A stretch of 64,000 nucleotides of DNA from Fimbriimonas ginsengisoli Gsoil 348 (GTDB lineage: Bacteria > Armatimonadota > Fimbriimonadia > Fimbriimonadales > Fimbriimonadaceae), in NCBI GenBank assembly GCA_945881865.1, contig CAMCVK010000002.1, forward strand, positions 1 through 64,000. The letters are read 5' to 3'. The position numbers were made by a program, and so were the translations under genes. The notes under the pieces were generated by a model that did no database searches, was not told the origin of the DNA, and worked only from the letters and a program-made list of their open reading frames with translations. Positions 1-64,000 of the stretch are shown here, one piece after another. Position 1 is the stretch's first letter. Every line of letters begins with the position of its first letter.

Positions 1-205
1 ATTCAAAGGAAATCGCGCGAATCTCGCGAACGGCGTTACCGTGCCGACGCTGGAGTTCAATCACTTGCTCCCGCCTGTCAACCGTCAGCCTTTGGTCGCT
101 CTTCGAGTCACGGACCCGCAATTCCCACTTGCGCTCGAAGACGTGTCGCTTCCGTGGCCGTCCCTGCCCTTGAGTAGGTTCCTTGAAGGTCGGATAACCG
201 TTCAT
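1..205 (-). CDS. Partial hypothetical protein, 3' end outside window
   Basis: Reading leftwards from an ATG at 205, the frame stays open to the window edge for about 68 residues and is still open there, so this is an N-terminal fragment. A GTG ten codons further upstream is an alternative start; a TAG closes the frame before it. The product is strongly charged, with many Arg, Lys and Glu residues and no hydrophobic segment. I recognise no family. Composition favours this strand over the opposite frame, which is proline-rich and looks like a shadow. It lies on the presumed element side of the tRNA-like fragment at 334-356, so it may belong to an integrated element. Confidence 0.35.
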   Translation of the reverse strand, partial: MNGYPTFKEPTQGQGRPRKRHVFERKWELRVRDSKSDQRLTVDRREQVIELQRRHGNAVREIRAISFE

Positions 206-333
206 GGATTCAGTATACGCGGCCAAAGGCACCTAAAAGGCCACTAGGTTTGGCACCCAAACTAATCCTCTAGGCTCAATCAGTGAACCTAGCAACCGAC
301 CACCTTGAGTTCCTGAACCTCGAACGGACAGTG

Positions 334-356
334 TTCGAATCCTAGTCCGGCAGCCA
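334..356 (+). other. tRNA-Gln 3'-end fragment, candidate attachment-site remnant
   Basis: The 23 bases read as a T-loop TTCGAAT, the 3' half of a T stem (CCTAG), the 3' acceptor strand TCCGGCA, discriminator G and CCA. This is the layout of a bacterial tRNA-Gln 3' end. The bases before it do not complete a T stem (only about 3 of 5 pairs) and no matching 5' acceptor strand exists, so no functional tRNA is here. Lone 3' tRNA fragments of this size are the usual product of integrase-mediated insertion into a tRNA gene. With this orientation the intact tRNA and the inserted element would lie to the left, outside the window. Identification as tRNA-Gln rests on resemblance only. Confidence 0.45.
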
Positions 357-779
357 GTTTTTGACTTCGTCCTTGGATGAGAACGGATTCACTATGCGAA
401 GCGACTCAATCCTCTGCCCGTCCTGCAGGTCTTCGGTGTACAGCGTTTGGCATTTTGAGCCAATTGCGGCAGCGACGACCGTCGCATCGTAGATTTGGAA
501 GCCGTACCTGTCTGCGATGCGCCAAGCTTCCCGTACGGTCTGCCCGGTCACTGGCACAACTTCGCCATCTACAAACGCGCGTAAGAGCCGGGCGGCGTCG
601 GCCGGTCCGACCGATGCGCGGCGCACCAAAACGTTAGTGGATTCGAGAAGGATTTGCGGCGAAACGACCGGAACGATCTCGGAAAGCAGCCGACGCGAAA
701 TGAGTTGTTTTTTCGGGTCGTCTTCCAGAAGCGCATAGATAAGGACGTTCGAGTCGATAAAGGCTCTAACGGCGGGCAT
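342..779 (-). CDS. PIN-domain ribonuclease toxin (VapC-like)
   Basis: A 145-residue PIN-domain protein, expected to act as the Mg-dependent RNase toxin of a type II toxin-antitoxin pair. The four acidic metal ligands of the family are visible: D9 in FIDSN, E46 in LLEST, D98 in YDATV and D117 in YTEDLQDG. It overlaps the upstream antitoxin gene by 14 bp, the usual toxin-second order. The last codons (Trp-Leu-Pro-Asp-stop) lie inside the tRNA-like fragment at 334-356, read antisense, so the C-terminus appears to have been set by that junction or to have always ended inside the tRNA gene. Family assignment is firm; the RNA target is unknown. Confidence 0.85.
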   Translation of the reverse strand: MPAVRAFIDSNVLIYALLEDDPKKQLISRRLLSEIVPVVSPQILLESTNVLVRRASVGPADAARLLRAFVDGEVVPVTGQTVREAWRIADRYGFQIYDATVVAAAIGSKCQTLYTEDLQDGQRIESLRIVNPFSSKDEVKNWLPD

Positions 780-990
780 TCCGCTCCTCGCGGCTCGGCA
801 TGGGGGCGTTCAGCCGCAGGCTCAGCTTGTCGGCATAGGCCCAGGTTTCCTCCAGTTGTACATTCCGATCCTCGACGGTCGTCCGCAGGAGCTCTCGAAC
901 CAGTTCGTTAAACGACTTGCCTTGGCTCCGCGCAAACTCACGGCCCTTCTCAAGAAGATGATCATCAAGCGAGATGGTGACGTTCTTCAC
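766..990 (-). CDS. Ribbon-helix-helix antitoxin (VapB-like)
   Basis: A 74-residue protein starting at GTG 990 with VKNVTISLDDHLLEKGREFA, the beta-strand plus helix pattern of ribbon-helix-helix DNA-binding antitoxins. The C-terminal half (about residues 40-74) is acidic and then basic, and would bind the toxin. The frame is open further upstream to 1068, but those residues have no RHH character. GGAG lies only two bases before the GTG, too close for a classical site, so translation may be leaderless. It should neutralise the PIN protein encoded immediately downstream and autoregulate the pair from the 991-1072 region. Confidence 0.75.
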   Translation of the reverse strand: MKNVTISLDDHLLEKGREFARSQGKSFNELVRELLRTTVEDRNVQLEETWAYADKLSLRLNAPMPSREERNARR

Positions 991-1072
991 GACTCCAGTG
1001 TACACGAGTTTCGTGGAATAAAGGCGCAAAGGACCCGTCTGCTGAGAGGCCAAATAGGCTTCCTGCACGCCG

Positions 1073-1100
1073 TTGAGGTGCTTGGCGTGCGTGCAATAAT
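1073..1100 (+). promoter_or_regulatory. Sigma-70-like promoter candidate
   Basis: TTGAGG at 1073-1078 and AATAAT at 1095-1100 are separated by 16 bp, close to consensus. A transcript would begin about at 1106-1107, on a GTG of the small reading frame that follows, which suggests a leaderless message. The region from 991 to 1541 otherwise holds no convincing gene. Confidence 0.3.
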
Positions 1101-1355
1101 GTGCATGTGAGGGTCCGTCCTACCCAGTACTCGATCCGAGGATTACCTCTGGAAGCGCGCCGCATCTGGCTGGAGCGAGCAACGCTAGGCAAAAAGCGGA
1201 CCATCCAGGTTCCTTTGGACGAGCCGACGAGCGCGAGCTGCGGAGGCAAAGCCGTCGCCGACTTCAGCGACCTGGTTGGCCACTGGCAGCCATACGAGGC
1301 GTCCGATCGGTTCCACACTCTTCAAAGACAACTCAATTCGATTGATTGGATATGA
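1101..1355 (+). CDS. Small doubtful protein, weakly antitoxin-like
   Basis: An 84-codon frame starting at GTG 1101 or GTG 1107, directly behind a plausible promoter. The N-terminal segment (YSIRGLPLEARRIWLERA) loosely resembles the strand-helix start of FitA/VapB antitoxins, but the rest (Gly, Ser and Trp-rich) matches nothing I know. No toxin partner follows: the next 185 bases contain only short frames before the DUF262 gene. It could be a decayed antitoxin in a toxin-antitoxin-rich island, or chance. From 1356 to 1541 I see nothing else. Confidence 0.3.
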   Translation: MHVRVRPTQYSIRGLPLEARRIWLERATLGKKRTIQVPLDEPTSASCGGKAVADFSDLVGHWQPYEASDRFHTLQRQLNSIDWI

Positions 1356-1541
1356 GAATAGCAATCGACATAAACCGCCGCCACGACTCGCAAACGAAAA
1401 TCCGGAAGCACAGTCTCGAAAACTCAAGGCTCTGAAAATGACGGGACGGGCGAAAAGGCCTCCGGATGTCCGAACACTTCAACTTCCGACGAGAGAACCT
1501 TGTCGGCGAGTTGCAAGCATAGGATCGTCCATACTTCAGTG

Positions 1542-3287
1542 ATGGGCTACACGCCGGACACAATCGCCGCCACGTTAAAGAAGCTTAACGAAAAGTATCT
1601 ACTTCCAGCAATTCAGCGTGAGTTCGTATGGGCACCTGAACAGGTCATCAAACTGTTCGATTCCGTCATGAGAGGGTATCCGATCGGGTCATTCCTGTTC
1701 TGGGAGCTTGACGACGAGAATCGCGAAAAGTGGGATGTCTACAAGTTTCTCGATCGAGTTCGTGAAGGTGGCACCCACAATCAGCTTGCAAGCACCGCAG
1801 GCATTAAGAATTTAACGCTAGTGCTTGACGGGCAACAGCGGCTGACATCTCTGAATGTAGGACTAAGAGGCGTCTACGAATTCAAGCGAAAATATGGGCG
1901 ACGCGATAATCCAGATACTTGGACTACAAAGCGGCTATTCCTAGACCTATTCAAAAACCCTCGCGAAGGGGAGGATGGCGACGCCGAGGAAGGCATCTAC
2001 TATGGCTTCAGATGGCACGAGTCCAGCCCGCAGAATGGGTTAGAGCACTGTTGGCTCGCTGTCGGCAGAGTCCTTGACTTTGAATCGGAAGAACAAGTTG
2101 ATGATTTCAAAGACAGACTTGAAGAATCGCTTCCAGGGAATGTGACAAGGAACCAACTCAGAACGATGAGAAACAACCTTGACCGCCTTTACCGAGCAAT
2201 TCACAAGGATGAAATCATCGCCTATTACTCTGAGAGGGAGCAGAACTACGACCGCGTCCTTGACATCTTTGTACGGGCCAACTCTGAGGGCACTAAACTT
2301 ACTAAATCAGACCTCCTCCTGAGCATGGTTACCAGCAACTGGTCGGGGCTCAATGCTCGTGAGGAGATCTATGGCTTCGTAGACCGGCTAAATGGCCAGT
2401 TGACACGAAAGAACAGCTTCTCGAAGGACTTCGTCCTGAAGGCTTGCCTTGCTATCCTCGATTTGCCGGTCACCTACAAGGTGGAAAATTTCAGCAGCCA
2501 AAACCTAGACAAAATTCGATCGGGCTGGTCCGGGATAAAGACTGCTATAGAACACGGCGTCGACTTCATTAACTCGCGCGGAATTGATGGCGCGAATTTG
2601 ACGAGTTCGAATGCTCTGATCCCAATCTTCTATTTTCTCCACCAGCATCCCTCCGTTAGGTTGCGAGGCTCTTCGTCTGAAGACTATATTAATGCAGCGC
2701 TTATAAGACGATGGCTTTGCGCATGCCTGCTAAACAACGTGTTTGGTGGCTCTTCAGACACGATTCTTACGGCTATCCGAGAGAGGCTAAGGGGCGAATC
2801 TCAGCTATCAGGTTTGTTCCCAGCGCAGGCGATTCTGGATTCCCTCCGTAAACTAGGACGTTCCGCCACGTTCGACGGCGATGCTGCTGACCGCGTCCTT
2901 GACTTCAAGTACGGCGGGCAAAGAACCTTTCTGGCGCTGACGATGCTGTACGATGAGGCTTCGTGGGGCACGATGTCATTCCATCAAGACCATATATTTC
3001 CCAAAAGTTTCTTCAAGAATAAAGAACTTGAAGGAACATCGCGCGCTGACTGGTTGAGTTGGAAGGACAGAATTGGAAACCTCTGCCTTCTCGTCGACGC
3101 GGAAAATGAGGAGAAGAGCAATCGGAGCTTTGAAGACTGGGTTAACACACGGAGTCAAGACTATAAGCGACGCCACTTGATTCCAGACGACGCTTCACTC
3201 TATAGCTTTGATAAGTTCGACTCGTTCCTTGCCGCTCGTGAAGAGCTGGTTAGATCAAGACTCCGAGGGTTTATAGAGCTAAGGTAA
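1542..3287 (+). CDS. DUF262/DUF1524 (GmrSD-like) defence nuclease
   Basis: A 581-residue single-chain protein with the two GmrSD modules. The N-terminal DUF262 domain shows IQREFVW (residues 24-30) and DGQQRLTSL from D96. The C-terminal DUF1524 HNH nuclease shows DHIFPKS (D483, H484) followed by IGNLCLL and an EN..K motif. In this family DUF262 binds or hydrolyses NTP and DUF1524 cuts DNA, often modified phage DNA. ATG 1542 is preferred over a TTG at 1500 because the extra 14 residues are not family-like. The gene stands alone, is clearly more AT-rich than genes to its right, and sits beside a toxin-antitoxin pair and a tRNA fragment, all signs of horizontal acquisition. Whether it restricts modified DNA is inferred. 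Confidence 0.9.
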   Translation: MGYTPDTIAATLKKLNEKYLLPAIQREFVWAPEQVIKLFDSVMRGYPIGSFLFWELDDENREKWDVYKFLDRVREGGTHNQLASTAGIKNLTLVLDGQQRLTSLNVGLRGVYEFKRKYGRRDNPDTWTTKRLFLDLFKNPREGEDGDAEEGIYYGFRWHESSPQNGLEHCWLAVGRVLDFESEEQVDDFKDRLEESLPGNVTRNQLRTMRNNLDRLYRAIHKDEIIAYYSEREQNYDRVLDIFVRANSEGTKLTKSDLLLSMVTSNWSGLNAREEIYGFVDRLNGQLTRKNSFSKDFVLKACLAILDLPVTYKVENFSSQNLDKIRSGWSGIKTAIEHGVDFINSRGIDGANLTSSNALIPIFYFLHQHPSVRLRGSSSEDYINAALIRRWLCACLLNNVFGGSSDTILTAIRERLRGESQLSGLFPAQAILDSLRKLGRSATFDGDAADRVLDFKYGGQRTFLALTMLYDEASWGTMSFHQDHIFPKSFFKNKELEGTSRADWLSWKDRIGNLCLLVDAENEEKSNRSFEDWVNTRSQDYKRRHLIPDDASLYSFDKFDSFLAAREELVRSRLRGFIELR

Positions 3288-3481
3288 TTTTCTTTCGTAA
3301 ATGGGATTTCGGCGCAATTCTGAGGTAAATTTAGGAATACAGCCAATTTTTATAACGTAATTTTTAACAAGCAATTGCAGGTCTGCTGTGGAAGCGTTTT
3401 CGGATGCAGATTGTTCGTACCGGAGTCCCGACTGTTCAAGTTCGTAAATGCCGCGCGAAGTCTGGAGGTGCGGGCCGACAC

Positions 3482-3513
3482 AAAAAGGCCCCCGGGCCTT
3501 GCGGTGCGGGGGC
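3482..3513 (-). terminator. Rho-independent terminator of the stalk-domain gene
   Basis: Read on the minus strand, a GC-rich inverted repeat (GCCCCCG ... CGGGGGC) is followed by TTTTTGTG. It lies 16 bases past the stop of the gene at 3529-4572. The 3288-3481 stretch between the DUF262 gene and this hairpin is AT-rich and shows no gene. Confidence 0.8.
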
Positions 3514-3528
3514 TAAGCAGAGTCAGAG

Positions 3529-4572
3529 TCAGAGTCGGATCGCGACGTCTTGGTTCAGACGAACGCCAAGCGCCATGCCCTTCTGCAGCTTCACGTTGCT
3601 AGGCTTGTTCTCTTTCTTCTCGGTAGAACCGATGATGTAGCCGAGAACGCCGCCGATGAGCGCCTTCTCCAGCGAGAGTTTGCCGTTGCTGAGCAGGCCA
3701 ACCACCACGCCCGCTCCCGCGCCATAGCCCGCATAGGCCGCACGGTTGTCCTTCTTCTTGTTCTTCGCCATCATGACGCCGTCCTCGTTCGTAGCCAGGT
3801 CCTTCTGGTCCAGGCTGTAGGGCGTGCCGTCGATGGGAACCGTCGTGCCGTTCGGCAATCGAAGTCGGTCAAACGCGAGCTCCAGAACGCCCGGCTCTTT
3901 GCCAGACTGCGCCTTCACCTGGCGAACGTGGCCTTCGATCTTGGTTCCTTCCGGAATTCCGCTGTAAACGCCGGTCGCGCCGGTGTTCACGCGGGCGGTG
4001 AACTTGTCGCCTTCGTCCGACTCGGTCGAAGAAAGCGTGTCATCGAGCGTCACCGGAATGACGGTGTAGGCAAGGATGGTCTGGGTTTCGGCCGGGCTGA
4101 CGGCATTGCCGTTTCCGCTGCCGTTCCCGCCGTTGTCGTTGGTCAAGATGGAGACCATTCGGTTTCGTGAGCTCCACTCGACGTCGGCGCCAAGGGCTTG
4201 GCTGAGGAAGCGGAGGGGAACCATGGTGGCTCCGCCGATGATGGACGGCGGCGTATCCATGATCAGGGTGTTGCCGTTAACGGTGGCGTTTGGGTTACCG
4301 ATGGTCAGCTTGACCTCGGTCATTTGCTTGTTCGCGCGGATCGTTCGGGTGACCGAGTCGTATTCGACGTAGGCACCCATCTGCTGGAACACGCCGCGGA
4401 GCGGAACAAAAACGCGACCGTTGATCTGCACCGGTTTGGTTGCACCAAACGCAACCGGCGTGCCGTCGATGTTCACCTGGATGTCATCGGCAGCTGAAGC
4501 GGCGTTAGCGGCCATGAGGCCAACGGTAAGAGCGGCGGTGCCGAGTCCAAATTTTGTTGCAAATGGTTTCAT
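3529..4572 (-). CDS. Secreted stalk-domain protein (copper amine oxidase N-terminal-like)
   Basis: A 347-residue exported protein with a signal peptide cleaved near ANAASAADD (about residue 27). Residues 30-145 form a copper-amine-oxidase-N-like stalk domain (PF07833 type), shown by GRVFVPLRGVFQQMGA and its internal echo MVPLRFLSQALGADVEW; this module usually anchors proteins to the cell wall or surface. A Gly/Asn linker follows (about 148-158), then a beta-rich region, and a glycine-rich hydrophobic stretch (about 280-315) that resembles a glycine-zipper or membrane insertion segment. It has its own terminator. Function is unknown; a surface or envelope role is inferred. Confidence 0.85.
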   Translation of the reverse strand: MKPFATKFGLGTAALTVGLMAANAASAADDIQVNIDGTPVAFGATKPVQINGRVFVPLRGVFQQMGAYVEYDSVTRTIRANKQMTEVKLTIGNPNATVNGNTLIMDTPPSIIGGATMVPLRFLSQALGADVEWSSRNRMVSILTNDNGGNGSGNGNAVSPAETQTILAYTVIPVTLDDTLSSTESDEGDKFTARVNTGATGVYSGIPEGTKIEGHVRQVKAQSGKEPGVLELAFDRLRLPNGTTVPIDGTPYSLDQKDLATNEDGVMMAKNKKKDNRAAYAGYGAGAGVVVGLLSNGKLSLEKALIGGVLGYIIGSTEKKENKPSNVKLQKGMALGVRLNQDVAIRL

Positions 4573-4758
4573 GATTCCTGTCTGAAGTTTATCGCAAGGA
4601 TGCCCTTCAATTTATCGACCTTTGACCAATCGGGATCGTTCCGTTTTTTGGGCGCTGTCCTAGGACTTTCCGCCCCGGCGAACTAATCGGTAATGAATAA
4701 ACTGCAACCCGAAAAAGTGTTGGGCAGAGAATCCTGTATTCTCTCGCGTTGTAACGTT

Positions 4759-5415
4759 ATGCAGGCACTCGAATTTATCCGGCACCTTGACGACAAGATC
4801 GCGGGGCTCATCCAGGTCTCGCCGCCGTTGGCCTACCTCGCGCTTTTCTTGATCATTTTTGCCGAGACGGGTCTGGTCATCATGCCGTTTCTTCCGGGCG
4901 ACACCCTGCTCTTCGCCGCCGGAATTTTTGCCCATCCGGAGAAGAACGGGTTCAACGTTTGGCTCCTGCTGTTCCTCCTTACGTTGGCCCCTCTCTTAGG
5001 CGACACGGTGAACTATCATATGGGCAAGTGGCTTGGTCCTAAGCTCTTTAAAAACGAGCACTCGAAGTTCTTTAAGCGCTCGCACCTGCTGGCGACCCAA
5101 GAATTCTTTGAGAAACACGGCCCGAAGACCGTCATCATCGCCCGCTGGATCCCGATCGTGCGGACCTTTGCCCCGTTCGTCGCCGGAATGGGTGCCATGG
5201 AATACAAGCGGTTCTTTAGCTATAGCCTGCTGGGCGCCGTCCTCTGGGTTTGGATCTGCGTTTGGGCCGGCTACCTGCTGGGCGGCATTCCATTCTTTAA
5301 GGACCACTTCGAAGGCGTGATGCTAGCGATGATGGTCATTACGGGTGGCCCCGTGGTCTTCGAGGCCATCAAACACCGAATCGCCGCTAAGAAAGCCGCC
5401 GCCGCAAAAGCTTAA
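4759..5415 (+). CDS. DedA-family membrane protein
   Basis: A 218-residue inner-membrane protein of the DedA/VTT family. These proteins are linked to undecaprenyl-phosphate and phospholipid flipping and to proton-dependent homeostasis. Family signs are the early re-entrant segment ETGLVIMPFLPGDTLLF, the GDTVNYHMGKWLG stretch, and ARWIPIVRTFAPFVAGMGAM before the second re-entrant segment. ATG 4759 (MQALEF) fits homologues; an upstream ATG at 4693 adds 22 residues of unlikely sequence. The alanine/lysine-rich tail is cytoplasmic. Its last four bases overlap the convergent SGNH gene, and 4573-4758 is the divergent promoter region with the stalk-domain gene. Confidence 0.9.
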   Translation: MQALEFIRHLDDKIAGLIQVSPPLAYLALFLIIFAETGLVIMPFLPGDTLLFAAGIFAHPEKNGFNVWLLLFLLTLAPLLGDTVNYHMGKWLGPKLFKNEHSKFFKRSHLLATQEFFEKHGPKTVIIARWIPIVRTFAPFVAGMGAMEYKRFFSYSLLGAVLWVWICVWAGYLLGGIPFFKDHFEGVMLAMMVITGGPVVFEAIKHRIAAKKAAAAKA

Positions 5416-6065
5416 TCGCTTTTGATCGTGTGAACGATCTCGGTGGCAATGAGCATGCAGCCAACAGGATCCGGGTGCACGCGGTCCCAAGCCAAACTGG
5501 CCGAATGCCGGTGCTGCAAGAAGCGATCAAACGCGGGTTGCACGTAGATCAACCCCGCCCCGGTCTCAGCGGCCACCGTCTCGGCGGCGGTTCGAAAGGT
5601 GTCCGTAAGCTTGCGCATGGGGTCCTCGCGTTGTGGCTCCATGAAAAACGCGGGAAGGATGAAGACGCCTTTTGCGATTTGAGCGGCCTCGGTGACGAGG
5701 TCCTTGAGGGTGGCCGCATACTCGCCAACGGTCACCGGGGCGTCGAGGTTCGTCGGTGAATCCATCTGCCGCCAAATGTCGTTGATGCCGATCATCACGA
5801 ACACCCAGTCGGGCTGAAGGTCGAGCACATCGGTTTGCCAGCGGGAGCGCAGGTCACGCACGGTGTTGCCGCTGGTGCCGACGTTGATGAACTTTAGGCC
5901 AAGCTCGGGAAACTCGGCGGTGATCATCGCGTGAACCAAGCTCACGTAGCCATTCCCCAGCCCTCCAAAGCCGGCTTGGCCAACCGGTCGTGCCCGACCC
6001 GCGTCCGTAATGCTGTCGCCCACAAAGAGAATCCGTTGCCCAGCTTCGAAAATCATCTTTGGCAC
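5412..6065 (-). CDS. SGNH/GDSL hydrolase (carbohydrate esterase-like)
   Basis: A 217-residue SGNH esterase. Block I is FVGDSITDAG with Ser18, block III is GIND, and block V is DRVHPD with D194 and H197 completing the triad. No signal peptide is seen, so it is probably cytoplasmic. It starts at GTG 6065 (or ATG 6056), one base past the stop of the GH20-like gene, so both are probably one transcript. A deacetylase acting on acetylated sugars released by that hydrolase is a reasonable but unproven role. Confidence 0.9.
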   Translation of the reverse strand: MPKMIFEAGQRILFVGDSITDAGRARPVGQAGFGGLGNGYVSLVHAMITAEFPELGLKFINVGTSGNTVRDLRSRWQTDVLDLQPDWVFVMIGINDIWRQMDSPTNLDAPVTVGEYAATLKDLVTEAAQIAKGVFILPAFFMEPQREDPMRKLTDTFRTAAETVAAETGAGLIYVQPAFDRFLQHRHSASLAWDRVHPDPVGCMLIATEIVHTIKSD

Positions 6066-6066
6066 G

Positions 6067-8589
6067 TTACCAGAGCGTGATGCCGTGGATGAAGACGGAA
6101 CTGTACGGTTTCAGCGGCGTTACCGTGAGCTTGGTCACGCGACTCCCTTTCGGTAGCTTGATCTCCGCGACGGACCTCCCGTTCTCGCGCTCGCTGGCGA
6201 AGCAGGAACCTTTGTCGAGCACCGATCGGAAGTCACGGCCGTACACCAAGTTCTGCCTGATGGTCTTTCCGTTGCCGAGGGTGAGTTGGACGGTCGCGAG
6301 TTCTTCCCCTTCGTCGGCCTGAATCTCCCCGGAGAGAGCGAGCGCGAGGGTATTACCAGTGCCCTGCAAGGCGATCTCAGCGGTGGTTGGTGCCCCTCGC
6401 ATGCCACCGGCGGCTTGAAGGCCCGCTAGCTCGCGGAAGGCGACCGTGCCGATGGTGAACGTCGGACCGGTGCCGAAGGTCTGCCCCGGCAGGCTGGTGA
6501 GCGATTGCGGCGCGGCGAAGTACAGCCGTCGGAAGACCGCCTCCGGGTTATACGGGAGCTTATCGACCATTTCCGTGCGTGCACTCCAGCTGTAATCGGC
6601 GGCCAGCACCATCGCGGTGAACTGCGGTAGCGCGGCCAGCATCGCGGCCTCATTGCTTTCGTAGCCCGCCCAGGTGGTCTGCAACGTGCCGGCTCGCATG
6701 GCGTCCGCAGCCAGATAGAACCCACGAATGTTGTTGGGGTTGAACCAAGTCGACGCGATTGGCTTCATGCCCTCGCGCTTCCAAAGGTCCAGCACCGGCA
6801 CGAACACTTCTGGGTTCGGGTTCCCGGCGTAGTGCCAGTCAGTGATGAAGGTTCCCTTGGGAATGGCGTTTCGGCGAGCCTGGGCCTCGACGGCGTTTTC
6901 GCCGTGAGCGGCATCCGGCGCCTCGCCGGGTGCCAATCCCTTATCACCCCATAGCATCATCGGCAGCTTGTGTTTCTCCGCGATTTTTGTAAGGAACGGA
7001 ACCTGGAGCTTCCACAATTCGGTGGTGAGCTGCGGATCGTCGGGAAAGCCTCGCATGTCGACTTCATCCAGGCCAAAGTGGATCCGCTCGGGTTTCAGAA
7101 GGTCAATCGCCTCATCCCAAATGTTCGAGATCATCTCTCCGGCGGCCGGCTTTCGCGGATCAATGGCGTATGGGACGTCGCGGTTGAACGCGAGGTCCAG
7201 GTTCTTCCCGTTTCGGAAAAGCCATTCCATATGACCAAAGCTTTGGATGAGCGGAATCGGCTCGACGCCGATTCCACGGTACATCTTGAACAGCCGTGCC
7301 AGCTCTTCTCGGTCCATGGAGATGCCGGTTTTGATTCCGGGCGCGCTCTTCCACTCGGTCTGCTCGCACTGAAGCACGACTTTGTTGAACCCGAGCGGTC
7401 GTAGCACGCGCGTCCAGAGCCTCTTCTGAAACTCGACCGACTTCGGCCCGACGAACAGATGTACGCCACGGAAATCTCGCCGGGGTTCATCGAGCAGCAC
7501 GCCAGTCGGCCAAACGAGCTTGCCGTTTTGCACGAATGCGACCGCCGCCAACCGCTCGATTCCGCTCTGGAGCCCCTCAAGGTCCTGCCCGATCACGCTG
7601 ACGCTGCCGGGCTGGATCACCAAGCGGTAGCCGCCCGGACGAAGACCAATTTTGGCGGTGCCGCCGTCGATGGCGATTGGCTTTCCGCCCTTCGGAATCG
7701 TTTGGAACCTTCGCCGAAGCGCAGCGCCGAGGTCGGGCAGGAAGCGAAACTTTCCAACCGGATATGTATAGTTTTCGGTCAGTTCTATGGTCTTTTTGAA
7801 GTCCAGCTGACTAAGTTTCGGCTTCGGAATCAGATCTGGAATCCGCTCGAACGGTCGCACAGTGCGGGCTTCCTTTGCCCCACTTCCAAGGGCAAGCGTC
7901 TTTGCGGTCGGCGCAGCGTCTGCGGTGCGAAAGTCGCTGAAGTCCCAGTCCACCGTGAACTCCAGCGGCTTCTCTTTCGACACGTTCATGTCCTCGGCCC
8001 CCATCCAATAAAGTTCACGTTTGGTTGCCCAATCTTGACTATATCCTCGGGCATCGAACATGCCAATCGGGCGGCTGGAGCGCACGCTCGCTTGGTTTCC
8101 ACCAGAGCCGAACAGGAAGGACGTCGCGTTTTCGGCGTACCGTCGCGAGCCCATATCGCCCGCAACGTACGAGTTTCGCTCCAAGCCGCGCGCGGGCTTG
8201 CCGTCCGCCGTAAGGCCGAAGGTTTCCAGGGCCGGTGCCCAGAGCATCCCGGCGGTGGCCTCCACCTTAGCGGGCTTAGGTCCCGCCCACTCGAACCGAT
8301 ACGTTACGGATAGCTTTCGGCCACTTCTCTTGTACGTTTGCGTACCAAACGCTAGGCCGTCCGGTGCCTTGTAGGTCATCACCAAGGTGTCGGCATCCGG
8401 CCGCGTGACGACCTGCTGGTTGTATTGCGAACTGTAGTAGCCCTTGGTCCAGCCCGCTTCGTAATACTGGAACCAGGTTCCACGAACGACCGGAACGCCG
8501 TCCACCGACACAAACAGGCCCGTGCCGGTAGTGACGTTGAAGTCCAGTCCGGTCGGCGCAACGGCAAGAAGAAGGGCCCACGGGAGCAT
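6067..8589 (-). CDS. Secreted GH20-like glycoside hydrolase
   Basis: An 840-residue protein with a short signal peptide (MLPWALLLAVAP). The first roughly 230 residues form a beta-sandwich-like domain with no clear family. About residues 270-350 resemble the non-catalytic domain that precedes GH20 barrels. The barrel follows, with FRGVHLFVG at the first strand, QSFGHMEW, and HFGLDEVDM near 504, where D508-E509 match the GH20 Asp-Glu catalytic pair used with substrate-assisted chemistry. The canonical HIGGDE motif is altered, so the substrate may not be a simple N-acetylhexosaminide. A TATACT box ends five bases before the ATG, suggesting a leaderless message. Confidence 0.75.
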   Translation of the reverse strand: MLPWALLLAVAPTGLDFNVTTGTGLFVSVDGVPVVRGTWFQYYEAGWTKGYYSSQYNQQVVTRPDADTLVMTYKAPDGLAFGTQTYKRSGRKLSVTYRFEWAGPKPAKVEATAGMLWAPALETFGLTADGKPARGLERNSYVAGDMGSRRYAENATSFLFGSGGNQASVRSSRPIGMFDARGYSQDWATKRELYWMGAEDMNVSKEKPLEFTVDWDFSDFRTADAAPTAKTLALGSGAKEARTVRPFERIPDLIPKPKLSQLDFKKTIELTENYTYPVGKFRFLPDLGAALRRRFQTIPKGGKPIAIDGGTAKIGLRPGGYRLVIQPGSVSVIGQDLEGLQSGIERLAAVAFVQNGKLVWPTGVLLDEPRRDFRGVHLFVGPKSVEFQKRLWTRVLRPLGFNKVVLQCEQTEWKSAPGIKTGISMDREELARLFKMYRGIGVEPIPLIQSFGHMEWLFRNGKNLDLAFNRDVPYAIDPRKPAAGEMISNIWDEAIDLLKPERIHFGLDEVDMRGFPDDPQLTTELWKLQVPFLTKIAEKHKLPMMLWGDKGLAPGEAPDAAHGENAVEAQARRNAIPKGTFITDWHYAGNPNPEVFVPVLDLWKREGMKPIASTWFNPNNIRGFYLAADAMRAGTLQTTWAGYESNEAAMLAALPQFTAMVLAADYSWSARTEMVDKLPYNPEAVFRRLYFAAPQSLTSLPGQTFGTGPTFTIGTVAFRELAGLQAAGGMRGAPTTAEIALQGTGNTLALALSGEIQADEGEELATVQLTLGNGKTIRQNLVYGRDFRSVLDKGSCFASERENGRSVAEIKLPKGSRVTKLTVTPLKPYSSVFIHGITLW

Positions 8590-8650
8590 TGTTTAGTATA
8601 GAATGCCCACCCGCGCCCCTCCGGCGGCAACGATCCTCTAAACTCAAACG

Positions 8651-9466
8651 GTGTTGGTAAAGTCCGACTCTTCGCTTGGGAGGTTCCTACGGTCCCAGGG
8701 TCTCGTCTGGTTGGCTCCGGAGTATACACAGGCCACGTTTCGAATTCAGGCCACCGTGGGGGTTGCGATGATCGTCATTGCGATCAGCATCCTCGTCGTT
8801 GCCGTGGTCACGGGTGTTTATGAGATCAGCTACGGAGCACTCGGTCCGTTCATCGCCGGATTCGTCAACCTACTGGTGGCGGTGACCATCGGCGGACGCG
8901 CCGCGGCTCAGCCCACTTGCCCGGACTCATTGAATGAGGACGGCCGCGCTCTGCTACGAAACCTCATTTTGTCGACCGATATTGGTCGTCGCCCTCCCCT
9001 GTCCTTAACCCACCCAAACCACATGAAGGGGGGTCGCCGCAGCCTAACCTTTCCGGAGCGGGTGCGAATTTTGCAGCCAAACGAAGCGGTTGTGGAGCGG
9101 CTTGAAACCATATTCTTTCAGTACAACCGCCTCCTAGGCGCGGTAGACGCGCTTTCCGAGATGGGCGATGATCGGGCGGCGCTCGCCAAACGGCTGCGGC
9201 CGGCCGCGGAGGAAGCCGTTGCCGACGCCCTGAACACCTCGGCCGGCCTCGCGGAGTTCCCCGAGTCGAGCCAAAGAGCGTTGGCCGCCCTCGGCCGCAT
9301 CGAATCGGGGCTTTCGGAAATGGCAGACCGGTCCGAGGCGCTCACCACCGAGACTTCCCCCTTGCCTGGCGGTTCGAGCCGACCGTTCGACCGGGCATTG
9401 GAAGAACTTCGGCTGGCGGAAAAGTCGCACAAAGAACTTGAGGAAGTCCTTGAGCAGAAAGCCTAG
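8651..9466 (+). CDS. Hypothetical membrane protein with coiled-coil tail
   Basis: A 271-residue protein starting at GTG. Two membrane helices lie at about residues 30-58 and 63-83. The remaining 190 residues are soluble, rich in Ala, Glu, Leu and Arg with heptad-like spacing near residues 145-215 and at the C-terminus (LEELRLAEKSHKELEEVLEQKA region), so a coiled coil is likely. No family recognised. The 61-bp gap to the divergent GH20-like gene must hold both promoters. Its 3' end overlaps the convergent ppk gene by four bases. Confidence 0.75.
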   Translation: MLVKSDSSLGRFLRSQGLVWLAPEYTQATFRIQATVGVAMIVIAISILVVAVVTGVYEISYGALGPFIAGFVNLLVAVTIGGRAAAQPTCPDSLNEDGRALLRNLILSTDIGRRPPLSLTHPNHMKGGRRSLTFPERVRILQPNEAVVERLETIFFQYNRLLGAVDALSEMGDDRAALAKRLRPAAEEAVADALNTSAGLAEFPESSQRALAALGRIESGLSEMADRSEALTTETSPLPGGSSRPFDRALEELRLAEKSHKELEEVLEQKA

Positions 9467-11523
9467 TCGCCCTTTTTGAACTGATATCGGGTTGCCGGGT
9501 GAGTCATGAACCACTCCTGGGCGCTCAGCGGCTTGGTGGTGTCCGCCGGGTGCTTTCGCACGTAGGTTCCGTCCGATTGCAGCTCCCAGCTCTTGACGTT
9601 GTCTTCCATGCAGGTTCTAAGCAAACGGTCGCGGACCACAGCGATGAGCTTCGCGTTCTCTACCGGGACCAGAACTTCCACCCGCCGGTCGAGGTTTCGC
9701 CGCATGGCGTCAGCGCTGCCGAGCAGGACGTCCGATTCGCCGCCGTTGTGGAAGTACAGCACCCGCGAGTGCTCCAGGAACCGACCAACAATGCTGCAAA
9801 CGCGGATGTTCTCGCTGAGCCCCTCGACCCCCGGCCTCAGGCAGCAGATGCCGCGAATGATGAGGTCGATGTTCACCCCGGCATTAGAGGCCTCGTACAG
9901 CGCGTCGATGACTTCGGGATCGACCAGCGAGTTGAGCTTGAAGATGATTCGGCCGTTGCCGTCTTGCCGATGGAGGCGCGTCTCACGCCGGATTCGCTGC
10001 AAAATGCCGTCGCGCAGGTTCACCGGGGCCACCAAAATCTTCCGGTACTTTGTCTGGCGGCTAAAGCCGGTGAGGTAGTTGAACAGCTCGGAAATGTCTT
10101 GGCAGATCTCTTCATCGGCGGTTAGCAGCCCAACGTCGGTGTACTGCCGCGCTGTTGCCGGGTTGTAGTTTCCGGTTCCAATGTGGGCGTATTGGCGTAC
10201 TCCATCGGCTTCGCGCCGAACCACGAGGCACAGTTTGCAGTGCGTTTTGAACTCGGTGAACCCGTAGGTGACGTGTACGCCGGCCCGCTCTAGGGCCCGC
10301 GCCCAGATCAGGTTATTGCTCTCGTCGAAGCGAGCCTTCAGCTCGACCATCGCCGCGACTTGCTTCCCTTCGACGGCCGCCGCCGAAAGGCTTTCGACGA
10401 TGGGCGACTCTTTGCCCACGCGATACAACGTCTGCTTGATTCCCAAAACGGCCGGATCTTTGGCCGCCGAGGCGACGAACTCCTCCACCGCACGGAAGCT
10501 GTCGTACGGATGGTGCAGCAAGACGTCCTTTTGCCGAACCGCTTCGAAGATGGACTTGCTCCCGTTCAGCGCCTCGGGCAGATGCGGGATCAGCGCCGGG
10601 AACCGCAGCGCGGGCTTGTCGATCGCCGAAAGCTCCCACAAGGCTTCCATGCCCAGCATGCCATCGATCTGGAAAACGTCCTCCTCGTCGAGCTTCAGCG
10701 ACTCCATGAGGATGTTTCGGACCGCCTCCGGCATGGAAGGCTGAACCTCCAGCAAGACCGGGTCGCCGAACCGACGCAGCCGCAGGGTCTCTTCGATGGT
10801 TGAAATGAGGTCGCTCGCTTCGAGCTCGCGAATTTCGAAGTCGGCGTCTCGCACTACGCGAAACAGGTGCGCGCCCCGCACTTCGACCCCCGGGAAGAAC
10901 GCCTGGATGTTGCCGGCGATGATCTCCTCTAGCAGGACAAACTCGTTTTTGCGTTTGCCCAGCCGGACGACGCGCGGGATAACGGTGGGAATCTTGACTC
11001 GCGCCAAACGCAGCTCACCTCGATCGTCCACCAGCTCCACCGCCAGGTTCAGGCTTCGGTTCGAGATAAACGGAAGCGTCGGAGCCGGATGAATAATCAG
11101 CGGCGTGCAAAGCGGAAAAACCTCGCTCTGGAAGTACCGGTCGAGGTCGCGTCGCTGCCGCTCGCTTAGATTCGCGTAGCTCCGCACCTGGACGCCATGG
11201 CGCTCAAGCTCCGGCAACAGCATCAGGTGCAGTACCTGCGCGGCACGCCGCCGCAACGGTTCGGCGGTTTGAGAAATTTGCAAAAGCTGATCGTTCGGGG
11301 TTAGGCCGTCCGGCGATGTCTCTAGAACGTGGCTCTCGAACTGCTCGATGAGGCCGCTAACGCGCACCATGTAGAACTCGTCGAGGTTGCTCTCAAAGAT
11401 TGCCAAGAACTTAAGGCGCTCCAGCAGCGGGTTCGACGGAACCACGGCTTCCTCCAGCACCCGCTCGTTAAAGCGAAGCCAGCTAAGTTCACGGTTTAGA
11501 TATCGGTCTTGTGCGAGTCGCAT
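9463..11523 (-). CDS. ppk1: Polyphosphate kinase 1
   Basis: A 686-residue Ppk1, the usual family length, which reversibly transfers the ATP gamma-phosphate to polyphosphate. The start YLNRELSWLRFNERVLEEA is diagnostic. The phosphohistidine region AHIGTGNYNPATARQYTD carries H447, and the second active-site histidine lies in LEHSRVLYF (H585), followed by GSADAMRRNLDRR. It begins five bases after the exopolyphosphatase stop, so the two form a ppx-ppk operon that makes and removes polyphosphate. Confidence 0.97.
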   Translation of the reverse strand: MRLAQDRYLNRELSWLRFNERVLEEAVVPSNPLLERLKFLAIFESNLDEFYMVRVSGLIEQFESHVLETSPDGLTPNDQLLQISQTAEPLRRRAAQVLHLMLLPELERHGVQVRSYANLSERQRRDLDRYFQSEVFPLCTPLIIHPAPTLPFISNRSLNLAVELVDDRGELRLARVKIPTVIPRVVRLGKRKNEFVLLEEIIAGNIQAFFPGVEVRGAHLFRVVRDADFEIRELEASDLISTIEETLRLRRFGDPVLLEVQPSMPEAVRNILMESLKLDEEDVFQIDGMLGMEALWELSAIDKPALRFPALIPHLPEALNGSKSIFEAVRQKDVLLHHPYDSFRAVEEFVASAAKDPAVLGIKQTLYRVGKESPIVESLSAAAVEGKQVAAMVELKARFDESNNLIWARALERAGVHVTYGFTEFKTHCKLCLVVRREADGVRQYAHIGTGNYNPATARQYTDVGLLTADEEICQDISELFNYLTGFSRQTKYRKILVAPVNLRDGILQRIRRETRLHRQDGNGRIIFKLNSLVDPEVIDALYEASNAGVNIDLIIRGICCLRPGVEGLSENIRVCSIVGRFLEHSRVLYFHNGGESDVLLGSADAMRRNLDRRVEVLVPVENAKLIAVVRDRLLRTCMEDNVKSWELQSDGTYVRKHPADTTKPLSAQEWFMTHPATRYQFKKGD

Positions 11524-11528
11524 TCTGT

Positions 11529-12443
11529 TTAGCTCCCCTCCGGCAGGGCGGCGTCTTCTCGGCCCATCGCAAGGATCGCGCCATCGCGAATGCCGTATTC
11601 GCTCACGAAGATTTCGAAGAAGCCGAAACGGGCCATCACCGCGCGGAACACGACCGCGCCCGCCAGCAACGTCCCGGCCCGCTTTGGCTTAACGCCGAAC
11701 CGGCGGACCAAGTCCTCCTGGGAGAGGTGCGTCGCCGCCCAAATGAGATAGTCCAATTCTTCTCGGTAGATTCGCTTTTCGAGGTCTGGATGGAGCGCCC
11801 GCCAGATGCCGCGGATGACACCGCCCGAACCGCACGCCGTCTCGGACGGCCAAAACGCCTCGTATTCCTCCAGCGATTCCACGATTCGATCCGTCGCCAA
11901 CTCCACCGCGCTGGGCAGGCAAGGGCTGATCAGGCCGTACTTCGCGCGCATTCGGCCCGTACCCAACGGCCAACTGTGGCAAGATTCAACTCGATCTTCC
12001 TTACAAAATGCTGCCTGGAGGCTCCCGCCGCCCAGCTCAAAAAACAGGTCGCCGTGCCGGGAAAAGCGGTAGTCCATCTTCACCCCGTGGTAGCTGAGCG
12101 CGACTTCCACGCTTGGCGGAATGACCTCGACTTGTACGCCGGTTGCTTCCAAAATCGTTCGCACGACCTCGTCGTGATTTTGAGCCGCACGCATGGCCTC
12201 GGTTGCGAACACGTAAAGGCGGCGTGCCTTTTGCTCCCTCGCGATCCGGGCAAACTCGCGCATCGTCGCCACCAACTGCCGAATCACCGCCTCCGGGACA
12301 CGTCCTTCACGCGTGACGATCTCGCCTAAGGAGATCCATTCGCTTCGGTTCTCTACCCGGGTGACCCGGTGGCCATCGGTTTCGCCCACCAAAAGGTGCG
12401 TGGTGTTCGAGCCAATATCAGCCGCCGCGTAGATTCCGATCAC
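11529..12443 (-). CDS. ppx: Exopolyphosphatase / Ppx-GppA family phosphatase
   Basis: A 304-residue single-domain Ppx/GppA protein of the ASKHA fold. ADIGSNTTHLLVGE is the phosphate-1 motif, YVFATEAMRAAQN is a conserved block, and FFELGGGSLQAAF is phosphate-2. GTG 12443 is chosen because homologues begin just before the DIGSN motif; a longer frame to 12536 would abut the start of the divergent HD gene and leave no promoter. It is shorter than E. coli Ppx (no C-terminal HD domain). Activity on polyphosphate or on pppGpp cannot be told apart from sequence. Confidence 0.9.
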   Translation of the reverse strand: MIGIYAAADIGSNTTHLLVGETDGHRVTRVENRSEWISLGEIVTREGRVPEAVIRQLVATMREFARIAREQKARRLYVFATEAMRAAQNHDEVVRTILEATGVQVEVIPPSVEVALSYHGVKMDYRFSRHGDLFFELGGGSLQAAFCKEDRVESCHSWPLGTGRMRAKYGLISPCLPSAVELATDRIVESLEEYEAFWPSETACGSGGVIRGIWRALHPDLEKRIYREELDYLIWAATHLSQEDLVRRFGVKPKRAGTLLAGAVVFRAVMARFGFFEIFVSEYGIRDGAILAMGREDAALPEGS

Positions 12444-12536
12444 TCGCCAGAGTTTACGTTGGTATGGCTCCCGTTTTGGTGTAACACCCAAATACGGGGC
12501 AGCGAGGCGGTGACGCAATAGAACAAACTTCATCAC

Positions 12537-13091
12537 ATGGAGGGCCCACGGCTAGATGGATCGAAGCTGGACCTCGCCATTCAGGTGGCGGCTGAACTTC
12601 ACCGCGGGCAGACCCGCGACGGTGAGGTGCCCTTGCCGTACGTCACCCATCCCTTGGAAGTGCTGTCGAACCTCCGTTACATCGGCGAGGTAACCGAAGA
12701 AGACTCGCTGGTAGCCGCAACGCTGCACGACCTACTGGAGATGACCGAGATTTGCAGCAGCGAAATCTTGGAATGGTTTGGCCCAAAGGTGCAGGGCCTC
12801 GTGATGGAACTAACCCGCACTGAACCAACGCCCGACGAGATCGCGGGAAAGAACCGGGACGAGGTTTGGGAGATGCGATCGGACTATCTTCTTTACGACA
12901 TCGCCCGAATGTCCGCCGCCGCCCAAGCGATTAAGCTGGCCGACCGGCTGGCGAACCTGCGCGAGGCCAAACGAATGAAAGGCGACCGCAAACTTGAGCG
13001 GTATTACGAGCAGACTCAGCGCATTTTGAAGGTGATTCCGCGCGTCGTCAATCGCCGTCTATGGGATGCCATCCGCGCGGAACTCGCGTAA
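12537..13091 (+). CDS. HD-domain protein, MESH1/SpoT hydrolase-like, altered active site
   Basis: A 184-residue stand-alone HD protein resembling MESH1 and the hydrolase half of Rel/SpoT, which remove pyrophosphate from (p)ppGpp. Metal ligands are present: H38 in YVTHPLEV, H64-D65 in TLHDLLEM, and D136 in IKLADRLANL. In the family HDxxED motif, however, the final Asp is Met69; E68 is kept. In Rel enzymes that Asp is needed for hydrolysis, so activity may be weak or the substrate different. It is divergent from ppx-ppk, and (p)ppGpp is known to control polyphosphate turnover in other bacteria, so a functional link is plausible. Confidence 0.85.
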   Translation: MEGPRLDGSKLDLAIQVAAELHRGQTRDGEVPLPYVTHPLEVLSNLRYIGEVTEEDSLVAATLHDLLEMTEICSSEILEWFGPKVQGLVMELTRTEPTPDEIAGKNRDEVWEMRSDYLLYDIARMSAAAQAIKLADRLANLREAKRMKGDRKLERYYEQTQRILKVIPRVVNRRLWDAIRAELA

Positions 13092-13985
13092 TTACTTTTT
13101 CTGTGCCGGGGCGGTAACAAGCACGAAATCGGCAAGTCCGCGCGAAACCGCAACCGACTTTTCGCCTTCCACCATCACAATGTTGACCCCGCGCATCCCC
13201 GTGCGACGGGCAACCCGTAGGTTGATACCCTCGCCGAACATGATGTGCCCCGATCCGGCGATGACGACGAACACTAGGTTCGGGTCTGTATCTTGACCGA
13301 TTGCCTTGAGGGCGGTATCTGCCATGCCTTCATCCCACAGCACCTGCGCCGAGTACATGTTTTCGGCCGCCGGACCGCTCATCGGGTGGCCGCCGATCAA
13401 CGACTCGAACACTTGGCGATGCCGTTTTTGGTCGGTGGCGATCGTCGCCGGCAGATCCTTCTTCACCGCCGCCGGTAGCGCACCGAGGCCGTTTCGCCCG
13501 ACCGTCCGTACCCAGTCGCGTGGAACGTTTAGCGCAACCATCCGGACTGAGTTCGTTCGGCAGACATCGAACACCGGTCGGTAGAACGCGAAGTCGAAGC
13601 CCCACTGCGTTTTCCAGTCGGATTCGACCAAGAATTCGGCCTCATTCGTGGACTTATCGATGTACCGATCGAGCGAAGTCTGCTTTGGGCGCGTGAGCAT
13701 TTCGAGTCCAACCACCACTTTCCGGCCATCCTTCACCAACGCCTCGATCATGTCGGCCTGAAACTGCTGGTGCGCCTTCGTCGCGTGTTGCTCGCCAAGG
13801 TACACAAACCGCTTGCCGCGCGCCTGCTGGGCAATGTCCTCCACGGTCGCGGCTTTTCCGGTCGCGAGGCTTGTAAGGCTGCCAACGGCAAGCTCGCGTT
13901 GGCCATACTTCGCCGAATCGAGCAACAACGGCGATGGCGGCTCGGCTTGCGAAAGAGCGAGGGCGAAAAGTGTGGCCAAAACCAT
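13092..13985 (-). CDS. ChaN-like secreted protein (haem-binding uptake family)
   Basis: A 297-residue exported protein of the ChaN/Tiki superfamily (PF04187). The signal peptide is residues 1-14. The family block VYLGEQHATKAHQQFQADMI carries the conserved Glu and His, and VGLEMLTRP, ALNVPRDWVRTVGRNGL and VVIAGSGHIMFGEGI follow in the expected order. Members bind haem or act as metal-dependent proteases. The stop codon directly abuts the convergent HD gene. Only 30 bp separate its start from the divergent lipoprotein gene, so the promoters must overlap coding sequence or each other. Confidence 0.85.
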   Translation of the reverse strand: MVLATLFALALSQAEPPSPLLLDSAKYGQRELAVGSLTSLATGKAATVEDIAQQARGKRFVYLGEQHATKAHQQFQADMIEALVKDGRKVVVGLEMLTRPKQTSLDRYIDKSTNEAEFLVESDWKTQWGFDFAFYRPVFDVCRTNSVRMVALNVPRDWVRTVGRNGLGALPAAVKKDLPATIATDQKRHRQVFESLIGGHPMSGPAAENMYSAQVLWDEGMADTALKAIGQDTDPNLVFVVIAGSGHIMFGEGINLRVARRTGMRGVNIVMVEGEKSVAVSRGLADFVLVTAPAQKK

Positions 13986-14015
13986 GCTTAAAGCATGACA
14001 CGGTACGATGCCGCC

Positions 14016-14558
14016 ATGATCCTGCCGAAGCCAATCGCGCTGTTCGCGGCTTGTTTTGCCATGCTGGCGGCAGGATGTACCGCGCCTCCTCCCGCGGCAA
14101 AGTCTGTCGCGAAAACCGAGGCGGATGGGACGGAAACCAAACTCTATGAGCAGCTTCGCGGCGGCGTGTTCAACATCGAATCGGCTCTGGATGCCTTTAC
14201 GAAAGCTCGCGATGAGCTGAAGGCGGTGCGCCCAAAACTGAATGCCAACGCCTCCGCGGCGGCGGACGACCTGATCGACATGCTGAACAGCGCCGCCAGC
14301 CTAGCCGCCGACGATGCCGCTGAGCCCACATTAGCGGCGGCAAAAACGAACTATGCCGAGGAGGACGAACGCCGCTTAGGACTGGTCGCGAAGCTGAACG
14401 ACGCGCTCAAGGAGCTCAGCGACGCCCCCGCGGTGTTGCAGGACATTCGAGATGCCGCCCCGGCGGTGAACGCCGAGCCGGTCGCCAGCGCCCTCGGCGA
14501 AGCCGAGGAGGCGCTGCACGAAGCCATTACCGCCCTTGGCGGAACCGTCGACGAATGA
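14016..14558 (+). CDS. Hypothetical lipoprotein
   Basis: A 180-residue protein starting at ATG 14016 (MILPKP). A signal sequence ends in the lipobox MLAAGC, so it should be lipid-anchored. The mature part is almost entirely Ala, Glu, Asp and Leu and is predicted helical, with heptad-like spacing that suggests a helical bundle or coiled coil. An ATG at 13995 would add seven residues before the signal and is less likely. No family recognised. It converges on the glycoside hydrolase gene with a four-base gap. Confidence 0.7.
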   Translation: MILPKPIALFAACFAMLAAGCTAPPPAAKSVAKTEADGTETKLYEQLRGGVFNIESALDAFTKARDELKAVRPKLNANASAAADDLIDMLNSAASLAADDAAEPTLAAAKTNYAEEDERRLGLVAKLNDALKELSDAPAVLQDIRDAAPAVNAEPVASALGEAEEALHEAITALGGTVDE

Positions 14559-14562
14559 CGCG

Positions 14563-15813
14563 TTACTTGACCAAGAACGGCAGGTTAACCGTCGCCGCAT
14601 TTCCTTTCCCGTCTCGAATGTAGCCCGCCAGCCGGTACTGCCCGGCGCGCTTTATTCCCGAAATTGTTACCGAAGGGCCATCGGCCTTCCCGGCAACGTG
14701 ATCGACCTCGGGCGGAGCTGCCTGAGCGTAGCCGCCCGGCTTCTTGTCGGTGGATTCCTCTAGGATTTTCCACTCAAACTGCAACGGATCGCCATCAGGG
14801 TCGCTGACCGTTACGTTTGCGCGGATCGTCGCACCAACCGCGAACTGGTTCCCTACTTCGAAGCCAACCTTTGCCACCCGGGGCGCCAGGTTTTTAGGAT
14901 ACTTTCCAGACCAAAACTTAGTCATTTCCTCAACCGATTGCAGGTTCTCCCCGGTTGGAAGCATCATGCCGAACCAGGTTGCGGTTTCCTCTTGTTTGTA
15001 ACCCCAGATGAAGGTGTATGAGCCGAGGCACCAGCCGGGCTGGCCGGCGATGGAGTTCGTGTAGGCGTCGACGTACATCTTGGCCTTCTCCGTACTCGTC
15101 GGTTCGATGGAGACGCCCCAAGGCGTTCGACCGACCTCCCAGGGACCGTGCGGGCCAAACTCGGTGACGATGTAAGGCTTCTTCCACTTGAACTCGCGCA
15201 GGCGTCCCGGCAGCGACATCAAGCCGGCATAGGAGTTGATTCCGACCAAGTCGACATCGGGCGCCAGTTGAGCGATAAAGTCGGCCTTCTGCTGATCCAT
15301 CTCGGCCACAACGGTTGTTACCGGGTGGTTTTTGTCGATCGACTTGACCATTCTCGCCAACCGGCCGACTTCCTTCCATAGAGTGGCGTTGTTGTTGCCC
15401 ATCTCCATTTCGTTGCCCAGCGCCCACATCAGGACTGCCGGATGATTCTTATATTTGGTTACGGTTTCTTGTACAGACTTGTACTGATCGTCCAACTGCT
15501 TCTTGTCGTCCCACTTAAAACCGTGGGCGACGTGGCCCAGCCAAAAGCCGACCGTCACGGTCATCCCATGCTTCTGAGCTTCATCGAGCAGCTCACCGAT
15601 CTTGTCTGCCCCCCAAGTGCGCACCGAGTTGCCGCCCGCCGCCTTCAAGCGCTGGAGACTAGCCGCATTCGTGACGCTGCACCCGGCCCCTTTGATGAGA
15701 TAGGGCTTGCCGTTTCGCATGAGTTGGAAGCGGTGGCCCTTGTCCTCGACCACGGAAACTTGCTGGACGGCAGCGGGAAGCAGAAGGGTGGAGAGGATGA
15801 GCGACGCGATCAC
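14563..15813 (-). CDS. Secreted clan GH-A glycoside hydrolase (GH5/GH2-like)
   Basis: A 416-residue exported protein (signal 1-17). The TIM barrel has the retaining clan A pair: acid/base E135 in WALGNEMEM and nucleophile E218 in YIVTEFGPHG. GGNSVRTWGAD and NSYAGLMSLPGR are shared with GH2-type C-terminal and GH5 barrels. From about residue 325 a C-terminal immunoglobulin/PKD-like domain (VSDPDGDPLQFEWKI) would bind carbohydrate. Substrate is unknown; mannan or galactan-type beta-glycans are typical for relatives. It lies just downstream of the tRNA-Leu gene on the same strand. Confidence 0.8.
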   Translation of the reverse strand: MIASLILSTLLLPAAVQQVSVVEDKGHRFQLMRNGKPYLIKGAGCSVTNAASLQRLKAAGGNSVRTWGADKIGELLDEAQKHGMTVTVGFWLGHVAHGFKWDDKKQLDDQYKSVQETVTKYKNHPAVLMWALGNEMEMGNNNATLWKEVGRLARMVKSIDKNHPVTTVVAEMDQQKADFIAQLAPDVDLVGINSYAGLMSLPGRLREFKWKKPYIVTEFGPHGPWEVGRTPWGVSIEPTSTEKAKMYVDAYTNSIAGQPGWCLGSYTFIWGYKQEETATWFGMMLPTGENLQSVEEMTKFWSGKYPKNLAPRVAKVGFEVGNQFAVGATIRANVTVSDPDGDPLQFEWKILEESTDKKPGGYAQAAPPEVDHVAGKADGPSVTISGIKRAGQYRLAGYIRDGKGNAATVNLPFLVK

Positions 15814-15832
15814 AAGTTTAGGATACGCCGTT

Positions 15833-15916
15833 TGGTGCCGGGGGCGGGACTCGAACCCGCACGATTTTCATCAACGGTTTTTGAGACCGCCGCGTCTACC
15901 ATTCCGCCACCCCGGC
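15833..15916 (-). tRNA. tRNA-Leu (anticodon CAA)
   Basis: On the minus strand the acceptor GCCGGGG pairs with CCCCGGC, followed by A and an encoded CCA. The anticodon loop CTCAAAA gives CAA, a variable arm of class II length follows, and the T loop is GTTCGAGTC. Total length is 84 nt, right for leucine. It is a complete gene. Confidence 0.97.
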
Positions 15917-15983
15917 CGGATGCCACATGATACCAGTCGGGAATGCCGGAATCTGGGTCGGCAGAAGGTACCCTGCTCCCTCG

Positions 15984-17216
15984 GTGAAAGTTCTTGTCGC
16001 CGACAAATTTGAAGACTCCGGGTTGGCCGGCCTTGGGCAACTGGGCGTACCGGTTGACTACCAGCCAACTCTCGTGGGCGAGGCTCTGGCTCAGTATCTT
16101 GTCGATTCTGAGGCCAACATCCTCGTCGTGCGATCCAGTTTGGTGGACGCAAATGCGCTGAAGGCACCGCGGCTGGGCCTCGTGATTCGTGCCGGGGCCG
16201 GAGTTAATAACATAGACATTCCGGCCGCTAGCCAACACGGAATCCTCGTGGCGAACTGCCCGGGCCGTAACTCCCAAGCCGTGGCGGAGCTGGCCTTTGG
16301 CCTGATGATTGCCTGCGACCGAAGAATCTCCGACAACGTTGCCGAGCTTCGTGCCGGTCACTGGAACAAGACTGAATTCTCAAAGTCTCGCGGGCTTTAC
16401 GGCCGGACATTAGGCGTCATCGGCATGGGCAAGATCGCCCAAGAGATGATTATTCGCGCGAAGGCGTTCGGCATGAACGTCGTCGCCTACTCCCGCTGGA
16501 TGACCGCCGACTTGGCCGCCGCACTCCAGATTGGCCGCGCTTCAAACTTGCGGGAGCTAGCCCTGCTTTCCGACATCGTAACCGTCCACGTTGCGCTAAC
16601 TCCCGATACCCTGGGAATGCTGGACGACGGATTTTTTGAAGATTTAGGCGACGACTCTATCTTTATCAATACGAGTCGGGCCGAAGTCGTGGACCAAGCG
16701 GCGATGCTCCGCGCAATGGACTTGCGTCACCTTCGCGTCGGATTGGACGTTTTTGAAGGCGAGCCCGAAGCCGGGACCGGAACCTATGATGGCGTCCTCC
16801 GACATCACCCAAACGCGTACTGCACACACCACATCGGTGCCAGCACCATGCAGGCCCAGGAGGCCATCGCGGCCGAAGTTGTCGCCATGGTGCGTGAGTA
16901 CGCGATGAAGGGTTCCGTGCAAAACGTCGTCAACGTGAAGCGTGCCGACGTGGCGACGCATGTTCTTGTCGTGCGGCACCTTGACCGGGTCGGCGTGCTT
17001 GCTCATGTGCTCGGAGTGCTTAAAGACGAGGGTGTTAACGTTCAGGAGATGGAGAACATTGTCCTGGGTGGAGCTGCCTCGGCAATTGCTCAGATTTCGA
17101 TCGACCGTCCATTAACGCCAGATGCCATCCTCGCGATCAAAATGAACCCTAACGTATTTGATGCGAGCGTTTTCTCGCTGATTCGACAACCAAAAGGCGA
17201 TCAGGAAGCTCTTTAG
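15984..17216 (+). CDS. serA: D-3-phosphoglycerate dehydrogenase
   Basis: A 410-residue NAD-dependent 2-hydroxyacid dehydrogenase for the first step of serine synthesis. GTG 15984 (VKVLVADKFE) matches family N-termini; the frame extends upstream to 15927 but would begin almost on the tRNA. The NAD loop is GVIGMGKIAQE, the catalytic Arg is in NTSRAEVVD, the Glu in DVFEGEP, and the His in CTHHIGAST. A C-terminal ACT domain (about 335-405, HLDRVGVLAHVLGVLKDEGV) would sense serine. It lacks the extra intervening domain of the long SerA type. The ABC-F gene starts two bases after its stop. Confidence 0.85.
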   Translation: MKVLVADKFEDSGLAGLGQLGVPVDYQPTLVGEALAQYLVDSEANILVVRSSLVDANALKAPRLGLVIRAGAGVNNIDIPAASQHGILVANCPGRNSQAVAELAFGLMIACDRRISDNVAELRAGHWNKTEFSKSRGLYGRTLGVIGMGKIAQEMIIRAKAFGMNVVAYSRWMTADLAAALQIGRASNLRELALLSDIVTVHVALTPDTLGMLDDGFFEDLGDDSIFINTSRAEVVDQAAMLRAMDLRHLRVGLDVFEGEPEAGTGTYDGVLRHHPNAYCTHHIGASTMQAQEAIAAEVVAMVREYAMKGSVQNVVNVKRADVATHVLVVRHLDRVGVLAHVLGVLKDEGVNVQEMENIVLGGAASAIAQISIDRPLTPDAILAIKMNPNVFDASVFSLIRQPKGDQEAL

Positions 17217-17218
17217 TC

Positions 17219-19114
17219 GTGATATTATCCGTTAATAACGTCGTCAAGTCCTATGGCGTAGACATCATCCTTGACGGTGCGTCTTTTCGCTTGGATGCTC
17301 GGGAAAAGGTGGCGCTTGTCGGCCGTAACGGTGCCGGAAAAACCACTCTACTTAAGCTCATTACCCAGCAAGAGACGCCGGATACGGGTTCCGTGAACGT
17401 TGCCCGTGGCGTGAAGATTGGTTACCTGCGCCAAGAGGCACAGATCGATGCCGGGCAGACGGTTCTGCAGGCCGCCGAGAACTCACGAACCCACCAACTT
17501 GAGCTTCAAGCGCGGCTGGAAGAGCTACAGGCGCTGTTGGATGCGGGTACCGCTACCACGGACGACATCGAGGAATACGCCCTAGTCCACGAGCACTTCC
17601 TTTCGGAAGAAGGCTACGCGGCTGAAAACGATATGAAGGTCGTTCTTCAGCGGATGGGCTTTACTCCCGACGAGTTTGACAAACCAACGGAAAAGCTTAG
17701 TGGAGGCGAGAGGACGCGCCTTGCCATCGCAAAGATTCTGTTAGAAGAACCAGAGCTCTTGATTCTGGACGAGCCCACTAACCACTTAGACCTAGACGCG
17801 ACTGAGTGGTTGGAAGGCTGGATTAAGGCTTATCATGGCGCCGTACTCCTGGTTAGCCACGACCGCGAGTTCCTAGAGAACACCGCCGAACGTGTGTTGG
17901 AGCTACGCGACGGTACCGTGAAAGCCTATCCCGGTCCCTTTGCCAAGTATCTCGATCTTCGCCGCGAGGAAGACATTCGGCTAGCCGAGGTAGCCAAGCG
18001 GCAAGAACAAGAAATCGCGAAGCTAGATGAGTTTGTCAGGCGTTTTATGAACTCACAGCGCACCGCCCAAGCGCGCGGCCGACTAAAGATCATGGAGCGA
18101 AAGATCGATGAGAAAGTCGACGCTCCAAAGATGGAGTCACAGATGAAAGGTGGCTTCGGTAGCGTGGGTAGGTCGGGAGATATCGTACTGGAAGCCCGAG
18201 ACTTAACCGTTGGCTTTGAAGACCTAGTTCTTTACAAGAACCTCAACTTAACCGTGAAGTTTGGCGAGCGATGGGGCATTATCGGTGAGAACGGAGCCGG
18301 CAAATCGACGCTTATCAAGGCAATGCTTGGCCAACTCTTGCCGCTGGCCGGTACGGTTAGGGTTGGTTCAGCCGTGAGTGTCGGATACTTCTCGCAAGAT
18401 CTTGACGACCTTGACCCTGAGATGTCGCCGTTAGATGTACTTGTCTGGGAGCATGACATGCAGCCGCCGGAAGCTCGCAACCTTCTGGGGCGATTTCTGT
18501 TTTCGGGCGACGACGTCTTCCGGCCGATTAAGAGCTTTAGTGGCGGAGAGAAAAACAAGCTTTCGCTGGCACGCTTAACGCAGAGAAAGCCGAACCTACT
18601 GATCCTAGACGAGCCTACGAACCACTTAGACATGGCGAGCCGAGGCGCGCTCGTCGGCGTCCTTAAGGAGTATCAGGGCACTCTTGTCACGGTTAGCCAC
18701 GACCGTTGGTTCCTTGCCCAGCTGGTCAACGAAATCCTGGACATCAAGAAGAGTGGTCCAGTGCAGTTCAGCGGTACCTTGGCCGAGTATCGGGCGAAGT
18801 CCCATCCGGTTGCGGTTCAGAAGACGACGGCTCCGGCAAAAGCTGCCGCGCCGGTAAGCCAATTAAGTCCCCGAGAAATTTCGAAAGAGATTGACCGACT
18901 TCGGCGAGAAGTAACCCGGTGCGAAGAGGACGTTTTCAACAAAGAAAACGCCCTACGCGCACTCGAAACGGCCCTAGCGAACCCGAAACCAAGTGACAAT
19001 ATCGCTCAGATGAGCCGCGAGCACCATGATCTCCAAACCGCTATTGAGGCGGCCTACGCCCTTTGGGAAAAGACGAACGAAGACTTAGAAGCCCTTCTGG
19101 CTTCTAGGTCTTGA
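17219..19114 (+). CDS. ABC-F family ATPase
   Basis: A 631-residue soluble protein with two ABC cassettes: Walker A GRNGAGKTT with signature LSGGERTRLA, then GENGAGKST with FSGGEKNKLS. Both Walker B motifs read LILDEPTNHLD. The interdomain linker (about 240-305) is the P-site tRNA interaction motif, with KRQEQEIAKLDEFVRRF. A Lys/Ala linker and a C-terminal coiled coil (about 555-631) are Uup-like. ABC-F proteins act on the ribosome rather than in transport; this one may be a translation factor or an antibiotic-protection protein. Translation is probably coupled to serA. The end overlaps convergent terC by 11 bp. Confidence 0.95.
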   Translation: MILSVNNVVKSYGVDIILDGASFRLDAREKVALVGRNGAGKTTLLKLITQQETPDTGSVNVARGVKIGYLRQEAQIDAGQTVLQAAENSRTHQLELQARLEELQALLDAGTATTDDIEEYALVHEHFLSEEGYAAENDMKVVLQRMGFTPDEFDKPTEKLSGGERTRLAIAKILLEEPELLILDEPTNHLDLDATEWLEGWIKAYHGAVLLVSHDREFLENTAERVLELRDGTVKAYPGPFAKYLDLRREEDIRLAEVAKRQEQEIAKLDEFVRRFMNSQRTAQARGRLKIMERKIDEKVDAPKMESQMKGGFGSVGRSGDIVLEARDLTVGFEDLVLYKNLNLTVKFGERWGIIGENGAGKSTLIKAMLGQLLPLAGTVRVGSAVSVGYFSQDLDDLDPEMSPLDVLVWEHDMQPPEARNLLGRFLFSGDDVFRPIKSFSGGEKNKLSLARLTQRKPNLLILDEPTNHLDMASRGALVGVLKEYQGTLVTVSHDRWFLAQLVNEILDIKKSGPVQFSGTLAEYRAKSHPVAVQKTTAPAKAAAPVSQLSPREISKEIDRLRREVTRCEEDVFNKENALRALETALANPKPSDNIAQMSREHHDLQTAIEAAYALWEKTNEDLEALLASRS

Positions 19115-19865
19115 TAACCGTATTCTTCTTCAGTTCGACGGCCTTGCCGCGCACCCTAAGGTTTAGCATCTCAACTACCACCGCGAAGGCCATCGAGAAG
19201 TAGATGTAGCCCTTCGGAATCGCGGCTTCGAACCCTTCGGCGACAAGGCTGATCCCAATCATGATGAGAAACGAGAGGGCTAGGATCTTTACCGTAGGGT
19301 GCTTATCCACGAATTTCGCGATGGCGCCTGCGTAAACCAGCATGAAGAACACGGCGATGAGAACGGCCGTAATCATGATGCTCACGTCCTTAACCATTCC
19401 GACTGCTGTGATGACCGAGTCGATAGAGAAGACAACGTCTAGCAGGAGGATCTGGCCGAGGATTGCGGCCATCTTCGGCGCTACCTTCGAATCATGGTGC
19501 GAATCTTCACCCTCTAGTTTGGCGTGAATCTCCTTAACCGCCTTCCACATCAGGAAGAGTCCGCCGGTGATCAGAATGATGTCGCGCCAGCTGATCTCCC
19601 GCGCATGTTCGTCAATACCAGGAAGCGGTATTTCGAAAACCGTCTTCGTTAATGAGACAATCCATGCCGCAGACAAGACAAGCAAGATCCGGGAGATAAG
19701 TGCAAGGCCAAGGCCCAACTTTCTCGCTCGCTCCTGCTCTTCTGGAGTCTTCAGACGTCCGCTAAGGATGGAGATAAAGACAATATTGTCGATACCTAGA
19801 ACGATTTCTAAAATGGTTAGGCTAAGAAGCCCAACCCATGCTGCCGGATCTTGTAACCAACTCAT
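19104..19865 (-). CDS. TerC-family integral membrane protein
   Basis: A 253-residue protein with seven or more membrane helices. The metal-binding aspartates of the family are visible in LGIDNIVFIS and VFSIDSVITAVG. Relatives (Alx, MeeY/MeeF) export manganese or insert it into exoproteins; tellurite resistance was the original phenotype. A His/Asp/Glu-rich cytoplasmic loop (EGEDSHHDSKV) lies near residues 118-128. It starts two bases after the BNR gene stop, so it is the last gene of the topA-to-terC transcription unit. Confidence 0.93.
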   Translation of the reverse strand: MSWLQDPAAWVGLLSLTILEIVLGIDNIVFISILSGRLKTPEEQERARKLGLGLALISRILLVLSAAWIVSLTKTVFEIPLPGIDEHAREISWRDIILITGGLFLMWKAVKEIHAKLEGEDSHHDSKVAPKMAAILGQILLLDVVFSIDSVITAVGMVKDVSIMITAVLIAVFFMLVYAGAIAKFVDKHPTVKILALSFLIMIGISLVAEGFEAAIPKGYIYFSMAFAVVVEMLNLRVRGKAVELKKNTVIKT

Positions 19866-19867
19866 TT

Positions 19868-22831
19868 CTATCCTTCCTTAAGCTTCCAAGCCTTCTTCTC
19901 AATCTTGCCGCCGATCTCAACTTCCAACGTGTATTCGCCCGCCGGTAGGTAGGTAGGTCGCCGCCCAGCGAAGGGGTCTTTCAAGACATCTGCGGCCGTT
20001 TTGGCATCAAAGCTTCCGGGAACGTCCGGCTTCTCTGGCGTTAGCTGCAGAGAAAGCTCGCCGGTGTTAAAGCCTTTCAGGGCCTCTAATTTCACCTCCA
20101 AGACCATCGTGCCCTTTGCGTCCCGTAGCCGCAAAACCGCCGGACCGGCTTGGTTGGTAAAGAACCCTACCTTTAGCTTCGGCTCGTTTGGTGCCTTCTC
20201 GTCCCACACTTCGCGGCGGTCGTAGCCCCAGGTTGCCCGGCGCGTCATGTCCTCGCTTTCTAGGATCGTAATGTCCTTACCCAGTAACTCCTTATTAACT
20301 TTCCGGACCCATTCGAGGTCGATGATGTAGGCGCCACGCGCGTGCGTTCCGGCAACCAGATCGTCCATTCTCTCCTGAATCGCAAGGTCGTGCACCGGAA
20401 GGTTCGGCATTCCACCGCTCAACGTTTGCCAAGTAGTTCCGGCGTCTAGGGTTACGTAAACTCCCATGTCGGTTCCCACGTACAGGATGTCTTTCGATTT
20501 AGGGTCCTCGCGAACCACGTTAATCGACTCGGCCGGAAGGTTGCCGACAATCGATTTCCAAGTCTTCCCGAAGTCGGTCGACTTCCAGAGGTACGCGTTC
20601 CAGTCGTCGTCTCGGTATCCGTTCTGGGCGACGTAAACCGTTGCCACATCGTACTTTGAAGCGACTACCCTCGATACCCACTTATCCGGTTGCGGAGTCG
20701 AAACATCGATCCACTGGTAGCCGCCGTCCGGCGTCATCTGAACTTTCCCGTCGTCCGTTCCGGCGTAGATGAGTCCGAACCGGAGAGGGCTTTCCGAAAG
20801 GTCCTTGATCGTGGAATGTGGTACATCCCCGTTCGGCCGATTTTTCGTGAGGTCGGTACTCAGGCTAGTCCAATTCGCTCCGCGATTGAAGCTGCGGTGA
20901 AGCTTCTGGCTTCCGACATAAAGAATATCCGGATGGTGCGAACTGATAATGAGGGGAGAAACCCAGTTATATCGCAGAGGATCTTCACTAGCGGCGGCAC
21001 GCGGTGTAATGTAGCGGGCTTCCAGCTTTGGCTCAAGTGCAAAGTGTTGGCCGAACTGGTAGGCAACATACACGCGATCACTATCATCCCGGGGATCGAT
21101 GGCAATCGCGCTACCATCCCCGCCAAACAGATCAGTCCAAAGCGATAGGTCACTCCGTCCTGGGCGATAGGTGCTCGGCCCTCGCATCGTTCCGTTGTCT
21201 TGGTTCCCAACGTAGACGTTGTAGGGTCGCTTGTTGTCCACCGCAACCGTCGTGGCTTGCGCCACGCTGAGGTTGTTGATATGTCTCACCGTGTCGCCGG
21301 AGTCGTAGGACAAATAGACGCCGCCGTCGTTACCAATCCATACCTTCTTTGCGTTTCGCGGGTCGTGCCAAACCGAGTGATGATCGACATGGGCGGTTTC
21401 GGCAATCGATTTCCAGCTCTTTCCGCCATCTTTCGAGCGAAGCAACGGAACGCCGGTCACGAACACCTCATCGGCGTCTCGCGGATTCACGAACACCTTG
21501 CCCCAGTAGTAGCCACCAATTCCACCGACCGGCCGCTTCCGGCTCCAAGTCTTGCCAAAGTCATCGCTCCGGTAGAGCTCACCGAGAATTTGCGGAGCGT
21601 CAAAGGCCGTTGGGTTTAGCTTCTTAAGCGCAGACTTGAATGATTCCAAAGTAAGGGTTTTCGCTTTGGCCTCATCCAGCACGGCCGCCGCCTTCTTGTC
21701 GTACTTCGGAAACGCCTTCAGAAACTCTTCCAGTGCCTTGACGTCGAGCTCGGCGAATGTCGCGTCCGTCAAGCGGTTCAGGCGGCGAATGGTCAGCCGT
21801 CCACCTACGGCGCGCTCATCCATCTTCTCCCATTCCGGATCGTCGGCCTGATTGTCCACAAATGCGTAGACCACGTTGGGCTGATCCTTACCGGCGGCGA
21901 GCCCAGTTCGGCCGGCGGCATCTCCCGCCGGCAGCTGGCTTACCTTCTGCCATGAATTCCCCCCGTTCGATGATCGGAAGACGCCACTACCTGCTCCGCT
22001 CTCGCGAAAGTTCCACGCCCGTCGGTCGCGATCCCACATGCTCACGAGCAATTCGTCCGGATTCCGGGGATTGAGAATGACGTCGATCGCGCCGGTGTAT
22101 TCGTCTACGCCAAGAATCTTCTTCCAGGTCTTTCCGCCGTCGGTGGTTTTGTACAGGCCGCGCTCTTCGTTCTGGCTATAGAGGTGGCCCAAAACTGCAA
22201 CATAAACGGTGTCCTCGCGGCGTGGGTCGATGATGACCTTGCCGATGTGGTGGCTCTCGGGCAGGCCAACATTTGTCCAAGTTTTGCCCGAATCTATGCT
22301 CTTGTAAACGCCCGTGCCGGCATAGCTAGTCCGCTGCGAGTTTGCCTCACCCGTGCCGACCCAGACCGTTTTTCCATCCTTGCTAACGGCTATCGCACCG
22401 ATGCCATAGCTGCTCTGGTCGTCGAAAAGCGAGGTCCACGTGAGGCCGTCGTCTTGCGTTTTGTATAGGCCGCCGGTAGCAAACGCGACAAAAACCGAAT
22501 CGGGATCGTTCGCCGGTGCCTCAATGTCAATAACGCGTCCGCCCTGAATTTCTGGGCCAACGTTCACCCACTTGATTCCGCCAAAGAGGCTTTCCTTTTT
22601 CAACCGTTCTCGCTGCAGAAAAGCCGCCTGCCGCAAAGAAGCAGGCGAACCCTTAACCGCCTTCGGGTGGAATTTTGATCGCTCGTCCTTTTTCTGTAGC
22701 CGAGGGCCATCTTGCCCTTGCGTAGCGACTTCAGGCTCAGTTCTTGTTTCTTCTTGGCTGAATCCAAGGTTCGCCAGACCGAAAACCAAGGTGAACGGGA
22801 GTGCGAATCGGCCCCAAAGCAAGTTGCTCAT
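19868..22831 (-). CDS. Secreted sortilin/BNR-repeat beta-propeller protein
   Basis: A 987-residue exported protein (signal about 1-25) made largely of BNR/Asp-box repeats: DDGLTW, DSGKTW, DGGKTW, NGGNSW, DFGKTW, DGGKSW and DAGTTW recur from about residue 120 to 840, as in Vps10/sortilin propellers. The last 120 residues form a beta-sandwich and end in a Lys-rich tail. An inserted helical stretch lies at about 330-395. Such proteins are often misnamed sialidases; no sialidase catalytic residues are evident. It overlaps sufE by four bases and precedes terC by two, an odd partner set. Confidence 0.88.
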   Translation of the reverse strand: MSNLLWGRFALPFTLVFGLANLGFSQEETRTEPEVATQGQDGPRLQKKDERSKFHPKAVKGSPASLRQAAFLQRERLKKESLFGGIKWVNVGPEIQGGRVIDIEAPANDPDSVFVAFATGGLYKTQDDGLTWTSLFDDQSSYGIGAIAVSKDGKTVWVGTGEANSQRTSYAGTGVYKSIDSGKTWTNVGLPESHHIGKVIIDPRREDTVYVAVLGHLYSQNEERGLYKTTDGGKTWKKILGVDEYTGAIDVILNPRNPDELLVSMWDRDRRAWNFRESGAGSGVFRSSNGGNSWQKVSQLPAGDAAGRTGLAAGKDQPNVVYAFVDNQADDPEWEKMDERAVGGRLTIRRLNRLTDATFAELDVKALEEFLKAFPKYDKKAAAVLDEAKAKTLTLESFKSALKKLNPTAFDAPQILGELYRSDDFGKTWSRKRPVGGIGGYYWGKVFVNPRDADEVFVTGVPLLRSKDGGKSWKSIAETAHVDHHSVWHDPRNAKKVWIGNDGGVYLSYDSGDTVRHINNLSVAQATTVAVDNKRPYNVYVGNQDNGTMRGPSTYRPGRSDLSLWTDLFGGDGSAIAIDPRDDSDRVYVAYQFGQHFALEPKLEARYITPRAAASEDPLRYNWVSPLIISSHHPDILYVGSQKLHRSFNRGANWTSLSTDLTKNRPNGDVPHSTIKDLSESPLRFGLIYAGTDDGKVQMTPDGGYQWIDVSTPQPDKWVSRVVASKYDVATVYVAQNGYRDDDWNAYLWKSTDFGKTWKSIVGNLPAESINVVREDPKSKDILYVGTDMGVYVTLDAGTTWQTLSGGMPNLPVHDLAIQERMDDLVAGTHARGAYIIDLEWVRKVNKELLGKDITILESEDMTRRATWGYDRREVWDEKAPNEPKLKVGFFTNQAGPAVLRLRDAKGTMVLEVKLEALKGFNTGELSLQLTPEKPDVPGSFDAKTAADVLKDPFAGRRPTYLPAGEYTLEVEIGGKIEKKAWKLKEG

Positions 22832-23256
22832 GAAGCAAGGGGTTTACCATATCGGGCCGAGTCTCTTGCCATGCGAACCATGCCAGAAAGCCCCATACTT
22901 TTGCCCATGGAAAGGTCCCGCCCAAAGATGTCGTAGATCAGATCCTCGGAGATCTCAGAAACCTGGGAAAGTGGCTCCCCGGACAGAGAATTGTCTAAGA
23001 TTGTTGCCAAAGCCATGGCCGAAATCCCCTGGGGATTATCGACCGCAAACTTCAACCGCAGGCCCTCGCCGAGGGGAGAGACTCCCAGATAGACCTCTGA
23101 TTCGCAACCAGGAACACGGCAGGTGGCGTCGCGCGGAACTTCTTCCGGCGAGAAATTGCGATATTCCTCACCCAGGGCAATGAGATATTCGATCCTTTCG
23201 GTGCGTTCCAGCACCGAAAGGTCTTCGAGGACGGCTTGTAGTTTTGCGGGCTTCAC
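22828..23256 (-). CDS. sufE: SufE-like sulfur acceptor protein
   Basis: A 142-residue SufE, which takes persulfide sulfur from a cysteine desulfurase for Fe-S cluster assembly. The acceptor cysteine is C51 in [11 protein letters not shown], with C46 nearby. [16 protein letters not shown] is the conserved central helix. It overlaps the rhodanese gene upstream and the BNR gene downstream by four bases each. No SufS or SufBCD is in the window, so its sulfur donor may be encoded elsewhere, or the linked sulfurtransferase may supply persulfide. Confidence 0.92.
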
Positions 23257-24128
23257 TTTTCGATGGGCAGGCCGACCGAGTTACCCCATTCGGTCCAAGA
23301 GCCATCGTAGTTTCGCACGTTTTCATAGCCGAGTAGGTAGCGCAGCACAAACCAGGTGTGCGACGAGCGCTCGCCGATTCGACAATAGACGACCACGTCG
23401 TCGGTTGATTCAAGTCCGGCGGTCTCTTCGTAAAGAGCTTTCAGGCTGTCGGCCGACAAAAACGTTCCGTCTTCCGGATTCACGGCCTTTGCCCAGGGAA
23501 CGCTTTTGGCGCCTGGAATATGGCCGCCGCGGAGCGCGCCCTCGTTCGGGTAGTTCTCCATGTGCAGCCGCGTCCCATTGAATTCCTCTGGCGAGCGAAC
23601 GTCGATGAGCTTGTTTCCGGCGTTCAGGTGCCGCAAAACATCGTCGCGGTAGGCGCGGAACCGCTCGTCGTTTCGTGGCTGTGCAACATAGTCCGTCGGA
23701 GCAAAGGTCGGAACTTCCTTCGTTAGCTCCCGGCCTTCCTTAACCCACTTCAACCGTCCTCCGTCTACGATGCGAACGTTCGTGTGGCCAAAAAGATGGA
23801 ACACCCATGCGGCGTAGGTTGCCCACCAGTTGTTCTTATCGCCGTAGAACACGAAAATCGTCTCGGAAGTGGCGCCGATTCGACGCAGAAGCGCTTGGAA
23901 TCCGGCCGCGTCCAGGTAGTCACGCCGTAGCGGGTCGTTGAGGTCGCGAACCCAGTCGATTTCGACGGCGTTTCGAATGTGGCCCTGGACATACAGCAAC
24001 GGATCTTCGTTGCTCTCAACGATGCGAATGGAAGGATCGTCTAGCCGCTCCGCCAGCCATTCCGTGGTCACAAGCGCTTCAGGCCGCGCGTAGCCCTTCT
24101 CGAGGATTTGGGTGAGGGTTGCCGACAT
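23253..24128 (-). CDS. Thiosulfate/3-mercaptopyruvate sulfurtransferase
   Basis: A 291-residue two-domain rhodanese. The N-terminal inactive domain (about 20-130) contains [16 protein letters not shown]. The C-terminal active domain carries [10 protein letters not shown], whose Cys starts the anion-binding loop; CRIGERSS is typical of actinobacterial-type thiosulfate sulfurtransferases. No signal peptide, so it is cytoplasmic. The start-to-stop ATGA overlap with sufE supports coupled expression in sulfur transfer. Confidence 0.92.
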
Positions 24129-24177
24129 AGTAATTCTTACGCTGATTATGCGGGAACGACACGCGCCGGCACTTAGG

Positions 24178-24612
24178 CTAGCGGTCTAAACGTTTCTCCA
24201 TCCGCTTGTGCGGCATTCCGACCTCATAAAACCACGGTCCGACCTCGGCGTAGCCTAACGAACCGTAAAACCGCAGGGCCATGTATCGGGCATGAAGCAT
24301 CACGGAATGGCCACCTTTGGCGCGAACCAGGTCCTCCCCATAAGCGGAAAGAAGGCGGCCAATGCCTTGCCTGTGGCGCTGCGGAGAAACCGCCACGGCG
24401 CGGAACCGTTGCCAGCCATCGCCCTCATCCGTGATCTGCATGGTGCCGATCACCACATCGCCGTCGGTTGCCGCCAAAACAATCTTGTGGGCGTCTTCGG
24501 CAACCTGCTCCGGCGTGTAGTCCATGCCCAGGGGGTAGCGAAGGACCTCTCTTCGCAATTGAACCGCCCGGGCGTGAAGCTCCGAGCCGAATTCGACAAC
24601 TTCGACCTTCAT
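24178..24612 (-). CDS. GNAT-family N-acetyltransferase
   Basis: A 144-residue acetyltransferase of the ElaA/PhnO-like GNAT group. The acetyl-CoA pyrophosphate loop is [17 protein letters not shown], preceded by FRAVAVSP, and the end [25 protein letters not shown] resembles ElaA. Substrate is unknown. Its ATG overlaps the topA stop (ATGA). A 49-bp gap separates it from the rhodanese gene. Confidence 0.85.
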
Positions 24613-27368
24613 TCGGCTTTCTTGGGGGCTTTCTTCGTGGCGGCCTTCTTAGGGGCAGCCTTTTTTACGGTTGCCTTCTTGGCGGCTGGCTTCTTATCGG
24701 TTGCCGGGGCTTTGGCGGCGGCTTTCGGGGCGACCTTCTTTGCGACGGCACGCTTGGCGCCACGCTTCACGGGCGGCCCAGCCGCACGCCGAACCGCAAG
24801 GAGGTCCTGCGCCACTTCTTCGGTCAGTGCGGTTGGGTCAGTGCCTTTTGGCAGGGTTGCGTTGGTCTCGCCATCTGTTACGTAGGGACCAAAGCGGCCA
24901 CTTAGCACCCTTACCGGACCCGCCGCATCTTTTAGCACACCGAACTCTTTTAGCGGAGCAGGAGCTGCGCGGGCGACACGACCCTTTGGTTGCGCAAGGA
25001 TAACAAGCGCCTCTTCAACGCTTAGCTTCGCGCCCACTCGCCAGTCTTCTACCGTTCGTCTCTCCGGTAGAGATTCCAGATAAGGGCCGAACTTACCAAT
25101 CTTAAACTCGATTTCGGCCGAGGTTTCCGGGTGCTTACCGATCTTAATCGGCATCGAACACAGATAGCTCAGCTCCTCCTGCGACAGGTTTCGTGGGTCG
25201 GTTCCAGGAGGAACGCTCACCCACGTCGGCTTTACCTTGTTCTCGATTTCTTCCGGAGTTCGTTCGACCTCTAAATAGAAGCCCTGGCGGTTCTTAAGGA
25301 TTAGGCGTCGTCCGGTCGTCGGGTCAAACCCAACCGACTCGGCCGGGGCGGCGCGCTGCTCCAGCAGTTCAATCGCCTTTGCGACAGTGAGATCGGCCGG
25401 TGCCACGTCATCCGGAATGTTCGCGTATCGCTTCGCGTCGCCTTCGCCGACTTGCAGGAATGGGCTGCCGTCTTTTCCGTTCCGAACGACGATGTTCTCT
25501 CCGGTGGCGGGGAGAACGCCAACCGAGAAGACCGGGTAGGGAATGTCCTTTTTCCGCTCTTCCACGAGAGTTTTCAGTCCGCGCTCGCCCAAGAAGAATT
25601 CGCGGAGGTAGCCCTTGCTCTCGGCTTTCCCTTCGCTAATCTCGTCCAGAACTTCGTCCATGCGGGCGGTAAACCCAAGGTCCATGACCTCGCTGAAGTT
25701 CTCCTGCAGGACTTCCATCGCGAGAAACGCCTTGAAGCTCGGCACAAGTTGTCGGCCTACTTTACGAACATAACCACGATCGACGATCACACTAATGATC
25801 GAAGCGTACGTGCTAGGACGCCCGATTCCCTGGTCTTCCAGCTTCTTAATCAGGGTCGCATCGGTATAGCGTGCCGGCGGTTTCGTCTCGTGCTCATTCT
25901 CGCCCAGCCGGGAAAGTTCAACCGTCTGACCCTCTTTGATACGTGGCAGAGTTCGCTCGTTAGAATCCGCCTCTTCCTCTTTACCTTCGGTGTAAACGCG
26001 AAGAAATCCGTCAAATAGGATTTGCTTTCCGCTGGAATGGAATGCCAGGCTTCGCTGATCGGGAAGCACTACGCTAGTCTCGACCTCCGTCCGCAAAACT
26101 CGGGCCGGCTTCATTTGGCTGGCAAGCGTCCGCTGCCAAATCAGCGTATAGATTTTGAGCTGGTCCTCGGTTAGGTGGCGCGCAATCGCGCTTGGTTTTC
26201 GCGAAGCATCTGTAGGGCGGATAGCTTCATGGGCCTCCTGAGCATTCTTTACCTTATTGGTGTAGTTGACCGGTTTATCGGGCAAACAATCCGGATACTC
26301 CGTACCGATGAAGCTGCGGATTCCCTTGAGCGCTTCCCCGCTAAGGGTTAAGCTGTCGGTTCGCATATAGGTGATCAAACCAACCGGCTCGCCGCCGATA
26401 TCGACACCCTCGTAAAGCGTTTGGGCGATTCGCATCGTGCGGTCTGCCGCATAGCCAAACTTTCGGTTGGCGTCTTGCTGCAACGTGGTGGTCATAAAGG
26501 GCGGCGCCGCGCGCTCGGTCCCCTCCGTTTCCTCCAGTTTGCTCACTCGGTACGGCTTGGAGTCCTTTGCCAAAACCGCCAGCGACGCGGCGGCGTCCGC
26601 ATCTAAGAGCACCACCTTGTCGGCGCGTTCCGGCCGGAGTGCGCCGTTCGAGTCGTCAAAGTCGTTGCCGGTCGCAACCCGCAACCCGGCAACTTGGCGC
26701 AGCACGCCTCGGTAGTTTCCGCCCGGCGTGCCGAATTCGGCTTCAAGGTCCCAATACACCGACCGACGGAAGTTTCGCCGGGCAAGTTCGCGGTCAACGA
26801 TGAGCTTCACCGCCGGGCTTTGCACGCGGCCGGCGCTCAGGTTTTTCATCACCCGACTCCAAAGAACGGGCGAAAGCGTGTAGCCGTAGAGTCGGTCCAG
26901 AATTCGCCTGGTTTCCTGAGCCTCGACAAGGTCAAGATCGACGTCGCGCGGGCTGTCAATCGCCCGTTGAATAGCTTCCCGCGTGATCTCGTGGAAGGCA
27001 ATACGCTTCACCGCGACCGACTTGCCGGGCTTCAGCACCTGCAAAAGGTGCCACGAAATGGCCTCTCCTTCACGGTCTTCATCAGTCGCGAGTACGAGGG
27101 TGTCTTTCCCTTTCATCGCGTCGCGAAGCTTTCGAACCTGGGCAGCCTTTTCGGCCGGAACCTCATAAAACGGCGTGAAGTCGTTGTCAACATCCACGGC
27201 ATAGTCGGACCACCACTTCTTCTTCACGTCATCTGGAAGGCCCTTTGCGTTCGGCATCAGATCGCGAATGTGGCCGATGCTAGCCAGCACCTCGTAGTCG
27301 CTCCCGAGATAATTTCCGATCGTCCGCGCTTTCGCGGGAGATTCAACGATGACTAGTTTCTTTGCCAT
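24609..27368 (-). CDS. topA: DNA topoisomerase I
   Basis: A 919-residue type IA topoisomerase that relaxes negative supercoils. Start ATG 27368 (MAKKLVIVESPAKA) is the family start; a longer frame adds six unlikely residues. The Toprim domain follows, with VLATDEDREGEAISWHL. The catalytic tyrosine is Y334 in GLITYMRTDS. C-terminal topoisomerase repeats (KFGPYLES and RFGPYVTDG types) replace zinc fingers, and the protein ends in an Ala/Lys-rich, histone-like tail of about 65 residues that would bind DNA nonspecifically, as in actinobacterial TopA. Confidence 0.97.
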   Translation of the reverse strand: MAKKLVIVESPAKARTIGNYLGSDYEVLASIGHIRDLMPNAKGLPDDVKKKWWSDYAVDVDNDFTPFYEVPAEKAAQVRKLRDAMKGKDTLVLATDEDREGEAISWHLLQVLKPGKSVAVKRIAFHEITREAIQRAIDSPRDVDLDLVEAQETRRILDRLYGYTLSPVLWSRVMKNLSAGRVQSPAVKLIVDRELARRNFRRSVYWDLEAEFGTPGGNYRGVLRQVAGLRVATGNDFDDSNGALRPERADKVVLLDADAAASLAVLAKDSKPYRVSKLEETEGTERAAPPFMTTTLQQDANRKFGYAADRTMRIAQTLYEGVDIGGEPVGLITYMRTDSLTLSGEALKGIRSFIGTEYPDCLPDKPVNYTNKVKNAQEAHEAIRPTDASRKPSAIARHLTEDQLKIYTLIWQRTLASQMKPARVLRTEVETSVVLPDQRSLAFHSSGKQILFDGFLRVYTEGKEEEADSNERTLPRIKEGQTVELSRLGENEHETKPPARYTDATLIKKLEDQGIGRPSTYASIISVIVDRGYVRKVGRQLVPSFKAFLAMEVLQENFSEVMDLGFTARMDEVLDEISEGKAESKGYLREFFLGERGLKTLVEERKKDIPYPVFSVGVLPATGENIVVRNGKDGSPFLQVGEGDAKRYANIPDDVAPADLTVAKAIELLEQRAAPAESVGFDPTTGRRLILKNRQGFYLEVERTPEEIENKVKPTWVSVPPGTDPRNLSQEELSYLCSMPIKIGKHPETSAEIEFKIGKFGPYLESLPERRTVEDWRVGAKLSVEEALVILAQPKGRVARAAPAPLKEFGVLKDAAGPVRVLSGRFGPYVTDGETNATLPKGTDPTALTEEVAQDLLAVRRAAGPPVKRGAKRAVAKKVAPKAAAKAPATDKKPAAKKATVKKAAPKKAATKKAPKKAE

Positions 27369-27562
27369 GGTGCAAGGTGAGCGCAACGCCCAGAAGCGTC
27401 TACGCCAATCATTGAAGATGATTTAGCCGGAGACGTTCCCGATAATGCGACGTTACCCAGGGCTTCTTTGTCGCCAACTGTCTCAAAAATTGGCGTCTTG
27501 GCGATTTTTCAGGGAGAAACACGGTTACCATCTGCGTATCTGAAGATTGCCAGGCCAGCCAC

Positions 27563-28978
27563 ATGCGTCAATTCACTCTCCTTCTCCTCGCCCCGCTCAC
27601 CGCAATCAGCTTCGGCCAGATCAAGCCGGTCGAGTCTTACATTGGGCTGTACCTTCAGGGCTCCAAGATTGGTTACTCAAGCAGCATCGAGCGCCCGGAC
27701 ACCCTGAACGGCAAAGCTGTGACACGAACCGACTCGCTTACCCTGATGGATGCGGAGCTCATTGGAACGAGCATCAAGCTACGGGTGGACTCGAAAACTT
27801 GGCAAGGCGCAACGGGTGGACCAAAGCGGATGACTTTCCGGCTTGCCAGCGGAGGACTGACGCAGGACCTGGTCGCGAACTTTCGCGAGAAGGATGTCGT
27901 CATCGACGTTGACAACATTGGAAAGAAAACGCGAACCATCCTGAAGAAGCCGCTTGGCGGCGACATCGTCGACGACCCGATGCCGCTGGTCGCATCCGGG
28001 AAGCTGAAAGCCGGTAAGAGCCAGAAGTTCTGGATTTTAGACCCGATGACGGTGTCGTTCATCCAGAACGAAATTCGCCTTGCCGGAACGGAAAATATTG
28101 AAACGGCGAACGGAACCGTGAACGCGACGCTGGTAGAAATTCTCGACCCACGCTCCAGCACGAAAGTTTATCTCTCGCCCAAAGGTGACTTCATCAAGGC
28201 GGTCAGCGGGATCGGCATCGAGATGAGGCCCGTGACCAAGGCCGAGGCTCTGGCCAAGAACGGAGAGGGCGCGGTCACCCCCGACCTGGCAGAAGCGACC
28301 CGAATCGTGCCGGTCGGACAGATTCCGGACGCCCGATTTGTGAAGAACGTGAAGCTCGAAATCAAAGGCCGCGACCTCACCGGCATCCCGAACGACCCCC
28401 ACCAGACCGTTTCTGGCGCAGGCGAGGCTTGGTCGGTTGCAATCCATCCGGTCGGCATGAACCGGAGCCAGAAGCTGGACAAATTGGCGCTCGCGGACAA
28501 GACGTGGGTGAAGCCTTCTCTTCATATCCCGGCCGATTCGCCCCGCTTCCAGGCCCTGGCAAAAAGACTGGTAGGGAATTCCAAGAACCTCGGCGAAGCA
28601 GCCGACGCAATTCACAACTTCGTCCACGCCAGGATGCGCCCCAATGCGGGCATGGGAGTGCTCCGAAATGCGAACCAGGTCCTAGACTCCAAAGAAGGTG
28701 TGTGCCGTGATTATGCGATTTTGACCGCAACTTTATTCCGTGCAGCCGGGATACCGGCTCGGCTCGCCGGCGGCATGATCTACGCGGAAGATGCGTTTTT
28801 CTACCACGCATGGGCTGAGATTTGGGATGGAAGCCAGTGGGTCGGCGTCGATACCACGCTTCCCGAACGGCAGATGTCGGCCACCCATCTCAAGCTAGCA
28901 AACGGTAACGTAGACGCAGCGTTTGCGTTTACATTCTTGGAACGGGCAACGATCACCGTTACCGAAGTAAAACGCTAG
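27563..28978 (+). CDS. Secreted transglutaminase-like protein
   Basis: A 471-residue exported protein (signal 1-18). The first 300 residues are beta-rich with no clear family. A transglutaminase-like core (about 340-450) has the Cys-His-Asp triad: Cys in KEGVCRDYAIL, His in FYHAWAEIW, Asp in VGVDTTLPE. Such periplasmic proteins usually act as proteases or peptide ligases on cell-wall or surface substrates. It is divergent from topA across 176 bp (27387-27562), which holds no gene. A 28-bp gap precedes the PIN-TRAM gene on the same strand. Confidence 0.88.
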   Translation: MRQFTLLLLAPLTAISFGQIKPVESYIGLYLQGSKIGYSSSIERPDTLNGKAVTRTDSLTLMDAELIGTSIKLRVDSKTWQGATGGPKRMTFRLASGGLTQDLVANFREKDVVIDVDNIGKKTRTILKKPLGGDIVDDPMPLVASGKLKAGKSQKFWILDPMTVSFIQNEIRLAGTENIETANGTVNATLVEILDPRSSTKVYLSPKGDFIKAVSGIGIEMRPVTKAEALAKNGEGAVTPDLAEATRIVPVGQIPDARFVKNVKLEIKGRDLTGIPNDPHQTVSGAGEAWSVAIHPVGMNRSQKLDKLALADKTWVKPSLHIPADSPRFQALAKRLVGNSKNLGEAADAIHNFVHARMRPNAGMGVLRNANQVLDSKEGVCRDYAILTATLFRAAGIPARLAGGMIYAEDAFFYHAWAEIWDGSQWVGVDTTLPERQMSATHLKLANGNVDAAFAFTFLERATITVTEVKR

Positions 28979-29006
28979 GCAATCTCTTCTCTCTCGCTCC
29001 GAAATC

Positions 29007-30200
29007 ATGAAAGGTAAGCCGCAACGAAACGCCCCCGCGGGGTTCATTCCCGGCACCCGGAACCTGACCGGCGTGCTGGTGCTGCTGATCTTCTGCGTGA
29101 CCGGCGCGCTCATTTTTGGGTCCGCCGGCCCGGCAGCCCTGGAGCTCCTGTTTTCGTGGCTGACGAACAACGTTTTCCGCTCCAAGATCACCGCCCAGCC
29201 TGAGGACACGTTCCGGGCGACCGCCATCACCATGGTGCCGCTGGGCCTCCTGGGCATCATTCTGGGCGCACTCGTCGGCTCTCGCTTCCTGCGGGCGATG
29301 GAACGATTGGGCATGCGGTGGGACCGCATGGACGCCGCCGACAAGGTGACGCTGTTCGTCGGTATTTTCGCCGGCCTGATTGCTTCGGTACCACTGATCC
29401 AGATCTTCTCTTACTTCCAGGTCGAGCCGATCTACCGGATTCTGCTCATCCTTGGCGTCACCGTCGGCTTCTCCGCCCTCAGCGTGTACGTGCTGCAAAA
29501 CGTGGCCGACCTGCTGCCTTGGAATCGCGGCCGCATCAAGGGCAAGCGCAGCGGCATCAAGATCCTAGATACCAACGTCATCATCGACGGCCGCATCTAC
29601 GACATCGCCAAGGCGGGCTTCCTAGAGGGCCAGCTGTACGTGCCCCAGTTCGTCCTCGAAGAGCTTCAGTACATCGCCGACAGCCACGACACCTTGCGCC
29701 GCCAACGGGGCCGCCGGGGCCTAGAGGTTCTAAAGCACATTCAGGCCGACTTTCCGCTCGAGGTTGGCGTCCATGACCGATTCGCCCCAGATGCGGAAGA
29801 AGAAGTGGACGCCAGGATTGTCCGACTCGCCCGCGCCCTTGCCGCCGATGTCGTGACGAACGACTTCAATCTGAACCGAGTTGCCACGCTTCAGGGCGTT
29901 CGGGTTCTCTCGCTGAACGACCTTGCCCTTGCGCTCCGAACCAGCGTGCTTCCGGAGGAGACCCTTCAGCTGAAGGTCGTACGGGAAGGAAACCAGCTTG
30001 GCCAGGGCGTCGGCTACCTGGAGGACGGCACCATGGTCGTCATCGAAGGCGGCCAGAGCAGCGTTGGCGACGTTGCCGAGGTCATCGTGACGCAGGTGAT
30101 TCAGACCGAACGCGGAAAAATGATCTTTGCCGAAATGCAAGTTTCGGAAGAGACCCAGCCAACGCGCCGCCGGAATGTGCCCCGGCGGGCACAAGGCTAA
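29007..30200 (+). CDS. Membrane PIN-TRAM protein (YacL family)
   Basis: A 397-residue protein. Four membrane helices lie within residues 1-170. A PIN nuclease domain (about 190-310) carries KILDTNVIIDGRIYDI, the conserved Glu in VLEELQYIAD, and VVTNDFNLN. A TRAM RNA-binding domain follows (about 315-380), with LREGNQ-type sequence VVREGNQLGQGVGYLEDGT. The family is widespread in Gram-positives and neighbours ispD there too, as here. It is thought to be a membrane-tethered RNase. Confidence 0.92.
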   Translation: MKGKPQRNAPAGFIPGTRNLTGVLVLLIFCVTGALIFGSAGPAALELLFSWLTNNVFRSKITAQPEDTFRATAITMVPLGLLGIILGALVGSRFLRAMERLGMRWDRMDAADKVTLFVGIFAGLIASVPLIQIFSYFQVEPIYRILLILGVTVGFSALSVYVLQNVADLLPWNRGRIKGKRSGIKILDTNVIIDGRIYDIAKAGFLEGQLYVPQFVLEELQYIADSHDTLRRQRGRRGLEVLKHIQADFPLEVGVHDRFAPDAEEEVDARIVRLARALAADVVTNDFNLNRVATLQGVRVLSLNDLALALRTSVLPEETLQLKVVREGNQLGQGVGYLEDGTMVVIEGGQSSVGDVAEVIVTQVIQTERGKMIFAEMQVSEETQPTRRRNVPRRAQG

Positions 30201-30201
30201 A

Positions 30202-31314
30202 TTGGCTACCTACGCGGCGATTTTGGCCGCTGGTCGAGGCAGCCGGTTCGGCGGCGACAAAGTAACGCAGCGGCTGGGCGAACTACCGGTCTGGCGTCAC
30301 GCCTATGATTGCTTTGCGGCCGTGCTCGGGGCATCTCAGGTCTTCCTAGTCGTGAATGAGGACAACGAGGCGGACATCGCACGCCAGGGGGCGCCAAAGA
30401 CGGTTCGCGGTGGCGGGACCCGTCAAGAAAGCACGCTCGCCGCCCTTCATTCGCTTCCGGAAGACGCCGAGTTTCTGCTGATTCACGATGCCGCGCGTCC
30501 TTTTGTCTCGGCGGAGCTGATTGGCCGCGTGTTGGAGGCAACGCAGCGAGAGGGCGCAGCGGGCGCCGCCGTAGGCGTGATTGACACCATTCGAAACTTG
30601 GCCCTCGACGTGGTTCCGCGTGCAGATCTGCGGGCGATGCAGACCCCGCAGGGTTCACGAGTCGACTGGCTGCTAGAGGCCTATGCGCGAGCGGAAGGCG
30701 AGTTCACCGACGACCTAGCCGTTCTACAGGCCGCCGGTTTTCCGGTTGCGCTGGTGCCCGGCGACTCAGGAAATTTCAAGATTACGGAGCCCGCCGACTT
30801 CCTGCGTGCCCAACAAAAGCTGGGTTTGCCGGAAACGCGCACCGGCCTTGGCTATGACATCCATTCGTTCTCGAAGGACCCTGATCGGCAACTCTGGCTG
30901 GGAGGAGTGGCGTTTGACGGTCACCGGGCCCTTGAAGGACACTCGGACGCCGACGTTCTGTTGCACGCCATCACCGACGCGATACTCGGCGCGGTTGGGC
31001 TTGGCGATATCGGCTTGCACTTTCCGCCTTCGGACCCACAATGGAAGAACCAGCCGTCTCTCAATTTTGTTCGGTTTGCCGCAGAGAAGGCCCGGGAGCG
31101 CGGCTGGCAGATCGTGAATATCGACGCCACCGTCATTGCCGAATCGCCGAAAATCATGCCGCGCGCCCGGGAGATTTGCTCGGCGGTTGCTGCCGCAGTC
31201 GGGACGCAGCCAGGCCGTATCTCCGTGAAGGCGACCACTAACGAGCGGCTGGGTTCGATCGGCCGGTCGGAAGGAATTGCGGCGTTTGCCGTCGCGACGC
31301 TGCGCTTGGATTAG
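30202..31314 (+). CDS. ispDF: Bifunctional IspD/IspF (MEP isoprenoid pathway)
   Basis: A 370-residue fusion. The N-terminal IspD (about 1-210) makes CDP-methylerythritol: AAILAAGRGSRFGGDK is its CTP loop and LLIHDAARPFVS a conserved block. The C-terminal IspF (about 212-370) cyclises the next intermediate: GLGYDIHSF and GHSDADVLLHAITDAILGA bind zinc. TTG 30202 is the likely start, because AAGG sits five bases before it and IspD begins right there; an upstream ATG at 30175 lies inside the PIN-TRAM gene. IspE, the enzyme acting between the two, is not here. The end overlaps the convergent gene by four bases. Confidence 0.93.
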   Translation: MATYAAILAAGRGSRFGGDKVTQRLGELPVWRHAYDCFAAVLGASQVFLVVNEDNEADIARQGAPKTVRGGGTRQESTLAALHSLPEDAEFLLIHDAARPFVSAELIGRVLEATQREGAAGAAVGVIDTIRNLALDVVPRADLRAMQTPQGSRVDWLLEAYARAEGEFTDDLAVLQAAGFPVALVPGDSGNFKITEPADFLRAQQKLGLPETRTGLGYDIHSFSKDPDRQLWLGGVAFDGHRALEGHSDADVLLHAITDAILGAVGLGDIGLHFPPSDPQWKNQPSLNFVRFAAEKARERGWQIVNIDATVIAESPKIMPRAREICSAVAAAVGTQPGRISVKATTNERLGSIGRSEGIAAFAVATLRLD

Positions 31315-31793
31315 CCTTTTTTCTTCTCGGTCACCATGCCGAACGAGTTGATGAGAGACAGAAAGGCGGAGGTTCCCGACCGGTAGCTCTCGACGCTCGG
31401 CGCCTCTAGCCGAAAGATGATCGCCTGCTTGGCCGTTTGGTATCCGGCGATCCGAACCCGTGGCTCTTCGCCGCTCCACACTTCCAGCACGAGCATCTCG
31501 GCGTCCGTCAGGCTCTTGAAAACTACCGGCCGGGAAACCCGAACGTTCGGCGTGACGCGCTTCAGCTCGTCCATCACCAGCACAAGGGGTGCCTTCTTTT
31601 CCTTCGGATCGCGGGCAATCCTTTCAACGCTCAGTTTTGCGAGGCTGCCCGCTTTGGCAAGGACGGCCAGCTTTGGTGGAGTCGGCTTTTCCTCGGCGAC
31701 CCAGCCTTCCGGAATTTCCACCCGGAAGACGTAGCCCGGCCCGTAGTACACGGTGGATGCCGAAACCTGCCCCAGTACCAGCAACCAGACCAC
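31311..31793 (-). CDS. Hypothetical secreted protein (DUF1795/PsbP-like)
   Basis: A 160-residue protein starting at GTG directly after the pseudouridine synthase stop. It has a short signal sequence (MVWLLVLGQVSAS). YVFRVEIPEGWVAEEK followed by alternating beta strands recalls the DUF1795/PsbP fold, but the match is only by eye. The C-terminus is Lys-rich. It is the last gene of the scpA operon. No function can be given. Confidence 0.7.
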   Translation of the reverse strand: MVWLLVLGQVSASTVYYGPGYVFRVEIPEGWVAEEKPTPPKLAVLAKAGSLAKLSVERIARDPKEKKAPLVLVMDELKRVTPNVRVSRPVVFKSLTDAEMLVLEVWSGEEPRVRIAGYQTAKQAIIFRLEAPSVESYRSGTSAFLSLINSFGMVTEKKKG

Positions 31794-32486
31794 TTAGTCC
31801 TCCGAGAGCCCGACAAGCCGTCGCAGTTCGTTGACTTCCTTCTGCCCGAGCAATCGGCACTCGCCCGCGCGCATTTTGTACAACGTTAACGGCCCGTACC
31901 GGGTCCTTTTGAGAGTGATGACCGGGTGGCCGACGAATTCGCACATCATACGGACCTGACGCTTTCGCCCCTCGTGGATGGTGATGCGGAGGCCCGTTCG
32001 TCCGGTCTTGGACTCCGCGTGAATGACCTCTACGCGCGCCGGAGCCGTCTTTCTGCCATCAACGAACACGCCTTTCCGAAGCCGTTCCAGCGCCTTCTCC
32101 TCGGGGATCCCTTGCACAATTGCCTGGTATTCCTTTTCGACTCCGTGCTTTGGATGGGCGAGCCGATTCGAAAGTTCGCCGTCGTTGGTGCAGACGAGCA
32201 AGCCTTCCGTATCCATATCTAGCCGCCCGACGGGCTTCAGCTGGACTCCAAAATCTGGCAGGTAGCGAACGATGGTCGGTCGATTCTGCGGGTCGCGGAG
32301 CGTGGTGACCACGCCGAGCGGCTTATTCATCACAACCGTGTAGGTCTTTGCGATGCCGAGTGGCATGCCATCGACGGCAACCCGGTCTTCTGGCCCAACT
32401 TTGACCCCAAGCTCGATGACGAGGGTGTCGTTAACCGTAACCCGTCCTTCGAGGATGAGTTGCTCGGCGGCGCGGCGGCTGCACAA
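31794..32486 (-). CDS. Pseudouridine synthase, RsuA/RluB family
   Basis: An RNA pseudouridine synthase with an N-terminal S4 domain and the catalytic Asp in PVGRLDMDTEGLLVCTNDG. KHGVEKEYQAIV and IHEGRKRQVRMMCEFVGHPV are RluB/RsuA hallmarks, so it modifies 23S or 16S rRNA. The first ordinary start, TTG 32486, begins at CSRRAAEQLI and cuts off the first S4 helix. Eleven in-frame codons upstream encode VRLHLRIAQSGL, which matches the family start, with GTT 32519, CTG 32513, CTG 32507 or ATT 32501 as possible non-standard starts. The true protein is therefore probably about 240 residues and overlaps the dacA stop. Confidence 0.88.
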   Translation of the reverse strand: MCSRRAAEQLILEGRVTVNDTLVIELGVKVGPEDRVAVDGMPLGIAKTYTVVMNKPLGVVTTLRDPQNRPTIVRYLPDFGVQLKPVGRLDMDTEGLLVCTNDGELSNRLAHPKHGVEKEYQAIVQGIPEEKALERLRKGVFVDGRKTAPARVEVIHAESKTGRTGLRITIHEGRKRQVRMMCEFVGHPVITLKRTRYGPLTLYKMRAGECRLLGQKEVNELRRLVGLSED

Positions 32487-32514
32487 TCCGCTCTGGGCAA
32501 TGCGCAGGTGCAGC

Positions 32515-33702
32515 CTAACGAGGCCGGCTGCTGACGCGGCGGACGGTTTTTTTCTGGATGGTCTTACGTGTTCGCGATCGATAGAACATTAAACCGCCAA
32601 GCAGCACCGCCGCGAAGGCCGCTTGGGGTAGCGGGCTCGACTTTTTAGCTTGTGCCGCCGGAACGGGGGCGTTTTCCACCCGCAGCGCGATCGCTTCCTG
32701 TTCCGCGCGGAAGCCGCTGTCGTCTCGCAAAACGATCTTCCCGACCGTGTCTCCGGGCTTGATTTCGTTTGGCAGCGATGGCGTCGGCTCGAAAAACGGC
32801 ATAGGGTCGTTGGCATGCTTCCTTCGCAACACGTAGAGGGGCGCTGCCGGGGCAACATCGAGGATTCGCGCTCCAACCCTTCGTTCGCCTATCGAACGAT
32901 TAGCTTCCAGCTTGGTCGATTTGACGAATCTTTCGTAACCCCACCGCAGGAGATTCTGGTGGTCCTGCTGCCAGTGGTCGCTATCGAGCACGACGGTGAT
33001 GAGGCGGAACCCTTGACGAGTAGCGCTTCCCACGTAGCAATGGCCGGCCGGCACGGTATAGCCAGTTTTGATTCCGTCGGCGGTCGGATCCTTCTTCAGC
33101 CACTTATTCCGCGTCTTCATCCACTTATCTTTGACGTTGATCGTTCGACTGATTTGATACTTAGGCGTCCTTACGACTTCCCTGAACACCGGGTTCCTCA
33201 TGGCCTCTCGTCCCATGAGGGCGAGGTCCCGGGCGGTCGTGGTGTGGAACGGATCGTTCAGCCCGTTCGGATTATTAAACGTTGTGTGAGTCGCGCCACA
33301 TTCCTTCGCTCTTTGATTCATTAGGTTAACGAACGCTGGCACTGATCCCGCTACGTGCGTCGCCACCGCGACGCAGCCATCGTTTGCGCTTCGAAGCATC
33401 ATCGCGTACAGCATGTCTCGGGCCGGAACCTTCTCTCCGACCTTCATGTGCATGCTCGCCTCTCCAACCTGGTCGATTCCCGGCGGCCCAACAATCATGT
33501 CATCCAGCTTCGCCCGCTCGATGAGCAGCAACGCCGTCATGATCTTCGTCGTGCTGGCCGGATATCGCGGCGTGTCCGGATCTTTGCACCACAGCACGCG
33601 CCCATTCTCGGCATCCATCAGAACGGCGCTTTTCGCCGAGATGTCGGGCGGAGCCAGCACCGACATCGAACCCACAAAGGCGGCGACGAGGGAGAAAATC
33701 AT
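32515..33702 (-). CDS. dacA: D-alanyl-D-alanine carboxypeptidase (PBP5/DacA family)
   Basis: A 395-residue exported serine peptidase S11 that trims the terminal D-Ala from peptidoglycan. The three motifs are S50-TTK53, S105-A-N107 and K212-T-G214. A signal peptide (1-18) and a C-terminal membrane helix (about 365-385, AAFAAVLLGGLMFY) followed by a basic Arg/Lys tail indicate membrane anchoring, unlike the amphipathic anchor of E. coli PBP5. The ATG overlaps the scpB stop by four bases. Confidence 0.93.
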   Translation of the reverse strand: MIFSLVAAFVGSMSVLAPPDISAKSAVLMDAENGRVLWCKDPDTPRYPASTTKIMTALLLIERAKLDDMIVGPPGIDQVGEASMHMKVGEKVPARDMLYAMMLRSANDGCVAVATHVAGSVPAFVNLMNQRAKECGATHTTFNNPNGLNDPFHTTTARDLALMGREAMRNPVFREVVRTPKYQISRTINVKDKWMKTRNKWLKKDPTADGIKTGYTVPAGHCYVGSATRQGFRLITVVLDSDHWQQDHQNLLRWGYERFVKSTKLEANRSIGERRVGARILDVAPAAPLYVLRRKHANDPMPFFEPTPSLPNEIKPGDTVGKIVLRDDSGFRAEQEAIALRVENAPVPAAQAKKSSPLPQAAFAAVLLGGLMFYRSRTRKTIQKKTVRRVSSRPR

Positions 33703-34244
33703 GCGGTCTCGGCCTCCGCCATCTCCAATGCCGGCATGACGGCGGCAAGGGCCGGGTCAATTTTAGGCAGGTCCGACGTCGCGTTCATGTTGAACTGATG
33801 AAGGAACTCCTCGGTCGTTCCATACAGAATCGGCCGTCCAGGCGATTCTCGTCGCCCAACTTCTCGCAGGAGCCTCCGCTCCAAAAGCACTCGAACGCTG
33901 TAGTCAGACTGCACCCCGCGGACCTGCTCGATCTCGCCCATCGTCATGGGCTGCTGGTACGCGACTACCGCCAGGGTTTCCAGCAAGCTTCGACTCAGCC
34001 GCTGCTTCTGCGGCTGAACGAACCGCGCCAGAACCGGAGCGTATTCCGGCTTGGTCGAAAGATGGATTCCTCCCGCGATCCGATTCAGTTGTAGCGGCCC
34101 GCCGTCCTCAAGTCGCGCTTCCAAAATCTCCAACGCCTGTTCAACCTGACCTTCGGTCAGGTCGGCCGCTTTCGCCAACGCTGCTACCGGAGCCGGAGCA
34201 TCGGCCACGAAAAGGAGAGCGTGCAGGACGTCGACGGAGTTCAT
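33699..34244 (-). CDS. scpB: Segregation and condensation protein B
   Basis: A 181-residue ScpB with two winged-helix domains. ALLFVADAPAPVAALA, LSRSLLETLAVVAYQQPMT and RGVQSDYSVRVLLERRLLREVGR are diagnostic. It binds ScpA in the SMC-ScpAB condensin complex that organises chromosomes. It overlaps scpA upstream and dacA downstream by four bases each. The C-terminal tail beyond residue 160 is Ala/Glu-rich and variable. Confidence 0.93.
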   Translation of the reverse strand: MNSVDVLHALLFVADAPAPVAALAKAADLTEGQVEQALEILEARLEDGGPLQLNRIAGGIHLSTKPEYAPVLARFVQPQKQRLSRSLLETLAVVAYQQPMTMGEIEQVRGVQSDYSVRVLLERRLLREVGRRESPGRPILYGTTEEFLHQFNMNATSDLPKIDPALAAVMPALEMAEAETA

Positions 34245-35041
34245 TGCGAAAGGTCTCGGATGGGGTTACCCGAAATGACTCGGTTCCCGCGACGGAAGAC
34301 AGGCTCCTCGCCGTCAATCTTCAGTTCGGCATCACCCAAGCGGAGGAGCTCCAGAATCGCAAGGAATCCATACACTGCATCTTCCCGCCGAGAAAACTCG
34401 CCAACAAGCTCCGAGAGACAGATCCAGCTCGAGCCGAGTCGTGCGTAAACACGCGACATCTCTCCGGCCAGCGACTTGCGCGCCCGCGAAAGGTCGGGCA
34501 TCTCGGTTGGAATCGAGCGGCGGAGGAGCCTTTCCAAAGCCCGAGCCAGATCGACGCCGCGGGCGTTGGCCAACACGACCGGAACTTCGTAGGGCAAAAA
34601 CTCGGCATCCGGCGAGCGGAAGAAGAGCCCGGACCGCGCCTCGTGCAAGACCTCCAGTGCCGAGATCGCCAGGTGATACTCCCCAATCGACGGCAGGCCG
34701 AGTTCTTCCGACTCCTCATACGGCTCGGGTTCTACTTCTGGAATCGGAATCAGCCGCCAGGCTTTGCGCTCCAACAGAAAGCTAAGCGCGGCGAGGGCGG
34801 CGGCGGCTTCATCCAGCGAGGCGTCGCGCGCCTGCATTAAATATTCGAAGTAGGCTTCACAAATCGGCAAAAGCGGAACTTCGAGCAGATCGATTTTCTG
34901 CGCCCGAACAAGGCCGAACAGCGTCGCGAGTGATCCGTCGAACGTATCCGTGGTGACGTGGATGGGCGGCGGAGCGACAATGCCGAGGGCGGAGATCGTC
35001 GCGGAGGTTTCCAAGTCGGCGACTCTCGGCGGCATCTTCAT
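34241..35041 (-). CDS. scpA: Segregation and condensation protein A
   Basis: A 266-residue kleisin. TFDGSLATLFGLVRAQKIDLLEVPLL is the conserved N-terminal region that contacts the SMC neck. AFAALSFLLE-type ALAALSFLLERKAW follows, then a Glu-rich linker (about 100-118), and a C-terminal winged helix near 205-255. The N-terminal 35 residues before the first family block are longer than usual. It heads the scpA-scpB-dacA-pseudouridine synthase operon and begins 55 bp downstream of the tRNA-Cys gene, on the same strand. Confidence 0.9.
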   Translation of the reverse strand: MKMPPRVADLETSATISALGIVAPPPIHVTTDTFDGSLATLFGLVRAQKIDLLEVPLLPICEAYFEYLMQARDASLDEAAAALAALSFLLERKAWRLIPIPEVEPEPYEESEELGLPSIGEYHLAISALEVLHEARSGLFFRSPDAEFLPYEVPVVLANARGVDLARALERLLRRSIPTEMPDLSRARKSLAGEMSRVYARLGSSWICLSELVGEFSRREDAVYGFLAILELLRLGDAELKIDGEEPVFRRGNRVISGNPIRDLSQ

Positions 35042-35096
35042 TTAGACGAACCAATCCGACGATTAGACTCTAGGAAGACGCGGTTGCCCAAGAGAT

Positions 35097-35173
35097 TGGA
35101 GGTGCCGGGCGGATTCGAACCGCCGAATAACGGTTTTGCAGACCGTCCCCTTGGGCCACTTGGGCACGGCACC
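35097..35173 (-). tRNA. tRNA-Cys (anticodon GCA)
   Basis: On the minus strand GGTGCCG pairs with CGGCACC; discriminator T and an encoded CCA follow. The anticodon loop CTGCAAA gives GCA, and the T loop is GTTCGAATC. It is complete, with the T73 discriminator expected for cysteine. Confidence 0.97.
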
Positions 35174-35185
35174 AGAACCTATTCT

Positions 35186-35899
35186 TTATACCTTTGCGAT
35201 CTCCCGGTATGTCGCTGAAATCAGACCAAATCGGGCAAGTTCCGAAGATCGGTCCGGGTTTGTGAGATATTCGAGATCGGCGACACGCTCCCGCCGAACC
35301 TGACCGAACGGAATGCCCTCATGGCGCCAGTTGTCAAGCTCCGCGTCATCCTCGCATGGATGCGTGACGTTGATAAATGGTCCCGGACCCACCGGGGCCT
35401 CCGTACCCGACCACCAATCCACCTTCGGACCGTAGACCAATCCTTCTTCCTCAGCGATTCTTGCCAGCAGATCACCAACACCGGGCAGCCAACCGACACC
35501 CATGTGCTCGTCGAGGTAGTTCGGGGTTAGGCCCAACTCTCGAATCTTACGAATCTGGGCTCGCACTTCGCGTTCGATATCATCGATTTCGAATCCCTTC
35601 GCATGAAGCACGTTCGGCGATGCGGTCAGCCAGCCGTTGGCCTCAACCAAACTGGCAACTTCCTGGGGCGGCGAGACGGGACCCCATTTCACGTCGTCCC
35701 ACTCGCTATTGAGGCAAACGTGGACGCCGAGATCGATGTTTGGCACTTCCGATAATGCCTTTGCGTCGGCCTGAAGTGCCGGGCCATTCGCCATCACCGA
35801 CACGTTCCGCGCAACTCCGGCCGAAACCGCCGAGAGGATTCCGCGATTTGCGGCATGGCCAGAGCCAAAGTCGTCGCAGCGAAACAGAACCTGGATCAT
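35186..35899 (-). CDS. ChbG/YdjC-family carbohydrate deacetylase
   Basis: A 237-residue protein starting at ATG 35899 (MIQVLFRCDDFG), overlapping the permease stop by ATGA. The family metal site is visible: the Asp pair in RCDDFG, His in LGVHVCLNSEW, and the His of the YLDEHMGVGWLP block. ChbG removes an acetyl group from chitooligosaccharides so that they can be hydrolysed; other members act on different acetylated or amino sugars. As the last gene of the LacI-headed operon it probably processes an imported sugar. A longer frame upstream lies within the permease gene and is not used. Confidence 0.85.
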   Translation of the reverse strand: MIQVLFRCDDFGSGHAANRGILSAVSAGVARNVSVMANGPALQADAKALSEVPNIDLGVHVCLNSEWDDVKWGPVSPPQEVASLVEANGWLTASPNVLHAKGFEIDDIEREVRAQIRKIRELGLTPNYLDEHMGVGWLPGVGDLLARIAEEEGLVYGPKVDWWSGTEAPVGPGPFINVTHPCEDDAELDNWRHEGIPFGQVRRERVADLEYLTNPDRSSELARFGLISATYREIAKV

Positions 35900-36789
35900 T
35901 TGCCACCCGTTAGCGTAATGCCCCTTACGAAGTAGCGTTGGCAAGCGAGGAAGATGATCACCATCGGAATCATAACCAATACCGAGCCGGCCATGAGAAG
36001 GTGCCACTCGGTGCCGCGCGCGTTCTGAAGGCTTCGTAGCGCGACTTCAAGGGTCTGCTTGTTCGGGTCATTTAGCATCATGAGCGGACCCATGAAATCG
36101 CGAAAGCTGCCGATGAACGTGAAAACGGCGATCGTGGCGAGCGCCGGGCCGGAGTTTGGAATGAGCATCTGCCAGAAGATGCGCGCGTGGCTGGCACCGT
36201 CGAGCTTCGCGGCTTCGTCCATCTCGCGCGGAATTCCCTTTAGGAACTGCCGAAGGAGGAAGATGTTAAACGCTCCACCGCCAAAGAACGCCGGCACGAT
36301 GAACGGCAAGAAGGTGTCGATCCAATGCAGCTTAGCCATTAAGACATAGCCGGGAATCATCGTGACAACCCCCGGGAGCATCATGGTGCTGAGCAAAATG
36401 ACAAACAGCCGGTCTCGCCCCCGGAAGTTGAGTCGCGCAAATGGGTAAGCCACCATCGCGGCGGTTAACGTCACGCCAAGGGTCGGGATGACGCTAAGGA
36501 CAAGCGTATTGAAAAATTTCAGCCAGAAAGCGAAGTTCCGATCAATAAAGAGTAGACGGTAGTTCTCAAAGGTTAAGGTAATCGGCCAAGACCATGGGGA
36601 GGTAAGGGCGATCTCCTCCTTGGATTTCAGCGACATCGCCACCATGACGTAAAGCGGCAGCATAAACAGGATGCTGCCAAGCACAAGGGCTAGGCCGACC
36701 GAGGCGTTGGCGATCCGCTGTTGAAGAATGCCGCGTCGGCCCGCGCGATGGTACTCAGCCGAAATCGACAGAGGCTCGGACTTAGCCAT
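35896..36789 (-). CDS. Sugar ABC transporter permease, MalG type
   Basis: A 297-residue CUT1-family inner-membrane permease with six helices. The EAA loop reads EMDEAAKLDGASHARIFWQML (residues about 205-225), which would dock the ATPase. The N-terminal 35 residues are cytoplasmic. Its ATG directly follows the stop of the fused SBP-permease gene with no gap, so the two form the heterodimeric channel. The matching ATP-binding subunit is not in the window; an MsmK/UgpC-like shared ATPase is expected elsewhere. Confidence 0.93.
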   Translation of the reverse strand: MAKSEPLSISAEYHRAGRRGILQQRIANASVGLALVLGSILFMLPLYVMVAMSLKSKEEIALTSPWSWPITLTFENYRLLFIDRNFAFWLKFFNTLVLSVIPTLGVTLTAAMVAYPFARLNFRGRDRLFVILLSTMMLPGVVTMIPGYVLMAKLHWIDTFLPFIVPAFFGGGAFNIFLLRQFLKGIPREMDEAAKLDGASHARIFWQMLIPNSGPALATIAVFTFIGSFRDFMGPLMMLNDPNKQTLEVALRSLQNARGTEWHLLMAGSVLVMIPMVIIFLACQRYFVRGITLTGGK

Positions 36790-39159
36790 TTACTTGATGT
36801 CTCCTTCGTAATAGACCCACCGTTTACTCGCCTGCAGTTGGATCACCGTAATCACCAAGATAATCGTGAATAGAATCCAGGCTAGCGCGGATGCATATCC
36901 CATTTGTAGGCTTTGGAAGGCCTGACGGTATAGGTAAACCACCATGAACAGGGTAGCTCGGTCCGGTCCGCCGTCCGTCATAACAACGGCCTGGGTAAAG
37001 ACCTGGAGCGCGCCAATAATGCCGGTGATCAGGCTGAAAAAGATCGTTGGCGTGAGAAGTGGCAAGGTGACGTTGCGGAACTTTCGCCAAACGTTTGCCC
37101 CATCAATGGTGGCCGCCTCGTAATACGAAGTCGAGATGCCTTGAAGCCCGGCGAGGAAGATGACCGTGCCTCCGCCTGCCCCCCACATGCCCATGATAAC
37201 GAACGCCGGAATGACCGTTTTCACGTTGGCCAACCAGTTGACCGGTTCGCCGGGCTTTCCGGCCATATAGCTGAGCCAATCGCCAAAACCGGTCGTACTA
37301 AGCGGCCAAGTGTTGTAGATCATGTGGTTAAGCAACCCAGAATCTGGATTGAAAACACGCATCCAGATCAGCGACATTGCGACACCGCTGGCAAGCGAGG
37401 GCATATAAAACAAAGCTCGATAGAGTGGTATGCCTTTCACCTTCTGGTTGAGCAAAAGCGAGAGCGCAAGGGCTGAAATGAGCCCCAGCGGAATGCTAAA
37501 GATTGCATAGACAAACGTCTGCCGGAGCGATATCGCCACGGAGTCATCTAGCATAAACGCATCCGTGTAGTTCCTTAGTCCAACCCACTTTGGCGGCTTG
37601 ATCATGTCGGACTCGGCCAGGCTAAGGAACAAAGAGTAAAGCATTGGGCCGAGGGTAAACGCCAACCCAAACATCCAAGGGATGAGAAAGAGGTAGGCGC
37701 TCCGGTTTTCCTTCTTAGCTGCGGTAGTAAATTTCACGCCGCGCTCGGGAAGGTAGACCCACGCGATAATGCCAATCGTAATCAGTGCGCCTAGAACCAG
37801 CGCGATATTGGTTGGATATGGCGAGGTCTCCTGCCGACGAATCTGGTTCGCGAGGTCGCGACTCGCTGTGCGCTGCAGATCCTCCATCGTTTTGACGGGT
37901 GGGTTCACTCCGGTCAGAACGTCGTACGATTTGCCTTGGCACAGGTTGGCGATTGGCCGGAAGTATTCGGGCACCAGGTCAATGACCATGCTTGCCGCCG
38001 CTCGATCGGTGACGGCAATCCCCTTCGGCTTCGCCGCGTCACCCGTCGCGTCTGCCGCAGGAAGCCAGATTCCGGGTTGCGTGGCAAGAGAGCGAATCGC
38101 GGGTTGGTTCAGTCCGGCGCGCGCCATGGCGATCATTCCTGGCGGACCCGACATGAACTTAACGAACTCCCAGGCTTCCTTGGGATATCGCGTTGTGGCA
38201 AAAATCGAAGTACCCGAGCCCTCACCCTTCGTTCGGTTTACGCTGCCAACGTAAGCCGGAAAAGGGACGACATCCCACTCGGCGTTCGGCCCCTTCATTT
38301 CGCGGCGAAACTTTAGGATCTCCCACGGACCTGACTGATACATCGCCAACTTGCCCTGGATGAACAGGTCACGCTGGCTTGTATTTGCGCTGGTCAACTC
38401 GGTCTGGCTCGGCGCCCACTTGTGCTTGTTGACGACATCGCTGGCGAACGTGACGAGATCGATGACGTCGGGCTCGGTCGCCATCATCTTCGTGGGCTTC
38501 TCGTTCGAATCCCAAAGCTTTAGCCCGCGCGACAGCATCAGCGTCTCCAGCATGAGCTGCGGCCAAGCCGACGAGTAGCCATACTGGAACGTCCGGCCTT
38601 TTGCGTCCTTGCGGCTTAAGGCTCCGATCATCCACGTAAAGTCTTTTGCGCCTTCGGCGGGCCGCGGCTCGTAACCCCAGCTCCAGTCTGGACTAGGGTA
38701 AGGCACCTTGGCCTCATCAAACAACCGCTTATTGTAATAGATTAAGCCGGTAGGGGCGACTTCTCGCGGCAGCGAGTAGAGCTTGTCCTCGTACGTAAAA
38801 AATCGAACAATATTCGGGTAGTAATCGGCCAGCTTAACCGACGGATCGTTCCTTAAGAAATCGTTCAGCGGTAGAAGAACGCCGCGCGCGGCCATCGGCT
38901 GATAGTCTTGCGGGGCCATTCGAGCCACATCCGGCGAGATAGAGGCCGCATACATCGCCATCAGCTTTTGCGCATAGCTGTCCACGATCGGCTCGATCTT
39001 GATCTTGATGTTTGGGTTTTTAGCCTCGAATTCTTTTACAATTCCCTCGACCACGCCCAGGCTGTCCGCACCGTCCGTGACGGCGTATCGCAGCGTGATC
39101 GGTTGCGCACCGACGAGCAGGGCCGCGCACCACAAGAGCAGAGCTAGCGCGGCCCGCAC
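36790..39159 (-). CDS. Solute-binding protein fused to MalF-type ABC permease
   Basis: A 789-residue fusion, starting at GTG. Residues 1-18 are a signal sequence; 20-440 form a type 1 extracellular solute-binding protein (IKIKIEPIVDSYAQKLMAMY, FIQGKLAMYQSGPW, YPKEAWEFVKFMSGPPG). A membrane helix at about 450-470 brings the chain back into the membrane, and 488-789 is a MalF-type permease with EAATIDGANVWRKF at 681. In most CUT1 systems the binding protein is separate, so here each transporter carries its own tethered receptor. The reading frame is continuous and both halves are complete, so it is not a frameshift artefact. Substrate is probably a glycoside, from the LacI/GH78 context. Confidence 0.93.
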   Translation of the reverse strand: MRAALALLLWCAALLVGAQPITLRYAVTDGADSLGVVEGIVKEFEAKNPNIKIKIEPIVDSYAQKLMAMYAASISPDVARMAPQDYQPMAARGVLLPLNDFLRNDPSVKLADYYPNIVRFFTYEDKLYSLPREVAPTGLIYYNKRLFDEAKVPYPSPDWSWGYEPRPAEGAKDFTWMIGALSRKDAKGRTFQYGYSSAWPQLMLETLMLSRGLKLWDSNEKPTKMMATEPDVIDLVTFASDVVNKHKWAPSQTELTSANTSQRDLFIQGKLAMYQSGPWEILKFRREMKGPNAEWDVVPFPAYVGSVNRTKGEGSGTSIFATTRYPKEAWEFVKFMSGPPGMIAMARAGLNQPAIRSLATQPGIWLPAADATGDAAKPKGIAVTDRAAASMVIDLVPEYFRPIANLCQGKSYDVLTGVNPPVKTMEDLQRTASRDLANQIRRQETSPYPTNIALVLGALITIGIIAWVYLPERGVKFTTAAKKENRSAYLFLIPWMFGLAFTLGPMLYSLFLSLAESDMIKPPKWVGLRNYTDAFMLDDSVAISLRQTFVYAIFSIPLGLISALALSLLLNQKVKGIPLYRALFYMPSLASGVAMSLIWMRVFNPDSGLLNHMIYNTWPLSTTGFGDWLSYMAGKPGEPVNWLANVKTVIPAFVIMGMWGAGGGTVIFLAGLQGISTSYYEAATIDGANVWRKFRNVTLPLLTPTIFFSLITGIIGALQVFTQAVVMTDGGPDRATLFMVVYLYRQAFQSLQMGYASALAWILFTIILVITVIQLQASKRWVYYEGDIK

Positions 39160-39162
39160 GGT

Positions 39163-40890
39163 TTAGGCAACCGCCTGCGACAATTCTTCGAGCGGCGTAT
39201 TGTCGCGGTTAAAGTGCATCAGATCGGTTTGTTCGGGCGTTCGAACGGGCATCGTCGGCTTGGCCGGATCAAAGCTAGCTTTCACCCAGCCTTCCGTCAC
39301 CATCGCCTCTAATGTTTGCAACATTCTCGGCATGTACTTGCGGAAATCGTAGCCTCGCTCGGCAAAGAACCGCTGCAGAAATGGCACGAAGTCCTCGGCC
39401 AGGCTTGATTGCCGCAAGAACCGAACCACCGGAAGAAAGTCGCCGTGGTACGGCAAAACCTTGCCGTTTCGCCGCCAAGCCTTCACCTTGCCGATCTTTC
39501 CGTGTTCCATCACCGGCACAAACACGCTCTCGGTGCCAGTGAGGTCCAAATCGAAGACGTTGTTTTGGGCGATTGCCCACGTGGCTTCCTTCCCGGCAAA
39601 CCACTGCGTCAGCAGCTTGACCGCCGTCACGTCCCAGGTTCCGATCTCGGCAACCTGATAGGTTTCGCTAGCGAATCCACCGGTCGAGAGCCATCGGAAC
39701 GCATCTTCCGGATTCAGTTCTAGACCAACTTCGCGTGCTATGTTCGAAGTGTTGTCGCGAAGGTCGGTAAACCGGCCGTTGCCCAGGTACCAAAAGTCGG
39801 CGAACTTGATGTGCGACTGAAGCCGAACGCGTTGCATGTCGTCGAACCGTTCTTTAAGCCAAACCGGGTCGTGTTCGCCGCGCTCGAGTTCCATAATCGT
39901 GTAAGCCGCCTCGCGAGCGCCGGTGTGTGCCAACGTCATGCCAGCACTCAAAATCGGGTCAGCAAAGCCAGAGCTTTCCCCGGCGAGCATCCAGTTTTCC
40001 CCGACGACTCGGTCGGCCACGTAGCTCCAGTCCTTCGTGCTCGCGAGTTTGTCTTCGCGCACGGCATGCTGCAGCCAGCGCGAAATGTTTGGCTCGGCGG
40101 CGATCGCGTCCAGGTAGACATCTACCGGCTTCTTGCCTAGCTCCTTGAAGCGCTCAGCCGATATAACAAAGCCGACGCTAGTTCGGGTTGTACTAATCGG
40201 AATGAACCAGATCCAGCCGTAACCCAGGCTCATCACCTGGATTCGCGTTCCGCCTTCGCCAAAATCAATCGCCCAGTCCGCGTTTTGCCAGTAGTCCCAA
40301 ATGGCAACGTTCCTCAAATGGGTTGGCGAATTTACGCCAACGTCCATCGCCCGGCGGATAAGGCCGACGTTGCCCGAGGCATCGACGTAGTGCTTCGCGA
40401 CCACGTCTTCCCCACCTTCCAAGCTGAGAGAGGAGATTCGATCCCCCTCGCGGTTGACGCGTTGAACCTTCGTGCCCTCCCGCACTTCCGCCCCAAGCTC
40501 GGCCGCATGGTCCAGCAGAATCTTGTCGTAAACCGAGCGGTCGACCTGAAACGCGAGCATGCGCCGCTGCCCTTCGAACTTCGACGGCCGAGGAAATTTG
40601 TTGTACTGCGAGCCCGGAACGAACTCAAAGTCCCACAGCTCGTCGGTTCGACCCCATCGGTAGGTGGCTCCAATCTTGATGGGGAATCCAGCGGCTTCGA
40701 CCTTGTCCCAAACGCCCATCTCATCAAGAATGGTGCTGACCGCCGGAAGCTGGCTCTCCCCAACATGGTCGCGGGGAAAGACTTCCCTCTCCAAAACCAG
40801 GACGCTGAGGTCGGGCCGGTATTTCTTGATGAGCGTTGCGCAGGTGCTGCCTGCCGGGCCGCCCCCAACAATGGCGACGTCAACGGTCAT
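39163..40890 (-). CDS. Flavin-dependent halogenase-like oxidoreductase
   Basis: A 575-residue FAD protein of the tryptophan-halogenase superfamily. The FAD loop is VGGGPAGSTCA, followed by FPRDHVGESQLP. K72 in PIKIGATYRWG matches the lysine thought to carry the haloamine in halogenases, and WIWFIP (226-231) is the WxWxIP motif that separates halogenases from monooxygenases. LAGESSGFADPILSAGM is the second FAD block. The C-terminal 200 residues are unassigned. Whether it halogenates, and what, is unknown; it sits in a sugar uptake operon, four bases overlapping the lipoprotein gene and three bases before the transporter. Confidence 0.87.
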   Translation of the reverse strand: MTVDVAIVGGGPAGSTCATLIKKYRPDLSVLVLEREVFPRDHVGESQLPAVSTILDEMGVWDKVEAAGFPIKIGATYRWGRTDELWDFEFVPGSQYNKFPRPSKFEGQRRMLAFQVDRSVYDKILLDHAAELGAEVREGTKVQRVNREGDRISSLSLEGGEDVVAKHYVDASGNVGLIRRAMDVGVNSPTHLRNVAIWDYWQNADWAIDFGEGGTRIQVMSLGYGWIWFIPISTTRTSVGFVISAERFKELGKKPVDVYLDAIAAEPNISRWLQHAVREDKLASTKDWSYVADRVVGENWMLAGESSGFADPILSAGMTLAHTGAREAAYTIMELERGEHDPVWLKERFDDMQRVRLQSHIKFADFWYLGNGRFTDLRDNTSNIAREVGLELNPEDAFRWLSTGGFASETYQVAEIGTWDVTAVKLLTQWFAGKEATWAIAQNNVFDLDLTGTESVFVPVMEHGKIGKVKAWRRNGKVLPYHGDFLPVVRFLRQSSLAEDFVPFLQRFFAERGYDFRKYMPRMLQTLEAMVTEGWVKASFDPAKPTMPVRTPEQTDLMHFNRDNTPLEELSQAVA

Positions 40891-41117
40891 TTCTTTTCGT
40901 CTGGCTTGCTCGGGGCCGCACCGGGCGTGTTACCCTGCGACTTCATCCACTTGTCAAAGTTTGCTTTCTCTTCGGCCGTAGCCTTATTCATGTCGAGTCC
41001 GCCCTTAAAGCCTTCCGACATCTTCTTTTCCTCGTCCTTCGAAACTTCATCCGAAGAGCAACCAACGAGGCACGCGACAACGCTAGCGGCGAGGATCGCC
41101 GTAAAAATTCTTTTCAT
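40887..41117 (-). CDS. Small lipoprotein of a pseudopilin-lipoprotein pair
   Basis: A 76-residue protein starting at ATG 41117 (MKRIFTAIL), with lipobox CLVGC and the mature chain beginning CSSDEVSKDEEKK. The mature part is short, charged and Lys/Glu-rich, ending PSKPDEKK. It follows the pseudopilin gene after a strong hairpin, and its stop overlaps the halogenase start. A second pseudopilin at 59142-60089 is followed by a similar lipoprotein ending NNPDKK. No family name known to me; a role with the pseudopilin is inferred from this repetition. Confidence 0.75.
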   Translation of the reverse strand: MKRIFTAILAASVVACLVGCSSDEVSKDEEKKMSEGFKGGLDMNKATAEEKANFDKWMKSQGNTPGAAPSKPDEKK

Positions 41118-41144
41118 GTTTTCGGGTACCAAAGGCAGGCCAAA

Positions 41145-41172
41145 GGGCTTCTCTGGCAAGCCAGAGAAGCCC
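41145..41172 (-). promoter_or_regulatory. Strong intercistronic hairpin after the pseudopilin gene
   Basis: A perfect 13-bp inverted repeat, GGGCTTCTCTGGC and its complement, with two bases between the arms. It lies 14 bases past the pseudopilin stop and before the lipoprotein start. On the minus strand only TTT follows the stem, so it is more likely a partial terminator or RNA-stabilising stem that keeps pseudopilin expression above that of the downstream genes than a full stop. Confidence 0.8.
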
Positions 41173-41185
41173 GGTCGTCACGATC

Positions 41186-42040
41186 TTAGCGAGTCGAGTT
41201 CCACATGTTCTGGTCGAACTTAGTCGCCGGATCAGGGTTCGTCGCCGCTGCGTTCATGCTCTTCGAGTGGCCGTCAGCGAACGCGAAGTTCGCCTTACCG
41301 TCGATGGCAGTCACGCCACCGGCCTTGCCTGCCGGGTACTTGGATTCGGTGTTACCCGCCCCGAGCAGTCGCAATCCGTTGGGGATTGCACCGGTGTCGC
41401 CGAGGTAGAAGTTCTCGGTCGCGTCAACGTCCCAGAGAAGGAGTTGCGTCGGCCAGATGATCGAAGCGTTTCCTCCGGTCCAGTACGTATTGTCCTTGTT
41501 GTACTTGGGTGCAAACATGATGGTGCTTGCGGGCTGCGTCACAGCGGTCCCGCTGATCGTGCCGCCCTTGAACCAGCCCTGCGGCTCCCAGTCTGGCTGA
41601 ATGATGCCGATAACGCCGATCTGAGCGTTGTCGGTGTACTTCGAGTCGCCGCCGCCCATCAGGGAGTTGGAACCCCACGAGATCCAAGGACCAGCAAACT
41701 CGCTGTAGCCGGTTGCGTTGTCCAGCGGCGATCGGAAGATGCCCTGGCTCTTGATGTACGGGCTCAACCGCGGAGCCCAGTAGCACTCCGAAGCTTTGCT
41801 CGTGTCGCCCCAACCGCCCGAACCCGGGTAGTAGATGGACGTGGTGACGAAAACGTCGTCATAGTCTCCGGCGTAGTTCAACGAACCCAAAGCAAGCTGC
41901 TTGGAGTTGCTGAGCTCGGAGCTCTTTTTAGCGGCGGCTTTCGCCTGGGCGAAGACCGGGAACAAGATAGCGGCCAAGATCGCGATGATCGCGATAACGA
42001 CGAGAAGTTCAATAAGCGTGAACGCTTTGATGTTCTTCAA
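41186..42040 (-). CDS. Type II-like pseudopilin (DUF1559-type)
   Basis: A 284-residue prepilin-like protein. The leader MKNIKA is followed by the cleavage and methylation site AFTLIELL, with Glu at +5, and a 20-residue hydrophobic helix ending [15 protein letters not shown]. The C-terminal globular part has the [11 protein letters not shown] block of DUF1559/H-X9-DG proteins. TTG 42040 is the start: GGAGG sits six bases before it. It overlaps the LacI stop as TTGA, so it is co-transcribed with a sugar regulator, which is unusual. It should assemble in the envelope as a pseudopilus or surface protein. Confidence 0.92.
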
Positions 42041-43194
42041 TGAGATCCTCCGTTGGATATTTTTCGGGCGACAGAGCCCGAAGTTGCAGATGTAAATTGT
42101 GGCGCCGTAAAATTCTTGTTTACGGGGGCGGTGCTTTCGCGTGGCACAAATTCGACGGGGATAAATGTTTCCCCGCCGTGAAGTGAGCCAGATTCGATGT
42201 TGTCCATCAGGATGTCGGCAGCGGTGCGCCCAATCCGGCCAAAGTCTTGCCGAACGGTCGTGAGGCCCAAGTCGCCCACTTGCGGCGAGTTATCGTCAAA
42301 GCCCGCTACGCTGACGTCTTCCGGCACCCTCAGGCCAACGTCTCGAAGCGCTTCGATTGTTGACTCGGCAAAATCATCGTTCCAGCAAACAATCGCGGTC
42401 GGCGCATTGCCGAGATCTGAGTAAGCGACGCGTACCAGATCGGGCACATCCCCGGGAACCAGCGTTGTTTCGCCGTTCCGCTCAAATTCGCTCGATTCGA
42501 AAAGGCGTTCTGCTGCCGAAAACCCCGTCGCAAGGTAGGAATGCGCCGATTCCACGCTCTTCGACCGCTCGCATGCCCGGAAGAAGCCGTCGGCCCGCTG
42601 CATAGAACTCACCGTGCGGAACGAAGCCCCAAAATAGGCAAGCCGACCGTGCTCGAGCGAAAGCAGATGTTCCGTCACTAGCGTCGCGGCACCCACATTG
42701 TCAACGTCTACGGTGGGGAAACCACTGCCAGGCAGACTAGAACCGATGCAAACGGTATTGACGCCGCGCTCGTTTAGCGAGCCTGCCAACGGAGAATCGG
42801 CCGTTGGGGCGAGCAAGATAACTCCGTCGCAGCGGCCGTCGTAGCTACGACGAATAGAAAGCCCAGAATCGCCCCAGAGACGCTCGATAAAGATCGTAAC
42901 GCTAAATCCGCGCTTCGCACATGCGTCCAGTACTCCCTCTAGGTTCCGCGCAAAGTAGAGATTGTTGAAGATCGCGCCCTCGCTGAGGTCCGGGCATATG
43001 AGGCCAATGTTCCGCGTGAGGATCGCCTTCTGGTTGCTTTCGAGGGCAGGTGGGCGATAGCGAAGTTCGCGGACCGCGGCAAAGACGCGAGTTCGGGTGT
43101 CGGAACTCACTCTGTTATGGCGGCCATTCAACACGTGCGACACCGTCGCCGTGGAAACCCCACAATAATTTGCTACATCTCGAATCGTCGCCAT
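42037..43194 (-). CDS. LacI-family transcriptional regulator
   Basis: A 385-residue regulator starting at ATG 43194. Residues 1-55 are the LacI helix-turn-helix and hinge ([22 protein letters not shown], then [20 protein letters not shown]). A periplasmic-binding-protein-like sugar-sensing domain follows (about 70-350), with [23 protein letters not shown] near the end. The frame is open upstream to 43296 but lacks family sequence there. It heads the seven-gene operon down to 35186 and is divergent from two GH78-family genes; the shared 215-bp region carries candidate operators. Its effector is probably a sugar from the rhamnoside pathway. Confidence 0.92.
42047..42051 (-). promoter_or_regulatory. 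Shine-Dalgarno site setting a TTG start
   Basis: GGAGG on the minus strand, six bases before TTG 42040, inside the end of the LacI gene. It is one of the strongest ribosome sites in the window and decides the TTG start of the pseudopilin. Confidence 0.75.
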
Positions 43195-43222
43195 CTTCTT
43201 TGAAGCCGAAAGCCGAAGCGTT

Positions 43223-43236
43223 AGGTTAACGCGTTT
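43223..43236. promoter_or_regulatory. Candidate LacI operator upstream of the regulator
   Basis: AACGCGTT (43228-43235) is a CpG-centred palindrome of the type LacI-family proteins bind, within AGGTTAACGCGTTT, 34 bp before the regulator start. Its left part, AGGTTAACGC, recurs at 43308-43317. Confidence 0.5.
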
Positions 43237-43295
43237 GACTGACTTCCAATGTACGGTACGGACGAAGAAAACGCAAATGGAAAATGTCAGGAACA

Positions 43296-43317
43296 CGTAA
43301 AATTACGAGGTTAACGC
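43296..43317. promoter_or_regulatory. Second operator-like site near the GH78 promoter
   Basis: CGTAA-AA-TTACG (43296-43307) is an interrupted palindrome, directly followed by AGGTTAACGC (43308-43317), a copy of the ten bases at 43223-43232. The copies are 85 bp apart, about eight helical turns, and lie about 95 bp before the GH78 start. The remaining bases of 43195-43409 show no gene. Confidence 0.4.
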
Positions 43318-43409
43318 CGTAATACTCGTATATTCACTAGGACCCAGAATCTTGCGGATGTCATCGCGCCGGCCAAAAACCAGCCTGAAATTCGCTATGC
43401 TTGCCAAAG

Positions 43410-45806
43410 ATGGAAGCCAGCTCAAACTGCATCCGCATCGCGATTGACCAGCCCGCTTTTCCGGCCAACCTCTCCCTCGGTTGGAACAAGCAGGGGCATT
43501 GGCCGGCGGACTGGATTTCCATTCCGGCACCGAGTTCGGAGCCATTCGTGGCGGCCTATCTGAAGCAGGTCGAACTCGGCGGGAGCTACTCAACGCGGAT
43601 TCATGTTTCTGCGGATGAGCGATTTGAGCTGTTCGTCGACGGCGAACTCGTCGGTCGCGGCCCCGAAAGATGCGATGAAGATGAGTGGGCCTATGCCTCT
43701 TTTCATTTGGACTTGCCAGCGGGGCATCACACCATCGTCGCCCGGGTGATCTCGCTAGGCGAGAAGCGAGCCTTCGCTCAACACACGATTCGACACGGAT
43801 TCTTGTTGGCCGACGAGGGCGGAAAGCTATCGACCGGCCGAACCGATTGGCATGCAAAAGTGCTCGGTGGCTACCGGTTCAAAGGGCCGCAGCAGGCCTG
43901 GGGAACGGGATCCAACGTTCGGATGCACGGTGCAGAGTTTGATTGGGGGCACGAAACCGGCGCGGGCGAAAACTGGGGGCCGGTTGAAGTCACCTTCCCC
44001 GCCACCTGTGCCGGTTTCGAGAGCGAAGTTGACCCCGGACCCTTGCTGCGACCGTCACTCTTGCCACCGATGTGGGAAACCGAAATCACGACGGCGGTGG
44101 TTCGGCACGCCGCTTCGGTGCCGGAAGGGCCGACCAACGGCATCGCATTTACGGCCGCCTCCAGCGAGGCCATTTGGGCCAAAGGAGTTCAGGCATTGCT
44201 GGCCGGAGCGCCGCTGTCGTTCCCGGCCCACTCTCGCATCCGCGCGCTGATAGATCTCAGCGACTACTATTGCGCGCGCCCGGAGGTCGCCGTTTCTGGT
44301 GGAAGCGATGCGGAGATTCGGATCCACTGGCAGGAATCCCTCTTCAACAAGAATCACGAGATGACGAAGGGTAATCGTGACGAAATTGAAGGCAAGCATT
44401 TCACGACCATCTGGAGTTGGGAGGATGGCATCGGTGATACTTTCTTCCCTAGCGGCGCGACGGAGAGCTTCTCGACCCCGTGGTGGCAGGCCGGTCGATT
44501 CGTAGAGTTATTGGTGATTACCGGCGAGCAACCGCTTACCATCGAAACCTTAAAGCTGGTGGAAACGCGATACCCTCTCGAGAATGCGTCTAACTTTGAG
44601 AGTAGCGACGCAGATTTAGACAAAATTATTGGTCCGGCGTACCGCACCTTGCAGATGTGTAGCCATGAAACCTACATGGACTGCCCCTACTACGAGCAGT
44701 TGCAGTACGTCGGCGACACAAGAATCCAAGTTCTGGTGACCTACCTGACTTCTCAAGACGATCGGCTCCCGATTCAGGCGCTTCGCGCGTTTGATCGATC
44801 TCGCCGCAAGCGGGGCATCACCATGTCTCGGTACCCGAGCCGCGTGCGACAGATCATCCCGCCGTTCTCGCTCTGGTGGGTCACGATGATCAAGGACTAT
44901 GCCCTCTACCGCGGCGACCTTAGCCTGTTAAGAGAGCTTGCTCCGGGGATGCGAAGCGTCTGTGACTACTTCGCTAGTTTCATCGACGAAGACGGCCTGT
45001 TACAGCCAACTCCGGGCTGGAACTTTATCGACTGGGTTCGCGACTGGCGCGACGGCGTGCCGCCAACCGGACAAATATTGCCGACCGCGCCGGTAACGCT
45101 CCAGTTCATTTTGGCTCTGCAAGCCGCCGCGTTCGTCGAAAACGTCATCGGCGAGACCGAACTGGCCGCCAGGTGGAAACGACTTGAAGAGCGCTTAACG
45201 GCTACTCTGCGACAACGCTTCTGGGTTGAGGATCGCGGTATCTTCGCCGACGACCTCGCCCACGAGAACTTTAGCCAGCACAGCCAGGCTCTTTCCATCT
45301 GTGCGGGCATGGAAGATGTCGCAGATTTCTCGCTGGTTCAAGGCGAAGACTTGCAGCTTACAACGTTCTACTTCACCCACTATTTGTTCGAAGCCGCTCA
45401 CATAAAGGGCGACTATGAACTCTTCCGGTCTCGGATCGACGATTGGACTAAGATGCTTGCCGACGGTCTAAGGACTACGATTGAAATGCCGGAGCCCACG
45501 CGAAGCGATTGCCACGCGTGGGGGGCGCATCCGATCTACCACTACTTTAGCAGCGTGCTCGGAATCCGAAGCGGCGGCCTGGGTTTCGAGAACGTCATCA
45601 TTCGGCCGATGCCCGGTGACCTCGAAAACGCGCGTGGCTCCTTCCCAACTCCACTCGGAGACCTAACCGTCGCCTTCACGCAGAGCGCAACCACCATCAC
45701 CTTCGACATCCATCTACCTAACGCCCTTAGTGGAACCTTTATCTACGCCGGGCATTCGCTTACTCTCCATCCTTCCGAAAACCGTTTCACCTTCCCAAAG
45801 CCATGA
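43410..45806 (+). CDS. Alpha-L-rhamnosidase-like glycoside hydrolase (GH78-related)
   Basis: A 798-residue protein without a clear signal peptide. The N-terminal 350 residues are beta-sandwich domains (FELFVDGELVGRGPERCDEDEWAY region near 75-100). An alpha/alpha six-hairpin barrel follows at about 400-720 (YRTLQMCSHETYMDCPYYEQLQYVGDTR, GWNFIDWVRDWRDG), typical of bacterial rhamnosidase families. A C-terminal beta-sandwich ends at SGTFIYAGHSLTLHPSEN. ATG 43410 is used. It overlaps the next GH78 gene by ATGA and is divergent from the LacI gene. Confidence 0.88.
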   Translation: MEASSNCIRIAIDQPAFPANLSLGWNKQGHWPADWISIPAPSSEPFVAAYLKQVELGGSYSTRIHVSADERFELFVDGELVGRGPERCDEDEWAYASFHLDLPAGHHTIVARVISLGEKRAFAQHTIRHGFLLADEGGKLSTGRTDWHAKVLGGYRFKGPQQAWGTGSNVRMHGAEFDWGHETGAGENWGPVEVTFPATCAGFESEVDPGPLLRPSLLPPMWETEITTAVVRHAASVPEGPTNGIAFTAASSEAIWAKGVQALLAGAPLSFPAHSRIRALIDLSDYYCARPEVAVSGGSDAEIRIHWQESLFNKNHEMTKGNRDEIEGKHFTTIWSWEDGIGDTFFPSGATESFSTPWWQAGRFVELLVITGEQPLTIETLKLVETRYPLENASNFESSDADLDKIIGPAYRTLQMCSHETYMDCPYYEQLQYVGDTRIQVLVTYLTSQDDRLPIQALRAFDRSRRKRGITMSRYPSRVRQIIPPFSLWWVTMIKDYALYRGDLSLLRELAPGMRSVCDYFASFIDEDGLLQPTPGWNFIDWVRDWRDGVPPTGQILPTAPVTLQFILALQAAAFVENVIGETELAARWKRLEERLTATLRQRFWVEDRGIFADDLAHENFSQHSQALSICAGMEDVADFSLVQGEDLQLTTFYFTHYLFEAAHIKGDYELFRSRIDDWTKMLADGLRTTIEMPEPTRSDCHAWGAHPIYHYFSSVLGIRSGGLGFENVIIRPMPGDLENARGSFPTPLGDLTVAFTQSATTITFDIHLPNALSGTFIYAGHSLTLHPSENRFTFPKP

Positions 45807-48331
45807 TCGAAATCTCCAACTTAACCATCGATGGTCAGACCAACCCGATCGCCATCGGCGTCCCGAATCCTCAATTCCACTGGCTTGTTGCGGCGGGCGC
45901 GCCCATCGTAAAAGGCAGCCTTGCCGTTTCGGACGGAGACACGATCCTCTGGACGACCACCTGGGAGGGCGACGGCCGAAGCGCAATCTATGCCGGTCCG
46001 CCTCTCACCAGCCGTCAGCGGCTGACCTGGGCAGTAGAGACGGAGACCGAAAACGGCGACAAAGCGATTTCGGAAACCCAAACCTTCGGGGTTCCTTTGC
46101 TGGCCGACAGCGACTGGACGGCCAAATGGATCGAATCAGACCGGCGCGGCGGACCAAGAACTTCGGCTGCCGTCCCGACTTTCCGAACCAGTTTTAACCT
46201 AGACGAGATCCCCGAGGCGGCACTCGCCTACACGACTGCGCTCGGAACCTACCGACTGCTCGTGAACGGCCACAGCGTCCCGGTCGGTGAACTGGCACCC
46301 GGCTGGACCGACTACCGCAAGCGCCTGCGCTTCCAAACCTCCGACATCTCGGAGTTCCTCGCGGTCGGCGAAAACGTGATTGAAGCCGAACTTGGCGACG
46401 GCTGGTTCGTCGGAAACGTTGAGTGGCGCGGGCGCGAAATGTACGGGACGCAACCCGCTTTTCTTGGCCAATTCGAAATCGGCGAACTTACGCTTGGCAC
46501 GGATGAAACTTGGACTGCGGTTTACAACGGCCGACTGCAAGCCGACCTGCTGATGGGCGAGCACCTCAACGCGACGATCGCCCCGGAATCTGGCCCGGTC
46601 CGCATCGCCACCCCGACCGTCGGTCAACTGGTTCCGCAAGCCGAGCCGAAAATTGAAGTCACGGAAGTCATCTCGGCGAAGTGCGTCACGCGCAAGAACG
46701 GCTGGCCCGCACCCGATTTCGTCGTCGACTTTGGTCAGAACCTCGTCGGTCGGCCCCGGATTACGGTGCGCAATGCCGGTGGAAAAACCATTCGCCTGCG
46801 CCACGCCGAAGTTCTCAAGCCAGACGGCCACATCTACATCGAGAACCTCAGAAGCGCCACGCAAACCGACTTCTTCACCGTGCCGAAGGATGCCGACATC
46901 TTCACCTTCGAGCCGATGTTCACCTTCCACGGTTTTCGGTATCTGGAGATTCGGGGCATCTCGGAAGACCCAGACGCGAGCGACATTCAGGCGGTGGTGC
47001 TTCACAGCGACTACCAGCCAACCGGAACTTTCGCCTGTAGCGACGCCCTGCTGAACCAACTTCAGCAGAACATTTGGTGGGGTTGGCGCGGCAACAGCGT
47101 AGACGTTCCCACCGACTGTCCGCAACGCGACGAGCGTCTCGGCTGGACAGGCGATGCCCAAGTCTTCTGCCGAACGGCGGCGTACTTGGCCGACGTAGAG
47201 ACGTTCTTCCGCAAGTACGTCGTCGACCTGATGGACGCCCAGAAGGAGAACGGTTCGATCCCCGCCATCGCGCCAAACACCGACGTCGTCGGAGGCGACG
47301 GCGGACCGGCATGGTCCGACGTCCTGGTCATCGTGCCCTGGACGATCTACCGCACCTACGGAAACCCGCAGATCCTCGAGGAAGCGTACGACTCGATGGC
47401 GCGATACGTCCAGTACCTGGAGGACACCGCTATCGATGGCATCCGCTCGCATCCGGAGTGGGACGGCTTCAAGGGCTTCGGCGACTGGCTCTCCATTAAC
47501 GCCGACACGCCAAACGACCTCATCGGAACGGCATTTTTCGCCCACGTCGCGGGCCTCTTGGCCAAGGTTGCCGGGGTTCTCGGCAAGACCGAAGACGTCG
47601 CGAAGTACGAAGAGGTGCACGCAAGAATCAAGGCGGCGTTCCAAGGCCGATTCGTCACGCCGACGGGACAAATCACCAGCCGAACTCAAACGGCATACCT
47701 TCTCGCCCTGCATTTCGAACTCCTAGAACCGGCCCATGTCGCAACGGTCGTTAAGGACCTCGTTCGCAACATCCGCGAGCGCGGAACAAAACTCAGCACC
47801 GGGTTCGTCGGCTCGCCCTATCTCAACCATGTGCTCACCGACCACGGTCAAAACGAGCTTGCCTTTGATCTCTTGCAACAGAAAGAGTGGCCGAGCTGGC
47901 TGTACGCCGTTACCCAGGGTGCAACGACGATCTGGGAGCGGTGGGACGGTTGGACGCACGACAAGGGCTTCCAAGACGCCGGCATGAACTCGTTCAACCA
48001 CTACGCCTACGGCGCTATCGGCGACTGGATGTACCAGCGAATCGCCGGAATCGACCTCGACCCCGAAGTCCCGGCCTACAAGAAGCTGCGCATGCGGCCG
48101 CTCGTCGGAGGAGGCTTAACATGGGCGCACGGAACGCTCGAGACAAGGTTCGGAACGGTCGAAAGCCGGTGGGAACTGGACGGAGATGCGTTCCACTGGA
48201 CGGTTGAGATTCCGTTCGGCACCACGGCGAGCGTTGAAATTCCGACCGGATTTACGGCCTCCGAGGGAGAATCGCAGACCCGAGAGATCACAGCCGGCAA
48301 GCACGTGATCACGGCCGTTCGGGCCGCCTAG
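45803..48331 (+). CDS. Alpha-L-rhamnosidase, GH78
   Basis: An 842-residue GH78 enzyme of usual length, apparently cytoplasmic. Order: fibronectin-like domain (1-100), the substrate-side beta domain with YTTALGTYRLLVNGHSV and LAPGWTDYRKRLRFQT, then VDFGQNLVGRPRITVRN. The barrel has VPTDCPQRDERLGWTGDAQVF, where the acidic residues are the catalytic region of GH78, and WGDWLS-type FGDWLSINADTPN. ATTIWERWDGWTH and the DAGMNSFNHYAYGAIGDW block are also conserved. It inverts alpha-L-rhamnosides. Together with its upstream partner it probably degrades what the divergent transporter imports. The last bases overlap the convergent GT4 gene. Confidence 0.93.
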   Translation: MIEISNLTIDGQTNPIAIGVPNPQFHWLVAAGAPIVKGSLAVSDGDTILWTTTWEGDGRSAIYAGPPLTSRQRLTWAVETETENGDKAISETQTFGVPLLADSDWTAKWIESDRRGGPRTSAAVPTFRTSFNLDEIPEAALAYTTALGTYRLLVNGHSVPVGELAPGWTDYRKRLRFQTSDISEFLAVGENVIEAELGDGWFVGNVEWRGREMYGTQPAFLGQFEIGELTLGTDETWTAVYNGRLQADLLMGEHLNATIAPESGPVRIATPTVGQLVPQAEPKIEVTEVISAKCVTRKNGWPAPDFVVDFGQNLVGRPRITVRNAGGKTIRLRHAEVLKPDGHIYIENLRSATQTDFFTVPKDADIFTFEPMFTFHGFRYLEIRGISEDPDASDIQAVVLHSDYQPTGTFACSDALLNQLQQNIWWGWRGNSVDVPTDCPQRDERLGWTGDAQVFCRTAAYLADVETFFRKYVVDLMDAQKENGSIPAIAPNTDVVGGDGGPAWSDVLVIVPWTIYRTYGNPQILEEAYDSMARYVQYLEDTAIDGIRSHPEWDGFKGFGDWLSINADTPNDLIGTAFFAHVAGLLAKVAGVLGKTEDVAKYEEVHARIKAAFQGRFVTPTGQITSRTQTAYLLALHFELLEPAHVATVVKDLVRNIRERGTKLSTGFVGSPYLNHVLTDHGQNELAFDLLQQKEWPSWLYAVTQGATTIWERWDGWTHDKGFQDAGMNSFNHYAYGAIGDWMYQRIAGIDLDPEVPAYKKLRMRPLVGGGLTWAHGTLETRFGTVESRWELDGDAFHWTVEIPFGTTASVEIPTGFTASEGESQTREITAGKHVITAVRAA

Positions 48332-49419
48332 CGCGCGGCCGAACGGTACACCGCTTCAAAGCGGTTCACCATTTCGGTGAGCGAGAACTTCTCGGCGACG
48401 AGGTCACGGCCCCGTCGCCCCATTTCTTCTCGCTCGCGCTCGTTGGTGAGAAGGTACGAAATCGCCTCGGCAATGGCCTCGGGACGCAAATCCACCAGCA
48501 GGCCGGTCTGTTTATGCTTCACAACCTCGGGCAAGGCGCCGACTTCCGTGGCTACGACCGCCTTTCCACGGGCACTCGCCTCGATCGCGGCCACGCCGAA
48601 GGTCTCCATCACGGAAGGTAGGGTGCTCAGGGTGACGGCGTCCAGCAATCGCGCGATGTCGTGCCGTACTCCGGTAAACGTCATCTCTTGTTCATAGCCG
48701 GAACTGCGGACTGCGTCTTCCAGCTCGGGCCGGAAACTTTCCTCCACCTTTCCAACGAACAAAACGTGGGCGTCGGGATGCGCCTTTCGCACCTCTCCCA
48801 TTGCATGGATCAATTGCATCTGCCCTTTGTCGTGGCAGAGTTTGGCAACCAGTCCAACAACCTTCTTTTCCGTCGGAATGCCGAGTTCGGCCAAAACTTC
48901 GTTTCGGTCCGAACGCGGTAGGTCCACAAAGTCGGTTCCGTTGTAAACGGTTTCGATAAACGTTTTGGGAATTCCGTTTCCGTGCAGCATCCCGGCAACA
49001 AAGTTTGAGACGGCAACGAGTCGGTTTCGGCCGCGGGCCAACCTTCGGTAAATCTGGTCGTTGTTGGCGATGTGTACGCTGGTTACGATCGGGGTCCGCG
49101 TGACCAGTCCCAGCGCATGGCCAATGTACGCCGCTCGCGTTAGGTGGGTGTGCACCACGTCAATCTTTTGCCGCCGAACCTGATGGATCAAAAATCCCAT
49201 TGTTCGCAACCATCCGGTACCCTTCATTCGAATGGTGGCGGCAGGGATGTCGGCTTCTTCCAGGATCTCCGGTAGCCAGCCATTTGACGGAGTGACGGCA
49301 TACACCATATGCCCTCGCTGCTTGAGGAGCGTAGAAAGGGAGTAGACGTGCCTTTCGGCACCAGATGTTGCACTGCTGGAAACAAGCTGGACGACTCGAA
49401 GTGGCCGCGCGTTGGTCAA
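48328..49419 (-). CDS. Glycosyltransferase family 4
   Basis: A 363-residue GT-B fold retaining glycosyltransferase. The N-terminal domain opens with SSATSGAERHVYSLSTLLKQRGH, typical of GT4. The donor site carries VGLVAKLCHDKGQ and the E-x7-E motif in METFGVAAIEASARGKAVVATEVGALPEVV. No membrane helix, so it probably works at the inner face of the membrane on surface polysaccharide. Its 74-bp divergent region separates it from the MFS gene. Confidence 0.92.
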   Translation of the reverse strand: MTNARPLRVVQLVSSSATSGAERHVYSLSTLLKQRGHMVYAVTPSNGWLPEILEEADIPAATIRMKGTGWLRTMGFLIHQVRRQKIDVVHTHLTRAAYIGHALGLVTRTPIVTSVHIANNDQIYRRLARGRNRLVAVSNFVAGMLHGNGIPKTFIETVYNGTDFVDLPRSDRNEVLAELGIPTEKKVVGLVAKLCHDKGQMQLIHAMGEVRKAHPDAHVLFVGKVEESFRPELEDAVRSSGYEQEMTFTGVRHDIARLLDAVTLSTLPSVMETFGVAAIEASARGKAVVATEVGALPEVVKHKQTGLLVDLRPEAIAEAISYLLTNEREREEMGRRGRDLVAEKFSLTEMVNRFEAVYRSAAR

Positions 49420-49493
49420 ATGACAGATCCTTACGGAGGCCCCGGTGAGCCGTCCTCAGATCGGAGGATACCTTTCAGGGAGAAACGAATGAG

Positions 49494-50816
49494 ATGCGAC
49501 TAAATTCTGGATCGGGGGCGGCCTTGATGCAACAGTCGAAGCTGCTCCAGGTCCTCAAGATCGCCGATTTTCGGCTTCTCTGGCTGGGCGCTTTTGTTAG
49601 CTTTTCCGGAAGTTGGGTTCAAAATGTGGCGCAAGGCAATTATGTCTACACGCTCACAGGCAGCGAGTCGATGCTTGCCACCGTGTCGTTCGTAAACTCG
49701 CTTCCCGTATTCTTTTTCGGCTTCCTCGCCGGCTCCATGAGCGACTCGTTTGACAAAAGAACCCTGCTCATCATCACGCAGATCCTGTTCGCCATCGGGG
49801 CCGGATACCTTGCCTACGGCACGTACACCCACACGGTGGCGATGCCGCAAATCCTGATCGTGGCGTTTCTCACCGGCCTGGTTGGTTGCGTCGAAATGCC
49901 GGCACGCCAATCTATCGTGAGCAAAGTGGTTCCGCCCGAGCTCCTCGCCGCGGCGGTACCGGTTCAGGCGATGACGTTTAACGCCGCGCGCATTATCGGC
50001 CCGGCCCTGGGCGGCCTCTTGCTCACAAAAGTTGGCGTCGCGAGTTGTTACCTGGTGAACGCGATCAGTTTCGTCGCCCTCATCTGGTCCGTCCTCGCGA
50101 TCCGAAGCAACCTTAGCGGCAGCCGGCGTGAACGGCAACCGATGAAGGACATCATTTTCGAGGGCATGCTCTACACCTGGCGCGAGGCTCGACTTCGAAC
50201 GCTCCTCATCCTGGAAACCATCACCGCCGTTTTCGGGATCTTCTACTTGCCGCTGGTGCCGGCGTACGTCGACCAAGTTCTCGGACTCGGCACCACTTCG
50301 GTCGTCGCCAAGCGAGCGCTCGCAAACTCCTACGTTGCCGTCGGAATCGGAGCGATGATCTCGTTGCTGCTCATTACGCAGCTCAGCGAATCCCCGCACA
50401 AGGGCAAAATCATCCGGGCTTCGATGTTTGCGCTCGGCTTTGGTCTGCTGGGGCTTTCCTTCACCCGCGAGCCATGGATCGCGAACATCTTCATGGCGAT
50501 TACCGGTGGGGCCACGATCGTTCAGTTCAACACCACGAACGCTTTGTTCCAGATTCTGGCCCCAGAGCGCCTGCGCGGGCGCGTGCTCTCCATGCACATA
50601 TGGGCGCTCAACGGCCTCTCCCCCTTCGGCATCCTCTTCATGGGTTGGATTTCCGACCGCACCCGGGGTGCTTCCCTTCCCGTCCTCAGCGGCGGGGTTC
50701 CGCTGGCGCTACGGTTGGGTTGCGTCGCCATGCTTGCCGGCTGCGCCTTCGGTTTCCTGAACCGGAAGACCCTCACGGACCTCAATTACCCAGGAAGCTC
50801 AAGTAACATTAGTTAG
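49494..50816 (+). CDS. MFS transporter (MFS_3/EntS-like exporter)
   Basis: A 440-residue permease with 12 predicted helices. The start KIADFRLLWLGAFVSFSGSWVQNVA and the loop SMSDSFDKRTLL are MFS_3 marks, a group that includes enterobactin and macrolide exporters. ARQSIVSKVVPPE and the later FNTTNALFQILAPERLRGRVLS are also shared. ATG 49494 or 49527 may be the start. The hsp20 gene begins immediately after the stop, so they are probably co-transcribed. Confidence 0.9.
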   Translation: MRLNSGSGAALMQQSKLLQVLKIADFRLLWLGAFVSFSGSWVQNVAQGNYVYTLTGSESMLATVSFVNSLPVFFFGFLAGSMSDSFDKRTLLIITQILFAIGAGYLAYGTYTHTVAMPQILIVAFLTGLVGCVEMPARQSIVSKVVPPELLAAAVPVQAMTFNAARIIGPALGGLLLTKVGVASCYLVNAISFVALIWSVLAIRSNLSGSRRERQPMKDIIFEGMLYTWREARLRTLLILETITAVFGIFYLPLVPAYVDQVLGLGTTSVVAKRALANSYVAVGIGAMISLLLITQLSESPHKGKIIRASMFALGFGLLGLSFTREPWIANIFMAITGGATIVQFNTTNALFQILAPERLRGRVLSMHIWALNGLSPFGILFMGWISDRTRGASLPVLSGGVPLALRLGCVAMLAGCAFGFLNRKTLTDLNYPGSSSNIS

Positions 50817-51266
50817 ATGGCGAGCCGAGATACCGAAGAGTGGCTTTGGATTACCGGTCGAGACCTGCAACGCCTTGCCGACGAACTGACAAACCTGCGG
50901 CCATCGCTTGCGGGGTCGCCGTATTGGGAACCCAAGGTCGACCTCATCGAAGAAAACCATCGGTTCCTGCTGAAGGCAGAGTTGCCGGGCGTGCGCCCCG
51001 AGGACATTCACGTCCATTACGTGCCCGAGAAGCACGCGCTGGTTTTGCGGGGACACCGGCAGGATGATCTCGCCGGGGGCGACAGCGTCGGCGTACATCA
51101 GATCGAAATTTTTTACGGCGAGTTCCATCGAGAGGTCCGGTTACCGGTTGGGGCCATTGATGGAGCCGGAGTACGCGCGCAGTACCGAAACGGGTTCCTC
51201 TTGGTGATGATCCCAAAAATGCTCGTTGCACCGGCCACCCGCCACATCACAATAAAGCGAAGTTAA
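50817..51266 (+). CDS. Small heat-shock protein, Hsp20 family
   Basis: A 149-residue alpha-crystallin protein. The crystallin domain (about 40-135) contains PKVDLIEENHRFLLKAELPGVRPEDI and EVRLPVGAIDGAGVRAQYRNGFLLVMIPK. It holds unfolded proteins for refolding. The C-terminal I-x-I anchor appears as ITI near residue 145. It lies between the MFS and lon genes with no spacing on either side, an apt proteostasis pairing with Lon. Confidence 0.92.
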   Translation: MASRDTEEWLWITGRDLQRLADELTNLRPSLAGSPYWEPKVDLIEENHRFLLKAELPGVRPEDIHVHYVPEKHALVLRGHRQDDLAGGDSVGVHQIEIFYGEFHREVRLPVGAIDGAGVRAQYRNGFLLVMIPKMLVAPATRHITIKRS

Positions 51267-53717
51267 ATGGCAGAAACTAAATTCCCGATGTTGGAAGACG
51301 ACGATTTGCAGGTCGATGACCTGCTTGATGGCGAGCTGCCGCTTGGCGAAGCCCCGGAGGAAGGGGACGATCGACGTCCGGACGTTCCCGAAGAGCTGAA
51401 CCTGCTGCCGCTACGCGATAGCGTGATCTACCCAATGCTCATCGCGCCGCTTTCGGTTTCGCGCGACGCTTCCGTTCAGCTGATTGACGAGAGCATTGTC
51501 GCCAACAATCGCGTGATCGGCGTGATCGCTCAGCGCTCGCCGGACGAGGAAAACCCCGGCTTTGACGACGTTTACGAATACGGTTGCGCCGTCATCATCC
51601 GAACGATGGTGAAGATGCCGGATGCGGTTCGCCTCATCGTCCAAGGCGTTTCCCGATTCCGAATCATCGAGAAGCTACAAACGGAGCCCTACCTGCGCGC
51701 CCGGATCGAAGTCCTACCGGACGCCCCGTTCATGCCCGGGCGAGAAGAAGAAATCGAAGCGCTTCGCCGATCGGTTGCCTCACTCTTCGAACAGGCGATC
51801 AAACTTTCGCCGACGCTGCCGGACGAGTTGCGCACGCTAACCCACGCCGTTCAGGAAACGAACGTGATGGCGGACCTCGTCGCCGCGCACATGAACATTA
51901 GCCTTGAGGACAAGCAGCGCATCCTCGAAACCCTGGACGTTGAGGAGCGACTGCGGTCCCTGCTGGAAGTTTTGGGTCGCGAGGTTCGCGTGCTGGAGCT
52001 TTCCAGCAAAGTCCAGAACGAAGTCAATACCGAGCTGAGCAGAACCCAGCGCGAGTACTACCTCCGCGAGCAGCTGAAGGCGATCCAACGCGAGCTCGGG
52101 GAAAGCGACGAGCGCGGCGAGGAGCTCGACGAGATTTGGAAGCGCATTCTGGATGCCGACCTTCCGGAAGCCGCTTTCAAGGAAGTCAACCGAGAGTTCG
52201 ACCGGCTGCGGCGCATGAACCCCGGCGCGCCGGAATACACGGTTGCGCGAACCTACGTCGACGCCGTGTTGGCGATGCCTTGGAACGCTCTGACCGAAGA
52301 CAACCTGGACCTTGCCAACGTGAAGGGTGTGCTGGATGGCGACCACTACGGCCTCGACAAGATCAAGGAGCGGATCATCGAGTTCATGGCCGTCCGCAAG
52401 GTGAAGACCAAGGGGACGATTCGCCAGCCGATTCTTTGCTTCGTGGGCCCTCCCGGCGTTGGAAAGACCTCGCTTGGCAAGTCGATCGCTTCGGCGCTTG
52501 GCCGCAAATATGCGCGGATCGCCTTGGGTGGAATGCGCGACGAGGCCGAGATTCGCGGCCACCGGCGAACCTACATCGGTGCCATGCCGGGCCAGGTGAT
52601 GCAGGCGTTGCGTCGGGTGGAATCTGGCAATCCCGTCATCGTCCTCGACGAGATCGACAAGCTGGGCAGCGATTTCCGCGGCGATCCTTCGTCGGCGTTG
52701 CTCGAAGTTTTGGATCCCGAGCAGAACGTCGCGTTTCGGGACCACTACATCGACGTTCCGTTCGACCTCAGCCGGGTGTTCTTTGTGGCCACCGCGAACC
52801 GACTCGACACCATTCCGGCCGCCCTTCGCGACCGAATGGAGATCATTGAGCTTGGCGGCTACACCGAGGAAGAGAAGTTCGAAATCGCGTCGCGGCACTT
52901 GGTGCCAAAGCAGATTTCCGAGCACGGCCTACGGCCGTCTCAGGTCATGATGAAGCCGGAAGGGCTCCGCAAGATCATTCGGCACTACACCCGTGAGGCG
53001 GGAGTTCGAAACCTGGAACGCGAGATTGGCAGCGTCGTGCGAAAGGCGACCCGCAAGGTCGCCGAAGGTTTCAAGGGCAAGACGACCGTCACCGAGAAGT
53101 ATGTGGAATCGGCCCTCGGCGCGCCGCGCTACCTGCACGACGAGGTTTTGGAGCGCGAAATGCCGGCAGGAACGGCGGTCGGGATGGCATTTACCGCCGT
53201 TGGCGGCGACATCCTGTTTATCGAAACCGCCAAGATGCAGGGGACCAAGAGCCTCATCGTAACGGGTCAGTTGGGCGACGTGATGCGCGAGTCGGTGACG
53301 GCAGCGCTCAGTTTTGTGCGCAGCAACGCGGTTCGGCTGAACATCGATCCGGCGACGTTTGAGAAGTCGGAGATCCACGTGCACGTCCCCGCCGGGGCCG
53401 TGCCCAAAGATGGCCCAAGCGCGGGCGTCACGATGGTGACCGCCCTGACTTCCCTGCTCACCGATCGGCCGGTGCGGCGGCGGTTAGCGATGACGGGCGA
53501 GATCACGCTGAGCGGGCAAGTCTTGCCGGTCGGCGGGATTAAAGAGAAGGTCTTGGCGGCGCGGCGGGCCGGGGTGGATACGGTTTTGCTCCCGGATCAA
53601 AACCAAAAGGACTACCTGGAGGACGTCCCGAAGGAGATCCGCGACGAGTTGAAGGTTCACTTCATCAAGCACGCGGACCAGGCGCTCCGCTGGGCCTTGG
53701 AACCAGTCGCGCGGTAG
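51267..53717 (+). CDS. lon: ATP-dependent protease Lon
   Basis: An 816-residue LonA. An acidic N-terminal extension (1-45) precedes the LON substrate domain, which begins [17 protein letters not shown]. The AAA+ domain has Walker [10 protein letters not shown] and Walker [12 protein letters not shown]. The Ser-Lys dyad is S718 in [11 protein letters not shown] and K761 in [12 protein letters not shown], 43 residues apart as in E. coli. Substrate engagement with Hsp20-held proteins is likely from the neighbouring gene. The ATG directly follows the hsp20 stop. Confidence 0.97.
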
Positions 53718-53755
53718 TAGCGAAGGCCCCACCTTGGCCAGGGCTATAGAGTTGT

Positions 53756-54029
53756 GGCCTTTCAGGCCATGAACGTCCCGCTGAGCACAAATAGCGGCCC
53801 TAAGCTCTAGTGTCCGGGGCCAAAACGTCGTGGCAACGCTAACAGCGGACCGTCCGCGATCCGGCCCGGACGACTCCGACGGCCCAACGGGCCGAAATCC
53901 TATAGCCCGGGCCGCAGGCCTGGGAAAGGCCGACCCATCTAACCAAGCCCCAACGGGGCCGGATGCAATCCGTGTGAACGCCAAACTCCGACCGGCGAGA
54001 CCCGGTCCGAATTTCCTCCACCCGGAGGA
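53756..54029. repeat. Cluster of GC-rich palindromes, REP-like intergenic element
   Basis: The 318-bp gap between lon and the AIM24 gene has no convincing gene but holds at least six short inverted repeats: TGGCCT-TC-AGGCCA (53756-53769), GCGGAC-C-GTCCGC (53845-53857), GGCCC-AAC-GGGCC (53881-53893), CCCGGGCC-GCA-GGCCTGGG (53906-53924), GCCCC-AAC-GGGGC (53947-53959) and TCCTCC-ACCC-GGAGGA (54014-54029). The repeated C(n)AACG(n) form suggests one element family. Similar palindrome arrays are dispersed in some Planctomycetes and Acidobacteria genomes. The first could also end lon transcription. Confidence 0.6.
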
Positions 54030-54035
54030 CCGCCC

Positions 54036-54812
54036 GTGTCGGACGCCTTGCTACAACAACCCGCAACGGGTACGGTTCCAATCATGGACCTCCCGCCGAA
54101 GATCAATTCCGGATTCGCCACCCATTCGATCGCTGATTTCATTTCGGCGACCGCCGAGAAGGACAACCCAGGCGATGTCTTCGAACTGGAGAGTCCCAAG
54201 ATGCTTGAGGCCCACGTGAACGGCCGGATCTGGAGCAAGTTGGGCGCTATGATCGCCTACCGTGGCAACCTCAAGTTCTTGCGCGAGGGCATGATGGAAG
54301 GCGGCATCGGCAAGGCCTTCATGAGAATGGTAAGCGGGGAGATGTCGCCGCTATGCAAAATCGAGGGGCACGGCGTGGCCTACCTCGCGGACGCGGGGAA
54401 GGAAGTCACCGTTCTCCGGTTGGATGGCGACAGCATCAATGTGAGCGGAAACGACCTGCTCGCCTTCGAAGACACCGTAAGCTACGAAGTCACCATGCAC
54501 CGCCGCGTGGCGGGAATGATGGCGGGCGGCCTGTTCTCCGCGCGGCTCACCGGGCAGGGAATGGTCGCCATCGTGACGCACGGCCGACCGTTGACCCTCC
54601 GCGTGCGGCCGGGCGACCCCGTCCTCACCGACCCGAACGCGACCGTCGCTTGGAGCAGCAACCTTCAGCCGGAAATGCGAAGCGACGTGAACCTGAAGTC
54701 CATCTTTGGTCGCGGCGGCGGAGAAACCTTCCAAATGCTGTTCCAGGGCGAAGGTTTCGTTGTGGTGCAACCGTTCGAGGAAATCCCTCAGGCCGCCTCA
54801 GCCGCGTCCTAG
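54036..54812 (+). CDS. AIM24-family protein
   Basis: A 258-residue AIM24/TIGR00266-like protein with a beta-prism fold. Marks include LESPKMLEAHVNGRIWSKLGAMIAYRGN and GGLFSARLTGQGMVAIVTHGRPL. GTG 54036 is supported by GGAGG seven bases before it; that SD forms the right arm of the last palindrome in the preceding repeat cluster, so translation may be affected by folding. Bacterial members are poorly understood; mitochondrial AIM24 helps keep inner-membrane structure. It has no signal peptide. It converges on the next gene with three bases between stops. Confidence 0.85.
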   Translation: MSDALLQQPATGTVPIMDLPPKINSGFATHSIADFISATAEKDNPGDVFELESPKMLEAHVNGRIWSKLGAMIAYRGNLKFLREGMMEGGIGKAFMRMVSGEMSPLCKIEGHGVAYLADAGKEVTVLRLDGDSINVSGNDLLAFEDTVSYEVTMHRRVAGMMAGGLFSARLTGQGMVAIVTHGRPLTLRVRPGDPVLTDPNATVAWSSNLQPEMRSDVNLKSIFGRGGGETFQMLFQGEGFVVVQPFEEIPQAASAAS

Positions 54813-54815
54813 GGC

Positions 54816-56654
54816 CTAGTCGCCGCCATCAATCGGCAGTTCCACGTGGAATCCGCCAAACCCAATCGAGGCCTTCGTGGGTTTGGCGGATGACATCACG
54901 AGCGGCGACTCCAGCCGCAACGGCGTCGGCAAACCCGGCGGCAGGTTGAACGCCAACCGGCGCCAGCCCGTCCAATCCACCGGCACGGCTGGCATGTCAA
55001 TCAGGCCGCCCTTGGCGTCGGCCAATTTCACACCTACAAGCACGCCGGAAGCGTCGCCGTGAACCCACGCGATGAGTCGGCCTGGCTTTCCGGGCAGAAC
55101 TATCGGGCTCGCCGGCGTTAAGACCGCCGACCCGGGAAAGGTCGCCGTGACTAAGCGAATCGGACCGCGAATCCGGTCCGGCGGCGGGCCCAAAGAGTTT
55201 TCCACCTGAACCGTGCCGCCGGTCAACTCCGGCAGTTCAATGTAGGCGAAACGGGCCGTCTCGGTGAGCAGCACCACGCGCGCGCCCTCCTTCAGAACCA
55301 GGGTCAGCTGAGAATCCGGCTTGATGCCCGGCAAGAACACGGTCGTCTCGCCGGTCTTTAGCTCAACCGCCACCTCGCGCTCGTCCCCGTTCACCACCAC
55401 GCGCGCCGTCCCAGAATAGCTTCCCGGCCGACCGGAAACCGTGAGAAAGAGCCCGCGTTCGGTTGGATCAAGCACCGCCGTCAGAGGGTCGGCCGGCAGC
55501 AGCAGCGTCTCCATCGTGGCCGAAACGCCGTCGGGACGCGTCACCGTCAGGCGCAACGAGGTCGCCGGATCCATCCGAAGGAACGCCTCGGACAGCTTCC
55601 GCGTAAACGCCTCGATCTCGTCAACTCCCTCGGTAAAGACTTGCCTTCTTCGGCCCAGAAGCGGCATCCGCCAGTCGAGGCTGAGCTTTCCGCCCGCCGG
55701 AAGACTCGCCGCGAAACTTCGCACCAATCGGGCCACATCGGCCGGGTTTTGCCAAGTTATGGAGGCGGGTGGCGTGGGCAAAGTCAGGGCCAGGTCCACC
55801 ACCGGGTCTCGCTTTGCCAGGCTCGTCACCGTCGGCACAGCGCCCGTGTCCTTCGGATTCCATCGCACCACCGCCGGCTGCGTTCCGTCCGTAAAGATTG
55901 CGCCAAAGTCCCGGCCATCAAGCACCACTTGCTTTCGGAACTGCCAGCCGCGGAGCCGCTGATCGGCCGCTTTCCAAGATTCCAGCCGGGTCGGCGGCCA
56001 AGCCGCGCCGATGCTCAGCGGTACCCCGGCCACGAGGTTCGCGAGGTAATGCCGAAGCGAGCCGTTTTCCCACCCGGTACACACCAGCGGCGGCACCTTT
56101 CCGGTCGCATCCCGGATCGACCGCCTCAACCGCGCATACTCCTCTATCACAGACTCGGGATCGGTTCGCGGGGACGGCTGAATCGAAAGCGCATCCAACT
56201 GCTCCAGCGCAAAGAATTTCCCATCTTCCGCGATAGCCGGGCCAACGATCCACTCCTCCGGCGAGACCTCGCGGATGGCGGAAGTCGCCGCTTTTGCGGC
56301 GTCGCGCGGCGCGGAGATCTCCCAAACGATCCCGCGACGCCGAAACCGCACGGCCATCGACTTCGCAAACGCCGCGTACTGACCGCCGCCCGGAACTAAC
56401 CGACAAATCGCCCGCATGCCCAGCCGTCGAACTTGCCCAAGCCTTCGGTCGGCCACCCCAAACTCGGAGCCGGCCACGAAATCGAGCCGAACCCAGCGCG
56501 CGCCGCTCGCCTTCAGAGCCGCTTCCTCGCCAACCGGAAGCTCCCGCGCCCCCAACGAAAAACCGAGACCCTCTCCGTATTTCAGGGTCGGCAACGGAAA
56601 ATCTTGCCGGTAACTGCGCTGCGCCAGCGAAAGCAGAAGCAAAGCGGACAGCAT
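54816..56654 (-). CDS. Hypothetical secreted protein with TIM-barrel-like region
   Basis: A 612-residue exported protein (signal about 1-15). The first 370 residues alternate strand and helix in the manner of a GH5/GH39-type barrel (GARWVRLDFVAGSEFG, GIVWEISAPRDAAKA, EEWIVGPAIAEDG, PLVCTGWENGS), but no clear catalytic Glu pair is apparent. From about 375 on, beta-sandwich domains follow, ending with a carbohydrate-binding-like segment. I recognise no named family; a divergent or inactive glycoside hydrolase is the best guess. Confidence 0.75.
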   Translation of the reverse strand: MLSALLLLSLAQRSYRQDFPLPTLKYGEGLGFSLGARELPVGEEAALKASGARWVRLDFVAGSEFGVADRRLGQVRRLGMRAICRLVPGGGQYAAFAKSMAVRFRRRGIVWEISAPRDAAKAATSAIREVSPEEWIVGPAIAEDGKFFALEQLDALSIQPSPRTDPESVIEEYARLRRSIRDATGKVPPLVCTGWENGSLRHYLANLVAGVPLSIGAAWPPTRLESWKAADQRLRGWQFRKQVVLDGRDFGAIFTDGTQPAVVRWNPKDTGAVPTVTSLAKRDPVVDLALTLPTPPASITWQNPADVARLVRSFAASLPAGGKLSLDWRMPLLGRRRQVFTEGVDEIEAFTRKLSEAFLRMDPATSLRLTVTRPDGVSATMETLLLPADPLTAVLDPTERGLFLTVSGRPGSYSGTARVVVNGDEREVAVELKTGETTVFLPGIKPDSQLTLVLKEGARVVLLTETARFAYIELPELTGGTVQVENSLGPPPDRIRGPIRLVTATFPGSAVLTPASPIVLPGKPGRLIAWVHGDASGVLVGVKLADAKGGLIDMPAVPVDWTGWRRLAFNLPPGLPTPLRLESPLVMSSAKPTKASIGFGGFHVELPIDGGD

Positions 56655-56794
56655 GCCCTATCTTTACCCGGGTCGGCGGCACGCAGGAGGACTACGTAGA
56701 CACATCTATACATCATTTAGGGGACGCAGAGATACGGGTCACGCAAAGAATGGACCCCGAGGCTGCCGGACCGTTGGCAATAATCAATCCCGTC

Positions 56795-57577
56795 ATGAAC
56801 TTAAAATTTATTATTGCGATCTGCGCTCTCGCGGTCACCGGCATCGCTTCTGCCCAGGTCACGACGACCCTCACCGGTCGAGTCCGAGACTTTAAGATGC
56901 GAAACACCCAGGGCGGCCACCCCGACTTCGAATGGCAGGTTAGCGGCCACAAGAAGGGCATGGTTTCGCAGTACACCAACAACGCAGGCAAGCCGAACTT
57001 CGTTGCCCCGAACGGCTACGGCGGAGTCACATCGAAAGACACGTTCAACCAGTGGTTCAACGACACGGCCGGCGTCAACGTTGGCTTCGACATGCCGATC
57101 ACGCTTACCCGCGCAAACAACGGCGTCTATACCTACAGCAACCAGAACTTCTTTGCCGCCGATAACAAGGGCTTTGGCAACCAGGGCTACAACCGCAACT
57201 ACGGTTTCACTTACGAAGTCAACTCGACCTTCGGCTACGAAGCTTCGAAGAACCACAAGTTCACCTTCACCGGCGACGACGACGTTTGGGTGTACATCAA
57301 CGGCAAGCTCGCCATCGACCTCGGCGGCGTTCACGGAGCCCTATCGCAGACGGTCGACCTCAACAGCATCGCCAGCAGCTTCAACCTTGTCGACGGTAAT
57401 AACTACAACATCCAGGTGTTCTACGCCGAGCGACACACGACCCAGTCCTCGTTCCGAATCGACACGACGATTCCGCTCGTAAATGCTCCGGTCAACCCGG
57501 TTCCCGAGCCGGCTACGATGGCCGTTCTCGGCATGGGCGCTCTCGCCCTGTTCCGACGCAAGCGCGCTTCGAAGTAA
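56795..57577 (+). CDS. PEP-CTERM protein with fibro-slime domain
   Basis: A 260-residue exported protein starting at ATG 56795 (signal 1-20, ending IASAQ). The central fibro-slime domain has FTFTGDDDVWVYINGKLAIDLGGVH, a PA14-related module of surface and adhesive proteins. The C-terminus is a full PEP-CTERM signal: VPEPATMAVLG, a hydrophobic helix, and RRKRASK, for sorting by an exosortase. The frame continues upstream to 56294 but that part opposes the previous gene and is not used. A strong terminator follows eight bases after the stop. Confidence 0.9.
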   Translation: MNLKFIIAICALAVTGIASAQVTTTLTGRVRDFKMRNTQGGHPDFEWQVSGHKKGMVSQYTNNAGKPNFVAPNGYGGVTSKDTFNQWFNDTAGVNVGFDMPITLTRANNGVYTYSNQNFFAADNKGFGNQGYNRNYGFTYEVNSTFGYEASKNHKFTFTGDDDVWVYINGKLAIDLGGVHGALSQTVDLNSIASSFNLVDGNNYNIQVFYAERHTTQSSFRIDTTIPLVNAPVNPVPEPATMAVLGMGALALFRRKRASK

Positions 57578-57585
57578 CTGCCCCA

Positions 57586-57617
57586 AAGCCCCCTTGCAAT
57601 GCAAGGGGGCTTTTTTG
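57586..57617. terminator. Bidirectional-capable rho-independent terminator
   Basis: AAGCCCCCTTGCA-AT-GCAAGGGGGC followed by TTTTTT on the plus strand ends the fibro-slime gene. The stem is perfect; AAAG on the left also gives a short T run on the minus strand for the convergent di-haem gene, whose stop lies just inside. Confidence 0.9.
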
Positions 57618-57619
57618 CG

Positions 57620-58831
57620 TCAGAGGCTGTCGAAGAACGCCTTCAGATCTTTTCGATCTTGCGCATTCAGTTTCATAAACCGCTCGCGCGCGGCGCTCGC
57701 CTCGCCGCCATGCTGCAATACCGCCTCCATCGGTGAGTTTGCGCGGCCGTCATGCAGAAAGAAGCGGCGCTTGGAAAGTCCCCAAAGCGGAGCCGTCCGC
57801 CACTGGTCGCCTTTTGCCATCTCTTGTTGCACGCCGTCGTTCAGGCCGCTTCCCATTCGGTGCAACAGCAGGTCCGAGTACAGCCGAACCGCCTGCTGCG
57901 ATAGGGCCGTGACCGAGTTCGTGCCGGTTTTCATTTCCGGAACGTGGCAGCTGGTGCAGCGCATGTTCCGAAAGATCTCTTCCCCACGCTCCGCGCCGAT
58001 TGGCGTTGGTTGAACCCGGGCCGGCGGAGCGAGGAAGCGCATGAAGTTCACGAACTCCTCCACCGCGTTGTCTTCGGGCTCGGCCACCGGGTCCGCCCCG
58101 GCCGGAATCGGCTTCCCTTGCGGGAGGTTCTCAACCGGAAAGATCGAGGTGGTGATGCCCATCTCGTTCAGGTAGGCATCGGCGGCGAACACCCGCAGGC
58201 TGGCGAGCTGCGACTTCCAACCGAAACGGCCGACCTCGGTTTTGCCGGTCTCGGCGTTCACGATCATGTTCGCCACGCCCTTGATCCCGTCGGGTTGCGC
58301 CGTCTTCGTCCGGGCCAGAATCGTATCCGCCGAGATCGCTTCGATCAGCCCCGCCCCGAAAAGCGGCGTGGTGATGCGGTGCGAGACGAACTGGGTTCCG
58401 GTCGGAATCACCTCCGGTGCGACCGGAAACTTCGGGTCGAACTCTTGCAGCGATCGCCGCTGAATCACCGCCCCGCCAACGGATGGCAGGTCGGAATAGG
58501 CACCCTTCTCATAGGCCCCGATTCTCGAGACGCGGGTCAGCACCAGGTCAAGTCCGGCGCCACCAACGGCACCGGCGGCGTGGCATTGCACGCACGAGGT
58601 TCCGTTGAAGACTGGGCCGAGCCCGTCCCCAGCGTCCTCGTCGGTTCGAAACGCGACAAGACCGGCTTGAAAGTCCGCCGATTGGGTCGCGGTAAGCGCG
58701 GGGATCGCCGAGCCCAGCGAAACCGGCACGGTGGACGTGGTTGGGCTTTCGCCCGATGAGCCTCCGCCGCCGCAACCTCCGAGCGCGGCAGCAAGGAGAG
58801 CGAGCGGAAAACGTCGATTTGGTGATTTCAT
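57620..58831 (-). CDS. Di-haem oxidoreductase-like lipoprotein (DHOR family)
   Basis: A 403-residue lipoprotein: lipobox LGGC with Cys20, then a Gly/Ser linker. Two c-type haem sites are present, C80-VQC-H84 and C292-TSC-H296, with the second domain typical of DHOR/MauG-related proteins (PF06537 type). FFLHDGRANSPMEAVLQHGG is the conserved C-terminal block. It should be a periplasmic electron-transfer protein or peroxidase-like enzyme; the substrate is unknown. 58832-58900 holds no gene. Confidence 0.88.
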   Translation of the reverse strand: MKSPNRRFPLALLAAALGGCGGGGSSGESPTTSTVPVSLGSAIPALTATQSADFQAGLVAFRTDEDAGDGLGPVFNGTSCVQCHAAGAVGGAGLDLVLTRVSRIGAYEKGAYSDLPSVGGAVIQRRSLQEFDPKFPVAPEVIPTGTQFVSHRITTPLFGAGLIEAISADTILARTKTAQPDGIKGVANMIVNAETGKTEVGRFGWKSQLASLRVFAADAYLNEMGITTSIFPVENLPQGKPIPAGADPVAEPEDNAVEEFVNFMRFLAPPARVQPTPIGAERGEEIFRNMRCTSCHVPEMKTGTNSVTALSQQAVRLYSDLLLHRMGSGLNDGVQQEMAKGDQWRTAPLWGLSKRRFFLHDGRANSPMEAVLQHGGEASAARERFMKLNAQDRKDLKAFFDSL

Positions 58832-58900
58832 CTCACGTGTCCTTAGTTCGCATGCGAACTAGGGGCCACGATGACGCCGAGAGATTTGGAAACCGTGAGG

Positions 58901-58941
58901 AAACAAACAAAGAAGCCCTCGCTCCGTGAGGTGCGAGGGCT
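58901..58941 (-). terminator. Terminator after the second pseudopilin-lipoprotein pair
   Basis: A perfect 9-bp stem, AGCCCTCGC with GCGAGGGCT (58914-58922 and 58933-58941). On the minus strand TTCTTTGTTTGTTT follows, a broken T run. It lies about 19 bases past the lipoprotein stop. Confidence 0.65.
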
Positions 58942-58959
58942 CCTAACTAACTCAGCCGA

Positions 58960-59142
58960 TCACTTTTTGTCGGGATTGTTCGGATCGTTTTGAGCCGGGA
59001 CGAGCACGAAGTTCGGGGCCTTCCCTTCTACTTCGCCATCGGCATTGCGATTGTCCTTATCCGCAATCGGCGCTTCGCTTTGGCATCCCCCGACGAGAAT
59101 CGCCAGGGTGATACCAAGGATCAAGAGCAGCGTTCGCTTCAT
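58960..59142 (-). CDS. Small lipoprotein of the second pseudopilin pair
   Basis: A 60-residue protein starting at ATG 59142 (MKRTLLLIL), which overlaps the pseudopilin stop by one base (TAATG). Lipobox LVGGC gives a mature chain of about 40 residues, polar and Asp/Asn/Lys-rich, ending PNNPDKK. It resembles the lipoprotein at 40887-41117 in start (MKR), place, size class and terminal PD(E)KK, though the middle differs. No known family. Confidence 0.72.
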   Translation of the reverse strand: MKRTLLLILGITLAILVGGCQSEAPIADKDNRNADGEVEGKAPNFVLVPAQNDPNNPDKK

Positions 59143-60089
59143 TAGTTCGGCTGTCGGTCGGGGCGGAAGAGCGGAATGTGGCACTGCGAGTCTTGGTAGA
59201 TACCAGACTGGCTAGGCACACCATTCTGCAGATAGGATCCTGCCGGAGCGAACGGATCGTTGCTCGCGTTGCCGGAGCCAGCAACGCGGGACTTGGCGTG
59301 GCCGTCCGCGTAAACCCAGTTCTGGGTCTTGCCGCCCCAGATCCACTGCGTGCCGTACGACACGTTTCCGAAGCTGGACTGGATACCGTTAGCGTCGCTG
59401 ATTCCTCGGTTGTCTCGACCGGCGTTGCAGGCGCTTGCGTCGGTGACGAACGGGCCGGCGGCGCTGAATCGGCATGCCTGATCAGCCTGCGGGCAGATGA
59501 GGAACGGATTGGTGTATCCGCCACCGCGCTCGGCTTTCTTGCCGAACATGGGCCACCACATCGGGGTGGTCGTCGGAGATACCGGCTCGGTCGCCGACAT
59601 CGTGCCTAGAAGGCCGTTGAAGCTGTACGAAACGTTGGTCGGGCGAGCCGCCAGGTTAGCAGCCGAAGTGTCCCAGTCGCCGCCACCGATTTCAACTACC
59701 GGTGCATCCGGCTGGTAGAACATGTCCTGGTTCTTGGTGTACGGCAGGATGGAGTTCGGAGCAGCGTCTCGGCCACCGCGGATTCGGCGGAAGCATCCGG
59801 CAGCTTCCTGCGCGTTTCGATTTGCGTTCCAGTTGGACGGGATGAAGATTCGGGAGTTGTAGTTCCACTCGCCGTCGCAGCTAATGCCGGTTTGGAGCAT
59901 GAACGTGTCGTCGTGATCCGACGTATAGATCATGGAAGCCGTGCCCATCTGCTTGAGGTTGGAGAGGTCGGCCGTCTTCTTCGCGGCCTGCTTGGCCTGG
60001 GCGAATACGGGGAAAAGGATGGCCGCTAGAATTGCGATGATGGCAATAACCACCAGCAGTTCGATGAGGGTAAACGCTTTCTTGTTCAT
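59142..60089 (-). CDS. Type II-like pseudopilin (DUF1559-type)
   Basis: A 315-residue prepilin-like protein: [12 protein letters not shown] with Glu at +5 after the cleavage point, hydrophobic helix to [15 protein letters not shown]. About residues 45-300 form the globular part, with several Cys ([32 protein letters not shown]) that suggest disulfides, and [11 protein letters not shown] at the end matches the DGH block of DUF1559 proteins. It shares its N-terminal 35 residues nearly exactly with the pseudopilin at 41186-42040. It is divergent from the PEP-CTERM pair across 251 bp. Confidence 0.93.
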
Positions 60090-60228
60090 GAGAGTCTCGG
60101 ATGGCCACGGGCACCGGATAGTAGGCTAGGCCTAAAGACAGACGTTACTCCGGGCTCAACGCCAAATGTGTTAAGAGAAGAATAAGGTTTCGCTGGCTTT
60201 TTTGGTCCGAATGTGAAAGGGCAGCAAT

Positions 60229-60246
60229 GTACCGGAAATCCGGTAC
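60229..60246. promoter_or_regulatory. Palindrome upstream of the PEP-CTERM tandem genes
   Basis: GTACCGGA-AA-TCCGGTAC, a perfect 8-bp inverted repeat with a 2-bp centre, lies 94 bp before the PEP-CTERM start and 140 bp before the divergent pseudopilin. A partial echo, GGTACCGGCTTCCGG, follows at about 60268-60283. It looks like a dimeric regulator site. Nothing else in 60090-60340 is recognised. Confidence 0.5.
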
Positions 60247-60340
60247 CCAAAATCGGCCACCCGGATGGCGGTACCGGCTTCCGGCCACCAACAAGCGAGG
60301 ATTGTGGTCGCGCCAAACGCGAGGGGACAATCAAACCGTT

Positions 60341-61042
60341 ATGAAAGCTACGTTTTGCCTTGGCCTTTTCACCGTCGCATCGGCCAGTTTTGCTGGAATT
60401 GTGAACACGCCCCTGACGGGCACCCCCCTATCCACGGTTGGGTCGTTCGTAGAAGCCCGTGGTCGCGTTGGCAGTAACTCCTGGAAGCAGGGTCTGCTCA
60501 GCAATACGTTTGACGCAACGAAGACGGCCGGAAACGCCTATTCCAATGTTTGGACGTCCGGCGTCAAGAAGTCGTTCACCCTCAGCTACACCGCTGCCAC
60601 TCAGACCTTCTCCTATCAGCTCGGCAGCGGCCCGACCCAGTCCTACGTCTACGCACCGGGCGTCGGCAAGGATTTCGTCGGCTTCCGAGTGGACGTCAAG
60701 TCCAGCGCGCAGTCGGGCAAGAACAGCAACAGCATGAAGATCGATGACATGGTTTACACCGACTTCTCCGGCGCAACCAACATTGCTGCGGCCGAATCGA
60801 ACGGTGGAAACGTCGTCGGACCGGCTTACTACTTCAGCCAGCTCGGAAAGGACTTCACCCTCACCGGTACCGCACTCTACACGAAGCCGGCGAACGCAGC
60901 TTCGGCAAACGACGACCGAGTGACGTTCTCGATCCGCGGACTCGATGCCGAAACGCCGGTTCAGCCGGTTTCAGAGCCGGCGAACGCCGCGATGGTTGGT
61001 CTCGGACTCTTCGCAATCTGCCGCCGCAAGCGGCTCATCTAA
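60341..61042 (+). CDS. PEP-CTERM family paralogue with degenerate sorting motif
   Basis: A 233-residue exported protein (signal to about SASFAG), starting at ATG 60341. Its middle is almost identical to the next gene. The C-terminal anchor keeps the helix and basic tail (VGLGLFAICRRKRLI), but the PEP triplet reads SEP (SEPANAAM). Because PEP is the exosortase recognition motif, this copy may be poorly sorted. The mature part, rich in Ser, Thr and Gly, has no known function. The longer upstream frame to 60227 crosses the palindrome and is not used. Confidence 0.88.
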   Translation: MKATFCLGLFTVASASFAGIVNTPLTGTPLSTVGSFVEARGRVGSNSWKQGLLSNTFDATKTAGNAYSNVWTSGVKKSFTLSYTAATQTFSYQLGSGPTQSYVYAPGVGKDFVGFRVDVKSSAQSGKNSNSMKIDDMVYTDFSGATNIAAAESNGGNVVGPAYYFSQLGKDFTLTGTALYTKPANAASANDDRVTFSIRGLDAETPVQPVSEPANAAMVGLGLFAICRRKRLI

Positions 61043-61087
61043 CGCGGTGCCGGAATCGGGATGGCGTGTCCGGCCGTGGAGCGGTGA

Positions 61088-61100
61088 TACGATCATCGTA
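61088..61100. promoter_or_regulatory. Palindrome directly before the second PEP-CTERM start
   Basis: TACGAT-C-ATCGTA abuts the ATG at 61101, where a ribosome site would be expected. No equivalent precedes the first copy. It may be an operator or a translation-blocking hairpin. Confidence 0.35.
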
Positions 61101-61802
61101 ATGAAAACAGTTCTTTCCATCAGCCTCTTCGCCATCGCCTCCGCTAGCTTTGCTGGAATCGTAAACACTCCTTTAACCGGAACCGACCTGACTACCGTTG
61201 GTTCCTTTGTTGAAGCCCGTGGCCGAATAGCTACCAACTCCTGGAAGCAGGGTCTTTTTAGCAGCACCTTCGATGCATCAAAGTCGACCGGAAACGCCTA
61301 CGCAAACGCTTTTACTTCCAGCGTTAAGAAGTCGTTCACCCTTAGCTACACCGCTGCAACCCAGACTTTCTCTTACAAGCTCGGTAGCGGCCCGACGCAA
61401 TCCTACGTTTACGCTCCGGGCGTCGGCAAGGATTTCGTCGGCTTCCGAGTAGACGTCAAGTCCAGCGCGCAGTCGGGCAAGAACAGCAACAGCATGAAGA
61501 TCGATGACATGGTTTACACCGACTTCAGCGGCGCAACCAACATCGCTGCGGCCGAGTCGAACGGTGGAAACGTCGTCGGACCGGCCTACTACTTCAGCCA
61601 GCTCGGAAAGGACTTCACCCTCACCGGCACCGCACTCTATACGAAGCCGGCGAACGCCGCCTCCGCGAACGACGACCGAGTGACGTTCTCCATCCGAGGA
61701 CTCGACGCCGAAGTCACAGCACAGCCGGTACCAGAGCCGGCAACCATGGCCGTCCTCGGCCTCGGACTCGCCGCATTCTACCGACGCAAGAAGTCGGCCT
61801 AA
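61101..61802 (+). CDS. PEP-CTERM surface protein, intact paralogue
   Basis: A 233-residue exported protein, exactly as long as the copy before it. The C-terminal signal is complete: VPEPATMAVLGLGLAAF then YRRKKSA. Signal peptide residues 1-18. Residues about 70-215 match the upstream paralogue almost perfectly, while the signal peptides and anchors differ, indicating recent duplication or gene conversion of the core. No exosortase is in the window. A terminator follows inside the convergent gene. Confidence 0.92.
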   Translation: MKTVLSISLFAIASASFAGIVNTPLTGTDLTTVGSFVEARGRIATNSWKQGLFSSTFDASKSTGNAYANAFTSSVKKSFTLSYTAATQTFSYKLGSGPTQSYVYAPGVGKDFVGFRVDVKSSAQSGKNSNSMKIDDMVYTDFSGATNIAAAESNGGNVVGPAYYFSQLGKDFTLTGTALYTKPANAASANDDRVTFSIRGLDAEVTAQPVPEPATMAVLGLGLAAFYRRKKSA

Positions 61803-61806
61803 GCCC

Positions 61807-63105
61807 TTAACGCAAAGGCTTCGCGGCTGCGATCTGTTTTAGGACAGACGCAGCCGTTTTTGTTTCTGGCTGACCGATCCGCATGAGCTCTTCTGCCATC
61901 ATCCGCACCTGGCCCGACTGCGATTCAGGCCGGAGCACCGTGCCGGTTCGCGCAATATCTTTTTGCAGCAGGAAGAAACTCATGCGAAAGACATTCGCGA
62001 GGAAGTCTCGGAACGCGCGGCGATCCGCCGGAAGCTTTGGCTCATTCTTAGCCAGATTCGTGCCCCCCAACAAGAACGAGTACTGGATCTCGTACTGCTG
62101 AGGAGTTCCGGATCGCCAGGCCGAAGGCACCGTGCCTTGTTCCACCAACTTGCGGGCCAGCATGAAGGTGAGGTGCGTCGGGTACGGTCCGTCGTTCCAA
62201 AGGCTCTGCGAAAAGTAGTCAGCCCGCTCGGTTTCGCGGATGCCGCCGCTCTGCTGAAGGCCCGGGTCGAACATCCATCCCACCCAAAACCAAGGCAGGC
62301 GAAGGTCGGCCATCTTGGTTTCATCCGAAGCCGCAACGACCGAAATGGGATACCCAAGGTCCTTCACGGCCTGACCATCGGCAAGTCGGCCGATCTCGCC
62401 GATATCCCAAATCGGATTCTGACCCTTAAAGTGGACCCGTAGGCCAGTGCGCAAAAAGTGCTGGTACCGAAGCATCGAACGGGCCTTGAGCACAGAAAGC
62501 GACTGCGCGGTCGTTTGCATTCCCAGGCCGGCCATCCGGTCATCCAGCCGCCTCAGGTTCGCGTCGGTGGGGTCGGCAAGATACTCGTCGTCCAGGCTTG
62601 GGTCGAACGGCACGCCGATATCGGGGCACCAATCGGCCAAGGTAGCATGCGCTCGCCCTCGGAAGCTATCTTCGCTAAGCGGATTCAGGACGATGCCAAT
62701 TGGCAGTTCGAATAGATCAACCGCCAAAATTTCTTTTCGCGCGGCTTCCGCTTCCGCGAGGCTTCGGATTGGCTTGCCGCAAAGCAATGGAACCCACTTG
62801 GGCAAGCCGCGGAGGAAAGATACGTCTCTCGCCGCCGCTGTTGCACCGGGCAAAGGAGCTCCGCGAGGTTGAAAGGGACGATCTACCGAGAGTCTCGGCC
62901 GCGAGAGTAGATATTGAACGATATCTGCCGCGTCGGAAAAATGACGCCCGGTTCGGCGTTTCACCATGGCTTCGGGAAAGCCGCCCATCTCGATTCCGTC
63001 CGGCGAGTGGCACGAGGCACACGAGTTGCCCCCGTCGTCGGGCCGACGCCAGTGCTCAATTCCGCCGACCGGAAACAGAACCAAGGCCGCGAGAACCGGG
63101 TTCAA
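61807..63105 (-). CDS. Secreted mono-haem cytochrome c-like protein
   Basis: A 432-residue protein beginning at TTG 63105, which overlaps the preceding stop as TTGA. A short signal sequence precedes one haem-binding C-ASC-H motif at about residues 29-33 (NSCASCHSPDG). The other 390 residues are mostly helical with no family I recognise; they include several Trp/Arg-rich helices. It is co-transcribed with the beta-propeller gene upstream. Electron transfer is inferred from the haem motif only. Confidence 0.75.
   Translation of the reverse strand: MNPVLAALVLFPVGGIEHWRRPDDGGNSCASCHSPDGIEMGGFPEAMVKRRTGRHFSDAADIVQYLLSRPRLSVDRPFQPRGAPLPGATAAARDVSFLRGLPKWVPLLCGKPIRSLAEAEAARKEILAVDLFELPIGIVLNPLSEDSFRGRAHATLADWCPDIGVPFDPSLDDEYLADPTDANLRRLDDRMAGLGMQTTAQSLSVLKARSMLRYQHFLRTGLRVHFKGQNPIWDIGEIGRLADGQAVKDLGYPISVVAASDETKMADLRLPWFWVGWMFDPGLQQSGGIRETERADYFSQSLWNDGPYPTHLTFMLARKLVEQGTVPSAWRSGTPQQYEIQYSFLLGGTNLAKNEPKLPADRRAFRDFLANVFRMSFFLLQKDIARTGTVLRPESQSGQVRMMAEELMRIGQPETKTAASVLKQIAAAKPLR
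61824..61865 (+). terminator. Terminator of the PEP-CTERM pair inside a convergent gene
   Basis: CGGCTGCG (61824-61831) pairs with CGCAGCCG (61849-61856), with an inner TCTGT/ACAGA stem, then TTTTTGTTT. It is a strong plus-strand terminator made of the last coding bases of the minus-strand gene. Confidence 0.85.
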
Positions 63106-64000
63106 CGCGGCTTGCTTCCGACGGCATACAACGTGGCGTTATTGATCGCGTAGATCTTTCCGTCGGGCCCGATGAACGTCGGCGCATAGGCCTGTCCGAT
63201 GCCGTCCGTCAAACGGATCTTTTCGCTCAGCGTATTGGTCACCAAATCCCATCGGTAGAGGATGCCGTCTTCGCAGTTTGCGATGATGCTCTTGCCCGGG
63301 ATGTCGATTGCGCCCGAGTTGATGCACCACTCGCGCACGGCATTCGGGTGGTTGGGGAAATCCATATCGCGGGTCGGTCCGAGCTGGGTCGCGATCTCCT
63401 TCATCGTCATGATCTGGCTCCGTGATTCAAGCGCGGCCTCATTCGGATCAAGAAGGGCGATTCGGTTGGCACCGTCTCCGCCGCCGCCCGCGTAGTTGTT
63501 GTACTTGGTGAACAGCAGGTACCGCGAGTTACCCTTGTAGCGCGGGAAGAGGTTGCGAGGAACGATCGTCGGAGTGTTGTCCCATCCAAAAGCCCCGGAA
63601 GTCTTCTGCTTCGTCAAGTCGCCGCTGAAGTGAAGCAGCCATCCTCGGTAGCCGTTGTTTCCGTCGCTGTTCGCAAGAACACCGTAGTAGACGTCGCCGT
63701 CTGGTCCTTGAACCGGCGAGGACGTTCCGTCGGAGTCAATGGTCGCCGGCTGGTTCGACTTAGGATCAAAGAGATCGGTCGAGTATCGGCGGCTAAGGTC
63801 AGACGTTCGCAGACCCAGCAATTTGCCGCGTCCGTAGTTCCCGGTGGCGACCGTCACATAAACCACGATGCCGGAACCGATGCTGATCATCGGCGCGCAG
63901 TTCTGCTTCACGATTCGGTACGACGCATCTCCCGCCATGCTGGCCACCGACCGGTAGATCGCCGTGCCGTCGGGCCGAATCTTCGCCATGCCGCTCTCCA
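63102..64000 (-). CDS. Beta-propeller protein, start outside window
   Basis: About 299 residues to the window edge; the frame is still open at 64000 (ESGMAKIRPDGTAI), so the ATG at 63989 is probably internal. Repeats of the type GPDGDVYYGVL and GPDGKIYAINNATLYAVG are PQQ-like or SMP-30-like propeller blades, so the protein probably has several upstream blades and a signal peptide. It overlaps the mono-haem gene by four bases, suggesting a shared redox or surface role. Confidence 0.75.
   Translation of the reverse strand, partial: ESGMAKIRPDGTAIYRSVASMAGDASYRIVKQNCAPMISIGSGIVVYVTVATGNYGRGKLLGLRTSDLSRRYSTDLFDPKSNQPATIDSDGTSSPVQGPDGDVYYGVLANSDGNNGYRGWLLHFSGDLTKQKTSGAFGWDNTPTIVPRNLFPRYKGNSRYLLFTKYNNYAGGGGDGANRIALLDPNEAALESRSQIMTMKEIATQLGPTRDMDFPNHPNAVREWCINSGAIDIPGKSIIANCEDGILYRWDLVTNTLSEKIRLTDGIGQAYAPTFIGPDGKIYAINNATLYAVGSKPR

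Follow-up and report, generated by a model that had tools for sequence, protein, structure and literature searches.

The closest described system to the locus reported here is that of PEP-CTERM proteins and exosortase (EpsH). Excerpts from Haft et al. 2006 describe the PEP motif as almost without variation and put it forward as the site of recognition; in their model it sits on the outer side of the inner membrane, the protein is anchored by the segment after it together with a basic cluster, and EpsH is suggested as the enzyme that cleaves at PEP (PMC1569441). For Aquincola, an excerpt of another study suggests that a PEP-CTERM protein becomes part of the extracellular matrix once mature (PMC9850573). 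MYXO-CTERM proteins with myxosortase and GlyGly-CTERM proteins with rhombosortase follow the same tripartite tag logic, and motif-loss experiments exist for them, but the enzymes are unrelated and the motifs are different, so that they offer an analogy only. For an archaeal sorting signal, permuting the PGF motif reportedly blocks cleavage, going by the title of the study. The open-licence literature yielded no experiments that mutate the first proline of PEP or map the tag residues an exosortase needs, and nothing relevant on PEP-CTERM proteins combined with gene conversion, choice-of-anchor, Fimbriimonas or Armatimonad, or on MSEP-CTERM.

The window, which is the whole 64,000-nucleotide stretch of DNA analysed, encodes a tandem pair of such proteins, copy A and copy B, arranged head to tail on the same strand with a gap of 58 bp (Table 1). 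The copies are 82% identical in DNA and 84% in protein. Residues 94-204 (111 residues) are identical in both, yet 19 codons there differ synonymously, and the signal peptides and tails have diverged. Copy A has no stop or frameshift. The coordinates and sequence bear out the original prediction of two tandem 233-residue proteins with a near-identical core and diverged signal peptides and tails, as well as its reading of the tags as SEPANAAM in copy A (in full VSEPANAAM) and PEPATMAV in copy B (VPEPATMAV).

Table 1. Features of the A/B pair (positions in the window) and of other tandem PEP-CTERM pairs in the genome
Feature	Position	Strand	Remarks
Copy A	60341..61042	+	intact 233-residue secreted-type gene, VSEPAN tail
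Copy B	61101..61802	+	intact 233-residue gene, regular VPEPAT PEP-CTERM tail
Copy A signal peptide, residues 1-18	60341..60394	+	cleavage between ASFA and GIV, judged by eye
Copy B signal peptide, residues 1-18	61101..61154	+	judged by eye
Copy A low-divergence (conversion) tract, codons 106-185	60656..60895	+	silent-site pattern
Copy B low-divergence (conversion) tract, codons 106-185	61416..61655	+	silent-site pattern
Copy A tail VSEPANAAMVGLGLFAICRRKRLI	60968..61039	+	lacks PEP; retains hydrophobic segment and RRKR
Copy B tail VPEPATMAVLGLGLAAFYRRKKSA	61728..61799	+	intact PEP-CTERM
Ser codon TCA in copy A, Pro CCA in copy B	60971..60973	+	single transition
Tandem pair L042/L055	G000:C5:159743/160465
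Tandem pair L044/L043	G000:C2:235683/236448
Tandem pair L053/L052	G000:C7:156797/157439
Tandem pair L062/L061	G000:C15:68687/69308

Both copies resemble exosortase substrates in having a signal peptide, a C-terminal hydrophobic segment and a basic end, and copy B carries the full tag. It scores 32.3 bits against the PEP-CTERM family PF07589 (cut-off 20.7) and 22.1 bits against TIGR02595 (cut-off 16). Copy A differs by the absence of the first proline, so that Pro-Glu-Pro reads Ser-Glu-Pro; it falls below the PF07589 cut-off with 13.1 bits (16.4 in the genome search) and is not listed by TIGR02595. The hydrophobic stretch and basic C-terminus, including RRKR, are present.

At 3.23 Mb in 26 contigs and 98% complete, the genome possesses the sorting system. 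It encodes a single exosortase of the EpsH family (PF09721, 166 bits; G000:C10:48848-49609), followed by a reading frame that we read as EpsI-like, together with 27 other PEP-CTERM tails. Named relatives of the enzyme belong to the Armatimonadota, many of them labelled Fimbriimonadaceae, which suggests this family for the genome itself, although the closest relative is 55% identical. An exosortase was found in 76 of 85 Fimbriimonadaceae genomes, with a median of 15 matches to the copy A tail, and the nine genomes without one have 0, 0, 0, 0, 1, 1, 2, 6 and 45 such matches. The last two values come from G067 (68% complete) and G095 (98% complete) and go against a strict pairing of exosortase and tails. 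G095 has 45 PEP-CTERM-like tail matches, with no exosortase found in a nearly complete genome. Five same-genus genomes of 4.9-6.5 Mb (G004, G005, G008, G012 and G019) have no exosortase and 0-2 weak tail matches, as if the whole PEP-CTERM system had been lost or never gained.

The body of the protein is less readily classified. Copy A is a marginal match to the choice-of-anchor W family NF041928 (50.2 and 50.8 bits, cut-off 45) over almost the whole domain, and relatives with this domain carry PEP tails. Copy B, by contrast, was not reported, whole or trimmed; the homologue in the related genome G013 scored 44.2 bits, and that in G014 (L011) was likewise unreported. Since the copies are 84% identical, these absences are probably an effect of the HMMER filters, and the loss of copy B while copy A scores 50 bits would then be a caution about what filters may miss near the edge of a family. 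Solved structures gave a single match with an E-value of 0.31, which is not meaningful. Structure prediction with both copies as input reached a mean pLDDT of 49.5; the model is mostly beta with a C-terminal helix and too poor for searching.

Synonymous changes along the pair, whose count had been proposed as a check on gene conversion of the core, are strongly clustered. Copies A and B share the residue at 192 degenerate codons, of which 58 differ. The least diverged segment in a two-change-point scan is codons 106-185, where 7 of 78 such codons differ silently against 51 of 114 elsewhere, and none of 1000 permutations matched the strength of this low segment. The dS falls from 1.60 in codons 20-105 to 0.12 in codons 106-185, and is 0.72 in codons 186-204 and 0.76 in codons 205-233. 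Identity between the copies peaks (0.99) around codons 107-140 and fades on both sides; the edges of the tract are not sharp, and more than one conversion event is thus possible.

A similar pattern might arise if selection on codons or RNA, rather than recombination, kept the core alike. The homologues in G013 and G014 (49% and 47% identical), one clear full-length homologue per genome, served as a control for such silent constraint. In the stretch homologous to codons 106-185 they differ at 33 of 72 silent sites, compared with 64 of 121 outside (Fisher p = 0.37), so there is no drop, and outside the stretch their divergence is similar to that of A and B; within the stretch itself, the A/B pair (7/78) and the control pair (33/72) differ (Fisher p = 3e-7). 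We therefore reject regional silent constraint, which is barely credible given these counts, in favour of recombination between A and B. Gene conversion between the neighbours, as originally predicted, is well supported, and the pair is a gene-converted tandem duplicate in which a tract of low silent divergence lies within otherwise diverged copies.

The tail of copy A has changed well beyond its first proline. The proline-to-serine replacement itself is a single C-to-T change at position 60971, yet A and B disagree at 11 of their final 24 residues, and the SEP form is therefore not one lone sequencing error. Seven of 20 aligned residues in the copy A tail are absent from all other tails of the genome, each of which has 0-3 such residues. 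What persists are the glutamate, the second proline, the preceding valine, the following alanine, the hydrophobic segment and the two arginines, and the mean hydropathy of 1.89 lies within the range of the genome's own tails (1.74-2.36).

Polarised by relatives, eight tail changes fall on the copy A side and one on the copy B side, with five left unassigned (binomial p = 0.039). The rest of the mature protein shows nine and five, respectively. As the ratios 8:1 and 9:5 do not differ significantly (Fisher p = 0.34), relaxation specific to the tag is not proved, and copy A may be evolving somewhat faster throughout. The tail is relaxed with a dN/dS of 0.40/0.66, a ratio still below 1, and some constraint may persist. 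Outside the tract and tail, codons 20-105 have a dN of 0.094 at a dS of 1.60, which indicates that purifying selection has long acted on one copy at least, and probably on both.

Of the 141 other tails that were read, none has lost the PEP motif. All 27 other tails in the genome that exceed the cut-off read VPEPA[ST]. A second sample consists of 89 relatives' tails, among the matches listed outside this genome with the copy A tail as query (85 genomes), and every one reads VPEP. Thirdly, 32 places with the poorest profile scores were read in six genomes of the same genus; seven (L232, L233, L235-L239) were left out as not being PEP-CTERM tails, and the 25 real but weak-scoring tails all keep PEP. 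Profiles that contain PEP bias a search in its favour, but they nevertheless found copy A, and for G013, G014, G001 and G015 all matches up to an E-value of 10 were listed. The eight homologues of the A/B protein in Fimbriimonadaceae also carry PEP, and copy B as a query in the named genomes found no further relatives. Checking relatives for the SEP form, as had been suggested, thus returned none among the 89 listed and 25 weak tails or the eight homologues. Judged from these tails and homologues, PEP is ancestral and SEP derived, and the loss of PEP in copy A is real and rare.

We propose that an exosortase-sorted surface protein gene was duplicated in tandem long ago and that recombination between the neighbours recently overwrote about codons 106-185 of one copy with the other. 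The ends outside this tract have diverged. The tag of copy A has drifted, with PEP changed to SEP along with several positions that are fixed elsewhere in the genome; a stretch able to span the membrane and RRKR as a stop-transfer cluster persist. There is little doubt about the duplication, the conversion or the altered tag. Because PEP survives in the 141 other tails and copy A lies below the PF07589 cut-off, a loss of exosortase recognition is likely: the single exosortase would most likely recognise copy A poorly or not at all, and on balance copy A is probably not processed. Copy B would be cut and then passed to the cell surface or matrix. Copy A, presumably exported by means of its signal peptide, would sit uncut in the inner membrane, exposed to the periplasm, or be degraded there; since the hydrophobic segment and RRKR are kept, an uncut copy A should stay in the inner membrane, and retention rather than release is a good bet if processing fails. 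For this reading as a whole, with copy A uncut and either membrane-held or degraded, we estimate a probability of roughly 0.45.

Several other fates of copy A were weighed. Exosortase might tolerate SEP, in which case both copies would be cut and reach the same destination and the tail would merely have drifted. The residues retained around the motif, the hydrophobic segment, the paired arginines and the tail dN/dS below 1 are all compatible with this, yet the first proline survives in every one of the 141 other tails, even the weak ones, copy A scores 13.1 bits against a cut-off of 20.7, and the excerpts of Haft et al. 2006 treat the nearly invariant PEP as the proposed recognition site (PMC1569441). 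We therefore regard continued processing as doubtful. A serious rival, although also unlikely and slightly more so, is that copy A is simply redundant and turning into a pseudogene, with its tag being lost in the process, and that conversion only freshened its middle. Such decay would fit the excess of changes on the copy A side in tail and mature part together (8+9 versus 1+5) and the fact that no relative examined has the SEP form. It fits poorly with the intact reading frame, with the maintained hydrophobicity and basic cluster, and with the long purifying selection recorded in codons 20-105, which at least one and probably both copies experienced.

The original prediction went further and suggested that loss of PEP gives anchored and secreted forms, with copy A secreted or released and copy B anchored. 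This part finds weak support, as copy A keeps its hydrophobic segment and RRKR and would be expected to be retained in the inner membrane if uncut; a secreted form would require a second protease. Other tag systems point both ways. In excerpts of the respective studies, the T2SS releases VesB when its GlyGly-CTERM is not intact, but VesB is largely degraded without rhombosortase (PMC6219818); TraA in which SS replaces CC is found in truncated form in the medium and as full-length, unprocessed protein retained in cells (PMC11980579). By analogy, the outcome of motif loss is mixed: retention, degradation or release. The equation of PEP with anchored and SEP with secreted might even need to be reversed, because the mature Aquincola protein is itself proposed to join the matrix (PMC9850573). 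Secretion of copy A is accordingly improbable, more so than the fates weighed above.

It is also conceivable, if quite unlikely, that this clade sends a single surface protein to two places: its gene is duplicated, the working domain is kept alike by conversion and one tag is changed, so that exported and cell-held copies coexist. We retain this reading on account of a possible parallel, a tandem-array gene with a changed tail in both G013 and G014. In G013 (L240:1235-4332, on G013:C4), three homologous PEP-CTERM genes lie in tandem and the first has a strongly altered tail ending in LSQRKRSHRSIV; a similarly altered tail occurs in G014 (L231, G014:C1:184000-184210). These tails read PEPAPF..LSQRKRSH and PEPAPI..VGQRMRSK, respectively, and the array neighbours in G013 are regular.

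In A and B, nature offers one protein body with two different tags, in a genome whose single exosortase serves 27 regular tags besides, and thus a ready test of the role of the first proline. The pair could also show whether tandem duplication and gene conversion re-address a protein. The finding concerns one gene pair in a single genome and, as an experiment of nature with a sorting system already described, is of modest interest.

Tandem duplication is habitual for PEP-CTERM genes in this genome. Four more neighbouring PEP-CTERM pairs, 0.6-0.8 kb apart, have near-identical tails (Table 1); start codons in these were set by a rule of thumb, which failed for L043 and L062. In three other tandem pairs of the genome, 0 or 1 of 24 tail residues differ, compared with 11 of 24 between A and B (Fisher p = 3e-7). 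There the bodies have diverged and the tails are nearly fixed, the opposite of the A/B pair. A leaderless promoter (TANNNT immediately ahead of PEP-CTERM starts) was considered and is unsupported: the motif precedes 6 of 26 genes, and shuffling gave 3.0 on average and up to 9. The window encodes a further PEP-CTERM protein at 56825-57577 on the plus strand, which bears a fibro-slime/PA14 domain (106.7 and 46.5 bits).
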